Part shown: positions 1 to 64,000 of the stretch, in pieces
Layout of the letters: each line of letters starts with the position of its first letter
Position numbering within the stretch: position 1 is the stretch's first letter
From: Flavobacteriales bacterium
GTDB taxonomy: Bacteria; Bacteroidota; Bacteroidia; NS11-12g; UBA955
DNA: 64,000 nt
Assembly (NCBI GenBank): GCA_947447955.1
Contig: CANFLS010000001.1
Span: 62,001-126,000 of the forward strand
Direction of reading: 5' to 3'
Position numbers and translations under genes: made by a program
The notes under the pieces: generated by a model
The model's database searches: none
Seen by the model: the letters and a program-made list of their open reading frames with translations, nothing else
Told to the model about the DNA's origin: nothing

Positions 1-21
1 ACATTACACCGAAACGAGTGG

Positions 22-303
22 TTGGGTGGAACCTTTGTTACCATGTCGAATGTGTTGGTGAGTCCAGATTTGAGCTACGTGAAGGTATATTTAAGTTTGT
101 TTAACATTGTAAACAGGAAAGATGTGTTGAAGCATTTGAATACAGTGGTTGACAAAGAAATACGCCATGAAATAGCGAAAAAGATTAAAAATAACGTGAA
201 GAAGATTCCAGAAATTCGTTTCTACGAAGACGATACTTTGGATTATGTGAGCAAAATGGACGAATTGTTTACCAAAATCAATAACGAAAACAAAGATTCT
301 TGA
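22..303 (+). CDS. rbfA: Ribosome-binding factor A (possibly 5'-truncated by the window edge)
   Basis: Protein has RbfA-like features: VSPDLSYVKVYLSLF and C-terminal IRFYEDDTLDYVSKMDELF. Confidence 0.85.
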   Translation: MGGTFVTMSNVLVSPDLSYVKVYLSLFNIVNRKDVLKHLNTVVDKEIRHEIAKKIKNNVKKIPEIRFYEDDTLDYVSKMDELFTKINNENKDS

Positions 304-1520
304 AGTTAATTTGGCTAATAGCGCGTAAATATTTTTTCTCTCGAAAAAATCCCTCTGCCATCAATATCATTACGGGAATTTCGATGGCCGGTTACGCTGT
401 TGGCGCTTTGGCCCTCATTATTTTATTGTCGGCCCTCAATGGGTTTGAGTCCACTATTTTTGGGGGATACACCCACGGCGATGCAGACCTAAAAGTGGTT
501 GCAACCAAAGGCAAGGTCTTTACCATTGGAAAAGATACCCTAGAAAAACTGTCGAAAATTAAGGGCGTTACGTCGTATTTCAAATGCCTCGAAGACAAGG
601 CCATTGTTAAATACAATGACCAACAAACTGTTGCATTGGTTCGTGGGGTAGATGAGGGAATCCTAAAAACCTTAAACGTAGATAGTTTGATTATTGACGG
701 ACGTAAGATTTTATTTGATCCTAAAAGCGAACGCAATTTGGCTTGGTTGTCGGAAGGGTTGATTTATAAGCTCAACATTGCCCAAGAAAACGCCGAAATT
801 GAATTGATGGAGCCCGACAGAACATCGTCTGGGGTTTCTCAAACCGTTCTCAACCAGGAGCAGGTAAATGTGTCGGCAATGATACATTTGGGTGAAGATC
901 ACAATGATGCAACACTCTATGTTCCATTGTCGGTGGCAGAAAGTTTGTTTTCGCGCGATGGCGAAATGAGTTCCCTCGAAATCAATATTAACGCTGCCCA
1001 ATTTGATCGCTGTAATGCTGAAATTCAAGCATTGCTGGGACCTAAATTCTCCTTTCTCAACAGAAAGGAGCAGCACAAAACCATGTATAAAATGTTCAAC
1101 ACCGAAAAATGGGTGTCGTTTGCGTTACTAGCCTTCATTTTGCTGCTTATTTCCTTCAATTTGTTTGGGGCAATACGCATGATGATGATTGACAAATCGT
1201 CGGATTTGGCCATGCTCAACGCCCTCGGAATGCGCTTGAACCACATTCACAGGGTGTTTTTATTTGAGGGATTTTTGGTGGCCGTAATAGGCAGTATTTT
1301 AGGTATTGGAATGGGAGTGGGGTTGGTGTTGTTGCAACAGAAATATGGCTTCGTAACTACGCAATCTACTTTTGCAATGGCTTATCCGGTGAAATTGGCT
1401 ATGGGGGACATTTTCTTGGTAATGGCATTGAATACATTTTTGGCTTTGTTTACATCGTTTTTGGCCAAGCAGAGCGTGGTATTGGGCAATCGATTTTTAA
1501 ATCCCTCAAAAATAAGTTAA
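300..1520 (+). CDS. FtsX/LolE-like ABC transporter permease
   Basis: N-terminal SRKNPSAINIITGISMAGYAVGALALIILLSALNGFE and C-terminal TM block typical of LolC/E; likely TTG start. Confidence 0.85.
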   Translation: MKLIWLIARKYFFSRKNPSAINIITGISMAGYAVGALALIILLSALNGFESTIFGGYTHGDADLKVVATKGKVFTIGKDTLEKLSKIKGVTSYFKCLEDKAIVKYNDQQTVALVRGVDEGILKTLNVDSLIIDGRKILFDPKSERNLAWLSEGLIYKLNIAQENAEIELMEPDRTSSGVSQTVLNQEQVNVSAMIHLGEDHNDATLYVPLSVAESLFSRDGEMSSLEININAAQFDRCNAEIQALLGPKFSFLNRKEQHKTMYKMFNTEKWVSFALLAFILLLISFNLFGAIRMMMIDKSSDLAMLNALGMRLNHIHRVFLFEGFLVAVIGSILGIGMGVGLVLLQQKYGFVTTQSTFAMAYPVKLAMGDIFLVMALNTFLALFTSFLAKQSVVLGNRFLNPSKIS

Positions 1521-1521
1521 G

Positions 1522-2082
1522 TTGAAATTTTTATTTGTTGGTTTAGGTAATCCCGGTGATGAATATGCGCAAACCCGCCATAACATTGGGTTCGACGTAT
1601 TGGATTTGCTTTGTGAAACAAAGGGTGGAACTTGGGAATCTGTGAAACACGGCTGGAAGGCTGAGGTGTCGCACAAGGGCAAAAAGTTGATTTTGTTGAA
1701 GCCAAATACTTACATGAATTTGTCGGGAAAAGCGGTTTCGTATTGGATGCAGCAAGAGAAAATTGCCTTGGAAAATGTGATCGTAGTAACCGACGATTTG
1801 GCATTGCCTGTGGGTAAACTTCGTTTGAAAACCAAGGGCAGCGATGGCGGTCACAACGGTTTGAAAAGCATTGACGCATCGTTAAATACCCAAAATTATG
1901 CCCGATTGCGCTTTGGCATCGGCAGTGATTTTGCCAAGGGAAGGCAAGTCGATTTCGTTCTGGGCAAATGGACGGCCGAAGAACAACCTGTGATTGATGC
2001 TTCTACCAAACGCGCCGTTGCCGGCATCGAAGAATTGGTTTGGCAAGGGTTTGGCCGGGCAATGACTAGTCTTAATGGTTAG
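1522..2082 (+). CDS. pth: Peptidyl-tRNA hydrolase
   Basis: FVGLGNPGDEYAQTRHNIGFDVLD, KPNTYMNLSGKAV and GGHNGLKSI motifs; TTG start. Confidence 0.95.
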   Translation: MKFLFVGLGNPGDEYAQTRHNIGFDVLDLLCETKGGTWESVKHGWKAEVSHKGKKLILLKPNTYMNLSGKAVSYWMQQEKIALENVIVVTDDLALPVGKLRLKTKGSDGGHNGLKSIDASLNTQNYARLRFGIGSDFAKGRQVDFVLGKWTAEEQPVIDASTKRAVAGIEELVWQGFGRAMTSLNG

Positions 2083-2240
2083 ACGGATTAGACAGGTTAG
2101 ACAGATTAGACAGATAATTCGGGATTAGACGGATTAGACGGGTTAGACCGATTAGACAGATAATTCGGGATTAGACAGATTAGACAGATTTTTGGTTAGG
2201 CGGTTTTTCCCGATAGTTATCGGGAGGGTTAGACTGATTG
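2077..2240. repeat. R9 array: tandem 9-bp GATTAGACA-type units with interspersed AATTCGGG and CCCGATAGTTATCGGGA hairpin
   Basis: Direct reading: gattagacggattagacaggttagacagattagacag...; begins at the pth stop codon (ggt TAG acg). Confidence 0.9.
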
Positions 2241-2245
2241 GAAAC

Positions 2246-2412
2246 ACTAAACACTAAACGCTAAACCCTAAACGGCGCAGCCATCTAAACCCTAAACGAG
2301 CGCAGCCCAATTAAATAGTTTAGAAGCGTAACCGCGTTTAGATGCACTTTGTGCGTTTAGGAGAGCTTCGCTCGTTTAGAAGACCTTCCGGTCGTTGAGT
2401 AAAGCATAACTA
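2246..2412. repeat. MH array: mini-hairpin units separated by TAAAC/GTTTAG words
   Basis: ggcGCAgcc, gcacTTTgtgc, gagcTTCgctc, gaccTTCCggtc units. Confidence 0.85.
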
Positions 2413-2449
2413 ATTTAGATTAAACCATAAACTATTTTCAATTTATTTT

Positions 2450-2458
2450 TTGTATCTT
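2450..2458 (+). promoter_or_regulatory. Putative Bacteroidetes -7 element (TATCTTTG)
   Basis: tttttgtatctttgataaaagcc just upstream of the DUF433 ORF; matches TAnnTTTG. Confidence 0.5.
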
Positions 2459-2471
2459 TGATAAAAGCCAA

Positions 2472-2678
2472 ATGAAAAACTATCAAGAGTTTATAGTGAT
2501 TGATCCTAATATTCGTTTTGGTAAACCAATATTAAAAAACACCAGAATTTCTGTGGGTGATGTTATTGGTTGGTTATCTGATGGCCAAAAAAAAAACGAG
2601 ATTATTTCTGATTTCCCTGAACTTACAATCGAAATGATTAATGCTTGTCTGGCATTTGTAGCGCAGAGAGAAATATAA
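2472..2678 (+). CDS. DUF433 domain protein (antitoxin-like)
   Basis: DPNIRFGKPILKNTRISVGDVIGWLSDG...ISDFPELTIEMINACLAF is the DUF433 signature. Confidence 0.8.
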   Translation: MKNYQEFIVIDPNIRFGKPILKNTRISVGDVIGWLSDGQKKNEIISDFPELTIEMINACLAFVAQREI

Positions 2679-2704
2679 GGTTTATAAGGGTTGGGGTTGG
2701 TAAT

Positions 2705-2842
2705 CCCTAAACACTAAACACTAAACCCTAAACGAGCGAAGCTCTTCTAAACAGCGCAGCGTAAACAGCCGAAGGCGTCAACTCGCGAAGCGATGTCAAC
2801 TCGCGAAGCGATGTCAACGGCGCAGCCATCTAAACCCTAAAC
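2705..2842. repeat. MH array
   Basis: gagcGAAgctc, gccGAAggc, tcgcGAAgcga (twice in tandem), ggcGCAgcc units. Confidence 0.85.
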
Positions 2843-2872
2843 AATAAAAAATTCATTATCTTTGCTTTCCTT

Positions 2873-3289
2873 ATGGAAATTTCTGAAAACAGACCGATTA
2901 GGGTGTTGATTGCGAAAGTTGGATTGGATGGTCACGACCGTGGAGCAAAAGTGATTGCTTCTGCTTTGCGTGATGCCGGAATGGAAGTAATTTACACCGG
3001 TTTGCGCCAAACGCCTGAAATGGTGGTTCAAACCGCTATCCAAGAAGATGTTGACGCCATTGGTGTAAGTATCCTCAGTGGTGCCCACAACACAGTTTTT
3101 CCAAGAATTTTGAACCTGTTGAAAGACAACGACATCAACGACGTTCTTTTAACCGGCGGAGGAATCATTCCCGATGCCGATATGACAGAACTCAACCAAC
3201 TCGGTGTAGCTCGTTTATTCGCACCTGGTACCGAAATGGCCGAAATTGTTGCCTATATCCAAAACTGGGTAAAAGAGAACAGAGTTTAG
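2873..3289 (+). CDS. Cobalamin (B12)-binding domain protein, methylmalonyl-CoA mutase C-terminal type
   Basis: [34 protein letters not shown]: DxHxxG B12-binding motif. Confidence 0.9.
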
Positions 3290-3291
3290 TT

Positions 3292-3342
3292 GGCTACGCC
3301 GTTTAGGGTTTAGAAGAGCTTCACTCGTTTAGTGTTTAGAGT
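3292..3342. repeat. MH array (short)
   Basis: ggcTACgccgtttag and gagcTTCactcgtttag. Confidence 0.7.
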
Positions 3343-3361
3343 TATTGAATGTAACCACCTA

Positions 3362-3500
3362 TCTTTCTAATCTTTTAATCTGTATAACCAAAAAATCTGT
3401 CTAATCCGTCTAATCCTAATTTATCTGTCTAATCTGTCTAACCAGTCTAATCCTAATTTATCTGTCTAATCTGTCTAATCCGTCTAACCTGTCTAACCCA
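3362..3500. repeat. R9 array, reverse orientation (TGTCTAATC units)
   Basis: aatctgtctaatccgtctaatcc...ctgtctaaccc. Confidence 0.9.
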
Positions 3501-3508
3501 TTTGAAAA

Positions 3509-4195
3509 ATGAAAATAGAAACCATTCTCACCCCGGCCTTGTTTCATCTTCACAGCAAGGATATTGAAAACAAACAAGTTGTTGTTATTGATATACTTAG
3601 GGCTACAACCACCATGGTGGTTGCGTATGAAAATGGTGCCAACAATGTGATTCCCGTTGAACATTTGGAAGATGCACTGGTTTACCGTGAACAAGGTTAT
3701 CTCATTGCAGGAGAACGCAATGGCGTGAAGGTTGAAGGTTTCGATATGGGAAATTCCCCCCAAGAATTTACAAAAGATATTGTTGAGGGACGAAATATTG
3801 TCCTTTCAACCACCAATGGAACCAAGGCCATCAATGCCTGTAGTGCTGCCAAGTTTCGTTATATTTCGTCGTTTCGAAATATCGATGCCATGGCAAAAAC
3901 CATCATTGAAAACAACCTCGACGTGCTTCTTTTTTGTGCCGGTTGGAAAGACAAATTCAACCTGGAAGACACGGTTTTTGCAGGTGCCTTGGCCCAGCAA
4001 TTGCTCGATAACGGCTTTACCACCAATGACGACGCCACCAGAATGGCTTGCTCCCTTTGGAACCTTGCCAAACCAAACCTCGCCGCTTTCCTCGCAGATG
4101 CTTCACACGTACAACGGTTTAAATCGCTCCACATCGAATCTGATTTGGAAGTTTGTTTGCAATTCAATACCTATAAGGGGGTTGTTACGGTATGA
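3509..4195 (+). CDS. comB: 2-phosphosulfolactate phosphatase family (ComB-like)
   Basis: VVVIDILRATTTMVVAYENGA, GERNGVKVEGFDMGNSP and STTNGTKAI motifs. Confidence 0.85.
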   Translation: MKIETILTPALFHLHSKDIENKQVVVIDILRATTTMVVAYENGANNVIPVEHLEDALVYREQGYLIAGERNGVKVEGFDMGNSPQEFTKDIVEGRNIVLSTTNGTKAINACSAAKFRYISSFRNIDAMAKTIIENNLDVLLFCAGWKDKFNLEDTVFAGALAQQLLDNGFTTNDDATRMACSLWNLAKPNLAAFLADASHVQRFKSLHIESDLEVCLQFNTYKGVVTV

Positions 4196-4229
4196 AATCC
4201 TTAGTGGTTGTTTATTATCATCTGAACTA

Positions 4230-4634
4230 ATTCGGATTAGACAGATTAGACGGATTAGAAAGATTAGACAGGTTAGACAGGTTATCCCGAAAGCTTTCGG
4301 GAGGATTAGACAATTCGGGGTTAGACAGATTAGACAATTCGGGATTAGACAGATTAGAAAGATTAGACAGGTTAGACGGATTTTTTGGTTATAAAGATTT
4401 TAGGGTTAATAGATTAAACCGTCTCAGCAAATAAGATAAAAAATATTAATAAGATATTTCACTAAAAGAAAGTTAAATAATAAAAAACTAGTTTAAAAAA
4501 ATTACATATCTATAATAGAATGATTGTTAAGGTTAGAAATATAGAATCTGTCTAATCCGTCTAATCTGTCTAATCCGTCTAATCTCTAAAATAATCCGTC
4601 TAATCTCTAAAAAATCTGTCTAAACAGATTTTTT
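4230..4634 (+). repeat. Composite R9 element: forward array, core, reverse array
   Basis: Forward units 4231-4385, AT-rich core containing ttttttggttataaagattttagggttaatagattaaaccgtctcagc, reverse units 4547-4620. Confidence 0.8.
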
Positions 4635-5951
4635 AGTTAGTTGCACTAATTCCAAAGTTCTATCGGCTAAAAACAAGGGTATATTTAAAATTCCATTATT
4701 CAGTTCTAAATTCTTTAACGAATAACGAATGCTTAAATTGGGTTCAAAAGATTTGCGATAAACGCCCAAACTTTTACTTTGAATGTTCATGTCAGACTTG
4801 ATTTCAACTGGAATCAACTCATTCTTGTATTGAATGAGTAAATCTACTTCTGCTGAATTACCAGATGTCCAATATCTCGGTGTAACATCAAACTGATTGA
4901 TAATACTTTGTAAAATATAATTCTCGGTAAAAGCTCCTTTAAATTCAACAAAAATATTGCTGTTTTCGGCAAATATGGAAGGATCTAACTTTGACAATCG
5001 GCGCAAAATTCCCACATCGAAACAATATAATTTATAAGCACTTAGATCATCATAACCGCTTAGTGGTAATTTTGGTGATTTGCAGAGGTTAACACGGTAA
5101 ACCAATCCCGCATTGATTAACCAGGTCAAAGAATCTTCGTATTCTCTAGCGCGAGCACCTTCTTTCACTAGCTGGTATATAAATTTCTTGTTTTCTCTCG
5201 CCAATTGCGATGGGAGAGAATTCCATACATAACCAATTTTTTGAACGTCTTTTCCAACGGCATGTTTACTAAAATCATTGGTGTATGACATCAATAAATC
5301 GTTTAATAAATTCTCAACCAAAACAATGTCTTTGTTTTCGAGATAAGTTTTGGCCACTTTGGGAAGTCCCCCAGAAACAAAATAGTTTCTAAATTGCTCT
5401 AACAGTGGATGAAAGAAAATATCTGGAATGGGTTCGATGACATTGATTTGATTGACATATGTATATAACGTTGGATTTGCTACAGCCAAATATTCAAAAA
5501 ATGACAGTGGTTTAATTTCGGTAAAGGTTACCTTGCCAACAGGAAAAGAAATACCATTTCCCAAGGCAATGCCTAGCAAAGAGCCCGCACAAATGATATA
5601 AAGTTCGGGTAGATTTTCATTGAAGTACTTTAAACTGCCTAAGGCTGCTTTACATGCTTGAATTTCATCAAAAACAATGAGTGTATCGGCAGTAATTTTA
5701 CTACCATGCACGAAGGTTAAGTTCGATAGAATGCGATTTACATCTTTCGTTGATTCAAAAAGTTGATTCAACTCGGGATTTTCATCGAAGTTAAAATAGG
5801 CAATGTTTTGAAAATGATTTTTACCTAACCATTTCATTAAATAGGTTTTTCCTACTTGTCTGGCTCCATTTAAAATTAATGGGGGATGGTCGGCGGCATT
5901 TTTCCATTGCAATAATTTGCTCTGTGCTGATCTTTCAAAAACAATGCTCAT
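4620..5951 (-). CDS. AAA ATPase with DUF4143 domain
   Basis: LILNGARQVGKTYLMKWLG Walker A, LIVFDEIQ Walker B, C-terminal VDLLIQYKNELIPVEIK nuclease-like motif. Confidence 0.9.
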   Translation of the reverse strand: MSIVFERSAQSKLLQWKNAADHPPLILNGARQVGKTYLMKWLGKNHFQNIAYFNFDENPELNQLFESTKDVNRILSNLTFVHGSKITADTLIVFDEIQACKAALGSLKYFNENLPELYIICAGSLLGIALGNGISFPVGKVTFTEIKPLSFFEYLAVANPTLYTYVNQINVIEPIPDIFFHPLLEQFRNYFVSGGLPKVAKTYLENKDIVLVENLLNDLLMSYTNDFSKHAVGKDVQKIGYVWNSLPSQLARENKKFIYQLVKEGARAREYEDSLTWLINAGLVYRVNLCKSPKLPLSGYDDLSAYKLYCFDVGILRRLSKLDPSIFAENSNIFVEFKGAFTENYILQSIINQFDVTPRYWTSGNSAEVDLLIQYKNELIPVEIKSDMNIQSKSLGVYRKSFEPNLSIRYSLKNLELNNGILNIPLFLADRTLELVQLTKKSV

Positions 5952-6038
5952 AGAATGGTAAGTTGTTTATTTACAATGCAAATATAGTCTTTCTACATGT
6001 TATATTCTAAAAAGTGCTATGGAAAATGTGATTTTTTA

Positions 6039-6094
6039 CACAAAAGTCGTATGACTTTTGTGATATTTCCCACATTTGTCATATGACTTTTGTG
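6039..6094. promoter_or_regulatory. Two tandem 24-bp palindromes (operator-like)
   Basis: CACAAAAGTCGTATGACTTTTGTG (6039-6062) and CACATTTGTCATATGACTTTTGTG (6071-6094). Confidence 0.5.
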
Positions 6095-6101
6095 ATAATT
6101 T

Positions 6102-6420
6102 ATTCGGGGTTAGACAATTCGGGGTTAGACAGATTAGACAATACGGGATTAGACAGATTAGACAATACGGGATTAGACAGATTAGACGGGTTAGACGGAT
6201 TAGACAGATTCTATATTTCTAACCTTATCAATCATTCTGTTATTTGTATTTAATCTTTTTTATATTATTCGATTATTATCCCTGATTTGCTTTTTTGTAA
6301 TAAATTATCCTATTAATTGTTTGCTATTTAATTTGTTTAAACGGTTTAATCTTTAAACCCTAAATCAATCTAATCAAAAAATCTGTCTAATCTGTCTAAT
6401 CAGTCTAACCCGTCTAATCT
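6102..6420 (-). repeat. Composite R9 element (core in reverse orientation relative to 10195)
   Basis: Forward units 6102-6210, reverse units 6376-6420; the RES gene stop codon TAG lies in the array. Confidence 0.8.
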
Positions 6421-6878
6421 CGAATAAAAACCCTACTATCAAAAGGAAACCTCTCAACTTCAATAATTTGGATACTATCAAATAGTGGATGCTTGGGATT
6501 GATTAGCAAATTATAATCGCCTTTGGTGACAACAGATGGAATTTGCATCACACAATATTTGTTTTCTGCAATAAATTGATCACCAATTTGCTGTGTGGAT
6601 TGTGGGTGTGGAAAGGTATTCCAATTTGCTAGTAAAATGGAATTGTCTATTTTGAAGATTTCAATTTCATCTGGGATATGAATTGTGACCATCATGAAAT
6701 TTTTTGGCAATGTTGCAAGTGTGAAATGGACCGCAACTTCTGCCATTGCCAATGAGCGATTGGCTGCCGCATAAATCACCTCAACACCAATGGAATTCCA
6801 GCGAGCTCCATATATTGCAGCTCCTTTTCCCGATAATGAATTGGCAAATTGCTGGCTTGTCAATCTAAAGACTTCCAT
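6414..6878 (-). CDS. RES domain toxin
   Basis: GKGAAIYGARWNSIGVEVIYAAANRSLAMAEVAVH is the RES family N-terminal signature. Confidence 0.9.
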   Translation of the reverse strand: MEVFRLTSQQFANSLSGKGAAIYGARWNSIGVEVIYAAANRSLAMAEVAVHFTLATLPKNFMMVTIHIPDEIEIFKIDNSILLANWNTFPHPQSTQQIGDQFIAENKYCVMQIPSVVTKGDYNLLINPKHPLFDSIQIIEVERFPFDSRVFIRD

Positions 6879-6881
6879 TTT

Positions 6882-7403
6882 TTACACCATAATTCCGTGT
6901 TGTACTCGTATCAATTCCGATACCACCAATTCTTTGCCATATGAATCTGTGAGTAATTCAATGGGCTTATTGTTTCCCAAAGCAAAATTTGGCGTATTTA
7001 ACCAAAGCTTGAATTGTGCTAAATCATCAAAAATATCTAAACCAATTTTTGTAACCTCAGCCATTGCAATGATTTTTTCAGATTGCAATGATTTAAAAGC
7101 ATGGGTTTCACTCATTTTATAGCGCTGTAATGATTTGGTTGAAATATTTAATAATTTGGCCCAGTCACTCTCTGAAAATGGAGTGTAATCTTGAATTGCA
7201 TGAAAGAGTGAATAAGGAATTCCTTTTCTTATAGCACTAATTATCAGTATTTTATCAGCTAGAAACTCCGAGTATGTCAACTTTTTATTCAAGCCAACGG
7301 GTATATACTCAACTTTAGATTCGCTCACGAACCTATTGATTTCATTCTCCAGATTTTCTTCGATTGACTTATACCCCTTACTCATATTCGGACACTTGTA
7401 CAC
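6882..7403 (-). CDS. Xre/MbcA/ParS-type antitoxin (DUF2384) paired with RES toxin
   Basis: Immediately upstream of the RES gene; LNISTKSLQRYK HTH and C-terminal FGLNTPNFALGNNKPIELL-like motif. Confidence 0.85.
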   Translation of the reverse strand: MYKCPNMSKGYKSIEENLENEINRFVSESKVEYIPVGLNKKLTYSEFLADKILIISAIRKGIPYSLFHAIQDYTPFSESDWAKLLNISTKSLQRYKMSETHAFKSLQSEKIIAMAEVTKIGLDIFDDLAQFKLWLNTPNFALGNNKPIELLTDSYGKELVVSELIRVQHGIMV

Positions 7404-7468
7404 AAATATAGGACAAAAGTCTAATAATATTACAAAATTTGGAGAAATTTTGTAATATTATGGTTTAT

Positions 7469-7595
7469 AAAGGTTTATAAGCGTTTAGATGGCTTCGCCG
7501 TTTAGAAGAGCTTCGCTCGTTTAGGGTTTAGAGTTTAGGGTAACCATCAACTTCCAGTGTTTAGTGTTTAGGAGGGAAACCATAAAACAACCCTA
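7469..7595. repeat. MH array
   Basis: atggcTTCgccgtttagaagagcTTCgctcgtttagggtttag. Confidence 0.85.
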
Positions 7596-7672
7596 AACAC
7601 ACAAAGATTGATTGTTAGATTAATATTATTTAATTTTGAATCAATTGCAAAGTTTAGTATTAAACCCTACCT

Positions 7673-7972
7673 ATGCGCTTAAACGTCAGTCAACAAAATG
7701 CTTTGAAACAGGTTTTTGGAAATCTTCCTGGTGAAGTTTTTTTATTTGGATCGCGCGTTGATATGAACCGAAAGGGTGGTGATATTGATATACTTTGGAT
7801 CACAGATATCAAAGAAAATAGAACCCTTAAAAAAGAAATGGAGCTCACAATTCAGTTTCAAAAAATATTGGATGAACGACTCGATTTATTGATCTTGCCC
7901 CCTGTAGACCAAATGACAAATTCAGAAAGGGCATTCTGTTCGTCTTTAAAGATTCAAAGACTGTTTGAATGA
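7673..7972 (+). CDS. MNT-type minimal nucleotidyltransferase
   Basis: VFLFGSRVDMNRKGGDIDILW: GSRx(n)DxD NTase motif. Confidence 0.8.
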   Translation: MRLNVSQQNALKQVFGNLPGEVFLFGSRVDMNRKGGDIDILWITDIKENRTLKKEMELTIQFQKILDERLDLLILPPVDQMTNSERAFCSSLKIQRLFE

Positions 7973-7996
7973 TAAATTGGGTTTAGGGTTTAGTCG

Positions 7997-8218
7997 TCAA
8001 CAACTTGGGTGACTTTCAATTTCGGAGATAATATTGTCTAAAATTTCAGCAACTTCAAAAAGTTTGAATTCGATTATTGGTGGTGTAACATCCCTTTTGC
8101 CGTGAGCAATATAGTTTCTATGATCTTTAATTATTTTGAGGTTTTTTAGTTGGCTTGGAGAAATTAGACCATCGAATAATTTGATAATACCTGATAATCT
8201 ATCTATTTTGTCATTCAC
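7997..8218 (-). CDS. HEPN-like small protein (possibly a fragment)
   Basis: KDHRNYIAHGKR resembles the Rx4-6H HEPN motif; convergent to the NTase. Confidence 0.4.
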   Translation of the reverse strand: MNDKIDRLSGIIKLFDGLISPSQLKNLKIIKDHRNYIAHGKRDVTPPIIEFKLFEVAEILDNIISEIESHPSC

Positions 8219-8227
8219 TTACAAACT

Positions 8228-8446
8228 GGGTTAGACAGGTTAGACGGGTTAGACAGGTTAGACGGATTCCTTATTCTTGAACATCTAACCATTCTGGTCT
8301 TTGTGTCTAATCTTTTTAATCTATTTATTATCGCTATTTAATCTAATTTGTTTACGCGACGCTATTTATTTAATCTTCTAACCCTAGAATCTTTCTAATC
8401 AAAAAATCTGTCTAATCTGTCTAATCTGTCTAACCCGTCTAATCTT
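8228..8446 (-). repeat. Composite R9 element (reverse core)
   Basis: Forward units 8228-8268, reverse units 8407-8444; core is reverse complement of the 10260-10410 and 11245-11350 cores. Confidence 0.85.
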
Positions 8447-8523
8447 TAAATGCGTTAGCGATGTTAACAGCTATGAATGAGCGTCAACTATATCTAAACT
8501 TTTATAAACCTTTTTCTTATTCC

Positions 8524-9069
8524 TCAATACAACCATTCTTCAATAATTTTTTCTACAATATCCTTGTTTAATTCAAAATGATCTTCTTTGTTGATTGATT
8601 TTGCTAGGTACCAATCGTAAGATTTATCATTATGTAATTTCCGAAAAATACTCACTTTTTTATCAATCTTTCCGCGCATGTAAAATTCCAATTTTCCATC
8701 ATACTCAGACGTTAAAGCAGCAATAGGTTCAATGACTAAATACTTACTTTCTGATAAGGTAATTTCTAGATTGGTTGTTGAATACTCTCCGATAAATGGT
8801 TCAAAGCGTTTTATTGGTATGATTTCAAAATTCATCAGACCGTTTTTATCATATTCATCAAACCATTTGTAAATAATTGTATTGATTAAAGTTGAAATTG
8901 CATTTTGCCATTCAATTTTATAGTTTTCCCAATTGTTTTCGGGTTTAGTATTGTTTTTTAGTTTTTCTAATTTTTCCTTCAATGCCATAACCAATGTGTT
9001 TTTAAATTTACACCAATCAAAATTAATTAATTTTAGTTTACCCATCAATTGTTTCCGCGATTTTTGCAA
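8524..9069 (-). CDS. Hypothetical protein
   Basis: Long ORF with coding-like composition; no family recognised. Confidence 0.6.
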   Translation of the reverse strand: MQKSRKQLMGKLKLINFDWCKFKNTLVMALKEKLEKLKNNTKPENNWENYKIEWQNAISTLINTIIYKWFDEYDKNGLMNFEIIPIKRFEPFIGEYSTTNLEITLSESKYLVIEPIAALTSEYDGKLEFYMRGKIDKKVSIFRKLHNDKSYDWYLAKSINKEDHFELNKDIVEKIIEEWLY

Positions 9070-9093
9070 AAAGAAAAAAGGGAATTAGAAAGT

Positions 9094-9150
9094 TTATAAA
9101 AGTTTAGATGGCTTCGCCGTTTAGAAGAGCTTCGCTCGTTTAGGGTTTAG
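9094..9150. repeat. MH array
   Basis: atggcTTCgccgtttagaagagcTTCgctcgtttagggtttag, near-identical to 7480-7530. Confidence 0.85.
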
Positions 9151-9164
9151 GGAAACAAAAACAA

Positions 9165-9388
9165 CCCTAAAATCTTTATAATCAAAAAATCTGTCTAATC
9201 TGTCTAATCTGTCTAACCCGTCTAATCTTTAAATGCGCGAAGCGTATTTTACTTTACGTTTGAAAATATTGCAAAAAGGTTCGAATTTTACTTTACGTTT
9301 GAAAATTTTTAATCTTTTAACCCTAAAATCTTTATAATCAAAAAATCTGTCTAATCTGTCTAACCCGTCTAATCTGTCTAATCTTTTT
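9165..9388. repeat. Two tandem partial R9 element ends (reverse orientation)
   Basis: aaccctaaaatctttataatcaaaaaatctgtctaatc... occurs at ~9165 and again at ~9318. Confidence 0.8.
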
Positions 9389-9411
9389 TTCTTACTTTTG
9401 TAAGAAAAAAA

Positions 9412-10179
9412 ATGAACATCACAACCCATACCGAAAATAACATTACCATCATTACCATCAACCGTGAAAGCAAATTGAATGCACTCACAATCGATACCCT
9501 GCGCGAAATCAAAGAGGCAGTTACCATTGCCAATGCCGATGATTCCGTGTACGGAATGATCATTACTGGCGCTGGACAAAAAGCCTTCGCTGCCGGTGCC
9601 GATATCTCTGAGTTTGCCCATTTCAACGAAGAGCAAGCTACCAGAATGAGCGCCGATGGTCACGATGTGATGAACACCATTGAAGATGGAAATAAAATAT
9701 GCATCGCTGCTGTCAATGGCTTTGCTTTGGGTGGGGGATGTGAGCTCGCAATGGCTTGTCACCTGAGAATTGCCAGTGGAAACGCCAAATTTGGTCAACC
9801 AGAAGTGAACCTCGGCGTGCCTCCAGGTTACGGCGGTACCCAACGACTCATACAACTCATAGGAAAAGGGAAAGCCCTTGAACTTTTACTAACCGGCGAT
9901 GCCATCGACGCACAAACCGCCCTTCAATTGGGACTAGTAAACCACGTGGTAGAACAAGACCAATTGATGGAATATTGCATGCAATTGTTGCAAAAAATTG
10001 CATCTAAAAGCCCGTCTGCCGTGCACAAAGTACTCAAATGCGTAAGCGACTTCTACCGTCCTAACGTAAACGGCATGCAGCGCGAAATCTACGAATTCGG
10101 CAGCGCATTCGAAACCCCAGATTTTAAAGAGGGAACTGAGGCGTTTTTGGAGAAAAGAAAGCCAAATTTTAGGGCTTAA
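9412..10179 (+). CDS. Enoyl-CoA hydratase
   Basis: AFAAGADISEF, GFALGGGCELAMACHLRIAS and LGVPPGYGGTQRL motifs. Confidence 0.95.
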   Translation: MNITTHTENNITIITINRESKLNALTIDTLREIKEAVTIANADDSVYGMIITGAGQKAFAAGADISEFAHFNEEQATRMSADGHDVMNTIEDGNKICIAAVNGFALGGGCELAMACHLRIASGNAKFGQPEVNLGVPPGYGGTQRLIQLIGKGKALELLLTGDAIDAQTALQLGLVNHVVEQDQLMEYCMQLLQKIASKSPSAVHKVLKCVSDFYRPNVNGMQREIYEFGSAFETPDFKEGTEAFLEKRKPNFRA

Positions 10180-10194
10180 GCCCTAAAATTTGGC
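10161..10194. repeat. Perfect 34-bp palindrome centred on the enoyl-CoA hydratase stop codon
   Basis: GCCAAATTTTAGGGCTT/AAGCCCTAAAATTTGGC. Confidence 0.95.
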
Positions 10195-10495
10195 GGATTA
10201 GACAATTCGGGGTTAGACAGGTTAGACGGGTTAGACAGATTAGACAGATTTTTTGATTAGAAAGATTTTATGGTTAGTAGATTAAACCGTCTCAACAAAA
10301 AAGTTAGGTTTGGAGCAAAACGACAATTCGCTGAGATTTAATAAATAATTGATAATAAATAGATTAAAAATATTTGAATCTTAAACCAAAATGTTTAGAT
10401 GGTTAAGAATAAGGAATCTGTCTAATCTGTCTAATCTGTCTAATCCGTCTAATCTAGATAAAATCTGTCTAAACGGTCTAACCCGTCTAATCTAA
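10195..10495 (+). repeat. Composite R9 element
   Basis: Forward units 10195-10250; core ttttttgattagaaagattttatggttagtagattaaaccgtctc...; reverse units 10415-10493. Confidence 0.85.
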
Positions 10496-10497
10496 AT

Positions 10498-10510
10498 ATA
10501 TTATATTTGC
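10498..10510 (+). promoter_or_regulatory. Putative -7 element (TATATTTG)
   Basis: attatatttgcacaATG upstream of purQ. Confidence 0.45.
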
Positions 10511-10513
10511 ACA

Positions 10514-11188
10514 ATGAAATTCGGTGTGGTAATTTTTCCAGGTTCAAATTGTGACCAAGATCTAATTGATGTTTTGTCGGGGTATTCGAGTGAAGCTGTT
10601 GAAAAACTTTGGCACAAATCAAGTGATTTGAAGGGATGTACCCATATTTTTATTCCGGGGGGATTCAGCTACGGCGATTACCTTCGCTCTGGTGCCATTG
10701 CAAAATTGAGTCCCATTATGGACGCTGTTTCTCAGCATGCTGCCAACGGCGGTTTTGTCATGGGGATCTGTAACGGTTTCCAAATTCTAACCGAAAGTGG
10801 CTTGTTGCCAGGCGCCCTATTGCGCAACACCAATATCAAATTTAATTGTAAAAATGTGTTCCTAACTCCTGGAACCACCAATAGCATGGTAACCAATAAA
10901 TTGGCTGACAATCAAGTGATTCAGGTTCCCATTGCACACGGTGAGGGACGTTTCTATTGCGACCAAGAAACCTTGGCACAAATTGAAGCCAACAACCAGG
11001 TTATTTTCCGCTATTGTGATTCTGAGGGAAACCTTACCGACGAATCCAATCCAAACGGATCAATCAACAACATCGCAGGTATCACCAACGCAGGTAGAAA
11101 TGTATTTGGTATGATGCCGCATCCGGAGAGGTGCGCAGCAGAGTATCTGCTCAATGCAGACGGCAAATATATTTTTGAGAGTCTCTAA
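10514..11188 (+). CDS. purQ: Phosphoribosylformylglycinamidine synthase subunit I
   Basis: KFGVVIFPGSNCDQD, GGFSYGDYLRSGAIA, GICNGFQIL and PHPER motifs. Confidence 0.95.
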   Translation: MKFGVVIFPGSNCDQDLIDVLSGYSSEAVEKLWHKSSDLKGCTHIFIPGGFSYGDYLRSGAIAKLSPIMDAVSQHAANGGFVMGICNGFQILTESGLLPGALLRNTNIKFNCKNVFLTPGTTNSMVTNKLADNQVIQVPIAHGEGRFYCDQETLAQIEANNQVIFRYCDSEGNLTDESNPNGSINNIAGITNAGRNVFGMMPHPERCAAEYLLNADGKYIFESL

Positions 11189-11396
11189 ATATTAGAGATT
11201 AGACGGATTAGACGGGTTAGACCGATTAGACAGATTTTTTGATTAGAAAGATTATATGTTTAGACGGATAAAATAAACAGCGAAGCGTAAACAAATAAAT
11301 AGATTAAAAAGATTATTCACAAAGACCAGAAAGGCAAGAAGATTAAAAATATAGAATCTGTCTAATCTGTCTAACCCGTCTAATCTGTCTAATCAT
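11189..11396 (+). repeat. Composite R9 element
   Basis: Forward units from 11197; core gattttttgattagaaagattatatgtttagacgg...aaataaatagattaaaaagatt...; reverse units 11354-11394. Confidence 0.85.
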
Positions 11397-11405
11397 TTTT
11401 ATTTT

Positions 11406-11855
11406 TTGAATGTAATGAAAAAAATACTAATCCTCAATGGACCCAATTTGAATTGGTTAGGGAAAAGGGAACCAGAAGTATATGGTAACCAAAGTTTAAA
11501 TCAATTATTGGATTCTTTAAAATTGCAGTTTCCACAGGTGGAAATTAAAGCCATTCAATCGAATGTGGAGGGGGAATTGATCAATCATTTGCAGGAAGCC
11601 GAAGAAGACAATTCCATAGATGGAATCATTTTCAACGCCGGCGGATATACCCATACCAGCATCGCCCTTGCAGATACCCTCAAAGCCATGTCCAAAAAAG
11701 TGATTTTGGTACACCTCAGCAACATTTATGCTAGGGAACCTGAAAGACATACGGATTTATTAGTCGCCAACGCGAGCGGCTGTATTTTGGGGTTAGGGCG
11801 TGAAAGTTATACCTTGGCAATGTATTATTTTTTGAGTTTAGGGTTGAGCGTTTAG
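11406..11855 (+). CDS. aroQ: 3-dehydroquinate dehydratase, type II
   Basis: ILILNGPNLNWLGKREPEVYG, IDGIIFNAGGYTHTSIAL and HLSNIYAREPERH motifs. Confidence 0.95.
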   Translation: MNVMKKILILNGPNLNWLGKREPEVYGNQSLNQLLDSLKLQFPQVEIKAIQSNVEGELINHLQEAEEDNSIDGIIFNAGGYTHTSIALADTLKAMSKKVILVHLSNIYAREPERHTDLLVANASGCILGLGRESYTLAMYYFLSLGLSV

Positions 11856-11869
11856 TGAAACTATCAACG

Positions 11870-11966
11870 AAAACTCTAAACCCTAAACGGCGTAGCCATC
11901 TAAACTCTAAACCCACGAAGTGCCCCTAAACCCTAAACGAGCGAAGCTCTTCTAAGCCCTAAACAT
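11870..11966. repeat. MH array
   Basis: ggcGTAgcc, cacGAAgtg, gagcGAAgctc with (C)TAAAC spacers. Confidence 0.85.
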
Positions 11967-11967
11967 T

Positions 11968-12999
11968 ATGACAAACAAAGTAATAATTACCGGCTCAACA
12001 GGCCTAGTAGGCTCCCACCTAACTTGCCATTTGCTAACTATGGGTTACCACGTAGTGGGAATCAAGCGCGCCCACAGCAGCATGAAATTGTTTGATTCCG
12101 TGAAAAACCATTATTTGAATCAGGAGACGGATGTGCTGAAGGGGTTGTTTGGGGGAGAGGCTGTGAAGTTGGATCTGCAGAAGCTGCAGGAGGGAATTGA
12201 TCAGCGGTTGAGCTGGGCTACCGCCGATATACGCGATACCGATGCCTTGGTTGAGGCGTTTTCTGGGGAGATAGATGCGGTATTTCATTGTGCGGCTATG
12301 GTGTCCTTCAAGAGAAAAGATAGGAATGCAATGATGGAGAACAACATACAAGGCACTGCCAATGTGGTGAACACTTGTATTAAGTTGGGAATTACTACGC
12401 TGCTTCATGTGAGTTCGGTGGCGGCGCTGTCGCGGAAAGCCGGCAGTGATTTGATTACGGCCGATTCTGAATGGGAGGATTCGAAATACAACACCGATTA
12501 CGCAAAAAGCAAGTATTATTCGGAGTTGGAAGCATGGAGGGGCAAGGAAGAGGGCCTCAATGTGGCAGTGATTAATCCTGGTATCATATTGGGCGTAGGC
12601 AGTGGCAACACACCTCAGAATCAGTTTATTGGCATTGTGAATGCAGGCAATCCTTTTGTTCCTATTGGGGGAAATGGCTTCGTTTGGGTAGACGATTTGT
12701 GTTCGCAAATGATTGAAATGGTGGATAATGCGGTGTTTGGAAAGCGCATACTGGGCGTGACGCACAACCTAAAATATACGTCGTTGTTTAACAACGTTGC
12801 CAAACTTGCGGGCAAAAAAGCCCCATCCATTCGCATTGAAGGCTGGGTGTTTAAGCTGCTGTTTGGACTTACATCGGTTTTTGATTTCCTTAGAATTCCC
12901 TTTCCGGTGAGTAAGGATTTGGTGGTCAGCACGAGCACTTCGTGCGTTTACATTGCTACGCAAGTTGACGCTGCGCTGTTGACGGCTGCGCCTGTTTAA
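11968..12999 (+). CDS. NAD-dependent epimerase/dehydratase (SDR); C-terminus appears replaced by repeat-encoded sequence
   Basis: ITGSTGLVGSHLTCHLL Rossmann motif, YAKSKYYSE; tail SCVYIATQVDAALLTAAPV is encoded by MH units. Confidence 0.85.
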   Translation: MTNKVIITGSTGLVGSHLTCHLLTMGYHVVGIKRAHSSMKLFDSVKNHYLNQETDVLKGLFGGEAVKLDLQKLQEGIDQRLSWATADIRDTDALVEAFSGEIDAVFHCAAMVSFKRKDRNAMMENNIQGTANVVNTCIKLGITTLLHVSSVAALSRKAGSDLITADSEWEDSKYNTDYAKSKYYSELEAWRGKEEGLNVAVINPGIILGVGSGNTPQNQFIGIVNAGNPFVPIGGNGFVWVDDLCSQMIEMVDNAVFGKRILGVTHNLKYTSLFNNVAKLAGKKAPSIRIEGWVFKLLFGLTSVFDFLRIPFPVSKDLVVSTSTSCVYIATQVDAALLTAAPV

Positions 13000-13105
13000 T
13001 TAATTGCAAAGAATTATCGTTTGGAAACTTGCGAGTGAAACGATGCAAATTCAACAGCGTAGCGTCAACAGCTCAGAATGAGCGTCAACTTGCAAAGCAA
13101 CTTCA
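12935..13105. repeat. MH array
   Basis: gcacTTCgtgc, ttgcTACgcaa, ggcTGCgcc, gctcaGAAtgagc, ttgcAAAgcaa units. Confidence 0.85.
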
Positions 13106-13180
13106 ATCTGTCTAATCTAATTTATTGTCTACTCACAAAATTTTTCTGAATATCCAAATCTATTTATTTAATTTCGACCC

Positions 13181-14623
13181 GTGTTATTCAACTCATTTGA
13201 ATTCTTACTTTTTCTGCCAATTGTTTTTATACTTTATTGGTTTGTGTTCAACAAATCACTGAAGTGGCAAAATGCTTTGATATTGGTAGCCAGCTATTTC
13301 TTCTATGGTTGGTGGAGTTGGAAGTTCATGGGTTTGTTGATGCTCAGCACACTATTAGATTATTTGTATGGATTTTGGGTGGCTTCACCCAATCGAAAGA
13401 AAGCAAAGTTTTTTCTCTATTTGAGTATAATAAACAATCTTGGAATACTAGGAGTATTTAAATATTACAATTTTTTTGCCTTACAATTTCAAAAAGGATT
13501 TGAATTGTTGGGATTACATACCCATCCTGTTTTGTTAAATGTGGCATTGCCAATTGGTATTTCATTTTATACCTTCCATGGGATGTCTTATGTTTTTGAT
13601 ATTTACTGGGGAAACCAAAAGCCAGTCAAAAGTTTTGTAGATTATGCGGTTTTTGTGAGTTTCTTTCCATTGTTGGTTGCGGGGCCTATTGAAAGGGCAA
13701 GTCACTTGTTGCCTCAGGTTCAAAAAAGACGTGACTTTAACTATACCCAAGCAGTTGAGGGATGTAGGTTGATTCTGTGGGGGATGTTTAAAAAAGTGGT
13801 AATTGCTGATTCATTGGCGGGAACGGTTGATGCAATTTTCAACAACTACCAACACGAAAATGGTGTCACCTTAATCATAGGGGCAATTGCATTTAGTTTT
13901 CAGATTTATGGGGACTTTAGCGGTTATTCAGACATCGCATTAGGGACTGCCAAGTTATTTGGTTTTGAATTGTTAAGCAATTTCAAATTTCCATATTTTT
14001 CGAGGGACGTAGCTGAGTTTTGGAGACGATGGCATATTTCATTATCAAGTTGGTTCAGAGATTATTTATACATCCCGTTAGGAGGTTCTAAAAATGGCAA
14101 ATACAAAGCCATCCGAAATACGTTCATCATCTTTTTGGTAAGTGGATTTTGGCATGGTGCAAGTTGGAATTTCATTGCTTGGGGATTTATTCACGCGTGT
14201 GGTTTCTTGCCATTGCTATTACTCAATCGCAATCGAAAACACGTTACAGATGTGGTTGCTCAAAATCGTAAATTGCCAAACCTAAAAGAACTCTGGCAAA
14301 TGATAAGCACTTTTGCTTTTGTTACATTTACTTGGATTTTCTTTAGGGCGAAAGATATGGGTGAGGCTTTGAATTACATAGAAAGAATATGCTCAAGTAT
14401 AATTAATAATCCAAAGCAGTTTTTTAGTTTTCCTGGAGGGAAAATGGCAATTATTTATATTACCCCTTTAATAATGGGCGATTGGTGGTTTAGACGTTAT
14501 GAGCGAAGTTTAAGAGTAAGTAAGAGAGCATCTATAACGAATATAATTTACTTTGTAGTTTTATACCTAGTTCTTATGAAATTTGAACGAAACTCTTCTA
14601 ATTTTATTTACTTTCAATTTTAA
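13181..14623 (+). CDS. MBOAT family O-acyltransferase (AlgI-like), copy 1
   Basis: FPLLVAGPIERASHLLPQ and FWRRWHISLSSWFRDYLYIPLGG...FLVSGFWHGASWNFIAWG motifs. Confidence 0.95.
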   Translation: MLFNSFEFLLFLPIVFILYWFVFNKSLKWQNALILVASYFFYGWWSWKFMGLLMLSTLLDYLYGFWVASPNRKKAKFFLYLSIINNLGILGVFKYYNFFALQFQKGFELLGLHTHPVLLNVALPIGISFYTFHGMSYVFDIYWGNQKPVKSFVDYAVFVSFFPLLVAGPIERASHLLPQVQKRRDFNYTQAVEGCRLILWGMFKKVVIADSLAGTVDAIFNNYQHENGVTLIIGAIAFSFQIYGDFSGYSDIALGTAKLFGFELLSNFKFPYFSRDVAEFWRRWHISLSSWFRDYLYIPLGGSKNGKYKAIRNTFIIFLVSGFWHGASWNFIAWGFIHACGFLPLLLLNRNRKHVTDVVAQNRKLPNLKELWQMISTFAFVTFTWIFFRAKDMGEALNYIERICSSIINNPKQFFSFPGGKMAIIYITPLIMGDWWFRRYERSLRVSKRASITNIIYFVVLYLVLMKFERNSSNFIYFQF

Positions 14624-15570
14624 TGAAATTTTTTCTATTTAATCTAACAAAATTATTAATAATTTTTGTTTTGTCATCTTTGACACTGTCTCTTTTTGTT
14701 GCGATAACCACATATTGGACTCCCAAAATTGAAAATTTAACATTTGGCCACATTAGTAATTGGGGTAATACTTATGAGAGAAGTTTGGATTTTAAGAATT
14801 GGAATAAATTGTCTAACAAACCAAAGGGAGTTATCTTGGGTAGCTCAACTGCCTATAGGAACATCAACTCAACAATTTTAACTCAGCAAACAAATATAAA
14901 TTGGTTTATTTTAGGAAGTAACGCACAATCTCCTCCAGTTAGTCTTATCTTATTTAAAAATCTAATTGAAAAAACAAACCCGGACTACATAATAATAGAT
15001 ATATACGGTGGTGTATATGAAAATAACGGTCGAGAATCTGCATATGATTTAATAAACAATTCTACATTCCCTTTGTCATTAAAATTGAAATTATTCACTT
15101 TAGTTCCAAATTATCATTCATTACAAATATTAATTTATCGTTATTTGCATGAAAAGATTAAAGGGAATCTTTTCATAAGGAAGAAGAAATCAAATGGAAA
15201 ATATATCAAAGGAGGTTCTACATTTACGCCATATAAGAGATTTGAAATTGACAAAAATGACAAGCTAAAATTTTCGAGAATCAAAATAAATAAAGAGTTA
15301 AGATATATAATTAATTATTGTGATAAAAAGTCTATTATTGTAATTATTAATATTTCGCCGATTATAGGTAGAAAACAAATTTACGAAATTGATTATGATA
15401 AAGTAATAGTTAATGATGATTTCAATCATAGGAATGATTTGTTTTATGATGATCATCACATGCATGGTAAAGGCTCGGTGGAATATACTAAAAAACTCGC
15501 TGAAAAATTGAAATTGTCGAAATACATTAACTCTTTTAAATCAACTAATACTATTAGAGGCTCAAATTAA
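14623..15570 (+). CDS. SGNH/AlgJ-like partner of MBOAT copy 1
   Basis: N-terminal TM; GVILGSSTAYRNI block; D..H near C-terminus (YDDHHMHGKG). Confidence 0.5.
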   Translation: MKFFLFNLTKLLIIFVLSSLTLSLFVAITTYWTPKIENLTFGHISNWGNTYERSLDFKNWNKLSNKPKGVILGSSTAYRNINSTILTQQTNINWFILGSNAQSPPVSLILFKNLIEKTNPDYIIIDIYGGVYENNGRESAYDLINNSTFPLSLKLKLFTLVPNYHSLQILIYRYLHEKIKGNLFIRKKKSNGKYIKGGSTFTPYKRFEIDKNDKLKFSRIKINKELRYIINYCDKKSIIVIINISPIIGRKQIYEIDYDKVIVNDDFNHRNDLFYDDHHMHGKGSVEYTKKLAEKLKLSKYINSFKSTNTIRGSN

Positions 15571-15739
15571 TTTTCTTTAAGACATGATAATAGTTGTGTA
15601 AGTATTTGGATTGAAAGATTGGATGAATGTATTTTCTATTTTATTTTGAATATATTATTGTTTAATAATCAGATTAAAATAACAGTATAGAAAATGGTGA
15701 TTGTAGATTGGATTATGAAGGATTTTTTTTATATCGTAT

Positions 15740-17042
15740 CACTAGTGTCCCGTTGTAATTAAAAGATATTCAATTGGTTGGGAAAATCAGAATCTTTAAA
15801 ATGAGATTATCCATTGCTAACTAATTGATTTATTGGTTCTTTTTCGAATATGGATATACTAATAACCCGTAAAAAACTGTAGAGAGTTTGTTGGATTTTG
15901 AGCTTTTTCTTGGCTATTGCAACTATTAAATATGAACAAATGGCTATCCATATTTAACAATGAATTGCATTTTCTGTTGTTCCATAAAATGATTTGATTT
16001 TCAAGTGTTGTTTAATCCATTTGAAAAAGAGTTCGATTTTCCATTTTTCTTTGTAAGGGCCAGCAATTGTTGTAGCCTCAATATCGAAATGATTGGTTAA
16101 AAATATAAATGTTTTGTTTTTTTCTAGGTCGTGAAATTTAATTCTTCTAAGGTGCGATGGATATTTTGCCTGAGATTGTGGATGGATGAATTTTATCGTT
16201 TGATCTACCTGAATATCAACTGCTTTCTTGGCTGAATGGCTATAAACTCGGTCGAAAGCCATGTTCTCTTTCGCCCTTATAACGAAAAAGGCACCCGCTT
16301 GTTGAATACGAAATAATCTTTGATAATCAATATATCCCATATCCATAATATAGAAAGCTCCAGCTTCTATTGGTAACTGATCGAAAATATTCACATCATG
16401 CACCGAACCAGGCGTTATTTTGATAAAAGTAGGGATAGAACCTTGTAAATCATGCAATGTGTGCATTTTAACTGCGCCCTTATTTTGCCGAAATTTCGCC
16501 CACGGAAACATCTGTAAACAAAGGTCGATTGTGGTACTATCTAGTGCATAAGCCATATGATCAATATCGATCAAAAAAGTATTTTCTTGTGCATACAGCT
16601 TGCGTGTCTGAGTAATCAAAACTTGCGCAAAATCAGCATAGATTCGCCAATTCCTGCGCTCGTTGGCTTTGGCAAGTGTATTCCTAACCACGGGCTTTTT
16701 GATGCCGCTGTGATACAACTTTTTACTCATGGCCTGAAGTCAAGATTCGATGTATCTCAAACTATATCTGTAGGTTAACTGTACGAATGACATCACCAAA
16801 AAATGCTCTTTACAACTAGATTCCTTAACTCGATAATCACCATTATATCTGTCCACACATTTACTGAATTCGTAATCAGATATGAGAGACATCAACTGCG
16901 AAAAAACTGTCTTTCCAAGATTTATTTTCTAGTTTAATCACATTTTTTGAGACATTCAAATCGAAAAAACTAAAAATCGCTGTAAACATCAGTATTTATT
17001 GGGGTTTACAAGGATTGAAAAAAAGTTAACGGGACACTAGTG
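15740..17042 (-). mobile_element. IS4-family-type insertion sequence (1303 bp), TIR CACTAGTGTCCCGTT, TSD ATATCGTAT
   Basis: Inverted ends cactagtgtcccgtt/aacgggacactagtg; identical 9-bp flanks at 15731-15739 and 17043-17051. Confidence 0.9.
15815..16905 (-). pseudogene. IS4-type transposase interrupted by in-frame stop codons (ORF 15954-16730 is the central part)
   Basis: Same-frame conceptual reading: ...MSFVQLTYRYSLRYIES*LQAMSKKLYHSGIK...FYGTTENAIHC*IWIAICSYLIVAIAKKKLKIQQTLYSFLRVISISIFEKEPINQL. Confidence 0.85.
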
Positions 17043-17169
17043 ATATCGTATAAAACATATAAATCTAATTCTACATAAATCAGTTCGTTGATTTCTGACC
17101 TAATTATTCAATTTGCATGGAAGGCTGTTTTTTGTTACTTTTGGTGATCATCATTGGTCATTTTGATTT

Positions 17170-17350
17170 TCACCGAATTCCTTTTCCGGTGTGAGTGAGG
17201 ATTTGATGGTCAGTACGAGCACCGATTCTATTTATGAGTTGGCTTACATGCATTGCCATGCGTTTAGGATGGAATCGAAATTAGAAACACCATTTGCTAA
17301 ACGATTGGCAGCTCTCCTAAACGCGCTTAGCGACTCTAAACGCGTTTAAG
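17170..17350 (+). pseudogene. 3' fragment of the SDR epimerase (second copy) plus MH remnants
   Basis: aattccttttccggtg..agtgaggatttgatggtcagtacgagcacc matches 12893-12940. Confidence 0.75.
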
Positions 17351-17422
17351 CTTCTAAACCAAATTCAAGTCTATTCACAAAATTTTTCCAAATATCCAAA
17401 ACCATTTATTTAACTTCGCTCT

Positions 17423-18871
17423 GTGTTATTCAACTCATTTGAATTCTTACTTTTTCTGCCCATAGTATTTATACTTTATTGGTTTGTGTTTAACAAATCA
17501 TTGAAGTGGCAAAATGCATTGGTGCTTATTGCCAGCTATTTCTTCTATGGATGGTGGAGTTGGAAGTTCATGGGCTTGTTGATGCTCAGTACACTATTAG
17601 ATTATTTGTATGGATTTTGGGTAGCATCATCGAAACGAAAAAAAGCCAAATTATTTCTGTGGTTGAGTATAATTAACAACCTAGGTATCCTTGGAATATT
17701 TAAATATTACAACTTTTTTGCGCTCCAATTTCAAAAAGGTTTTGAAATCTTGGGGTTACATACCCATGCGGTTTTATTGAATGTGGCATTGCCAATTGGT
17801 ATTTCATTTTATACCTTCCATGGAATGTCGTATGTTTTTGACATCTACCGTGGAAATCAAAAACCAGTAAAAAGCTTTATCGATTATGCTGTTTTTGTGA
17901 GTTTCTTTCCGTTGTTGGTTGCAGGTCCTATTGAAAGAGCTAGTCACTTGTTGCCACAGGTTCAAAAAAGACGAGACTTTAACTATACCCAGGCTGTTGA
18001 GGGATGCAGGTTGATTCTTTGGGGGATGTTCAAGAAAGTGGTAATTGCTGATTCATTGGCAGGAACTGTCGATGCAATTTTCAACAATTACCAACATGAA
18101 AATGGCGTTACCTTAATCATTGGTGCCATTGCTTTTAGTTTTCAGATCTATGGGGACTTCAGTGGATATTCAGACATTGCCTTAGGAACAGCCAAATTGT
18201 TCGGATTCGAATTATTAAGCAATTTCAAGTTTCCATATTTTTCGAGGGATGTAGCAGAGTTTTGGCGACGTTGGCATATTTCATTATCAAGTTGGTTTCG
18301 GGATTATTTATACATTCCGTTGGGAGGGTCTAAGAATGGTAAATTCAAAGCCATTCGAAATACGTTTATTATTTTCTTAGTCAGTGGTTTTTGGCATGGT
18401 GCCAGTTGGAATTTCATCGCATGGGGTTTCATTCATGCCTGTGGTTTCTTGCCATTGCTAATATTGAATCGTAATCGAAAACATGTAACCGATGTAGTAG
18501 CACAAGATCGAAAGTTTCTCAACCTAAAAGAATTGTGGCAAATGGCAACCACATTTGTTTTTGTAACGTTTGCTTGGGTGTTTTTTAGAGCGAAGGATAT
18601 GGGTGAAGCTATGGGGTATATTCAAAATATCGGTACTAGTATTTATGAAAATCCAAAGCAGTTTTTATCATTGCCTGGAGGGAAGATGGTATTTATATAT
18701 ATAATACCATTGATTTTTGGAGACTGGATTTTAAGAAAGGATGAGAGAATCTTAAATTTAAATATTGACAATTCAAGAATTCGTTTTATTTTCTTCTCCT
18801 TACTTTCAATTATTATTCTATTAAAATTTATTTTTAATCAAGGTTCATCATTTATTTATTTTCAATTTTAA
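17423..18871 (+). CDS. MBOAT family O-acyltransferase (AlgI-like), copy 2
   Basis: Nearly identical to 13181-14623 over ~390 aa, diverging in the last ~80 aa. Confidence 0.95.
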   Translation: MLFNSFEFLLFLPIVFILYWFVFNKSLKWQNALVLIASYFFYGWWSWKFMGLLMLSTLLDYLYGFWVASSKRKKAKLFLWLSIINNLGILGIFKYYNFFALQFQKGFEILGLHTHAVLLNVALPIGISFYTFHGMSYVFDIYRGNQKPVKSFIDYAVFVSFFPLLVAGPIERASHLLPQVQKRRDFNYTQAVEGCRLILWGMFKKVVIADSLAGTVDAIFNNYQHENGVTLIIGAIAFSFQIYGDFSGYSDIALGTAKLFGFELLSNFKFPYFSRDVAEFWRRWHISLSSWFRDYLYIPLGGSKNGKFKAIRNTFIIFLVSGFWHGASWNFIAWGFIHACGFLPLLILNRNRKHVTDVVAQDRKFLNLKELWQMATTFVFVTFAWVFFRAKDMGEAMGYIQNIGTSIYENPKQFLSLPGGKMVFIYIIPLIFGDWILRKDERILNLNIDNSRIRFIFFSLLSIIILLKFIFNQGSSFIYFQF

Positions 18872-19953
18872 TGAGGACGTTTATAAAAAAATTATTAGTT
18901 CACTTTTGTATACCTTTAGTTTTATTGGGATATGTGATTTACATAGGTTTTATTCATAATTTACATGTAACAAGATATCTAACACACAGATTTCTAATCG
19001 GTGAACCATATAGTGAAAATTACATAAAATGGTATAAATGGCAAAAAAAATTAGATAACATTAACTTAATCGCAATTGGTTCTTCACGTATATTACAATT
19101 TAAGGCTGAATTTTTCACAACCACCTTTTTTAATATGGGATACCTCGTAGGAACTCCAAAACAAACCTTACAACTAATTAAGGAAAAACAAATAAAGAAT
19201 AAAACACTAATTATTTCCTTAGATCAATGGGCATTTAATTCGGAGTGGTTGAGAAATCAAAGTTCATTTAATAAGCCATCGAAACCTAATTTTTTTAATT
19301 CAAGTTTATCTGCTGCTAGATTAGAAGACATAATAAAATTAAAATTATTACCTCTTTTAAATTCATCTAAAAATAATATATTAAAAATTGGTGCGGCTGC
19401 AAACATTGCCTTAGACGGAATTACTAATGACGGCTCTTACTATTATGGTAAAATTTATCAAGGGTTATTAACAAATGATAAAAAATTAATCGTTGAAGAT
19501 TATGAATTCGTTGATACAAAAAATAGAATAAAAAAAGGAGATAGACTTTTTCAGCATGGTCAACAATCGGATTTTTTGGCACTTATTGATTTTGAAGAAC
19601 TAGTTAAATTTAATTTAAAACAGGGTAACAAGGTAATTTACTTTTTTCCACCTTTTGCTCCAACTATACAAAATTTACTTAAAGGAAATAATTTTAAATA
19701 TATTGTTGATGCATCTAATAAAATTTGTCAAATTGCAAAATTTAACAATGTGAGTTTCTTTGACTATACATTCTTTAATTCAACTGATCAAATGTATATC
19801 GACGGATTTCATGGCGGAGCATTGGTATACTATAAAATTGCAGAAACAATGGGTTTGAAAACTAGAAAATGTTCTTTTATTAATTATTTTGAAACCACCA
19901 AAGATGGAGATTTAGTTGATGCGCGAAAAAAATTATTTACATCTTATAAATGA
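18871..19953 (+). CDS. SGNH/AlgX-like partner of MBOAT copy 2
   Basis: LIAIGSSRILQF and DGFHGG motifs; adjacent to MBOAT; not obviously similar to 14623-15570. Confidence 0.5.
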   Translation: MRTFIKKLLVHFCIPLVLLGYVIYIGFIHNLHVTRYLTHRFLIGEPYSENYIKWYKWQKKLDNINLIAIGSSRILQFKAEFFTTTFFNMGYLVGTPKQTLQLIKEKQIKNKTLIISLDQWAFNSEWLRNQSSFNKPSKPNFFNSSLSAARLEDIIKLKLLPLLNSSKNNILKIGAAANIALDGITNDGSYYYGKIYQGLLTNDKKLIVEDYEFVDTKNRIKKGDRLFQHGQQSDFLALIDFEELVKFNLKQGNKVIYFFPPFAPTIQNLLKGNNFKYIVDASNKICQIAKFNNVSFFDYTFFNSTDQMYIDGFHGGALVYYKIAETMGLKTRKCSFINYFETTKDGDLVDARKKLFTSYK

Positions 19954-20078
19954 AATTGAATAAGCAAATGTATTTGAAATTTAAAATTGTCTCTAATATA
20001 AATTTTCATTTTACTTTCTGTTATTTAGGGGATGTGCAGTTGCAAAAGAACTGATAATTAATTTATTGGTATTGCCAA

Positions 20079-20240
20079 TGCGGGTAAAAAAGCCCCATCC
20101 ATTCGCATCGAGGGCTGGGAGTATAAACTACTGTTTGGACTTACTACGGTTTTTGATTTCCTGAGAATTATCTTTCCGATGAATAAGGATCTGGTGGTGA
20201 GCATAAGCACTACGTGCGTTGATATTGCTTCGCAAGTTGA
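20079..20240 (+). pseudogene. 3' fragment of the SDR epimerase (third copy)
   Basis: aaaaaagccccatccattcgcatcgagggctggg...gatttcctgagaatt matches 12815-12935. Confidence 0.8.
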
Positions 20241-20480
20241 CAGCACTACGTGCGTTTAAGGCTAAACTAGTTTACGCTACGCTATTTACGCTGCGCTATT
20301 TAATTATAGGTAATTACCTTAAAAAATCTGTCTAAACTTCCCGAAAGCTTTTCGGGATAACCCTCACGATATCTATCGGGATAATCAGTCTAATCCCTTT
20401 TTGCTAAACGACCTCCCGATAGCTATCGGGAGGTCTTCTAAACGCGCATAGCAACTCTAAACGCGTTTACACCTCTATAC
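20200..20480. repeat. MH array with R9 fragment and CCCGATAGCTATCGGGA hairpins
   Basis: gcacTACgtgc (twice), ttgcTTCgcaa, gacctcccgatagctatcgggaggtc. Confidence 0.8.
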
Positions 20481-20568
20481 TAATTTTGGATCTATTCACA
20501 AAAATTAACATCCTTATAATCCTAGTTGATTTTATTTTAGGATTTTAACACTACCTTTGTTAGCGTAA

Positions 20569-21078
20569 ATGACTAATCTCGAAATAAACAAGAAAATTCG
20601 AAAGTCGGTGCAACGTGTCGGTGTGCAGCGTTTTTTTACAGGTTTAATTTTCTTGTTCGCTGGACTAGTTTGGAAGTTTTTTCAATTTACCGACGATGGT
20701 TCTTCAGGAATTACCTTACAAAAAATCTTATCTTTCTGGCCGGTATTTTGGGCTCTCTGGATGGGTGGGGGATTTCTGTGGTGGGTGCTCAGCGGATTTA
20801 AATCTGTAAATGGACTTATTTTTAGTTTTGTTGGAGGTGCATTTATGGCTGAAACTGTTATGCCTGGGGTTGTAATGAATACCGACAACGGTCCATATTT
20901 TATAATTCTCATAGGTTTATTTTTATTTGCTTTGCCGCGTAAAAATTTTCAAACAACCGCATACTCTTATGGAACCACAAAAAATTTCGATAAAATGAAT
21001 GTAAAATCCAATTTTCCGAAAATGCGCTCAAGTTCAATTGCCGAGCAAAAAAGAAATAGTGGTCAAAATTCAATATAA
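20569..21078 (+). CDS. Small integral membrane protein, unknown function
   Basis: Multiple hydrophobic segments; TACCTTTG promoter-like motif upstream. Confidence 0.6.
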   Translation: MTNLEINKKIRKSVQRVGVQRFFTGLIFLFAGLVWKFFQFTDDGSSGITLQKILSFWPVFWALWMGGGFLWWVLSGFKSVNGLIFSFVGGAFMAETVMPGVVMNTDNGPYFIILIGLFLFALPRKNFQTTAYSYGTTKNFDKMNVKSNFPKMRSSSIAEQKRNSGQNSI

Positions 21079-21097
21079 ATTATTTTAAAAAAATAGC

Positions 21098-21904
21098 ATG
21101 TCAATAAACAAATTTCAGTTGAAATCATATAAAATAATTCTTGCCTTATTATTTGTATTTATGTTTAACTCTTGTGTGAGTTACAAAAAACAAATATTTT
21201 TCCAAGGATTGCATGATACCACTTATGCCTCAAGTATGAAGCAGCCCGATCCAATCATTCAACGTGGCGACCAACTTGCTATTATGATTTATGCGCTCGA
21301 CCAGGTAAATGCTCAATTTTTTAATCAGCCTATGGGTGGAGGACAAGGTGGTGGAATGGGTATGATGATGCAAGGAGGACAAGGTGGTGGAATAATGGGA
21401 TATTTGGTTGATGAATACGGCAACATAGAATTTCCTAAATTGGGAACAATCAAGGTTTTGGGTTATACCCAACAAGAATTGAGAGATTCTTTAAAAAATA
21501 GATTGGCAATTTACATCAAAGAACCCATTATTAATGTACGATTACTGAACTTTAGGGTGACATTCATTACTTCAGATCACGCAAATACTACCATAGTAAC
21601 AAATAATAAAACAAATATTTTGCAGTTCTTAGGTTCTGTTGGGGGAATTTCTTGGATGGACAAACGCGACAACATTGTGGTGATTCGTCAAATTGATAGT
21701 AAACGTCAAATCTTGAGGGTAAATTTAACAGATGCTTCTATTTTTCAGAGCCCTGCTTATTACTTACAACCCAATGACATTATTTATGTAGAACCAAACA
21801 AACGTAAGTTTTTGGAAACCAATATTCAGTTGTTGAGTTATGTAACTACCATAGCGAGTACTGTGAGTATTCTGTTGTTGTATATAAATGGTTTGACAAA
21901 ATAA
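21098..21904 (+). CDS. Polysaccharide export outer-membrane lipoprotein (Wza-like)
   Basis: Lipobox FNSC; IIQRGDQLAIMIYALD, LVDEYGNIEFPKLGTIKVLGYTQQEL. Confidence 0.9.
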   Translation: MSINKFQLKSYKIILALLFVFMFNSCVSYKKQIFFQGLHDTTYASSMKQPDPIIQRGDQLAIMIYALDQVNAQFFNQPMGGGQGGGMGMMMQGGQGGGIMGYLVDEYGNIEFPKLGTIKVLGYTQQELRDSLKNRLAIYIKEPIINVRLLNFRVTFITSDHANTTIVTNNKTNILQFLGSVGGISWMDKRDNIVVIRQIDSKRQILRVNLTDASIFQSPAYYLQPNDIIYVEPNKRKFLETNIQLLSYVTTIASTVSILLLYINGLTK

Positions 21905-21919
21905 TTTTTAGAAATTAAT

Positions 21920-24364
21920 ATGAGTGATTTTAACAACGATTTAGAAGATAATAACGGCGGTAACCCAAATATTATGGAAGCCCTTTTGCGGGATTTTATA
22001 CCTTATTGGCCAGTGATTTTTGCAGCAGCCATTATTGGATTTATATCATCTAAAGTATATTTACGTTATCAACGTCCTATTCATCAATCTGTTGCAGGAA
22101 TTTTATTAAAGAGCGAAAGTGAAAGTACCGAAAGCCTATTGAAACAAGCGGTAGGTAAACAAGAAACCAAAATTGAAGATGAACTTGAAATTTTAAAGGG
22201 TTCAAATGTGATGCAGCGTGCGGCTATTTTTTCAAACTCACAATATGCGATGGAATGGGCGGGTCAGTTTAATAATTATTTGGACCATAAGAATACAATG
22301 TCATTTGAAGTGGAGTTCATGAATAAAGAAACTGTGAATTCTTATTCTTTTCCAATTCATTTAAATATGGAAGGTTATATTGTTGCCAATGGAAAACAAA
22401 TTTGTCCCTTCAACCAAGAAGTTGAGCTCGGTGGGAACAAAGTTATTTTTAAGAAAATTTTAGGCAATGAAAAATGGGCGAAGGGATTAATCAATACAAA
22501 AAAAGCAACCATGCATTTTTATTCTTTGGATGAGGCCGCAAACAAAATCAAATCTAATTTTAGCATTCAGCAAAGCAAAAAGACATCTACAATTGAATTA
22601 ACTATTAATGGTGATAAACCTGAAAGATGCCAGGAGTGGTTGGGTGCAATTATAGAAAGTTATCAAGTTGAAACCCAGAATGAAAAACGCAAGCGCGCAA
22701 AATTTACCATGGATTTTATTGACGATCGTTTGGCCTATGTGGGTCAAGATTTGGATTCTGTTGAGAGTAATTTAGAGAATTTCAAAAAGCAGAACGATAT
22801 TCAAAGGGTTTCAGCAGAAGCTGGCTTATATTTGGATAAAGTAAAGTCTGGTGATAAATTGGCCGCGGAATCAGATTTGCAACTGTTAGTATTGGGGGAA
22901 ATTGAAAAGTATGTGCAAGGCCGCATCAAAAAACCGGGTATGGTTCCAAGTATGATAGGTTTGGGTGGAGCCAATTTGACTTCGTACTTTGAAAAATTGA
23001 ATGAAGCGGAAATCAAATTGGAACAGTTGATTGATCAAAATGGGGTAGAAAATGACGCGGTAAAGTCCCTCAAAAAACAAATTCAAACATACAAAGATGC
23101 ATTATTAGAAATTATTGCCAATACGCGCAATAATTTGAATTTATTGAAGCGTAAGGCAGAACAAGATTTTACAAAATACAATGGCGAATATGATGATATG
23201 ATGCGTTCTATTCCGAATAAGGAACGCAAATTATTGAATATTACGCGACAACAGAATATCAAGAATGCCCTTTATACCTTTCTCTTAGAAAAAAGGGAAG
23301 AGTCTGCCATTCAACAAGCGGGTCAATTGAGCGATGTGCGCATTGTTCAAGCGCCTACCTATGTGGGTATCGTTAGCCCCAAAACGTTCAATGTGCAATC
23401 CCAATTTACTTTGGGATTTTTAATATTCGTACTCATAGTATTATTTATTAAGAGTTGGCTAAACAATAAGATTTCAGGACGCACAGACATTGAAAGCAGG
23501 ACCAAAGTGCCTGTTTTGGCGGAAATAGTGCAGGTTGAAAGCGATAATCCTTTAATTATGAAGGAAGGCAACAGAAGTTTGATTGCCGAACAAATTCGTG
23601 GATTGAGAACTAATTTGAGTTACTTTTTAGATTCTGAGGGAAAATCAAAGTTATTGGTATCTTCAAGTATTCCGGGGGAAGGAAAATCATTTTTGGCATC
23701 GAATATAGCTATTGGTTATGCCTTGGCTGGAAAACGCACTGTTTTGATTGAATCAGATTTGCGTAAACCAAACGTTGCAAAACATTTTAAAATCGCCCGC
23801 AGAACGGGTTTATCAGTTTATTTAACAGGCAATACGGGCAAAGACGACGTAATTTTCACCACGGAATTCGAGAACTTATTCGTAATTCCATCGGGTCCAA
23901 TTCCTCCAAATCCAGTTGAATTGATATTGAATGGTCGTTATCAAAAACTTATTGAAGAATTAGGCCGTGAATACGACCATATCATTATTGACTGTCCTCC
24001 AATTGGTTTGGTAACAGATGCCCAAGTAATAGGCCAATGGGTAGATGCCGCAATTTTAGTAGTACGCCATCAATACACTCCAAAACAAGCAGTTGAACAG
24101 CTCATCGAAAAGCTCAGAGAAGACAAAAAATTCAAACAAATGGGTCTCGTTTTCAACGGCTTAAAAGGTGGTATCTCCGGTTATGGCTATGGATACTCTT
24201 ACGGCAAGAAATATGGCTACGGCTATGGCTATGGCTATGGAACTTACGGCGGTGGCGGCTACGGTTACTACGGCAGTGAGAAAAAAGATTCCAAGAATAT
24301 TCTTCAACTCGCTTACAATTTGGTTGTAGTGCCGTTTTTGGCGTTTTTTGGAAGACGCAAATAA
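21920..24364 (+). CDS. Wzc-like polysaccharide co-polymerase / tyrosine autokinase
   Basis: Wzz N-terminus, SSIPGEGKSFLASNIAIGYA Walker A, DHIIIDCPPIGLVTDAQ, Tyr-rich C-terminus. Confidence 0.93.
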   Translation: MSDFNNDLEDNNGGNPNIMEALLRDFIPYWPVIFAAAIIGFISSKVYLRYQRPIHQSVAGILLKSESESTESLLKQAVGKQETKIEDELEILKGSNVMQRAAIFSNSQYAMEWAGQFNNYLDHKNTMSFEVEFMNKETVNSYSFPIHLNMEGYIVANGKQICPFNQEVELGGNKVIFKKILGNEKWAKGLINTKKATMHFYSLDEAANKIKSNFSIQQSKKTSTIELTINGDKPERCQEWLGAIIESYQVETQNEKRKRAKFTMDFIDDRLAYVGQDLDSVESNLENFKKQNDIQRVSAEAGLYLDKVKSGDKLAAESDLQLLVLGEIEKYVQGRIKKPGMVPSMIGLGGANLTSYFEKLNEAEIKLEQLIDQNGVENDAVKSLKKQIQTYKDALLEIIANTRNNLNLLKRKAEQDFTKYNGEYDDMMRSIPNKERKLLNITRQQNIKNALYTFLLEKREESAIQQAGQLSDVRIVQAPTYVGIVSPKTFNVQSQFTLGFLIFVLIVLFIKSWLNNKISGRTDIESRTKVPVLAEIVQVESDNPLIMKEGNRSLIAEQIRGLRTNLSYFLDSEGKSKLLVSSSIPGEGKSFLASNIAIGYALAGKRTVLIESDLRKPNVAKHFKIARRTGLSVYLTGNTGKDDVIFTTEFENLFVIPSGPIPPNPVELILNGRYQKLIEELGREYDHIIIDCPPIGLVTDAQVIGQWVDAAILVVRHQYTPKQAVEQLIEKLREDKKFKQMGLVFNGLKGGISGYGYGYSYGKKYGYGYGYGYGTYGGGGYGYYGSEKKDSKNILQLAYNLVVVPFLAFFGRRK

Positions 24365-24445
24365 CTCGCGTTGCGAGTGTTTACGCTGCGCGGTTTACAC
24401 CTGCGCTGGGTTTACACTTCGTAGTTTACACCTACTGTGGGTTTA
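24363..24445. repeat. MH array
   Basis: ctcgcGTTgcgag and GTTTACAC-spaced units. Confidence 0.75.
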
Positions 24446-24835
24446 TTAAGTTGGAATTGCGTTCTGACCGTTTGTAGTGAACTTATACAGTGAGCGTAAT
24501 TGATGTTTCAAAAGAAAGATATCGTTTTCAAAAGTTTGAATAAATTCTTCTTCAGTTAAGTAATCTCTATTAATCGCTAGTAGCAGTTGGTTGATTACTT
24601 CAAGTAAACTTGAATATGCAATTTTGTAAAATTGACCTTGTTCTTTTCCAATTCTTCGTCCAGATCCCTCTGCGATATTTGAACAAAATGATATCGACGC
24701 ACGTTGAATTTGTGAGATTAGAATAAATTGTTCTTTGTTTGGGAATGTTTTGGTTAAAGTATAAATAGATTTATCTATTCTGGCGGCTGTTTGCCAAGCT
24801 TGTAATTTTTCGAAATTGTGGAGTTTTCTTTTCAT
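24446..24835 (-). CDS. Four-helix-bundle (S23/IVP-type) protein
   Basis: FEKLQAWQTAARIDKSIYTLTKTFPNKEQFILISQIQRASISFCSNIAEGSGRR. Confidence 0.9.
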   Translation of the reverse strand: MKRKLHNFEKLQAWQTAARIDKSIYTLTKTFPNKEQFILISQIQRASISFCSNIAEGSGRRIGKEQGQFYKIAYSSLLEVINQLLLAINRDYLTEEEFIQTFENDIFLLKHQLRSLYKFTTNGQNAIPT

Positions 24836-24911
24836 ATTAATTGATACAATATTTATTGACTATCTGCCCTATTCCATTATTAATTTTCTAGTTATAAATT
24901 TTGCAAAAACT

Positions 24912-25215
24912 TCAAAAACCACCGAAGGTGTAAACTACGAAGTGTAAACAGCCGAAGGCGTAAACTGGGCTTAGCCCTTAAACTGCAAAAATGCTTCGCA
25001 TTTTTGCTCGTTTACTAAAAAATACATCCGTTTACTAAACGTTTATAAACGGAACGATTTTTGCTGTAAATTTGTTACTCAAAATTGTATCAGTTACAAA
25101 AATCACATGTAACTGAAGTGGCGAAGCTGTGTAAACACAGTTGGTAATTTTGAAATCTAGCGTTAGCCTTAAACTGCGCAGCATAAACAGGCTTTAGTCG
25201 TAAACTTAGGAAGAA
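24912..25215. repeat. MH array region, including a 10-bp-stem hairpin (24985-25007)
   Basis: caccGAAggtg, gccGAAggc, gggcTTAgccc, gcaaaaatgcTTCgcatttttgc, ctgtgTAAAcacag. Confidence 0.8.
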
Positions 25216-25737
25216 ATGACAATAGACACCCTCCTTCACGGAAAAATACGCGTAAAGCTTCTTACCCGATTGCTGTTAAATCCGGCAAGTAGGGTTTACT
25301 TGCGTGGGCTGGAGAAAGACTTTGGAGTGAGTTCCAATACGGTAAGGGTTGAATTGAACAAGTTAAGCGATTTGAAATTAATTGAGGTAGATGAAACTGT
25401 GACGGCACAAAAGCAATATAAAGCTAATATCTTACACCCCATGTTTAATCCATTAAGGAATTTTATTTTAAAACAATATGGATTTGAATCGCTAATTGAA
25501 CAAGTTTTTCAAAAATTGGGCGATGTTGATAGTGTATATATCACCAATGATTGGGCGGAAGGGAAAGAAACGAATTTTGTTGATTTGGTGGTAGTGGGTA
25601 ATGTCAATAAATCCTATATGAATCGTCTAATCGAACATGCTGAAAAAGTAATCCTAAAGAAAATCAGAGTGGCAGTTTACGATTCCGATTTTGATGAATC
25701 AGAATTAATAGGAGTTCCATTCATTAAATTAATTTGA
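25216..25737 (+). CDS. Winged-helix regulator with degenerate nucleotidyltransferase-like C-terminal domain
   Basis: LRGLEKDFGVSSNTVRVELNKLSDLKLIEVDE HTH; VYITNDWAEGKETNFVDLVVVG. Confidence 0.7.
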   Translation: MTIDTLLHGKIRVKLLTRLLLNPASRVYLRGLEKDFGVSSNTVRVELNKLSDLKLIEVDETVTAQKQYKANILHPMFNPLRNFILKQYGFESLIEQVFQKLGDVDSVYITNDWAEGKETNFVDLVVVGNVNKSYMNRLIEHAEKVILKKIRVAVYDSDFDESELIGVPFIKLI

Positions 25738-27050
25738 TACAAATAAAAATGCAAAAAGAGTATAAAATTGCAATTATAGGACTTGGTTACGTAGGATTAC
25801 CGCTTGCAGTTGCTTTTGCTGAAAAGTATAAAGTGGTTGGTTTTGATATCAATTTGCAACGTATTGGTGAATTGAAAAAATTCAATGACCGTACATTGGA
25901 AATTTCTGCTAGACAATTGAAAAATGTAATTGTTTCAGATGAGAATTATGTAAACAATAATTTTCCAAATGGATTATACACAACCATGAATGCTTCTGAT
26001 TTACGAGATTGTAATTTTTTCATTGTTACTGTTCCTACGCCTACTGATAAATATAATCGACCTGTTCTAACTCCCTTAATAAAAGCGAGTGAAACGTTAG
26101 GAAAGGCTTTAAAAGTAGGAGATATTGTAGTATACGAAAGTACTGTTTACCCTGGTGTTACGGAAGACGAGTGCGTGCCTGTTTTAGAAAAAGTGAGTGG
26201 ATTGAAATTCAATACAGATTTCTTTGTGGGATATTCCCCTGAGAGGATTAATCCAGGCGACAAAGAACATACGGTTACCAAAATTTTAAAAGTAACAAGC
26301 GGAAGTACTCCTGAAATTGCGACTGAAATTGATGCAGTTTATAACAGTGTTATTACAGCGGGAACTCACAAGGCACCGAGCATTAAAGTTGCAGAAGCTG
26401 CGAAAGTGATTGAAAATAGTCAGCGCGATATTAATATTGCTTTCGTAAACGAACTTGCAAAGATTTTCAACTTGATGGGCATAGATACACATGATGTATT
26501 GGAAGCAGCGGGTACCAAATGGAATTTCTTAAAATTTAAACCTGGTTTGGTAGGTGGACACTGCATTGGTGTTGATCCTTATTATTTGGCACAGAAAGCA
26601 CAGGAATTGGGTTACCATCCAGAAATCATCTTGGCAGGTCGCAGGTTGAATGACGAAATGGGCAAATATGTTGCTACGGAAGTTATCAAATTGATGTTGA
26701 AAAAAGACATCAAAGTAAAAAATTCAAATGTTTTGGTACTCGGTTTTACCTTCAAGGAGGATTGTCCAGATGTGAGGAATACAAAAGTTATTGATATTGT
26801 AAATGAATTAAAAACGTATGATGTGAATGTAACCATTTTCGATCCTTGGGCAAATCCGGAAGAAGTTATTCATGAATATAATGTGGTTTCGCAGAAAGAG
26901 ATTCCATTTGGGAAATTTGATTCTGTTATTTTAGCTGTTTCGCACAAAGAGTTTTTGAATATGGAATTAAAAAGTTTATTAAATGATAATGCAGTATTTT
27001 ACGATGTCAAAGGCTGTATTTTAGAAGATTTTGTAGATTCGAGATTATAA
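25734..27050 (+). CDS. UDP-sugar 6-dehydrogenase (WbpO/TviB-like nucleotide sugar dehydrogenase)
   Basis: IGLGYVGLPLAVAFAEKY, KFKPGLVGGHCIGVDPYYL. Confidence 0.93.
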   Translation: MIQIKMQKEYKIAIIGLGYVGLPLAVAFAEKYKVVGFDINLQRIGELKKFNDRTLEISARQLKNVIVSDENYVNNNFPNGLYTTMNASDLRDCNFFIVTVPTPTDKYNRPVLTPLIKASETLGKALKVGDIVVYESTVYPGVTEDECVPVLEKVSGLKFNTDFFVGYSPERINPGDKEHTVTKILKVTSGSTPEIATEIDAVYNSVITAGTHKAPSIKVAEAAKVIENSQRDINIAFVNELAKIFNLMGIDTHDVLEAAGTKWNFLKFKPGLVGGHCIGVDPYYLAQKAQELGYHPEIILAGRRLNDEMGKYVATEVIKLMLKKDIKVKNSNVLVLGFTFKEDCPDVRNTKVIDIVNELKTYDVNVTIFDPWANPEEVIHEYNVVSQKEIPFGKFDSVILAVSHKEFLNMELKSLLNDNAVFYDVKGCILEDFVDSRL

Positions 27051-27111
27051 TATGAAAATTATGATAATTGATTATAAGAGATATCTTGAGAGTAATTTAT
27101 ATTTTTAATTT

Positions 27112-28254
27112 TTGGGACATACAATGATCACATTTAACAAACCTTATTTTACAGGTAACGAAATAATATATATTGAACAAGCTGTTCAATCTGGTAAAAT
27201 TTCAGGGAATGGGGATTTTACAAAAAAATGCCAATCTTATTTTGAATCCACTTATGGGTTTGGCAAATGTTTGCTAACATCATCCTGCACCGATGCTTTG
27301 GAAATGGCAGCAATTCTATGCGATATTCAACTAGGTGATGAAGTCATTATGCCTTCATATACTTTTGTAAGTACTGCGAATGCATTTGTATTAAGGGGTG
27401 CAAAAATTGTTTTTGCCGATTCTTATTCTGATAACCCAAATATTGACGCAGATAAGATAGAGTCCCTAATAACAGAAAAAACAAAGGCCATTGTTCCAGT
27501 ACATTATGCAGGGGTTGCTTGTAATATGGACAAAATTATGGAGTTGGCAAATAGATATAATTTATTTGTAGTAGAGGATGCTGCCCAAGCAATTGATAGC
27601 TTTTACTTAAATGCTAAAGGTGAAAAGAAAGCTTTAGGTTCAATTGGTCATTTTGCGGCATTTTCATTCCATGAAACTAAAAATATTATTTCTGGTGAAG
27701 GAGGTATGCTTGTTGTAAACGAAAGTAAATATGTAGCGAGGGCTGAAATTATTTGGGAAAAGGGTACAAATAGATCTTCTTTTTTTAGAGGAGAAATTGA
27801 CAAATATGGTTGGGTTGATATTGGAAGTTCATTTCTTCCATCAGAAATTACTGCAGCATTTCTATGGGCTCAGTTTGAGAATATTGAACAAATCCAAACT
27901 CGAAGACTTGAACTTTGGAATCATTATTACTGTGAATTAAAAGTTTGGGCACAAAACAACCAAGTTCACTTACCTAAAATACCGGAATATGCGACTAATA
28001 ATGCCCATATGTTTTATTTGGCTTGCCCTAATTTAGAATTTAGAAATAATTTGATAGAAAAACTCAAAAAATGCAATGTTTTGGCAGTGTTCCATTATCA
28101 AAGTTTACATAAGAGTCCTTATTTTTTAATTAATCATAATAATCGAGATTTAATTAACAGTGATTATTTTACTGACTGTTTGGTTAGGTTGCCATTATTC
28201 TTTGATTTAAAAAATAAATATATTGATATCATCGTAAATATAATTACTAAATAA
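27112..28254 (+). CDS. dTDP-4-amino-4,6-dideoxygalactose transaminase (WecE/RffA-like)
   Basis: DegT/DnrJ/EryC1 fold; LTSSCTDALEMAAIL, FSFHETKNIISGEGGML. Confidence 0.9.
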   Translation: MGHTMITFNKPYFTGNEIIYIEQAVQSGKISGNGDFTKKCQSYFESTYGFGKCLLTSSCTDALEMAAILCDIQLGDEVIMPSYTFVSTANAFVLRGAKIVFADSYSDNPNIDADKIESLITEKTKAIVPVHYAGVACNMDKIMELANRYNLFVVEDAAQAIDSFYLNAKGEKKALGSIGHFAAFSFHETKNIISGEGGMLVVNESKYVARAEIIWEKGTNRSSFFRGEIDKYGWVDIGSSFLPSEITAAFLWAQFENIEQIQTRRLELWNHYYCELKVWAQNNQVHLPKIPEYATNNAHMFYLACPNLEFRNNLIEKLKKCNVLAVFHYQSLHKSPYFLINHNNRDLINSDYFTDCLVRLPLFFDLKNKYIDIIVNIITK

Positions 28255-28259
28255 ATAGT

Positions 28260-28973
28260 ATGAAACTAACTAGTTTAATACAGAAAATTGCTTATAAATG
28301 CGGTATAATAATAAAATGGAAAAACGATACTGCTTTTAATGAAAATAAATTTCAAAATAGATCTTGGTCACAGGAGGGTGAAGATATTCTATTGGCCAGA
28401 TTTTTTGAAAACGAAAAAGATGGTTTTTATATTGACGTCGGTGCTCATCACCCCTTTAGATTCTCAAATACGTATAAGTTTTATAAGTTAGGATGGAGAG
28501 GAATTAATATTGAACCGATGACAAATTGCGAATTATTATTTAGAAAATTTAGACCTAGGGATAAATTTGTTAATTGCGGCGTTTCTTCTAGTTCGGGTTT
28601 TTTAAATTATTATGAATATTCTGAAACAGCTCTAAATACATTTAGTTTTGAAAGGTATAAATTTCTTTCTGGAAATGAATGTTGGCCAATTAAAGAAAGC
28701 CGGATAGAAGTAAAAACATTAACAGAAATTTTGGATAGTTTTCCTGAATTAAATAGTTTGGATATATCTTTTATTACTATAGATGTAGAGGGTAATGATT
28801 TTGAAGTTTTAAAAGGTTTGAATTTGAAAAAATATTTACCAAAATTCATTCTTATCGAGTCAAACAATCGTGATTATTCTAAACAAGTAGCTCAATACCT
28901 TGAAGTCTACAATTATAATCATGTGGCAAAATTATATAATACGGAAATTTATAAATTAATATTAAAAAATTGA
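28260..28973 (+). CDS. FkbM family methyltransferase
   Basis: SQEGEDILLARFF...GFYIDVGAHHPFRFSNTYKFYKLGWRGINIEP. Confidence 0.9.
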   Translation: MKLTSLIQKIAYKCGIIIKWKNDTAFNENKFQNRSWSQEGEDILLARFFENEKDGFYIDVGAHHPFRFSNTYKFYKLGWRGINIEPMTNCELLFRKFRPRDKFVNCGVSSSSGFLNYYEYSETALNTFSFERYKFLSGNECWPIKESRIEVKTLTEILDSFPELNSLDISFITIDVEGNDFEVLKGLNLKKYLPKFILIESNNRDYSKQVAQYLEVYNYNHVAKLYNTEIYKLILKN

Positions 28974-29359
28974 ATATAAATAAGAATTATAAAATTATTT
29001 TTAGTATAATAAAAAATATTGATTATTGTCAGAATCTAAACTCAAATTTGATTGAGTTTAATAGTAAAGTATAATTTACACTCTTATGGCCACAATAATA
29101 AATGTAGAAAATTTTCCGATAAATTTATTTAACATTGGGAACAATAAGTCAGAGAAGTTAACAGATTTTATTGAACAAATTTAAAGAGTTACTCAGAAAT
29201 CGGCCATAAAGCAATATATGCCAATTCAAGCAGGTGTTGTTGAAAAAGCGTTTTCGGATGTGCAAAGTTCTTGGCATATATAAATTACAAAATTACTATA
29301 TCAATGGCTGAAGGTATTGGCAACTTTGTGAATGGGTTTAAAAATTATTTTAAAATTAA

Positions 29360-30220
29360 ATGAATCTAGAAAACAATAAAGAAGAACATTGGGATTTGGT
29401 TATAGAAGGAAAAACATCCCTTTTTGACTTAAAATTTGCGGATATATGGCGATACAGGGATTTGCTTTTAATGTTTGTGAAGCGTGACTTTGTGAGCTTT
29501 TACAAACAGACAATTTTAGGACCTTTGTGGTTCTTTATACAGCCAATTTTTACAACCATCGTATTTACTTTTGTGTTTGGCAATTTGGCTAGAATTAGTA
29601 CCGATGGTTTGCCTCAATATTTGTTTTATTTGGCAGGTATTACAGCATGGAATTATTTTTCGGATTGTTTAACAAAAACGAGTACCGTTTTTAAAGACAA
29701 TGCCAATATTTTTGGGAAGGTTTATTTTCCAAGATTAATTATGCCTTTGAGCATTGTGGTGAGCAATTTAGTGCGTTTTGGCGTTCAATTGGTATTGTTT
29801 GTTGCCATGATGGTGTATTTTGGATTTCAAGGTGCAAATTTCCATGTAACTTGGGCCATTGCATTGTTTCCAGTTTTGGTGCTGTTGATGGCACTTATGG
29901 GCTTAGGACTTGGATTAATCATCACTGCAATGACAACCAAGTACAGAGATCTAAGTTTCTTGGTTACATTCGGAGTACAACTGCTCATGTATGGCACAAC
30001 AGTGATTTATCCCCTCAGCGCTGCACCAGAAAGATACAGAAAATTGATAGAACTTAATCCAATGACAGGTATCATAGAGGCCTTCCGTTATGCATTTTTA
30101 GGGAAGGGATATTTTACAGCCTGGAGTTTGGGGTATTCTGCAATTTTTACGGCCGTCATAACAATGATTGGAATCATCATTTTTAATAAAACAGAGCGAA
30201 GTTTCGTCGATACAATTTAA
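29360..30220 (+). CDS. ABC-2 polysaccharide exporter permease (Wzm-like)
   Basis: LLMFVKRDFVSFYKQTILGPLWFFIQPI. Confidence 0.93.
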   Translation: MNLENNKEEHWDLVIEGKTSLFDLKFADIWRYRDLLLMFVKRDFVSFYKQTILGPLWFFIQPIFTTIVFTFVFGNLARISTDGLPQYLFYLAGITAWNYFSDCLTKTSTVFKDNANIFGKVYFPRLIMPLSIVVSNLVRFGVQLVLFVAMMVYFGFQGANFHVTWAIALFPVLVLLMALMGLGLGLIITAMTTKYRDLSFLVTFGVQLLMYGTTVIYPLSAAPERYRKLIELNPMTGIIEAFRYAFLGKGYFTAWSLGYSAIFTAVITMIGIIIFNKTERSFVDTI

Positions 30221-31524
30221 TGGGAAAGAACATTGCAATAAAAGTTGAAAATCTGTCTAAGGCTTATCAATTGGGTCAAATTGGAACTGGTACGATAAGT
30301 CGTGATTTAGAACGATTTTGGACAACAAAAATCCGAGGGAAAGAAGATCCATTTTTAAAAATTGGACAAACCAATGACCGCACGGTGAAGGGAGAATCTG
30401 ATATTGTTTGGAGTTTGCAAGATATTAACTTTGAGATTGAACAAGGCGATGCGGTTGGTATTATAGGTCGCAATGGTGCAGGCAAAAGTACCTTATTGAA
30501 GCTCTTAAGCAGGGTAACAGCACCAACAACTGGTAATATTAAAGTAAAGGGGCGCATTGCTTCACTTCTTGAAGTTGGTACTGGATTTCATCCAGAGTTA
30601 ACAGGCCGCGAAAACATATATTTGAACGGTGCCATTTTGGGTATGCGCAAAAAAGAGATTACCCGTAAATTTGATGAAATTGTTGCCTTTAGCGGGGTTG
30701 AGCGATATATAGATACACCAGTTAAAAGATACAGTTCGGGAATGTATGTGCGTTTGGCATTTGCGGTAGCAGCTCATTTAGAATCTGAAATATTAATTGT
30801 AGATGAGGTTTTAGCAGTAGGTGATGCAGAGTTTCAAAAGAAATGCTTGGGCAAAATGGGAGAGGTAAGCAAAGGAGAAGGAAGAACGGTACTGTTTGTG
30901 AGTCATAATATGGGTGCAATTAAAGAACTATGTTCTAATTCGATTTTATTAGAAAATGGTTTAATTAGCGAAATTGGTTCTACACGTAAGATAATTGATT
31001 CTTATCTCACTCAAAATAACTTGGGTTTAAAAAACCTGGAATATTTGAAATTGGATAAAAAAGTTCGCCGAGGAAATGGAGAAATTCAATTTTCCAAAAT
31101 AACTATAAATAATGGTGAAGAATTCCAGGAACCAAATAAGAAAACAATTATTAAAATTCAACTCAAGAAATTTAAAGAAATTGATCAAATATATTTTTGT
31201 TTACAAATAAAGAATGTTGAGGGTAATTTAGTTTTGTTAGATACCAACTTATTAGAAGTCAATATTGCAAATTTTACAAATCAAAATTTACTAAATTTCC
31301 AATTGCAAATTGATGCCAATTTTTTTAGAACTGGCATTTTCCCAATGTATTTGTGGGTTGGAAAAAAGGGAGGTTTGTTAGGAGATAATTATTCATATGA
31401 TATAATAGACTCCTTAATGCATTTAAATTTTGTGAGCGATTTAGGAATTAATGAATTAGGTTATGATTTTCAAGACCCAAATTCATATTTAAATTTGAAT
31501 ATTAAATTAGATTACCATGAATAA
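30220..31524 (+). CDS. Polysaccharide ABC exporter ATPase with C-terminal domain (Wzt-like)
   Basis: GIIGRNGAGKSTLLKLLSRVTAPTTG, RYSSGMYVRLAFAVAA, extended C-terminal region. Confidence 0.93.
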   Translation: MGKNIAIKVENLSKAYQLGQIGTGTISRDLERFWTTKIRGKEDPFLKIGQTNDRTVKGESDIVWSLQDINFEIEQGDAVGIIGRNGAGKSTLLKLLSRVTAPTTGNIKVKGRIASLLEVGTGFHPELTGRENIYLNGAILGMRKKEITRKFDEIVAFSGVERYIDTPVKRYSSGMYVRLAFAVAAHLESEILIVDEVLAVGDAEFQKKCLGKMGEVSKGEGRTVLFVSHNMGAIKELCSNSILLENGLISEIGSTRKIIDSYLTQNNLGLKNLEYLKLDKKVRRGNGEIQFSKITINNGEEFQEPNKKTIIKIQLKKFKEIDQIYFCLQIKNVEGNLVLLDTNLLEVNIANFTNQNLLNFQLQIDANFFRTGIFPMYLWVGKKGGLLGDNYSYDIIDSLMHLNFVSDLGINELGYDFQDPNSYLNLNIKLDYHE

Positions 31525-32506
31525 ATCAATTTTAATTACAGGCGGAACAGGTTCGTTAGGTCAAGCGCTAGTAAAACATATTTTAGAAACCAGAAGCGAA
31601 GAGTTTTCTAAAATTATTGTTTTTTCACGTGATGAACAAAAGCAATATCAAATGTCTTTGGAGTTTCCTGAGAATAAATTCCCTCAAATGCGTTTTTTTA
31701 TTGGTGATGTAAGGGATTTGTCTAGATTAAAAATGGCAATGAAAGGAGTTGATTATGTGATTCATGCAGCTGCAATGAAGCATGTGCCTATAGCAGAATA
31801 CAATCCAATGGAGTGTATTAAAACAAACATCAATGGAGCTGAAAATGTGATTAATGCCGCACTTGAAGCAGGTGTAAAAAAAGTAGTTGCTCTTTCAACA
31901 GATAAGGCTTGCGCACCAATTAATTTATATGGTGCTACAAAACTTGCTTCGGATAAATTATTTGTCGCTGCAAATAACATCACAGGTTGGAATCCAATAA
32001 CCTTTTCTGTTGTTAGATATGGAAATGTAATGGGATCAAATGGTTCAGTCATTCCTTATTTCTTAAAGAAAAAGGAAGAAGGCGTTTTGCCTATCACTGA
32101 TCCCAAAATGACTCGTTTTAATATTAGTTTGGAAGGAGGCGTGAATATGGTGATGCATGCTTTAGATAATGCTTGGGGCGGAGAAATATTTATTCCTAAA
32201 ATTCCATCATACAATATTCTGGATGTTGCAAATGCAATTGGCCCAGAATGTGAAAAACCAATAGTGGGTATTCGTCCGGGTGAAAAAATTCATGAAGAAA
32301 TGATAACGTCTTCTGATTCCTACTATACTTGGGATTTAGGTAAATATTATACTATTTTACCGGCAACACACAAATGGAATTTAGATGAATTTGTAAATCA
32401 TTTTAAAGCTGAAAAAGTGACTGAAGGATTTACATATAACTCTGGAGAAAATACTGAATGGGAGAGTGTTGAGAGTTTGAGAGAATTGATTTCGAACAAA
32501 TTATAA
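31517..32506 (+). CDS. pseB: UDP-N-acetylglucosamine 4,6-dehydratase (inverting), PseB
   Basis: ITGGTGSLGQALVKHIL, AAAMKHVPIAEYNPMECIKTNI, VVALSTDKACAPINLYGATK. Confidence 0.93.
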   Translation: MNKSILITGGTGSLGQALVKHILETRSEEFSKIIVFSRDEQKQYQMSLEFPENKFPQMRFFIGDVRDLSRLKMAMKGVDYVIHAAAMKHVPIAEYNPMECIKTNINGAENVINAALEAGVKKVVALSTDKACAPINLYGATKLASDKLFVAANNITGWNPITFSVVRYGNVMGSNGSVIPYFLKKKEEGVLPITDPKMTRFNISLEGGVNMVMHALDNAWGGEIFIPKIPSYNILDVANAIGPECEKPIVGIRPGEKIHEEMITSSDSYYTWDLGKYYTILPATHKWNLDEFVNHFKAEKVTEGFTYNSGENTEWESVESLRELISNKL

Positions 32507-32510
32507 TAGT

Positions 32511-33695
32511 ATGAATTCAAATCCTATTCCTTATGGTCGTCAAAATATTACGGATGAAGATATTCAATCTGTGGTTGATGTATTAAAAGGTGATTACCTA
32601 ACACAGGGTCCACAAATAAAGCTATTTGAAGATGCGTTTGCTAATTATATAGGTTCTAAGTATGCAGTTGCTGTTTCAAATGGTACTGCTGCTTTGCATT
32701 TGTGCGCATTGGCTTTGAATGTAAAGGAGGGTCAAAAAGTGATAACAACACCTATTACATTTGCTGCTTCTGCAAATTGCATTAGATATTGTGGTGGTGA
32801 TGTTGAATTTGTAGATATTGATCCTGCAACTTATTTAATTGACATAGAAAAAGTCAAGAAATTATTAGAATCTTCACCTAAGGGAACCTATTCTGGAATA
32901 ATTCCAGTAGATTTTTCGGGAAGGGCTGTAAATTTAGAGGAAGTAAAAGGCTTAGCAGATGAATATAATCTTTGGATTATTGAAGATGCTTGTCATGCTC
33001 CGGGTGGTTATTTTATTGATTCAAAAGGTGAAAAGCAAAATTGTGGTAACGGTAATTATGCTAATTTGGCTATATTTTCATTTCATCCTGTCAAGCACAT
33101 AGCGTCTGGTGAAGGGGGTATGATTACGACCAACAATGAGGAACTTTACAAAAACCTATTAAAGTTAAGAACACATGGTATTGTAAAAGATACTCAAAAC
33201 TATACAAATTCAATTGAATTGGCTGGAGGGATAGATGAATATCCTGGATGGTACATGGAAATGCAAATGCTTGGCTATAATTACAGATTAACCGATTTTC
33301 AAGCAGCACTGGGATTGAGTCAGTTGAAAAGAGCAGATAGAGGAATAGAAAGAAGGAGAGAAATAGCTACAATCTACAACGATGCATTCTCCAAAACATC
33401 TAAAATAAAAGGTCAATCGGGTATAGTTGATGGTCATGCTTATCATTTATATATCATAGAGGTTGAAGATAGATTGGGTTTATATAATTATTTAAAGTCA
33501 AATAATATTTTTGCGCAAATTCATTATATACCAACACATTTAATGCCATATTATCAACAATTTGGTTGGAAAGAAGGCGATTTCTTGAATGCTGAAAAAT
33601 ATTACTCACAATGTATAAGTTTGCCAATGTATCCAACATTAAGTAAAATTGAGCAGGATATGGTAATTAGTCTTATTTTGGATTTTTTACCTTGA
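32511..33695 (+). CDS. pseC: UDP-4-amino-4,6-dideoxy-AltNAc transaminase, PseC
   Basis: IPYGRQNITDEDIQSVVDVLKGDYLTQGP, FSFHPVKHIASGEGGMI. Confidence 0.92.
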   Translation: MNSNPIPYGRQNITDEDIQSVVDVLKGDYLTQGPQIKLFEDAFANYIGSKYAVAVSNGTAALHLCALALNVKEGQKVITTPITFAASANCIRYCGGDVEFVDIDPATYLIDIEKVKKLLESSPKGTYSGIIPVDFSGRAVNLEEVKGLADEYNLWIIEDACHAPGGYFIDSKGEKQNCGNGNYANLAIFSFHPVKHIASGEGGMITTNNEELYKNLLKLRTHGIVKDTQNYTNSIELAGGIDEYPGWYMEMQMLGYNYRLTDFQAALGLSQLKRADRGIERRREIATIYNDAFSKTSKIKGQSGIVDGHAYHLYIIEVEDRLGLYNYLKSNNIFAQIHYIPTHLMPYYQQFGWKEGDFLNAEKYYSQCISLPMYPTLSKIEQDMVISLILDFLP

Positions 33696-34564
33696 ATAAA
33701 TTAACTCTAGGCACAGTTCAATTCGGAATTCCTTATGGAATTTCAAATGTACATGGACAAGTTTCTGAATCTGAAATTACTGAAATATTAGATCTTGCAT
33801 GCGAATCAGGAATTTCAGTTTTAGATACTGCTTCCTTATATGGTAATTCAGAAGAATTACTTGGTAAGTTTGTGGAAGGTAGATTTAATTTAATATCAAA
33901 AATTAAAGAAGTGCCTGAAAATCAGAATTGGTCAGCTGAAAGTTTAAATGATTGGTTAGAAAAAGAAATAAATACTTCGTTACAGAAGTTGAATTGTAAT
34001 CAATTATATGCCTATCTATTACATAGACCATTAGATTTACTTAAATATAATGACTTAAAGTATTTTGACAGTTTAGAAAAGTTAAAAGAATCTGGAAAAA
34101 CATCTAAAATAGGATTTTCAGTTTATACTCCAAATGATTTAGAGCAATTATACTCCCAATATAAACCTGATTTGGTACAATTACCAATGAATGTTCTAGA
34201 TTGTGAATTTTTAAAGTCTGGATGGTTGGATAGATTAAAGGAAGATAACGTTGAGATTCATGTTCGATCTATTTTTTTGCAGGGATTGTTATTAATGTCT
34301 CTTGAAGATCAAATATTGAAATTCCCTGATTATTCAGAGATTTGGGTAAAATGGCATCAACAGTTAAACGTTAATAATTTAACTGCAATTGAGGCATGTT
34401 GGAATTTTGTAGATCAATACAAACAAATTGATAAAATTATTGTTGGCGTATTATCTTCAAGTGAATTGACTGAAATTTCGGAAATACCTAAACGTGAAAT
34501 GGATTTTATTGATTTAGCGATAAGTGATGAAACTTTAATTTATCCTTCAAATTGGAAAATATAA
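33692..34564 (+). CDS. Aldo/keto reductase within nonulosonate cluster
   Basis: LGTVQFGIPYGISN...LDTASLYGNSEELLG. Confidence 0.88.
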   Translation: MNKLTLGTVQFGIPYGISNVHGQVSESEITEILDLACESGISVLDTASLYGNSEELLGKFVEGRFNLISKIKEVPENQNWSAESLNDWLEKEINTSLQKLNCNQLYAYLLHRPLDLLKYNDLKYFDSLEKLKESGKTSKIGFSVYTPNDLEQLYSQYKPDLVQLPMNVLDCEFLKSGWLDRLKEDNVEIHVRSIFLQGLLLMSLEDQILKFPDYSEIWVKWHQQLNVNNLTAIEACWNFVDQYKQIDKIIVGVLSSSELTEISEIPKREMDFIDLAISDETLIYPSNWKI

Positions 34565-35304
34565 TGAATATTGTTGTTGTAACACAGGCAAGATATAATT
34601 CGACTCGATTACTTGGCAAGGTTTTGAAAGAAATCAACAATGAATCCCTGCTAGAAATACATTTAAAAAATGCAAAAAGGGCCAAATTACCTACAAATTA
34701 TATTGTTGCAACAACCACTGAGTCAGAATCAAAGTTTATAAATGAAATAGCAGTTCAAGAAGGCTGGAATGTCTATAATGGATCTATTGATAATGTATTA
34801 GACAGATTTTATCAGGCAGTGGTTGATTTAAATCCAGATATTATAGTTCGAATTACTTCTGATTGTCCTTTTACACAAGGACAAATAATTGATGAGGCGA
34901 TTGAAAAAGTCATGAATGCAGGATTTGATTATGTATCTACTTCCTTGGATTATCCTGACGGTGTTGATGTGGAAGCATTTATATTTAAGCAATTAAAATC
35001 AGCATGGGAAAATGCAACATTAACTTCTGATAAAGAACATGTTACTCCGTTCATTCGTAAAAATTGCTCGAATAAATTTGAAATTAGGCCTGAGGAAAGT
35101 GAATTTGCACAAATTCGCTTGACTGTAGATGAGCAAGCAGATTTTGATTGTGTTGAAACATTAATTCAACAATTGGGAACGAATAAAACATGGCAAACTT
35201 ATTGTAATTATATTTTGGAACATCCAAATGAATTTCAGAATCAAAATATTATAAGGAACGAAGGGTATGTCAAATCTTTGAAAGACGACACAAATGAATT
35301 ATAA
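34552..35304 (+). CDS. Cytidylyltransferase/SpsF-type protein (PseF candidate)
   Basis: VVVTQARYNSTRLLGKVLKEINNESLLEIHLKNAKRA; RITSDCPF. Confidence 0.85.
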   Translation: MENIMNIVVVTQARYNSTRLLGKVLKEINNESLLEIHLKNAKRAKLPTNYIVATTTESESKFINEIAVQEGWNVYNGSIDNVLDRFYQAVVDLNPDIIVRITSDCPFTQGQIIDEAIEKVMNAGFDYVSTSLDYPDGVDVEAFIFKQLKSAWENATLTSDKEHVTPFIRKNCSNKFEIRPEESEFAQIRLTVDEQADFDCVETLIQQLGTNKTWQTYCNYILEHPNEFQNQNIIRNEGYVKSLKDDTNEL

Positions 35305-36610
35305 TCGTACTGGACAAAAGTTATATGAAAAAGCGAAATCATTGATTCCAGGAGGAACGATGTTGCTTTCTAAAAGACCAGAAATGTTTTTGCCTGAAAA
35401 TTGGCCATCTTATTATTCAAAAGCTAAGGGCTGTGAAGTATGGGATTTGGATGGCAATAAATTTGTTGATATGTCAATTATGGGCATTGGAACAAACACT
35501 TTAGGATATGGTCATGAAGAAGTTGATCAGGCTGTTATGCAAACTGTAATCGCTGGAAACATGAGTACATTAAATTGCCCAGAAGAAGTTTATTTAGCTG
35601 AGAAATTAATTGAAATTAACCCTTGGGCTCATATGGTGCGTTTTGCAAGAAGCGGAGGAGAAGCCAATGCAATTGCAATAAGAATAGCACGAGCTGCTTC
35701 CGGAAAAGATGAAGTTGCAATTTGTGGTTACCATGGTTGGCATGATTGGTATTTATCTACAAATCACAATGATGGTGATGGCCTGTCAAATCATTTATTG
35801 CCAGGATTAGAACCAAATGGAGTCCCTAAAAATTTAAAAAATACCGTGCATCCATTCCTATACAACAATTTTGAAGAACTTTTACAAATTGTCAATAGTT
35901 ATGATATTGGTGTAATTAAAATGGAAGTTGTTCGAAACTTTGGTCCAGAAGATAATTTTTTGCAAAAGGTGAGGGACTTGGCAACGGAAAGAAATATTGT
36001 ATTGGTATTTGATGAATGTACTTCGGGATTTCGTGAAACATTCGGAGGGATATTCAAAAAGTATAATGTAGAACCAGATTTAACAATGTTTGGTAAAACA
36101 ATTGGTAATGGATATGCCCTAACTGCTGTTGTTGGTAAGCGAGAAGTTATGGAAGCCGCTCAAAAAACTTTTATCAGTAGCACATTTTGGACTGAGAGAA
36201 TTGGTCCTACAGCGGCGCTAAAAACTCTTGAGGTTATGGAAAGAGAAAAATCTTGGGATATAATTACTGAAAAAGGCAATCAAATGCGCAATGGTTGGCA
36301 AAAAATAGCAGACAATAACAGTATGCAAATTAATATAGCGGGAATTCCGTCTTTATCTACTTACAGTTTCAACAGCGATAATGGGCTAAAATATAAGACT
36401 TTGATTACGCAAGAAATGCTCAAGAAAGGTTTTTTAGCGAGTACCAATTTTTACGCGTCAATGGCACACAAAGATTTACATTTCGATTCATATTTTGAGG
36501 CATTAGATCCTATTTTCAATACAATTCAAAAATGTGAAACTCAAGAATTAAATATTGACCAATTATTGGACGGTCCAGTATGCCATTCAGGATTTAAAAG
36601 ATTAAATTGA
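35294..36610 (+). CDS. Class III aminotransferase (glutamate-1-semialdehyde aminomutase-like)
   Basis: RFARSGGEANAIAIRIARAASG, YHGWHDWYL, VFDECTSGFRETFGG, TMFGKTIGNGYALTAV. Confidence 0.9.
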   Translation: MNYNRTGQKLYEKAKSLIPGGTMLLSKRPEMFLPENWPSYYSKAKGCEVWDLDGNKFVDMSIMGIGTNTLGYGHEEVDQAVMQTVIAGNMSTLNCPEEVYLAEKLIEINPWAHMVRFARSGGEANAIAIRIARAASGKDEVAICGYHGWHDWYLSTNHNDGDGLSNHLLPGLEPNGVPKNLKNTVHPFLYNNFEELLQIVNSYDIGVIKMEVVRNFGPEDNFLQKVRDLATERNIVLVFDECTSGFRETFGGIFKKYNVEPDLTMFGKTIGNGYALTAVVGKREVMEAAQKTFISSTFWTERIGPTAALKTLEVMEREKSWDIITEKGNQMRNGWQKIADNNSMQINIAGIPSLSTYSFNSDNGLKYKTLITQEMLKKGFLASTNFYASMAHKDLHFDSYFEALDPIFNTIQKCETQELNIDQLLDGPVCHSGFKRLN

Positions 36611-37611
36611 GAAATTACAAGCCATTAAATATTCAAGAATTCGAATCTGGAGATTTTAAGTTAATTCCAATTCGAAATGAAGATCGATATTTAATCATGA
36701 AATGGCGCAATGAGCAAATGTATCATTTACGTCAAAATAAAAAACTTAATGAAGAAGATCAAGATTCTTATTTTGAAAATGTCGTGTCAGTATTATTTTC
36801 AAAAGAAGAGCCAGCACAAATCTTATTTTCTTTTTTAAAGGATGGCGAATTGATTGGTTATGGCGGACTTGTCCATATTAATTGGATCGATAAACATGCT
36901 GAAATTTCATTTATAATGAATACAGAATTAGAAAGTGATCATTTTGAAGAATATTGGTTGATTTATCTCGGATTGATTGAAAAAATTGCATTTCAACAAC
37001 TCTCTTTTCACAAAATATTTACTTATGCTTTTGATTTGAGACCAAAGTTATACGATATTTTGGAAATTGCCGGATTTAGCCAAGAGGCAAAACTCATAGA
37101 CCATTGTATTTTTCAAAATGAATTTAAAAATGTATTCATACATTCAAAATTTGGCTTTGAATTTCGAAAAATAGAAGAAAACGATTTATTATTAACTTTT
37201 GATTGGGCAACAAACAATAAACTTCGTCAATACTCATTCAATAAAACCGAAATTGATTTTGAAACCCATAAAAATTGGTTCTATAAAACGTTAACAGATA
37301 ATAATGTTCATTATTTCTTTTACGCTTTGAACAAAATGCCTGTGGGATTATTTAGAATTAATAAAATGGATAACCAAACAGGGTTAATTAGTTTTTTAGT
37401 TAATCCAAAATATCATGGCAATGGAATTGGTTATAAAATGGTTTCTGAAGGTATTGATTTGATAAGAAAAATTGATAAGGATCTTAGAACACTAAAAGCC
37501 GAAGTAATGAATGAGAATATCGCATCGTTAAAAATATTCCAAAATCTAAATTTTAGTAAAGTGCATATGAGTTTGATAAGTGAATTCTCATTGAATTTAG
37601 AAATTAAATAA
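36607..37611 (+). CDS. Protein with two GNAT acetyltransferase-like halves (PseH-like)
   Basis: IPIRNEDRYLIMKWRNEQMY... and a second LLTFDWATNNKLRQYS...GNGIGYKMVSEGI. Confidence 0.8.
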   Translation: MRNYKPLNIQEFESGDFKLIPIRNEDRYLIMKWRNEQMYHLRQNKKLNEEDQDSYFENVVSVLFSKEEPAQILFSFLKDGELIGYGGLVHINWIDKHAEISFIMNTELESDHFEEYWLIYLGLIEKIAFQQLSFHKIFTYAFDLRPKLYDILEIAGFSQEAKLIDHCIFQNEFKNVFIHSKFGFEFRKIEENDLLLTFDWATNNKLRQYSFNKTEIDFETHKNWFYKTLTDNNVHYFFYALNKMPVGLFRINKMDNQTGLISFLVNPKYHGNGIGYKMVSEGIDLIRKIDKDLRTLKAEVMNENIASLKIFQNLNFSKVHMSLISEFSLNLEIK

Positions 37612-38621
37612 TGAATTTCAAGAATCTATCCTCCGTTTTTATAATTGCTGAATTATCTGCAAATCATAATGGCAATATTCAAACCGCCATTGAAACTATT
37701 AGAGCTGCTAAAAGAGCTGGTGCTGATGCGATAAAACTGCAAACTTATACAGCTGATACAATTACTATTGATTCAGATAAGGATGATTTTATTATTAAGG
37801 GTACAATTTGGGAAGGTAAAAACCTTTATCAATTATATAAAGAAGCTTATACTCCTTGGGAATGGCATGAAGAATTATTCCGAGTAGCTAAAGAAGAAGG
37901 ATTAATTTGTTTTTCTTCACCATTTGATCCAACTTCGGTTGATTTTTTGGAAGGACTTAATTGTCCAGTATATAAGATTGCAAGTTTCGAAATTACAGAT
38001 ATACCATTAATTGAATTGGTTGCATCAAAAGGAAAACCAATTATCATATCAACTGGAATAGCCACTGAAGATGATATTGAATTGGCATTGTATGCATGCA
38101 GAAGAATGGGAAACAATCAAATAGCTTTACTCAAGTGTACATCAAGTTATCCTGCGCCAATTGAAGAAGCCAATCTGATAATGATACAAGATATGGCACA
38201 TAAATATGATGTTATTACTGGGTTATCAGACCATACCATGGGTCAAATTGCACCCGTTGTAGCTACATGTTTTGGGGCCAAAATCATTGAAAAGCACTTT
38301 ATTTTGGATAGGTCAATTGGAGGACCTGACGCTTCATTTTCAATGAATGAACTTGAATTTACGGAAATGGTAAAAGCAGTTAGATTAGCAGAAAAAGCAA
38401 TTGGTGTAGTTGACTATAGTTTAACACAAAAGCAAATTGACGGCAGGGTTTTTTGTAGATCATTATATGTAGTGGAAGATATTCAAGAAGGTGAATTAAT
38501 TACCGAAAAAAATGTTCGTAGTATTAGACCTGGGTATGGTATGCATCCGAAAGAACTCAAGAATTTGATTGGGAAAAGAGCAATTAATTCACAAAGTAAA
38601 GGTCAAAGATTTCTATTATGA
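37611..38621 (+). CDS. pseI: Pseudaminic acid synthase (NeuB family)
   Basis: IAELSANHNGNIQTAIETIRAAKRAGADAIKLQTYTADTIT; C-terminal SAF domain. Confidence 0.93.
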   Translation: MNFKNLSSVFIIAELSANHNGNIQTAIETIRAAKRAGADAIKLQTYTADTITIDSDKDDFIIKGTIWEGKNLYQLYKEAYTPWEWHEELFRVAKEEGLICFSSPFDPTSVDFLEGLNCPVYKIASFEITDIPLIELVASKGKPIIISTGIATEDDIELALYACRRMGNNQIALLKCTSSYPAPIEEANLIMIQDMAHKYDVITGLSDHTMGQIAPVVATCFGAKIIEKHFILDRSIGGPDASFSMNELEFTEMVKAVRLAEKAIGVVDYSLTQKQIDGRVFCRSLYVVEDIQEGELITEKNVRSIRPGYGMHPKELKNLIGKRAINSQSKGQRFLL

Positions 38622-39553
38622 ATAAAAATGTAAACCATTTTGAAATAAATGATCAAATTGTAATTATTGTAGGTTATAAATATCTAGATAATATTATAAA
38701 TTTAATTGACTCTATATTAAAATGCAAAGACAATGAGGAATGGAGAATTATAATTTTTGTTGATAAAGAAATTGACTCTGACAGTAGTCAGATAAAAATC
38801 AAAATTGCTTTAAACCAGTTATATAATGAAAGAATAACAATAATTTTAAGGACAGAAAATTATGGAGTTGGAAAAAATATATTGGCAGCTATACATGATC
38901 TTTCAATTGATCATCCAAATGGTATTTTTGTTTTACTAGAAGATGATTTAATTGTGCATCCAATGTATTTAGTGACAATGAAAAATTATCTTAATAAATT
39001 TAAAAGCAATAGTGAAATAGCTCATATTAACGGTGGATCTTATCATTTAAATAGATTGAAAAAAGGAATTTATATTAACCAAGAAGTTATTTCATATGGT
39101 TGGGGAAGTTGGTTCAATAAATTTCAGAATATTTTATTAACCAAGAGTGAATTAAATGTTTATCTCTCAAAAATGAACGATAAAGATATTTACAAATTTA
39201 ATTTTAATAATGGGTTTGATTATTTTGGTCACTTAAGGGTAATTATTGATAATAATGCAAATCAATGGGCATCATTGTGGTATGGCTCATTGTACTTTCA
39301 AAAATATTATTGTCTATCAATATATCCAGGTTTAATAAAAATAAATTTTAGACCGGGGGAAAATCAAAAGAAATCTTCTAAATGGAATGAATTGAAATTT
39401 ATCAGGTTTAGTCAGAATTTCAGTTCTGATAATTTAAAATTAGGCAGTACTGAAAAATATAATTCAGCTTTAATTTATTTCATGCAAAATCCCGTTAATA
39501 AGAACAATGTTAAATTTGTTTTGAATAAATTAATTAAAATATTTATTTCATGA
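38618..39553 (+). CDS. Putative GT-A type glycosyltransferase
   Basis: FVLLEDDLIVHPMYL acidic motif; gene context. Confidence 0.6.
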   Translation: MNKNVNHFEINDQIVIIVGYKYLDNIINLIDSILKCKDNEEWRIIIFVDKEIDSDSSQIKIKIALNQLYNERITIILRTENYGVGKNILAAIHDLSIDHPNGIFVLLEDDLIVHPMYLVTMKNYLNKFKSNSEIAHINGGSYHLNRLKKGIYINQEVISYGWGSWFNKFQNILLTKSELNVYLSKMNDKDIYKFNFNNGFDYFGHLRVIIDNNANQWASLWYGSLYFQKYYCLSIYPGLIKINFRPGENQKKSSKWNELKFIRFSQNFSSDNLKLGSTEKYNSALIYFMQNPVNKNNVKFVLNKLIKIFIS

Positions 39554-40917
39554 ACACAGTAGTTTTGTTGCCGTCTATAACTGATAGTTATTTCGATCCT
39601 TTTTTAAATAAAATAACTAAAGATTTCGAGAATGACGATCTAATTTTTATTTATCCGTATTCATATTTTGAAGAATATGGTTATCAATCAATATTACAAC
39701 CGTTTAATTTCTTTAGAAATTTAAGAAAATTTATACGGCGTAGGCTTTTAAAAAATAATAGATTAAAAAAAATTGAAGCTGATATTGTACGATACGACAG
39801 TGTTTGGAATGAATGTTTAATATTTCTTTTTGGTTTGGTTTTTGCAAAATTTGATATAGGCTTGAAAAACATAGACACTAAAAATTATTATTTTGTAAAT
39901 ACTGCTATAAGGTTTTTTAATATTTATGATATAAGTAAAATAAATCGTTGGCAATTGAATATTTTGAATTTTAGAATTTTTGACTTAAAGAGGCAATCAA
40001 AAAATTTTATCAGTAATAAATCAATTGAAATAGATAGAATTATATTAAACTATTTGGTTTATATGAATAATGTAATATTTGTGGAATCTATCAAAGTAAA
40101 AGAAAATGTAAAAATTTTAACTTTTGCTGAAGGTCAGTATAATATAGTTGATATTGCATGTGGTAGTGGCATATTACATAATGACGTGATAGATTATTAC
40201 AAAGGGAACTTCAATATGGATATTCAAAATATTATTGAAAAAAATAAAACAATAATAAATAATCGATTTAAAGGAAAAATAGACTTAGCAATAAATTACG
40301 AAAGAACTAAGAAATTTGATATGTTTATTGACTTAAATAGCTTTCTAAAAACGAACAAAATAGTGCATCCTAATTTTATTATATTGTTTTTACACGATTT
40401 TTATGATTCTCCTCACTATTGTGGACATTTAGGTTTTGTTGATTATTGGAATTGGGTTCAGTCTTGTTTAAGTATTTTCAAGTCATATAATACAAATTAT
40501 ACTCTAATTATTAAACCACATCCCAATTCTGATAATTTGGATAAGGCTTTGTCTAAAATCAAGCTTGAGGTTCAAGATAATGAGAACATAATATTCTTGG
40601 AAGAATTCATTAATAACGATTTTTTGATGAATATATTAAAACCTAAGGTAATACTTACACTAACTGGAACGATAATATTAGAATCAATTTTAATGGGAAT
40701 TGAAGTTATTTGCTTAAAAAACAATCCTGTTAAGAATTTTAATTTAAACATTGGATTTGATTCAGAGTTAGATTATTTACAGAAGTTAAAAAGTGTATTA
40801 CTTAACAATGATAATGAATTTATTTGTTTACAAAATTTAGATGAAGAGAATAGGGCTTTTTATATTATGAATTATCTAAGACCAGTTTTTCCTTTTAATA
40901 TTTCAAATTTATTATGA
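39550..40917 (+). CDS. Putative GT-B capsular transferase, candidate nonulosonic acid transferase
   Basis: LIIKPHPNSDNLDK (HP motif) and LTLTGTIILESILMGIEVI. Confidence 0.5.
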   Translation: MNTVVLLPSITDSYFDPFLNKITKDFENDDLIFIYPYSYFEEYGYQSILQPFNFFRNLRKFIRRRLLKNNRLKKIEADIVRYDSVWNECLIFLFGLVFAKFDIGLKNIDTKNYYFVNTAIRFFNIYDISKINRWQLNILNFRIFDLKRQSKNFISNKSIEIDRIILNYLVYMNNVIFVESIKVKENVKILTFAEGQYNIVDIACGSGILHNDVIDYYKGNFNMDIQNIIEKNKTIINNRFKGKIDLAINYERTKKFDMFIDLNSFLKTNKIVHPNFIILFLHDFYDSPHYCGHLGFVDYWNWVQSCLSIFKSYNTNYTLIIKPHPNSDNLDKALSKIKLEVQDNENIIFLEEFINNDFLMNILKPKVILTLTGTIILESILMGIEVICLKNNPVKNFNLNIGFDSELDYLQKLKSVLLNNDNEFICLQNLDEENRAFYIMNYLRPVFPFNISNLL

Positions 40918-41867
40918 TTGATTTCGGAGTAATAGTTTGTTGTTCAAGTCATGATTATTTATTGGCGGGTGGTTTAATTGAATCAATAAAAATATCAAAT
41001 CCAGATGTTCCGATTTGTGTAATGTTTGACAAGGACATACCAATTGATTGGTTCATTGCAATTGATCGAAGTATTATTTTTATTGATGTTAGATTATTGG
41101 AAGGAAGTATACTATTAAATTATGCGCAAGGATGGGGCTTGACTAAGTTATTTTCATTTTCACATTCACCGTTTGAGCATTTTTTAATATTTGATGCTGA
41201 TATTATTATTTCTGGGAAAATTCCATTAGAATCCTTCAAACAATTTGATTTTTTTTGTGATTTATCTGATTATTCATATACTAAGGACGAAATCAAAAGG
41301 TACTTTTTTGATTTAGAAAAATTAAAATCAGTTGAAAGTATTGATTTTAATTGGGATTATTATTATGATAGATTATTTGTTAGTGGTTGGTGGTATTCAA
41401 AAAAGTTTATTTTTCAAGATGCTGAATTATTACATTATATCAAACTTCAAAATTCAGATAAGTTAATTTTTTTCCCTGGGGAAATGGGTTTTTTAAATTA
41501 TTTGGCAAATAAAAAGGAATATCTTAAAGAATTAAATATCGGTAGAGCCAATTATCAGAAGATAATATTAGATTATTCTAAAAATGAGCAAGTTAATTTG
41601 TTTTTAGATGCTATTTATAAGGCGCAATTTAGAATTTTCCATTACGCTGGTATTAGTAAACCTTTACAATTAAATAATGATATATATTTTATACAACCGT
41701 TTATCTATTTTATTTTGAAATTTTGTAACCGCACAAATGAAAATTTTGATGTAAATGATTATTTCAAATTGAGTTCTCAAAGTAATACATTTTATATAAA
41801 TAAGGCTAAAAAGAATTCTAGATTCAATTTTATGTTTAAATTATTTAGGAAATTATTTAGGAAATGA
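40914..41867 (+). CDS. Putative glycosyltransferase
   Basis: LIFDADIIISGKIPLE (DxD) and context. Confidence 0.55.
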   Translation: MIDFGVIVCCSSHDYLLAGGLIESIKISNPDVPICVMFDKDIPIDWFIAIDRSIIFIDVRLLEGSILLNYAQGWGLTKLFSFSHSPFEHFLIFDADIIISGKIPLESFKQFDFFCDLSDYSYTKDEIKRYFFDLEKLKSVESIDFNWDYYYDRLFVSGWWYSKKFIFQDAELLHYIKLQNSDKLIFFPGEMGFLNYLANKKEYLKELNIGRANYQKIILDYSKNEQVNLFLDAIYKAQFRIFHYAGISKPLQLNNDIYFIQPFIYFILKFCNRTNENFDVNDYFKLSSQSNTFYINKAKKNSRFNFMFKLFRKLFRK

Positions 41868-43105
41868 AACAAATATTAGTTATTTACAAAACTGGTTCTG
41901 GTGGAGGTTTAATATTGGCCAATAAAATTGTTGCAAGTTCAAATAGTGCAATAAGTTTTGAAGCTTATCAAGTGGATAATGAAAATAGTCAAATAAAATT
42001 CCCATTAATAAAAAGAGTTTTTATAAAAGCAAAATATTTATTAAATGAAATATTTAAAAACAAAAAGGTTAAAAACAAATTTGGTAATAAACGTATATTA
42101 TATTCGGCGTTTTCAATGAATGCACAGGAATTGAATTTTTTAAACAAATTGAAAGCAAAATTAGTAAATGTTAATTATGATGGTGTATTGATTTTATTTG
42201 TAGGTAATAGTAATTTTAATTTAAAATCATTTGCATATGTTCTTCGTGACAATGCAATTAAGCCAAGAGTTTTCTGGTATGTAATTGACTATGCAATTTT
42301 TACTGGTGGTTGTCATTATCCAAGGGGCTGTGATGGTTATGTCAAAAGAGAGTGTTTAAATTGTCCCTTAGATACAGGTTTAGACAAAAATATTTCTTAT
42401 TTTAATTTAAAGACTAATTTGCATTTTGCTCATGAACTAAATTTAGAATTAGTTTATTCTAATCCTTATGTTTTGTCAGTCATAAAAAATTCCTTATTTA
42501 ATGGTTTTGTTTCACATAATATAAGATATCCTTATTTGTTAAATCAAGTAAATATAACTAGTCATGACAAAATAAATATTATGTTAGATATTGTGAATAT
42601 TAATGATTTTCGCAAGGGTTGGAATGAACTAGTAATATTTATTGAATTATTAAATCAAAGAATAATAAGTGGTTTTAAATTTGGAAATAATGAAATAAAT
42701 TTTATTTTTTTTGATAGTAAGATAATTGATTTTTTTGCAGATAAAATTGATATCTTTGGTAAAGCCAATATTATATTTAGCTTAATTAAAAACAAATTAG
42801 ATTATTCTGGATTTTCAAAACTTATGGTTGAAACAGATATATTCCTTAGTTTCTCTAACATGGACTTTGGGCAAATGGCTCTTGAGGAAGCAATTTTATT
42901 AGGTATACCCGCAATTAGTTTTAATGATGATTTTAATAATGTATTTGCTAAAAGTGAATTATTTTTAATTGATAAATATAATTTATTTCAATACTTAGAA
43001 AAATTTATATTTTTAATTGATGTTGTTGAAAAAAAGAAAGAGTCTATTGTATTGAGTAAAAAAGAAATATTTGTAGAACAATTTGTAGAACTTTTAAATA
43101 AATGA
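41864..43105 (+). CDS. GT4-like glycosyltransferase with Cys-rich segment
   Basis: FTGGCHYPRGCDGYVKRECLNCPLD, C-terminal FLSFSNMDFGQMALEEAILLGIPAISF. Confidence 0.8.
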   Translation: MKQILVIYKTGSGGGLILANKIVASSNSAISFEAYQVDNENSQIKFPLIKRVFIKAKYLLNEIFKNKKVKNKFGNKRILYSAFSMNAQELNFLNKLKAKLVNVNYDGVLILFVGNSNFNLKSFAYVLRDNAIKPRVFWYVIDYAIFTGGCHYPRGCDGYVKRECLNCPLDTGLDKNISYFNLKTNLHFAHELNLELVYSNPYVLSVIKNSLFNGFVSHNIRYPYLLNQVNITSHDKINIMLDIVNINDFRKGWNELVIFIELLNQRIISGFKFGNNEINFIFFDSKIIDFFADKIDIFGKANIIFSLIKNKLDYSGFSKLMVETDIFLSFSNMDFGQMALEEAILLGIPAISFNDDFNNVFAKSELFLIDKYNLFQYLEKFIFLIDVVEKKKESIVLSKKEIFVEQFVELLNK

Positions 43106-43797
43106 TTAATTTATATACTTCATTTATTCTGAGTAAAAATGGTCAAAGGAATAGAGAATTTATTAGTGTGTTGAAATTTAATTTAAATTTAGGCGTTTTT
43201 ACTAATATTTATCTAATCACCGATGAAAATACCAAATGTTTATTAAATAGGAATTTGAATTCAGTTAATTTAATTTATATAATTAATGACGAAAGACCTA
43301 CTTTTGGTTTTATGTTAGATTTATTTAAGCCGAATTTTGTAAATATTATTTCCAATGGTGATATAAAATTCACTAAAACAATCACTTATGCTGAATTTAT
43401 TTTGACTGAATATAATGTCTTGACTTTGTCGCGTTGGAGTGTGAAATATAAATGTTTTCCTTATGTTGAAAAATTTACAATTGGCAATAGTCAAGATGTC
43501 TTTGGGTTTAAAGGAAGACTACCAAGTTTAATTGGTGAATTTGATTTTTTTATTGGTCAACCTGCTTGTGATAATAAATTTTGCTATTTATTAAGTGAAA
43601 ATGGTTATCAATTATTAAATGTTTGTTTTGATATTATCACATTTCATGTTCATAAGAATAGTATGATTCATTATGACGCAGCTTCTTGTATACCACCTCC
43701 ATATACCTATATAAAAGCTAATTTTAATGATATATTTTCGGTAATTGGTAAATTAAGATATTATTATATGTTGTTTTTTGTTAGAATATTTAAATGA
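43102..43797 (+). CDS. Hypothetical, possible glycosyltransferase
   Basis: SQDVFGFKG...IGQPACDNKFCYLLSENGYQLLN...FHVHKN. Confidence 0.45.
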   Translation: MINLYTSFILSKNGQRNREFISVLKFNLNLGVFTNIYLITDENTKCLLNRNLNSVNLIYIINDERPTFGFMLDLFKPNFVNIISNGDIKFTKTITYAEFILTEYNVLTLSRWSVKYKCFPYVEKFTIGNSQDVFGFKGRLPSLIGEFDFFIGQPACDNKFCYLLSENGYQLLNVCFDIITFHVHKNSMIHYDAASCIPPPYTYIKANFNDIFSVIGKLRYYYMLFFVRIFK

Positions 43798-44663
43798 ATA
43801 AGAATTTAGTTTCTATTATAATTCCGGTATATAATAGGTCTAAAGTTTTGTATAAAAATTTTAATTATTTTAGGAGTTCTTTACTATTATTAGAAAATTT
43901 ATCATGTCCTGTTGAAATTTTAGTTATCGATGATTTTTCTGATCAGCCTTTAGATTATGATTTATTGAGAGTAGGATTTTCGGATTTTATAAGTGTTAGA
44001 TTAATAAGGAATATTTCAAATAGGGGAGTTTCATTTAGCAGAAATGTAGGTTTAAGATCTGCAAATGGGAAGTGGATTTTTTTTTTAGATTCAGATGATA
44101 TTTTTGATTTTGGTCGTTTTATTATTAGTCATTATAATTATCTAGTCAAAGATGATTTTGATTACCTTATTCTTGAGAAAATTTTAGTTCGTTTTCGAAA
44201 ATCGGAATTTGCGTTGGTTTTTAATTCCGCAAATTGGAATTCTAGAGATTTTGCACGGGAGTTTTATTTAAAAAGAAATTCAAATGCCGTTTATTCCCAA
44301 ATTTCAATGTTTATTTTTCGTAAAGATTTTTTAGATAATGTTAATTTGACTTTTAGGGAAATTTTAAGAAACAGTGAAGATACAGAGTTTAAAATGAATT
44401 TATTAAATAAAAATGGAGTTTATTTTACTTTGTATAGTGAAAATATATATTTGAGTAAAATTGAAGATAATAATTCATTAGGAAAAATAATAAGTTTAAA
44501 TAATAGAATGTACAAGATTATTTCTGCGCTTTTTGTATTATTCAAATTTCGTGGCTTTGTTATTTCTTATTATTTGGTAAATTATATTTCTTATCAAATT
44601 AAATGTATTCTAAAATATTCATTAAAAAAAATTTATGAAAAGCTTAAAAAAATATCTCGTTAA
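43794..44663 (+). CDS. GT2 family glycosyltransferase
   Basis: VSIIIPVYNRSKVL, NRGVSFSRNVGLRSANGKWIFFLDSDD. Confidence 0.92.
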   Translation: MNKNLVSIIIPVYNRSKVLYKNFNYFRSSLLLLENLSCPVEILVIDDFSDQPLDYDLLRVGFSDFISVRLIRNISNRGVSFSRNVGLRSANGKWIFFLDSDDIFDFGRFIISHYNYLVKDDFDYLILEKILVRFRKSEFALVFNSANWNSRDFAREFYLKRNSNAVYSQISMFIFRKDFLDNVNLTFREILRNSEDTEFKMNLLNKNGVYFTLYSENIYLSKIEDNNSLGKIISLNNRMYKIISALFVLFKFRGFVISYYLVNYISYQIKCILKYSLKKIYEKLKKISR

Positions 44664-45492
44664 TCTATTTTTTGTTTTTAAAATGCATTTATTATGGATG
44701 CATTTGTTTGAATCAATGAAATCTTTGAATTTTAAACTTTCTAATTCTGTTAAATGGAGGAGCGATGATTATAAATATAGGTTAAAAATGGATTTGGAAA
44801 TTTCTAAAAAGTTGAGTCAATTAATTCCAGATGATATTGTTAGAAATGGTCCTTTTAAGGGAATGTTGTATAAAAACAGAACAGTAATTGGTAGTGCAGT
44901 TTATCCCAAATTAATTGGTTCTTATGAGTCAGAATTGAATGAAATATGGAATAATATTCTAAAAATTGAGTTTAGTACTATTGTTGATATTGGATGTGCT
45001 GATGGTTATTATGCCGTTGGTTTGTCGCGTTTATTTAAAAATTCAATTGTATATGGTATAGATATTGATTCATTAGCTCTTGAGAAATGCAAGGAATTAG
45101 CTGATTTGAATGAGGTTAATGTAAATTTAATTAAGGGTATAGACACTAATGGATTATTAAATTTGGATTTAAGTAATAAATCTTTAATAATAAGTGATTG
45201 TGAGGGTTTTGAATTAGATTTATTTCAGGATTCTATATTTCAGAATTTTGGTAAGCATTATTTTTTAATTGAATGTCATGATCTCTTTAATTTAAATATT
45301 ACCGAAACATTATTAAATAGATCTAAATATACCCATAAGCACACTATAATTAGTAGTACTGATGATATTTTTAAGGCCTATTTTTATGATTATCCTGAGT
45401 TGGTTTCATTTAGCTTAAATGAGAAATTTCAAATTTTAAAAGAAGGTAGAAAAGCTATAATGTTTTGGTTGTATCTAGAACCGATTGATTAG
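44635..45492 (+). CDS. SAM-dependent methyltransferase
   Basis: FSTIVDIGCADGYYAVGLSRLFKNSIVYGIDID. Confidence 0.85.
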   Translation: MKSLKKYLVNLFFVFKMHLLWMHLFESMKSLNFKLSNSVKWRSDDYKYRLKMDLEISKKLSQLIPDDIVRNGPFKGMLYKNRTVIGSAVYPKLIGSYESELNEIWNNILKIEFSTIVDIGCADGYYAVGLSRLFKNSIVYGIDIDSLALEKCKELADLNEVNVNLIKGIDTNGLLNLDLSNKSLIISDCEGFELDLFQDSIFQNFGKHYFLIECHDLFNLNITETLLNRSKYTHKHTIISSTDDIFKAYFYDYPELVSFSLNEKFQILKEGRKAIMFWLYLEPID

Positions 45493-45498
45493 GTTAAA

Positions 45499-46659
45499 AT
45501 GAAGATTGGTTTTGTGTTATCTGTCCCACCTGGTTATTCTGAAACATTTTTTAAGAATAAATTTAAATTATTAAGTGAAATAAATTCTGAAATTTATTTA
45601 TTTGTAGATAATATGGATAATTCTTGTAATGGGAATTGCATTGTTGGTTTTTCAATGGGTAATGGTTTTGTAAGAGATTCTTATAAAATTGTTATCGTGC
45701 TTAAAAGAATTTTAAATTCGCCAATTAGAACGTTTTTATTATTTAATAAAAATAGATTAGATGGATTTGGTCTTTTAAAGAACATTCGCTCAATATTTAT
45801 TTCCGCGCACATTTTGAAATATAATTTAGATTGGTTACATTTTGGATTTTGCACAATGGCCGTCGGAAGAGAAAATATTTCTCAAGTGATTGGAGCTAAA
45901 ATGGCAGTGAGTATTCGTGGTTACGATATTACAATTTTTCCTCATAAAAATCCTGGTTGTTATAATAACGTTTGGAAGCGAATTGATAAATTACATTACA
46001 TTTCCAATAGTTTATTAAATTTGGCAATAGCAAATGGATTTTCGAAAATTATTGAACATCATAGAATTACGCCGGCGATTGATATTGTGAAATTTAAATA
46101 TCAAGGTCCTAGAAATAATAATATTTTAAAGATTGCCACAACCGCGAGACTTACTTGGGTAAAAGGTTTAAAATACGTAATTAATGCATTGGGTATTTTA
46201 AAAAAGCTAGATATCTTATTTGAATATATTATTATCGGTGATGGCGAAGATTTATTAGAATTAATTGAACTGGCAAAAGAAGTTGATATATTCAATCAAG
46301 TTATTTTTGCTGGGAAAAAAAGTCAAGATGATATTATTGATATTCTTAAATTGACTGATATTTATATTCAGTATAGCGTTCACGAAGGTTTTGGGAATTC
46401 TGTTTTAGAAGCACAATCTATGGGTTGTATATGTATTGTTAGTGATGCGGAAGGTTTAACGGAAAACATAATAAACAATGAAACTGGTTTTATTGTAGAA
46501 AAGTGTAAATCAGATTTATTAGCGAATAAATTAATAGAAGTAATGAATTTAGATGAGAAATGTAAATTTGATATTACTTCTAGAAGTATGAAACGAGTTG
46601 AAGCAATCTACAATATTAATGTGCAAAAACAAAAGTTCTTAGATTTTTATCAATGTTAG
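45499..46659 (+). CDS. GT4 glycosyltransferase
   Basis: ATTARLTWVKGLKYVINAL, HEGFGNSVLEAQSMGCICIVSDAEG. Confidence 0.93.
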   Translation: MKIGFVLSVPPGYSETFFKNKFKLLSEINSEIYLFVDNMDNSCNGNCIVGFSMGNGFVRDSYKIVIVLKRILNSPIRTFLLFNKNRLDGFGLLKNIRSIFISAHILKYNLDWLHFGFCTMAVGRENISQVIGAKMAVSIRGYDITIFPHKNPGCYNNVWKRIDKLHYISNSLLNLAIANGFSKIIEHHRITPAIDIVKFKYQGPRNNNILKIATTARLTWVKGLKYVINALGILKKLDILFEYIIIGDGEDLLELIELAKEVDIFNQVIFAGKKSQDDIIDILKLTDIYIQYSVHEGFGNSVLEAQSMGCICIVSDAEGLTENIINNETGFIVEKCKSDLLANKLIEVMNLDEKCKFDITSRSMKRVEAIYNINVQKQKFLDFYQC

Positions 46660-47981
46660 ATTTTATAAAATTCATAAGTCCCTCATGGTATTTTAACAAA
46701 AACATAAAATATAGTATACCATATTTTGTAGATTATACTTTTTTAAAAGAATCTGAATTTGAGCATTGCGATTTTTTTGTGGGATATTCAAATGACATTG
46801 CCAAGAAGATGGATATAGCATTTCAACTTTGGACACAAGGATACATTACAACTGATTCAAGTAAAAAATTATTTTGGGTTCAAAGTGATTTTAAATTAAA
46901 AGATAAATATATTTTTATAAGTCGTTTTTATAAAAAACATTGGACTTTAGTTGTTTTATTTTTACGTATTTTAGAGTTGAATAATCCTTTAAATGAAATG
47001 ATTGCATTTATTCAAGCTAGAAAAACGAAACGGATTATAACTAACTTCAATTTTAATTATGAAATAAATAAAGGATTGAGCAATTTGAAATTTGAAAACC
47101 CTTTGGTCAGCGTAATTATTCCAACATTAAATAGATATCAATACCTAATAGATGTAATGAAGGATTTAGACAAGCAAAGTTATAAAAATTTTGAAGTGAT
47201 TGTTTTTGATCAAAGTGAACCATTTAGGCAGGAATTTTATGAAAATTGGAATTTTAATTTAAGGATAGTTAAACAAAAAGAAAAGGCTCTTTGGCTTGCA
47301 CGTAATTCTGCAATAAAAATCTCAAAAGGCCAACTTATTTTGCTTTATGACGATGATTCTTTAGTTGAAAAAGATTGGATTTTAAATCATATTAAATGCC
47401 TGGATTACTTTAATTGTGAAATTTCGAGTGGTGTTAGCATTTCTGTTGTTGGAGCACAAGTACCTAAGCATTATTCTTATTTTAGATGGAGTGACCAAAT
47501 AGATACAGGTAATGTTATGCTAAAAAGAGAGGTTTTTGAGAGAATTGGTTTGTTTGATAGACAGTTTGAAGGGCAAAGAATGGGTGATGGCGAATTTGGA
47601 ATGCGAGCGTATTTGTCAGGATTTAAGAATATTAGTAATCCTTTATCAAAGAGAGTACATCTTAAAGTTTCAGAAGGTGGCCTTAGGCAGATGGGTTCAT
47701 GGGATGCATGGCGTCCAAAGAACATTTTTGCTCCGAGGCCTATACCAAGTGTTTTATATCTAACTCGAAAGTACTTTGGAACAAAAGCGGCGGTGTTTGA
47801 CATTATAGTCTCCGTATTTACTTCAGTTGTTCCATACCGTTTTAAACGAAACAATAAGTTAGTTCTTTTTGGTGTATTTATTGGCATTTTGTTTAGTCCT
47901 TTTTTATTGATATCTGTTATCAGAAGTTGGCGATTGGCGACAATTAAACTTGAACAGGGAGACAGAATTGAATATTTATAA
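46653..47981 (+). CDS. GT2 glycosyltransferase
   Basis: VSVIIPTLNRYQYLIDVMKDLDKQSYKNFEVIVFDQS, LLYDDDSLV. Confidence 0.92.
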   Translation: MLDFIKFISPSWYFNKNIKYSIPYFVDYTFLKESEFEHCDFFVGYSNDIAKKMDIAFQLWTQGYITTDSSKKLFWVQSDFKLKDKYIFISRFYKKHWTLVVLFLRILELNNPLNEMIAFIQARKTKRIITNFNFNYEINKGLSNLKFENPLVSVIIPTLNRYQYLIDVMKDLDKQSYKNFEVIVFDQSEPFRQEFYENWNFNLRIVKQKEKALWLARNSAIKISKGQLILLYDDDSLVEKDWILNHIKCLDYFNCEISSGVSISVVGAQVPKHYSYFRWSDQIDTGNVMLKREVFERIGLFDRQFEGQRMGDGEFGMRAYLSGFKNISNPLSKRVHLKVSEGGLRQMGSWDAWRPKNIFAPRPIPSVLYLTRKYFGTKAAVFDIIVSVFTSVVPYRFKRNNKLVLFGVFIGILFSPFLLISVIRSWRLATIKLEQGDRIEYL

Positions 47982-49080
47982 AAAAATTGATGAAACGATT
48001 TTAATTGTTTCAACGGAGTTCCCCCCATTGCCAGGTGGAATCGGAAATCATGCTTTTCATTTGGCAAATGAATTGTGTAATAATAATCGAAAAATAATTG
48101 TTTTAACTGAAGAAAGATCAAATACTCGCAATGAATGGTCTGAATTCTGTGATTCATCTAATTTTAAAATTGTGGGAATTCCGCGAAATAAGTTAATTTT
48201 TTATACCTATTTAAAACGGATTTTTTACTTTTTTTATCTTTCAATAAAATTGCAACCGGTTACAATTTTTTCCGGAAAATTTTCAATTTGGTTGGCAGCT
48301 TTTAATCCCTCAAACAAGAGATCCTTTGCAATTGTGCACGGCAGTGAAATTAAATGTGTCGGTATTTTAAAGTTTGTATTTCAAAAAGGTCTTCAAAAAG
48401 TTAATAATGTAATTTCTGTTTCTAATTTTACAAATAAAATTCTTATTGAAAATTATGAATTAAACAATGAAAAATGCGTCGTCATTAATAATGGCTTTAA
48501 TTTTGATACAAAGGAATTTGATGACTGTAAAGAAATCAAGTCAACTTTGAAATTTATTACAATTGGAGGAATGCATAAGAGAAAGGGTCAACAGAATTTT
48601 ATTTATGCTTTACCTCAACTAATTTCTGAATTTGGTAAAATATTATATACAATTGCAGGAATACCTCAAGAAATTGATCGTCTAAAAGAATTAGCTATTC
48701 GTTTAAATGTAATCAATAATGTGCGATTTATTATTAGCCCATCTAATGATGAATTAGTTCAATTAATAGAAGATTCTGATATCTTTATTATGTTATCTGA
48801 GAAGTTAGAAAATGGTGATTTTGAGGGATTTGGAATTGCAATTTTGGAATCAATGTCAATGGGTTTGCCAGCAATAGGATCAAAAAATTCAGGAATTGAA
48901 GATGCAATTTCCAATCATTATTCGGGAGTTTTGGTGAATCACTCAAATATTGAGGAAATTAAAAATGCGGTAAATGAAATTCGACTCAATTATCCGCAAT
49001 ATTCAGCAAACGCAATTGAATGGAGTAAAAAATTCAGATGGGCAAGTGTAATTGAACAATATGAATCCTTATTGAAATGA
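47950..49080 (+). CDS. GT4 glycosyltransferase
   Basis: STEFPPLPGGIGNHAFHLANEL, FEGFGIAILESMSMGLPAIGS. Confidence 0.93.
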   Translation: MNRETELNIYKKIDETILIVSTEFPPLPGGIGNHAFHLANELCNNNRKIIVLTEERSNTRNEWSEFCDSSNFKIVGIPRNKLIFYTYLKRIFYFFYLSIKLQPVTIFSGKFSIWLAAFNPSNKRSFAIVHGSEIKCVGILKFVFQKGLQKVNNVISVSNFTNKILIENYELNNEKCVVINNGFNFDTKEFDDCKEIKSTLKFITIGGMHKRKGQQNFIYALPQLISEFGKILYTIAGIPQEIDRLKELAIRLNVINNVRFIISPSNDELVQLIEDSDIFIMLSEKLENGDFEGFGIAILESMSMGLPAIGSKNSGIEDAISNHYSGVLVNHSNIEEIKNAVNEIRLNYPQYSANAIEWSKKFRWASVIEQYESLLK

Positions 49081-50183
49081 AATTTAAAAAATTAGTCATT
49101 ATTTCTCATACAGAGCATTATTTGAATGATGGGGGTATAGTTGTTGGCTGGGGCCCAACAATTAATGAGATAAACTATTTGGCAGATTATTTTGAAGAAA
49201 TTATTCATATTGCCTGTTTATTGAACGATAAAGCACCATTGAGTTCTAATAGTTATACTAAAAACAATATAAAATTTTTTCCCATACCTCCATTTGGTGG
49301 AGGAAGCTTTATTGATAAACTAGGTATAATTAGAAAAATGCCAATAATTTTAAAAACAATCTCTGAAAATATTGAATTTGCAACACATGTTCAGTTACGC
49401 TTGCCAACAGGAATTGGAGTTTTTTTGTTGCCTTATTTTTCATGGTTTAAAAAGAGAACATTTAAATTTTGGGTGAAGTATGCGGGAAATTGGGTAGAAG
49501 AGCATCCGCCATTTGGGTATAGGTTCCAAAGATGGTTTTTAGAAAAAAATTATGCAAAATGTAAAGTCACTATCAATGGCTTTTGGCCTAATCAGCTTAA
49601 ACATTGTATCACTTTTGAAAATCCTTGTTTATTAGATTCCCAAATAGCTTATGGCCAAGAGGTAGCTGCAAAAAAGGAATTTAAAAAACCTTATAGATTT
49701 GTGTTTGTTGGTAGATTAGACGATGATAAAGGAGTTCAAAGAATAATTGATGCTTTTAGATCAATAGAATTAGGAGATGTTGAATCTATAGATTTTATTG
49801 GAGATGGTCCAAAGTTTAATCATTATGTTAAGGAATCTTTATTTTTGGAAGATAAAGTACATTTTCATGGGTTTTTGAATTCTGAAAAAGTTCATGAAAG
49901 GCTTCAAAAAGCTCATTTTTTATTATTAGCAAGTAAAGCAGAAGGATTTCCTAAAGTTATTGCAGAAGCCGCATGCTATGGGACAATTCCAATTGTGACA
50001 AATGTTGGAAGCATTGGCCAATATATAAACGAAACCAATGGTTTTGAATTCAATATTATGAAGCTCAACAAAATTTTTAGTCAAGATGAATTAACATTGG
50101 TGGTTAAATCTAAACGCTTAACAAAGATAGCTTTGAAATTTTCGTTTAATGCTTATGTAAATAAATTAAAAAATATATGTTAA
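49077..50183 (+). CDS. GT4 glycosyltransferase
   Basis: FVGRLDDDKGVQRIIDAF, SKAEGFPKVIAEAACYGTIPIVTNVG. Confidence 0.92.
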   Translation: MKFKKLVIISHTEHYLNDGGIVVGWGPTINEINYLADYFEEIIHIACLLNDKAPLSSNSYTKNNIKFFPIPPFGGGSFIDKLGIIRKMPIILKTISENIEFATHVQLRLPTGIGVFLLPYFSWFKKRTFKFWVKYAGNWVEEHPPFGYRFQRWFLEKNYAKCKVTINGFWPNQLKHCITFENPCLLDSQIAYGQEVAAKKEFKKPYRFVFVGRLDDDKGVQRIIDAFRSIELGDVESIDFIGDGPKFNHYVKESLFLEDKVHFHGFLNSEKVHERLQKAHFLLLASKAEGFPKVIAEAACYGTIPIVTNVGSIGQYINETNGFEFNIMKLNKIFSQDELTLVVKSKRLTKIALKFSFNAYVNKLKNIC

Positions 50184-51541
50184 ATAGTTTATTTAATAAT
50201 AAAAGTAAATTTATTTGGTTTCTATTTCATTTATTACTTGGTATATTAGCAACGTATACTAATCTTTTTATTATGATTTGGTTTTATTTTATTTTATTTA
50301 TTTCTTTAATAAAAATATTAAGATCTAAAAATATAGATTATAAAAATGCAAACATACTAAACTTGCTTTTTTATTTGTTACCATTTGAAATTATTGCTAG
50401 AATGACAAAAACATCACCAATTATACCATATGAAATGGGGAAATATTTGACTTCATTTATTTTTATTTTAGGAATATTAATAAATAAAAATCAAAAAAAT
50501 AGTATTGGATTGATTATTTTAGTGCTTTTGTTACCTGGAATTTTAATGGGTTATTTAGTTGAAACAAATATTCAATATTTAATATTTAACGTATTAGGAA
50601 TGATTAATATAGCCCTTGGTTTGATATTTATTAAAGGTCTACGTTTGGCTAATTCCTCATTAATAATTGAAAACATTTTGACATTATCAGTATTACCAAT
50701 TTTGTCTTCATTGATTTGTGCAATAATTAAAACACCGAAATATGATGAGTTTGAATTCAGTTTTGAAGCAAATTCAATTGTATCTGGTGGTTTTGGATCA
50801 AATCAAGTTTCTACTGCATTTGGATTTGCTGTATTTGTATTATTTTATATCTGGTATAAGGGTAAGCAATTTACTGGAGTTTCCAAATTTTTAGATTTAC
50901 TCGTAATGAGTTTATTTTTATTTCAGGGTCTTTTAACATTTTCTAGAGGTGGAATTATTGTTGGAATAATAGGGGTTTTAATGGTTTTATTATCTAAAGG
51001 ACTTAAAGGCAGAATTGTTAAAACCTTATTTCTGGGTATTCCAATAATTTTTTTGTCGTTGTTTATAGCTAATTCTTTAACTAATGGAAAGCTATTATTA
51101 AGATATCAAGGAGAGAGTGAAGGCACATTAATTGGTTCTAAAGTAAAAAATATTAATCATATGACATCAGGGAGATTTGATATCTTGGTTGGTGATTTAG
51201 AAATTTTTATGGAAAATCCAATATTGGGTGTGGGTGTTAATCAATCTAGGAAAATTAGAAACTATTCAGAGGGGGTTGTAGCTCATGTGGAATTTAGTCG
51301 TCTTTTAGCCGAACATGGTCTTTTAGGGTTAATTATTTTTTTAATATTACTATATTTTTTATATGAAAAATGGCATTATTTGAAAGGCGATAATTCTATA
51401 TTATTAATATTATTTGTTATTGGATTATTAACAACTTTTCATGCAGCGACAAGAACATTTTTATCGCCTTTATTAATTGCTTTCGCCTATATTCGATCAA
51501 AATATATTTTAAGTATTAATAAGGTTTTTAATTCAGCCTAA
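50177..51541 (+). CDS. O-antigen ligase/polymerase family (WaaL/Wzy-like)
   Basis: Polytopic; LLTFSRGGIIVGIIGV, VGVNQSRKIRNY...AHVEFSRLLAEHGLLGLI. Confidence 0.85.
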   Translation: MLNSLFNNKSKFIWFLFHLLLGILATYTNLFIMIWFYFILFISLIKILRSKNIDYKNANILNLLFYLLPFEIIARMTKTSPIIPYEMGKYLTSFIFILGILINKNQKNSIGLIILVLLLPGILMGYLVETNIQYLIFNVLGMINIALGLIFIKGLRLANSSLIIENILTLSVLPILSSLICAIIKTPKYDEFEFSFEANSIVSGGFGSNQVSTAFGFAVFVLFYIWYKGKQFTGVSKFLDLLVMSLFLFQGLLTFSRGGIIVGIIGVLMVLLSKGLKGRIVKTLFLGIPIIFLSLFIANSLTNGKLLLRYQGESEGTLIGSKVKNINHMTSGRFDILVGDLEIFMENPILGVGVNQSRKIRNYSEGVVAHVEFSRLLAEHGLLGLIIFLILLYFLYEKWHYLKGDNSILLILFVIGLLTTFHAATRTFLSPLLIAFAYIRSKYILSINKVFNSA

Positions 51542-51552
51542 TTTTTGACCAT

Positions 51553-52422
51553 TTGAAAAAAGTTTATAATATATTAAATAAATATATATTTTGCTACTTT
51601 AGCAATTTTGTGTACTTTAATTTTTTGTTTTTTGTAAATTGCATTAGATTAAAAAAGAAATATTATTTTTTGGATATTCGTAATCCTATAACTTTTAATG
51701 AAAAAATAATTAGTACAATTAATATTAATAGGCTAAACAAATCATTTTTTGCTGATAAACTTAATTTGCCGCTTGTACTTTCTAAGTATAATATAGAAAT
51801 AAAAACACCTAAGGTTTTGGCAATATTAAATACTGAAAAAGAACTTTTAGATTTTAATTTTAAACAATTAGAACCGATGGGTTTTGTGATAAAAGCGAAT
51901 CATGGTAGTGGTTTAAATATGATTTTCAATTCGGGTAATTCACCATCTATAAGGGAAATTTCCAAAATTAATTCATGGTTTACATATGATTCTTCAATTA
52001 ATAGCAGAGAAACACATTACAACTTGATTGCAAAGAAAGTATTTATTGAAGAATTATTAGATTCAAATATTCAAGATTACAAATTTCATTGTTATAATGG
52101 AAAGGTTGAATTCATTCAAATAGACGTTGATCGGTTTATCGAACACAGGAGAAATATTTACGATCGAAATTGGAATTTGCAAAATTTTGAACTTAATTAT
52201 GCTAAAACATATTATGAAATAGATAAGCCTGAAAATTTGGATGAAATGCTTCAATTAGCAGAAAAGATTTCTAATCTGGCTATTTTTGATAATTACTTAC
52301 GCGTTGATTTTTATTTAAATAGGAATGTTATTTATTTAGGTGAACTTACGTTTCATCCTGGTGGAGGAGTAGAGCCATTTGATTCATATGAATCAGATTT
52401 ATATATGGGTTCATTTTTTTAG
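51553..52422 (+). CDS. ATP-grasp (TupA-like) protein
   Basis: NPITFNEKII, FVIKANHGSGLNMIF, YLGELTFHPGGGVEPF. Confidence 0.85.
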   Translation: MKKVYNILNKYIFCYFSNFVYFNFLFFVNCIRLKKKYYFLDIRNPITFNEKIISTININRLNKSFFADKLNLPLVLSKYNIEIKTPKVLAILNTEKELLDFNFKQLEPMGFVIKANHGSGLNMIFNSGNSPSIREISKINSWFTYDSSINSRETHYNLIAKKVFIEELLDSNIQDYKFHCYNGKVEFIQIDVDRFIEHRRNIYDRNWNLQNFELNYAKTYYEIDKPENLDEMLQLAEKISNLAIFDNYLRVDFYLNRNVIYLGELTFHPGGGVEPFDSYESDLYMGSFF

Positions 52423-52424
52423 AA

Positions 52425-53624
52425 TTGAAGATAACCTACCTCTATCAATATTTTGGAACACCTAAAGGAAGTTGGAGTACTAGGGTTTATGAATTATGTA
52501 AAATATGGGTAGACCAAGGAGCGAAAGTAACTGTCATCACATCTCCATATGATAAATCAGATATTCAAGTGGATAAACTGATTACAAAAAGAGAAATTGA
52601 TGGTATCAACTTAATTATTATCAATGCAGGTGATTCTAATCGATATAGTATTGCAAAGAGAGCTTACAAGGCGTTGTTATTTGCCACTATAGCCACTTAT
52701 TATGCAATTCGTGTAAAAAGTGAAACAGTTATTGCCAGTTCTGGGCCAATAACTATAGGCATTCCTGGATTATTGTCTACTTTTTTTTCTAAGAAAAAGT
52801 TGGTATTTGAAGTACGAGATTTATGGCCATCAGGGGCAATAGAACTGGGTTTAATTAAATCGAAAATATTAAAAAAGGCATTTCTTTGGTTTGAATCTGT
52901 CTGTTATAGCAAAAGCGCATTCGTGGTACCATGTAGTGAGGGAATGGAAATGAACATTAGAAATCGTTTTCCCAAATTGGAAACATTGGTTATACCCAAT
53001 GCTTGCGATATTGAATTATTTTCAAAGATTGATACAGATTTTCAATTTCCTAATTGGTTAAATCAAAATGATAAAATACTCTTATACACGGGATCTTTGG
53101 GATTGATGGATGCTTGTGATGAAATAATACATGGATTTAATTTATTGCAAAATAAAATCAATGTGAAATTGGTATTTATTGGCGATGGAACTGAGAGAAA
53201 GCAATTAGAAGAATTGGTGTCTAGTTACAAATTAGAAAATACCGTTTTTTTTCTAGGTTTGATTCCTAAAACTGAAGTTGTGCAATGGTATAAAAGGGCT
53301 TTGATTTCATTTGTTGTATTTAAAAATTATCCAATTTTGAATACCAGTTCTCCGAATAAAATGTTTGATAGCTTTGCTGCAGGGGTTCCTATTATTCAAA
53401 ATACGAAGGGTTGGATATCTGATATTGTAAATAACTTTCAATTGGGCTTCAATGTAGAATCAAATAATCCACTATCAATGATGATGGCAATAAGTGATTC
53501 CATCGAAAATAAGGATTTACTTTTTAGATATAGTCTGAATGTAAAGCAAATTGCTGAGGAAAAGTATAACCGAAATACTTTGGGCTTAACATATTTAAAG
53601 AAATTAAATGAATCTTTCACTTAA
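52425..53624 (+). CDS. GT4 glycosyltransferase (WbuB-like)
   Basis: YLYQYFGTPKGSWSTRVYELCKIWVDQGAKVTVITSPYDKS; EVRDLWPSGAIELG. Confidence 0.9.
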   Translation: MKITYLYQYFGTPKGSWSTRVYELCKIWVDQGAKVTVITSPYDKSDIQVDKLITKREIDGINLIIINAGDSNRYSIAKRAYKALLFATIATYYAIRVKSETVIASSGPITIGIPGLLSTFFSKKKLVFEVRDLWPSGAIELGLIKSKILKKAFLWFESVCYSKSAFVVPCSEGMEMNIRNRFPKLETLVIPNACDIELFSKIDTDFQFPNWLNQNDKILLYTGSLGLMDACDEIIHGFNLLQNKINVKLVFIGDGTERKQLEELVSSYKLENTVFFLGLIPKTEVVQWYKRALISFVVFKNYPILNTSSPNKMFDSFAAGVPIIQNTKGWISDIVNNFQLGFNVESNNPLSMMMAISDSIENKDLLFRYSLNVKQIAEEKYNRNTLGLTYLKKLNESFT

Positions 53625-54771
53625 ACGTAAAACCAATTCTACCCATTTCATTCCTGAAATAGATGGCTTGCGTTTTTTTGCCATTATTACCGTGGTTTTG
53701 TTTCATTTGAATACATCTTTATCCAAAAGCATGGGTTTGAGTGCAAGCGATGGTATAAACGCCTTAGGTGGCAAATATGATTTGTTTCAATTCGGTTGGT
53801 GGGTGATTCGATTGGATTTGGGAGTAAAGGTATTTTTTGCAATCAGCGGATTTGTATTGGCGTTGCCTTTTTTGAGAGTTGGATTGTTGGGGGAAGGAAA
53901 ACCAATCAACATCAAATCTTATTTTGTGAGAAGATTAACCCGTTTGGAGCCGCCTTTTGTGGTTTCCTTGTTAATATTTGCAATGGTTCATGTTTTTGTT
54001 GTAAATGAACCATGGGTTGAGATACAGAAAGATTTTTGGGCAGGATTGTTTTACTTGCATGGATTGATTTATGGAGAGCCCAATCCAATCAATCCGGTTA
54101 CATGGAGTTTGGAAGTGGAGGCACAATTTTATGTGTTGGTACCTGTATTGTTTTGGTTAATATTTAAATTCACCAGCAATGGTTTAAGAGTAAGTGGCAT
54201 ATTGGCATTGGCGCTAATTTCTATTTATTTAAAAGGGTATTTTACAATTGCTGGCAATCAGCAATTAGCTGCAACCATTTTGGCGTATTTTGCTAATTTT
54301 AGCATTGGAATTTTGTTTGCCTTTTTGTTTGTTTTGGATAAGCATAATTGGTTGAAAATGAAATCGTACTTGTATGATTTGGTTGGTTTTGTTTCTGTAT
54401 TTTTGATATTTTACTTTTATAAACCGCAGCATATATGGTATAACAATGTTATTTTTAACTTGGCTGTTTTTGCGATGATGATTGCAACTTTTAAAGGGAA
54501 ATTATTCAATTTCTTTTATACCCGACCATGGGTTTACATTATTGGTGGAATGTGCTACAGCATTTATTTGCTGCATTATGCATTTTTCCATTTTTTGGTT
54601 CCTTACACTTCAAAAATTCAATTCGGAATGGGCTACAAAATCGATTATTTATTGCAAATTATAGTGGCTGTTCCAATTATGTTGGTGGTAACTACCTTAT
54701 TTTATTTGTTGGTTGAACGTCCTTGCATGGATAAAGATTGGCCACAGAAATTAAAATCTAAATTCTTTTAA
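53608..54771 (+). CDS. Acyltransferase 3 family membrane protein
   Basis: FIPEIDGLRFFAIITVVLFHL, RLTRLEPPF, TWSLEVEAQFYVLVPVLF. Confidence 0.92.
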   Translation: MNLSLKRKTNSTHFIPEIDGLRFFAIITVVLFHLNTSLSKSMGLSASDGINALGGKYDLFQFGWWVIRLDLGVKVFFAISGFVLALPFLRVGLLGEGKPINIKSYFVRRLTRLEPPFVVSLLIFAMVHVFVVNEPWVEIQKDFWAGLFYLHGLIYGEPNPINPVTWSLEVEAQFYVLVPVLFWLIFKFTSNGLRVSGILALALISIYLKGYFTIAGNQQLAATILAYFANFSIGILFAFLFVLDKHNWLKMKSYLYDLVGFVSVFLIFYFYKPQHIWYNNVIFNLAVFAMMIATFKGKLFNFFYTRPWVYIIGGMCYSIYLLHYAFFHFLVPYTSKIQFGMGYKIDYLLQIIVAVPIMLVVTTLFYLLVERPCMDKDWPQKLKSKFF

Positions 54772-54796
54772 GAATTTTTTATTGTTATTTTTTTGA

Positions 54797-54822
54797 AAAG
54801 CGCTTCGGCGCTTTATTTTTTT
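54797..54822 (+). terminator. Rho-independent terminator
   Basis: AAAGCGC-TTCG-GCGCTTT followed by ATTTTTTT. Confidence 0.85.
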
Positions 54823-54963
54823 GTATATATTTTAAATATTACAAATATATCAAAGTTCAGCTTTAGTATCTCCCAAAATTAGGAACGGTTAAAAAGAGGA
54901 ATATAATACTCCCCAGTTGTTGGACCGAAGTTTAGTGGTGCTAAGTTAATATTTTGTTTTGAA

Positions 54964-55791
54964 TTATGCAGCATTTTGGTTTAAAGATATTGAATATGCT
55001 TCATTGGGTTTCATTCCAATTGTCTGGTGTTTCTTGTTGTGATAATACTCGATATAGGTCTGAACTCCTTCAAATAGTTCAAGACCTGTATCGCAAGGGT
55101 TCAGATAAATATGGTTGTATTTGATAGTTTTCCAGAACCTTTCAATCCAAATATTATCTGTGGCTCTGCCTTTTCCATCCATCGATATTTTGATTTTCTT
55201 TTCCTCAAGATAATGTATCCATGTGGGATTGGTATATTGTCCTCCTTGGTCGGTGTTTATGATTTCAGGCACTCCGTTTTCAGCTATGGCGGCTTCTAAT
55301 ACGTTCAAGCACCATTGTTTTGTCATGGAGTTACTAATTCCCCAGCCCATGATTTTACGGCTAAATACATCTATGATTGCTGTCATGTACATAAATCCTT
55401 TTGCCATAGGGATATAGGTAATATCGGTACACCATACTTGGTTGGCACGTTCAATCTTTAAACCCCGCAATAAATAGGGTTTTATATATTCTCTAAGTGC
55501 ACCTTTGGTTAGGTTCTTCCTACGATATATGGTCTCATGACCCATCAATTTAAACATCCTTCTAATTCGTTTTGGACCCACTGGATATCCTTGCTCTTGC
55601 AACCAATCTACCATTGATACCACGCCCTCTGTAGGATGCACTGTGAGGTGTTTGTCCATGAGCGACATCATTTTTAAATTCTCAGGCTTTTCTGGTATTG
55701 GCGCATAGTAAAGAGAGCTCCTGGGAACACTCAGTAACTCACATTGTTTGCGCAATGATAATGTACATCTTTTTAATTTGATGGCTTCCAT
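54964..55791 (-). CDS. IS3 transposase OrfB (DDE integrase)
   Basis: QVWCTDITYIPMAKGFMYMTAIIDVFSRKIMGWGIS, IINTDQGGQYT, DNIWIERFWKTIKY. Confidence 0.93.
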   Translation of the reverse strand: MEAIKLKRCTLSLRKQCELLSVPRSSLYYAPIPEKPENLKMMSLMDKHLTVHPTEGVVSMVDWLQEQGYPVGPKRIRRMFKLMGHETIYRRKNLTKGALREYIKPYLLRGLKIERANQVWCTDITYIPMAKGFMYMTAIIDVFSRKIMGWGISNSMTKQWCLNVLEAAIAENGVPEIINTDQGGQYTNPTWIHYLEEKKIKISMDGKGRATDNIWIERFWKTIKYNHIYLNPCDTGLELFEGVQTYIEYYHNKKHQTIGMKPNEAYSISLNQNAA

Positions 55792-56096
55792 TCGCTCTCG
55801 GGTATCCCCAATTTCTTTGCACTTTTTTTTAAAAAGTCGAGTTCAACTTTTAGCTTGCCAATTTGGGCGTAAAGCTTCTCCACAGGAACATCTTGATCAT
55901 CGCTTTGCGTTTCCTTTGCATTAGAAAATGCGGCAGACATGTTGGTCAAGAACTCTGTTTTCCATTTAGAAATGGTTACTGCATTCACTTCAAATTTTTG
56001 AGATAATTGTGCCAAGGTTAGTTGTTCTTTAGCGGCTTCTAGGGCAACTTTAGCCTTAAATTCAGGCGTAAATTTGCGGCGGGTTTGTTTGGTCAT
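55773..56096 (-). CDS. IS3 transposase OrfA (HTH)
   Basis: RRKFTPEFKAKVALEAAKEQLTLAQLSQKFEVNAVTISKWK. Confidence 0.92.
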   Translation of the reverse strand: MTKQTRRKFTPEFKAKVALEAAKEQLTLAQLSQKFEVNAVTISKWKTEFLTNMSAAFSNAKETQSDDQDVPVEKLYAQIGKLKVELDFLKKSAKKLGIPESEWKPSN

Positions 56097-56155
56097 ATTG
56101 TTTAGTCAAATTAAGTGATTTTTTAACTAAACTTTTGGTCCAATTTTTAGGGAGT

Positions 56156-56350
56156 ATTATAGAAAACCACAACAAAATGCAATAATAGAACGCTTCAATC
56201 GAACATATCGCGAAGATATATTAGATGCAAATGTATTTTTTTCATTAGAACATGCCAATTAAGTAACTGAGCCTTGAATCAATGATTATAATACCGAGAG
56301 GCCTCATCAATCCCTGAATTTTTGTACACCTGATGAATATGTAGCGTGAT
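56156..56350 (+). pseudogene. Degenerate 3' remnant of an IS3-type transposase
   Basis: Conceptual translation RKPQQNAIIERFNRTYREDILDANVFFSLEHAN*VTEP*INDYNTERPHQSLNFCTPDEYVA. Confidence 0.85.
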
Positions 56351-56554
56351 GGGTTTTATTAAAGGCATAACACTCGGAAAATTAACAAAAAGAGAGACAC
56401 AATATCTTGCGCCTCCCTATTATTTTCGTCGGAACAATTGATCCCTAATGAGTTGCTTCCAAGTAGAGCTCATTTCCGTTTCAATTGAACTTTTCAAAAT
56501 TCAAGTAATTAAACTATATTTCCAACCTGTCAAAAAAAGTAACCACTTACCCAG

Positions 56555-57700
56555 CTAAATGATAAACTTTGTAATTGCTTCATAAACATCTCTAAAATCA
56601 ATTTGATGTTTGATATATTCGTTATTCGCAATTTTTGTAGTTTCAAAAACATCTTGATTGAAGTTTGTAAATTCTTTCAAATTTCCTCCAAACAAATAAG
56701 CATGATTTGCTGTACCATGGTCAGTGCCAAGGTTAGCATTCTCTGCAATTGTTCTACCAAATTCTGTGTAAACAAAAACTAACGTATCATTCCAATGATT
56801 GCTTTCGGTTAGTTTTTCTCCCAATTTTTTTATTGCCTTAAACAATTCCAAAGCAAGTGGTTCCAATCGAATAACCTGTTTGTGATGTGTGTCATAACCA
56901 GATTGCGTGATATTGTATATTTGAAAGGGTAATTCCTTTTGTATACATTCAGTTACAATTTCAAATTGACCATTCATGTCTTTGGCTGCGATGTCTTTTT
57001 TAGAAGCTTCCAGGCCCTTTAGTATTTTTGAAATGTTCTGATTATTAGAAATTGTTTGATAAATATGGTTGTACTCTTCTAATAAATTGTTGTTGTTTTG
57101 GTTTAACCATGCTTCTTGGATTTTATCAAAATTGGCAAATTCATTGTGACTTTTCCAACTTTGTCCATCAAATACATCTCCCTTGTCAAAAATTGTGTCA
57201 TCATCATTTATTAATAAAACCGGATTTGGATTCCATGCTGGTTTTAGTTTTTTGGCATCCATGAGTCTACCAACCCAACCTGTTTTGTGCATAGTTTGAT
57301 CTCCAACAACTGATGCTGTTTCCCACATATCGCTTGCGGCGAAATGTGAAAGTTTATTGTAGTCGGGGTAACCAATATTGGTGATAGGTAAAAACCAATT
57401 TTTTTGAATAAGTTCTGATAAAATTTGAAAGTTAGGATTTATGTACCAATTTTCTTTCCAAAAGATGCCTTGTTTTTTAAATGGTGCTTGTAAATTTGGT
57501 CTGAGTTTATTTAATAGATCATTTTCTTTTTGGGAAAGCATGTGGTAGCCGTCCATTCCACCTTTTAGTTGTACAATGATAATTTTTTTGCCATTAAATT
57601 GTACATATGAATTGTCTTTACAACTTTGTATAATTTGCGGAGCTAAAATCCCTAATGAAGAAACAAGCGCAGATTGTTTTATGAATTCTTTTCTATTCAA
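56555..57700 (-). CDS. DUF1501 domain protein
   Basis: NRKEFIKQSALVSSLGILAPQI, IIVQLKGGMDGYHML, VFVYTEFGRTIAENANLGTDHGTANHAYLFG. Confidence 0.9.
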   Translation of the reverse strand: MNRKEFIKQSALVSSLGILAPQIIQSCKDNSYVQFNGKKIIIVQLKGGMDGYHMLSQKENDLLNKLRPNLQAPFKKQGIFWKENWYINPNFQILSELIQKNWFLPITNIGYPDYNKLSHFAASDMWETASVVGDQTMHKTGWVGRLMDAKKLKPAWNPNPVLLINDDDTIFDKGDVFDGQSWKSHNEFANFDKIQEAWLNQNNNNLLEEYNHIYQTISNNQNISKILKGLEASKKDIAAKDMNGQFEIVTECIQKELPFQIYNITQSGYDTHHKQVIRLEPLALELFKAIKKLGEKLTESNHWNDTLVFVYTEFGRTIAENANLGTDHGTANHAYLFGGNLKEFTNFNQDVFETTKIANNEYIKHQIDFRDVYEAITKFII

Positions 57701-59046
57701 TTGAATTGATAGCTAGGGTGGGTAATTAATTTACTTAACTCAGTTTGATTGTTGGTTATTTGTAGCCAATTTTGAGTGGATATTTGATTAGCTTCAATTG
57801 TTTCTTCAAAATGATTTTGGTTGAAAGAAATTTCATGGTCGAATTTATATCCAAGCAAATTCCTGTTGATTAAGTGATTTTTTATTTTTTCTCCAAAGGA
57901 TTTCTCGCTGTGGTTTTTTTCTGTTTTAGATATAGCTATCATAACAGAAGGCAAAAACAACCTGTTGCTTAACTTATTGCCTTTTAGCCATGCTTGCCCA
58001 TTGGGCCATCCCCCTACGTTTTTTGGATGCAATGGAATTTGCCCAAATTCTCGGGTAATAAAATTGGTAGTTTCAGAAGTGAGTGGCCTTAATTCCAATT
58101 GCCTTTGAAATTGCACCCAAAGTTCAATGGGTGTTTTTACTTTGGTGTTTATTAATTCTTTACTACAGAACCATGGCTGTCTAATTAGGAAATTTATTAA
58201 ATCTAAAAAATTATAATTATGATGATAATAAAAATCTGCTGTTTCTTGAATGTGTTTTTCTGAAGGATTTTCAGTTAAATAGAATTTTAATACGGACTTG
58301 GCAATATGGTTTGCAGTTTGTTTCTGTTTTAAAATAATATCAATTACGTCTTCTCCGTTCCAGTTCCCTGTTTCATTGAATATGGTTTTTGGTGAAGCAT
58401 CAAAATGATTTTCATCGATGTACATTTTGTAAGGATAAGGTAAATTCCAAACATCTGGAATTACTGTTCTTCTACCCGTGAATGCCCTTGCTATTTCGTT
58501 TATTTCTTTTTGGTTATAATTTCCAATACCTAGAGTGAATATTTCGAGTAATTCTCTTGGAAAGTTTTGGTTTGGTGAATTTTTAGAAGAATGATAAGCA
58601 TTTAAAAATTTCATGGCACAAGGTGTAGAAGAAATGGCTTTTAGCAAATCACCAAAATTACCTAAAGCATGTTTTCTATAACAATCTAAGAGCAAAGTTT
58701 GTGCAAATGGCCAAATTCCTACACTTATGGGAATATGGTGGTTCCAAAATAAGGCAGCTTTTTCTCTAATTGGATTATCCAATTCCACCATTGTGTCTAT
58801 CCAATCAACCCTGGAGGCTGCATATTCCCAATTTTTCCGCCATTGATCTGTTGATTTTTCAACCCTATGTTTCAGTTTTTCACTAAAATACTTGGTAGAC
58901 TCAGAGTATTCAGGTGCAGTTTCAATAATCCAATGTTGAAGTTTTGCAGTATCAGAAAGCAATTCTTTTAAATCTGGATGTTCAAGCCATTCTAATTTAG
59001 GCCCAAATCCAAATCTATTGAGAATATGTATGTTTATTGGATTCAA
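57697..59046 (-). CDS. DUF1800 domain protein
   Basis: LNRFGFGPKLEWLE, FWNHHIPISVG, FPRELLEIFTLGIGNYNQKEINEIARAFTGRR. Confidence 0.9.
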   Translation of the reverse strand: MNPINIHILNRFGFGPKLEWLEHPDLKELLSDTAKLQHWIIETAPEYSESTKYFSEKLKHRVEKSTDQWRKNWEYAASRVDWIDTMVELDNPIREKAALFWNHHIPISVGIWPFAQTLLLDCYRKHALGNFGDLLKAISSTPCAMKFLNAYHSSKNSPNQNFPRELLEIFTLGIGNYNQKEINEIARAFTGRRTVIPDVWNLPYPYKMYIDENHFDASPKTIFNETGNWNGEDVIDIILKQKQTANHIAKSVLKFYLTENPSEKHIQETADFYYHHNYNFLDLINFLIRQPWFCSKELINTKVKTPIELWVQFQRQLELRPLTSETTNFITREFGQIPLHPKNVGGWPNGQAWLKGNKLSNRLFLPSVMIAISKTEKNHSEKSFGEKIKNHLINRNLLGYKFDHEISFNQNHFEETIEANQISTQNWLQITNNQTELSKLITHPSYQFN

Positions 59047-59127
59047 AAGTCATACGAAGTTATTAAATTCTACCATGTTATTTTATATAATTTACTAATT
59101 GATAAAAATTTTAATTAAACCGATTAA

Positions 59128-59136
59128 TTATATTTG
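59128..59136 (+). promoter_or_regulatory. Putative -7 element (TATATTTG)
   Basis: attatatttgaaccATG. Confidence 0.45.
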
Positions 59137-59140
59137 AACC

Positions 59141-60010
59141 ATGAAAGTTCTTCTTACGGGTGCAACAGGTTTTTTAGGTAAGTATTTGCTTTCTGAGCTT
59201 GATGCACAGGTCATACAAGTTGATACTGTCGGAAGAAATGTTGAAAATACCTTTCAATGTGATTTGGCCAAAGACAATTTTGAGTTGCCATGCGATGCCT
59301 TATGCGACATGGTGGTTCACAATGCGGGGAAGGCGCATCTTGTCCCTCAAAATGAAGCGGAGGGAAAGGTGTTCTATGATGTGAATGTGGGTGGAACCGA
59401 AAAATTATTGGAATCGTTAATGGCCCTCAAGAATAAACCCAAGTGCTTTGTTTTTGTGTCTACGGTGGCGGTGTATGGATTGGAATCTGGTGAGAATATC
59501 AATGAAACGCATCCGTTGAACGGCAATACGCCTTATGCGTTGAGTAAAATTGAAGCCGAGAAATTGGTGCGAGATTGGTGTTTAGAAAACCATGTGAATT
59601 GTGTGATTTTGCGATTGCCTTTGGTGGTTGGTGAAAATGCACCGGGTAATTTGGGTGCAATGGAACGTGCCATCAAAAAGGGATACTACTTTAGATTGGG
59701 AACAGGAAATGCCCGAAGAAGCATGGTAAATGCCGTTGATGTAGCCAAATTGATACCGAGTTTGATAGATAAAAATGGAATTTACAACATCACCGATGGG
59801 TTGCACCGAAGTTTTGCTGAAATGGACACTTTTTTGGCGCAAAAACATGGAAAGAACATTAAAAAAATACCCGTTTGGATGGGAAAATTGATTGCCAAAG
59901 TGGGTGATTTTATACCTAGATTTCCATTGAATTCATACCGATTGGGAAAGTTGGAGCAATCTTTAACGTTTAACGACGACAAGGCAAGGCAGGAATTGGA
60001 TTGGAAATGA
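59141..60010 (+). CDS. NAD-dependent epimerase (polysaccharide SDR)
   Basis: LLTGATGFLGKYLLSEL, VSTVAVYG, YALSKIEAEKLV. Confidence 0.92.
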   Translation: MKVLLTGATGFLGKYLLSELDAQVIQVDTVGRNVENTFQCDLAKDNFELPCDALCDMVVHNAGKAHLVPQNEAEGKVFYDVNVGGTEKLLESLMALKNKPKCFVFVSTVAVYGLESGENINETHPLNGNTPYALSKIEAEKLVRDWCLENHVNCVILRLPLVVGENAPGNLGAMERAIKKGYYFRLGTGNARRSMVNAVDVAKLIPSLIDKNGIYNITDGLHRSFAEMDTFLAQKHGKNIKKIPVWMGKLIAKVGDFIPRFPLNSYRLGKLEQSLTFNDDKARQELDWK

Positions 60011-60082
60011 TTTTTGTGGGGATGGGATTTATTTTGCCGAATGGCTTTGTTGAGAACAAAGGAATGGAGATATTTGAAGTAA

Positions 60083-61012
60083 ATGTTATTTAAAGAAATA
60101 ATATCGTTTGGAATTGGCATTCTCATCATCCAATTGTATTTTATTGTTGCCAAACGTTTTGGCATCATTGACAAACCCAGCGACCGAAGTTCGCATGTGG
60201 TGCCCACATTGAGGGGTGGGGGTATTTTGTTTCCTTTGATGTACATGTTGGTTGGAATTACAGGTGTTTATTTTGGGTATCAAGATATTTCGTTTTGGTT
60301 TGTGTTGGGTATTTTCTTGATTGCAACAATCAGTTTTTGGGATGATGTAGCCACGTTGTCGCCAAAGATTCGGGTAATTGTACATTTGTTGTCTGTAGCC
60401 ATTTTGATCTGGCAAACGGGTATCTATGAATATGGATTTTTGATTGTGTTGTTGTCCATCATTCTCATTATTGGAAGCATCAACGCCTATAACTTCATGG
60501 ATGGAATCAATGGCATAACGGCATTGTATTCGTTGGTGGTTGTGGGTAGTTTAACCTATTTGTTACCCGAAATGAGGTTGCAGTATTTGTTGGTTGCCAT
60601 CATTGTGTTTGCTATTTACAATGTGCGGAAAAAAGCGGTTTGTTTCAGTGGAGATGTGGGTTCGGTGAGTTTGGCCTATATCATTGCGTTTTGCATATCC
60701 AAATTGATGGTGAATACCCAAGAAATCAAATGGATTTTCTTGTTGGGCATTTATGGTATCGACAGCATTGTTACCATTTTGTATCGGTTGAAGCGCAAAG
60801 AGAACATTTTCAAACCCCACAGAACCCACTTGTATCAATATTTGGCCAATGAAAAGGGTATGAGCCACGTATCGGTTTCGCTCATTTACTCAGTTGCGCA
60901 AGCTTTGTTGAGTTGTGTGGTAATTACTGGGAATTTCGCAAATGCGTTAATTGCATTTGGAATTGCCTTGGTAATCTACTTGGCAGTGAGGCTAAAATTG
61001 GGTTTAGATTAA
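60083..61012 (+). CDS. Polyprenyl-phosphate HexNAc-1-phosphate transferase (WecA/MraY family)
   Basis: DKPSDRSSHVVPTLRGGGILFP, FWDDVATLSPKIR, NAYNFMDGINGITALYSLVV. Confidence 0.93.
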   Translation: MLFKEIISFGIGILIIQLYFIVAKRFGIIDKPSDRSSHVVPTLRGGGILFPLMYMLVGITGVYFGYQDISFWFVLGIFLIATISFWDDVATLSPKIRVIVHLLSVAILIWQTGIYEYGFLIVLLSIILIIGSINAYNFMDGINGITALYSLVVVGSLTYLLPEMRLQYLLVAIIVFAIYNVRKKAVCFSGDVGSVSLAYIIAFCISKLMVNTQEIKWIFLLGIYGIDSIVTILYRLKRKENIFKPHRTHLYQYLANEKGMSHVSVSLIYSVAQALLSCVVITGNFANALIAFGIALVIYLAVRLKLGLD

Positions 61013-62064
61013 CCCTTGGCTTTTACCAACTCTTGGTATTTAGCCCAAAATACCTTCATGTTTTTTTCGCGGTCTACAGTTTCATCAATCAATTTTCTAT
61101 TATTGATAATGGCCTGTTCGTAGTGATGCGGATTTTCTAAAAATTTCTCAATGGCATTTGCCAATGCTTCGGCGTTGTTAACAGGAACCAAATTTCCATT
61201 TTGATTAGGATGAATAAATGCCCTATTGCCAGGTAAGTCTGTTACAATTGGAAAGCAACCTGATGCCATTGCTTCAAACAACGATGATGATACTCCTTCT
61301 GTAGTTGGCACTGAAAGATACAAAGGACATTGGGTAAGTAATTTAGGCAATTCATCATTTTGAATTCTTCCTAAAAAGTGAATCAATTCAGACACGCCTT
61401 TGTCATTCGCTCTTTGTTGAAGTATTTCAAGCAAAGACCCCCCCCCCACAATATCTACCTCCAAAAGAATGCCTTTTGATTTCAAAATGGCGACGGCATC
61501 AATGATGTTCCAATGCTGATAATCTTCTTCTAGAGAGCGTGTAACAATAGCCTTTAATGGCAAAGGATTTTGCGGCAATTGATTTATTAATGTATATCCG
61601 CTTAAGTCTAAACCTTTGGCCAAAACCATAATGTTATTTGGATTGGCTCCTGATTTTAGCATAGCCGGAACCATGGCATGTCCCCAAGCATGAATTAGGT
61701 CAACCCTTGTATATACCAATCTTTGTAGAATACTTTTGTAATATTGAGAAATTCCAGTTATTGGATAAATATCAGAAATGCCTTGTTGGGCAACTATTTT
61801 AACTTTGGCATTTGTAAATAGAGCGAAGAAACCGTAGCTGGTGCTCCTTTCAGCAAGAACAATGTCGTATTTGGGCCCAAAATACTTCCCCCAAATTAAA
61901 CGAAAAATAAAGAAAATGGATTGTAGTGCTCTAATGAATCTATTTTTAATCGTTTTAATTTCGTCGGTGTCAATGACAATACCTGATTCTTTTTGAATCC
62001 CTTGAATCCAAGTTTGGGCATCGGCCCTGTAGGTTTCACCGAGAAATAGAATTTTCATACACAC
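61009..62064 (-). CDS. GT4 glycosyltransferase with an internal G10 tract
   Basis: LEVDIVGGGSLLEIL, TTEGVSSSLFEAMASGCFPIVTDLPGN. Confidence 0.92.
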   Translation of the reverse strand: MCMKILFLGETYRADAQTWIQGIQKESGIVIDTDEIKTIKNRFIRALQSIFFIFRLIWGKYFGPKYDIVLAERSTSYGFFALFTNAKVKIVAQQGISDIYPITGISQYYKSILQRLVYTRVDLIHAWGHAMVPAMLKSGANPNNIMVLAKGLDLSGYTLINQLPQNPLPLKAIVTRSLEEDYQHWNIIDAVAILKSKGILLEVDIVGGGSLLEILQQRANDKGVSELIHFLGRIQNDELPKLLTQCPLYLSVPTTEGVSSSLFEAMASGCFPIVTDLPGNRAFIHPNQNGNLVPVNNAEALANAIEKFLENPHHYEQAIINNRKLIDETVDREKNMKVFWAKYQELVKAKG

Positions 62065-62129
62065 AAAAATACAATAAATGTGGTTATCATCACATTCACT
62101 TACAAAATATGCTTGACTCTTCGTGAAGT

Positions 62130-63983
62130 TTAATGTGTTGTTGAAAAATATTTTTCATACCAAAGGCTCAAAAAGAAAATTTGTCTAACAAAAGCGTAGT
62201 TTTCTTTTTTGCCATTTTGGAAATCATTTTTTAATTGGGTAACATTTATTTGGCTCATACTTCCTATTTTGAAAAAATCCGATAAATGCATTTTATCGAA
62301 ATGTTCCTTAAAATAAGGTTGATAGAGCATGATATAATCCCAAGGAATACTTAAACCGATTTTTCTATGGTTTGTGATATATTGAGGTAATTTTTTTCCA
62401 ATGGAATTCATCAAAACTTGTTTCCCTTTTCCTTTTGTTGAGAAATATTCATCGGGAAGGCTAAATGCACCAGCTACAATTCGATAATCTTCAAAGGGTT
62501 CTCTATTTTCAATTGACGCACCCATACTGACTCTGTCATTTCTGTCGTTCAACGTTGGAATATGCGTAAATTGCTCCAAATACATTAATTGACGGAGTGG
62601 GCTATTAGGAAAATAGGTTTTAGCTTCTTTAAGTATTTCCAATCTGTAACTAGGCAAAAGGTTGAGACCACCAATATTATTTTCTTCCAAATCTTTGATA
62701 TACATGATATTTGCATTCATCATGATTTGAGATGATTCATTTTTGGTATACACATATTTTTGCATTTTACGCCAACGATCATCTTTTATGTATTTTGTTG
62801 GTACGTAGTTTAGCAGCTGCAACAATTTGTGCCGAAATTGATTGCCGTGCACTTTGTATCGGACATATCCTCCAAAAATTTCATCGGCTGCTTCACCACT
62901 GAGCAAAACGGAAACATCTTTTTTGGCTTCTTTAGACAAGCCGAGTAAATGAGGCTCTTGCACATGCATGAACGGTTCATCTGAATTGTAGATGGCCTCT
63001 TCTGTAAGTGCTGCCAATTGATTGTCAGTAAATTCGAAACTATGAAAATCGAGGCCTAATTCTTTGGTATATCTAGCGGCAATTTTTGATTCGTCGTGTT
63101 TTGAATCAGAAAAAGCAATATTCCAGGTACTTATATTCTTATATCCCAATTGACTTTGGGCATAAATAACTGAGCTTGAGTCTAAACCACCGCTTAGCAT
63201 GGTTCCTACTTTGACATCAGATACCATTCGGTAGTTTACACTACTTAAAAATGTTTCTTCAAACCATTGGTAAGGTTTTTCTATTGAGGGATATTTTTTC
63301 GCTTCCTCCCCGAGATGGTACCAACGGGAAGTTTGGGTAATTTGTCCCTCCGAATTAACGGCCATAAAATAACCGGGCAGAATTCTTTTGATTCCTTTGA
63401 AAATTGTATTTTCACCACTTACATGTCGGTAAAATAACAATTCATCAATGTGGGATTCATCAACGGCTTTCTCCATACCGTAAGCAAAAAATGCTTTGGG
63501 TTCTGAGGCAAAAGCAAACTCGGTATTTGTTTGAGCATAGAATAGGGGTTTAATACCCATTCTATCTCTCACTAGGAGTGTGGTTTTATTTTGGTGGTCG
63601 TAAAAAGCAAACGCCCAAAAACCAATTAATTTATGCAGGCAGTTCACTCCTTCATTGATGAGGAGTTGCAGTAGAACTTCGGTATCGGTTTCTGTTTGAA
63701 AATTGAAACCTTCTTGAACAAGTGCTGCTTTTATTTCTTGGTAGTTAAAAATCTCACCGTTAAAAGTAAGGGTATAGCGTTTGCATGATGAATGAAATGG
63801 TTGATTTCCATTACTTGATAGATCAATAATACTTAACCTTCGGTGAGCAAATCCAATATGGTTATCAATGTAAATTCCGGCAGCATCAGGTCCTCTGTGA
63901 ACCATAGAATCCCTCATAGCAATGAGTTTCTCTTCGTTAATAGGAGCTTGGTTTCTATTAATTATACCGGCAATACCGCACAT
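62130..63983 (-). CDS. asnB: Asparagine synthase (glutamine-hydrolysing)
   Basis: MCGIAGIINRNQ, HRRLSIIDLSSNGNQPF, GTMLSGGLDSSSVIYAQ. Confidence 0.95.
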   Translation of the reverse strand: MCGIAGIINRNQAPINEEKLIAMRDSMVHRGPDAAGIYIDNHIGFAHRRLSIIDLSSNGNQPFHSSCKRYTLTFNGEIFNYQEIKAALVQEGFNFQTETDTEVLLQLLINEGVNCLHKLIGFWAFAFYDHQNKTTLLVRDRMGIKPLFYAQTNTEFAFASEPKAFFAYGMEKAVDESHIDELLFYRHVSGENTIFKGIKRILPGYFMAVNSEGQITQTSRWYHLGEEAKKYPSIEKPYQWFEETFLSSVNYRMVSDVKVGTMLSGGLDSSSVIYAQSQLGYKNISTWNIAFSDSKHDESKIAARYTKELGLDFHSFEFTDNQLAALTEEAIYNSDEPFMHVQEPHLLGLSKEAKKDVSVLLSGEAADEIFGGYVRYKVHGNQFRHKLLQLLNYVPTKYIKDDRWRKMQKYVYTKNESSQIMMNANIMYIKDLEENNIGGLNLLPSYRLEILKEAKTYFPNSPLRQLMYLEQFTHIPTLNDRNDRVSMGASIENREPFEDYRIVAGAFSLPDEYFSTKGKGKQVLMNSIGKKLPQYITNHRKIGLSIPWDYIMLYQPYFKEHFDKMHLSDFFKIGSMSQINVTQLKNDFQNGKKENYAFVRQIFFLSLWYEKYFSTTH

Positions 63984-64000
63984 ATTTTCTTTGTAAATTT

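Follow-up and report, generated by a model that had tools for sequence, protein, structure and literature searches.

The window, by which we mean the whole 64,000-nucleotide stretch of DNA that was analysed, comes from a freshwater Flavobacteriales genome (G000) and carries an SDR-type NAD-dependent epimerase/dehydratase gene whose last codons run into an array of short hairpins. Stretches of ~390 kb from G000 and 200 kb from a sister genome, G007, were compared. G007 is syntenic with the window, with blocks of 67–90% nucleotide identity and 81% at the epimerase. A Pfam search placed the PF01370 domain of the epimerase at residues 5–254 (1.4e-26), and relatives were found in 56 of 57 genomes, with the G007 relative at 84%. 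Most of the uncertainty comes from two sides: the sequence is a metagenome assembly, and G007 alone is near enough to serve as outgroup for the fusion event described below. The features of the locus are as follows:

11968–12999, plus strand: SDR-type NAD-dependent epimerase/dehydratase gene (Pfam Epimerase)
11968–12934, plus strand: part of the epimerase homologous to orthologues, ending ...LVVSTS
12934–12939, plus strand: probable deletion junction; by local alignment, 34 bp of G007 are absent between GAG and CACTTCGTGCG
12935–12999, plus strand: derived C-terminus from array units; the GNA-loop strand is the minus strand
13000–13110, no strand assigned: remaining mini-hairpin array 3′ of the ORF, CAACAGCGTAGCGTCAACAGCTCAGAATGAGCGTCAACTTGCAAAGCAA
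13181–14623, plus strand: MBOAT acyltransferase, duplication unit 1 (Pfam MBOAT, 1.9e-27)
15731–17051, minus strand: IS element between the MBOAT units, with a DDE_Tnp_1 transposase at 15954–16730
17161–17340, plus strand: epimerase 3′ end, copy B; ancestral ...STSTDSIYE kept, then a GCATTGCCATGCGTTTAG unit
17423–18871, plus strand: MBOAT acyltransferase, duplication unit 2 (Pfam MBOAT, 5.6e-25; D1 repeat)
20079–20259, plus strand: epimerase 3′ end, copy C; shares the junction of copy A

Three copies of the epimerase 3′ end were borne out by alignment, as a first-pass annotation of this DNA had claimed: A (the gene itself), B, and C. Copies A (12807–12969) and C (20079–20241) are 87% identical over 163 aligned nt. 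Copy B matches at 84% over 17161–17191, and its homology runs on to GAGCAC at ~17222. After AGCAC, copies A and C go into GCAC-TNC-GTGC mini-hairpins. The hairpins that the annotation had read there, gcacTTCgtgc and gcacTACgtgc, were located at 12935–12945 (GCACTTCGTGC, once in the window, 0.00 expected by chance) and at both 20207–20217 and 20243–20253 (GCACTACGTGC, 0.01 expected by chance in the window). Copy C has three hairpin units (GCAC/TTGC/GCAC) and is a fragment without an intact ORF. Copy B had been said to continue as VSTSTDSIYE, and it does end in ancestral-type ...STSTDSIYE; slightly further on it too enters a hairpin unit, GCATTGCCATGCGTTTAG, which also occurs at other arrays. 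The annotation had counted the junctions in A and C as separate occurrences. Their similarity, however, spans the junction, with 85.9% identity before it and 31 of 35 nt identical from the hairpin onward, so copy C most simply inherited the event through duplication. This leaves one event rather than two, and the recurrence in copy C no longer counts as evidence that such hairpins form by snap-back.

The multiplied segment, consisting of the epimerase 3′ end, an MBOAT gene, and a downstream gene, covers positions 12807–20520. MBOAT unit 1 has 84.6% nucleotide identity to unit 2 and 83.7% to G007. The genes that follow the MBOATs (14623–15570 and 18871–19953) appear unrelated or far diverged, and G007 has a single MBOAT followed by yet another-looking gene. 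The IS element has a 15-bp terminal inverted repeat, CACTAGTGTCCCGTT, and a 9-bp target duplication, ATATCGTAT.

The C-terminus of the epimerase, ...STSTSCVYIATQVDAALLTAAPV before the stop, is translated from array units at 12935–12951, 12953–12969, and 12984–12999, in keeping with the earlier description of it as repeat-encoded. The first two units read GCAC-TTC-GTGC GTTTAC and ATTGC-TAC-GCAA GTTGAC; the third and fourth read GCTGCGCT GTTGAC and GGC-TGC-GCC T GTTTAA, the array supplying the stop. The tail, TSCVYIATQVDAALLTAAPV, is absent from the same-genus orthologues compared (G007, G009, G006, and G004). The G007 epimerase ends in ...VSTSADSVYEIV, i.e. VSTS-ADSVYEIV, and the proteins of G009, G006, and G004 end in ...VSTSKKSVYS, ...VSTSKKSIYS, and ...VSTSRKSHYVI, respectively, each directly before the stop. 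Given that the ancestral-type ending VSTS-xxS-(V/I)Y is kept in both copy B and these orthologues, the tail in the window is derived.

In G007, an intact epimerase stop is followed by a homologous array (CACTTCGTGCG...GCAAGTTG...). This post-stop DNA, CACTTCGTGCGATGTACTGCGCAAGTTGA...GAGCTGTTTAAGGATTCGCCTGTTTAAT, aligns in order with the array of the window at a score of 51, where the highest of 2000 shuffles reached 26, and the site was the best among all tiles over 200 kb (34.5 for the next), with the caveat that arrays are mutually alike and part of the similarity could be generic. The 34 bp of G007 absent from copy A are the ancestral C-terminus, the stop, and a spacer. A colinear reading was also considered, in which TSCVY is set against ADSVY without gaps. 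The GTTTAC at 12946–12951 does coincide with the V-Y codon position of the orthologues, but the preceding 9 nt do not match (~2 of 9 between STS and VY), and the 34-bp deletion alignment to the post-stop array of G007 was far better. Aligning the three copies with G007 in MAFFT imposed the colinear reading, and that alignment was set aside.

We therefore consider it likely that a deletion fused the epimerase ORF to an array already present 3′ of it. The alignment shows that the ancestor shared with G007 already had a GNA-loop array in the untranslated DNA 3′ of the epimerase. A deletion of ~34 bp in the G000 lineage would then have taken the last ancestral codons, the stop, and the spacer, and the gene's ...GAGCAC was probably joined to the array's ...CACTTCGTGCG at CAC/GCAC microhomology, presumably by replication slippage or microhomology joining. 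The first arm in G007 reads GTCAC rather than GCAC; the microhomology visible today is thus CAC, and its fourth base is inferred from other arrays. Such a deletion would give the gene's own GCAC the role of first arm without any copying. The segment carrying the epimerase 3′ end, MBOAT, and downstream gene would have been multiplied around the time of the deletion, copies A and C deriving from the deleted form and copy B from the undeleted one. The common unit, at 18 bp, holds whole codons only, and stops come from the words GTTTAA and GTTGAC, which is why the fused frame is open for ~20 residues and then ends.

A second gene was found to have undergone the same kind of fusion, as the annotation had predicted for genes whose ancestral coding sequence matches a first arm. 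The PAP2-like gene at C12:41039–41791 of G000 (labelled from the sequence as read, with no family search) ends in CAATGGCAC-TCC-GTGC-GTTGAC (NTQWHSVR before the stop; stretch CAATGGCACTCCGTGCGTTGAC), compared with CAATTGCACAGGCTTTAG in G007 (NTQLHRL; stretch CAATTGCACAGG...) and CAGTTGCACAATTAG in G006 (NAQLHN). Here the gene's own ancestral GCAC was fused, independently of the epimerase, to the block GCACNNCGTGCGTT (GCAC-NNC-GTGC-GTT). No array was found 3′ of the PAP2-like stop in G007, so the order of events is unreadable at that gene. The block itself occurs at 21 sites genome-wide, compared with 0 in a control, and at 14 of the 21 it is preceded by the array's own word and not by a gene, which indicates that loop, second arm, and word travel preformed as one. 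Gene and array probably met at GCAC, a word that both contain. An HTH gene at C1:132593–132967 (ending LEHFVR before the stop, with block GCACNNCGTGCGTT) was dropped as a test case, since the array word GTTTAGA already stands before its GCAC and no close orthologue was found in 108 genomes of the order or in plasmids.

These observations also bear on how else the junctions could have arisen. If a mobile array family inserted beside GCAC, with the target serving as first arm, gene ends would be captured by insertion. In favour of this, an ancestral GCAC marks the join in two unrelated genes, the sister genome has no array behind the PAP2-like gene, and arrays are dispersed across all gene contexts. 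At the epimerase, however, the array is older than the fusion. Neither a target duplication nor fixed element ends were seen, and no Y1 or REP-associated transposase was found in G000 or 11 members of its genus, making insertion an improbable explanation.

The annotation had proposed instead a snap-back at a break: the gene's GCAC would have folded over and served as the template for GTGC, and a GTTTAC-type word with more units would have followed. One part of this stands: the first arm is ancestral coding sequence, as seen at the epimerase through copy B and at the PAP2-like gene through G007 and G006. Template switching is also generally established as a maker of hairpins (PMC8794818, PMC7202029). 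The inverted copying did not hold up, and we rate it slightly below insertion. The loop, second arm, and subsequent units are present in the same order behind the intact stop of G007, and the identical block lies behind the array word at 14 sites with no gene involved. Complementarity ends at exactly 4 bp in both gene fusions, whereas copying into the gene might have produced arms that run on into its own sequence, and arrays that merely adjoin gene ends (2873–3289 and 66217–68133) showed no first-arm match. Least probable is a chimeric assembly join caused by the repeated arrays, several of which lie at contig ends of G000 (C4, C20, C22, C26, C28, and C53), given that junctions A and C both sit inside a 241-kb contig syntenic with G007 and differ by 10–15% on either side of the junction, so that neither is a misplaced copy of the other. 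Deletion into a pre-existing array thus remains our preferred account of the epimerase tail.

The arrays to which these genes were joined form an unusual repeat family with a loop rule. Across 61 kb of intergenic DNA, a count of perfect hairpins (stem length 4 bp or more) gave 82 c(GNA)g loops (24 distinct) against 3.1 expected, and 20 c(GNNA)g loops (15 distinct) against 3.05 expected. Ratios of 0.8 to 1.5, near expectation, were obtained for 5-nt loops, for the remaining triloops and tetraloops, and for loops with G-C or A-T closure. The stems covary: among 69 distinct units, a stem of 3 bp or more forms in 57, compared with 19 (maximum 30) when the arms were re-dealt. Units lie between GTMAAC words at a spacing of 16–19 bp, a pattern with 123 genomic matches versus 30 for its reverse. 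G000 carries the family in strength; G007 has it too (14 versus 1.2), G013 shows it by pattern (56 versus 30), and most other relatives sampled had no clear excess. Lying as they do at the contig ends listed above, arrays probably interrupt the assembly and are more numerous than the counts given here. A dispersed composite in fixed order, ACCGC-GNA-GCGGT CTAAAC GCATGGCAATGC TTCTAAAC..., was also observed at C1:126345, 126898, 130325, and 137278 of G000 and at C1:184009 of G007. A 90-aa ORF at C1:126495–126767 of G000 ends in residues (IPSGVDIPSGVDSASQVDA) translated purely from array DNA and is another candidate for a repeat-encoded C-terminus.

Of the 44 array clusters, 42 lie outside ORFs, in all gene orientations, and 11 are between divergent genes. 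Where the neighbouring genes are co-directional, 9 clusters have the GNA strand antisense to them and 6 have it sense. With no fixed orientation to transcription, an intrinsic terminator or other transcript-level hairpin was rejected, as was a known structured RNA family, there being 0 Rfam matches at the gathering threshold in window positions 1–26000. A folding-energy model showed no GNA advantage, the GAA strand scoring −2.3 kcal/mol and the TTC strand −2.7, and a strand test on G-T versus A-C stem mismatches found few imperfect true units.

The loops in excess are those of the ultra-stable DNA mini-hairpins of d(GCGAAGC) type, described in PMC4686876 (citing Hirao and Yoshizawa) as a GNA or GNNA loop with G-C pairs; the enriched array loops match this exactly, as GNA and GNNA with C-G closure. 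As presented there, the motif is a biophysical one known from oligonucleotides, whereas the arrays are dispersed genomic repeats, and literature text searches found no description of GNA/GNNA mini-hairpins as a dispersed bacterial repeat family. REP, REPIN, and BIME elements are RAYT-mobilised short dispersed extragenic palindromes with a conserved tag beside the hairpin (PMC3733652). The arrays resemble REP elements in being dispersed, extragenic, and often clustered, with a short tag adjoining the hairpin, and paired stem changes also occur within REP sub-families. They differ in tag (GTAG or CGTC in REP, GTMAAC/GTTTAG here), in their stems of 3–5 bp with many sequences per genome, and in their head-to-tail spacing of 16–19 bp. 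REP/RAYT mobilisation was rejected because PF01797 (RAYT/Y1) matched nothing in G000 or in 11 genomes of its genus; it was found in controls and in four genomes of the same order. Palindromic repeats read in frame within proteins are also represented by the Rickettsia palindromic elements, which differ in being internal insertions of a defined element, while the epimerase tail is a C-terminal fusion by deletion.

The fixed parts of the family appear to be the word (GTMAAC/GTTTAG), the C-G-closed GNA or GNNA loop, and self-complementary variable stems. Arrays most likely grow by tandem duplication, and the arms are probably kept complementary through hairpin-templated repair or template switching, or through selection for a single-stranded DNA hairpin. 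Quasipalindrome correction by template-switch mutation makes and maintains perfect hairpin arms (PMC8794818, PMC7202029) and could explain the covarying arms. Template switching may thus account for arm complementarity inside arrays, but it is unnecessary at the epimerase junction, where the second arm pre-existed. We tentatively suggest, as a possibility well short of an established mechanism, that only word, loop, and self-complementarity are inherited, that stems are rewritten as the single-stranded DNA mini-hairpin drives templated repair and tandem growth, and that gene ends are captured when arrays pair with stem-like words (GCAC) in the coding DNA.

Other repeats share the intergenic DNA of the source species, which is a mosaic of repeat words poorly conserved in G007. 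A second type, with runs of 9-bp period (GATTAGACA/GATTAGACGG/GGTTAGACA), occurs in many intergenic gaps, namely at window positions 2083–11405 and in most gaps of 1–25000. The 12-mer ATCTGTCTAATC is found 31 times in the window, and further words include telomere-like CTAAACCCTAAAC runs and CCCGATAGCTATCGGG palindromes. In G011, a different species of the genus, the intergenic DNA 3′ of the epimerase has runs of other words (GGTCTTTGG, GACTATGGG, and GCTGATAGCTGA), which suggests species-specific vocabularies of the same kind of intergenic DNA.

The junction is an outgroup-polarised example of an intergenic hairpin array turning into protein sequence, and the PAP2-like gene adds a second case. 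Of greater importance is the array family, as a natural genome here obeys the loop rule of oligonucleotide chemistry while its stems change in step. That the clusters favour neither strand with respect to transcription points to the DNA level, and the arrays let one ask a question that is usually confounded by RNA function: are DNA hairpins kept by replication-linked template switching or by selection?
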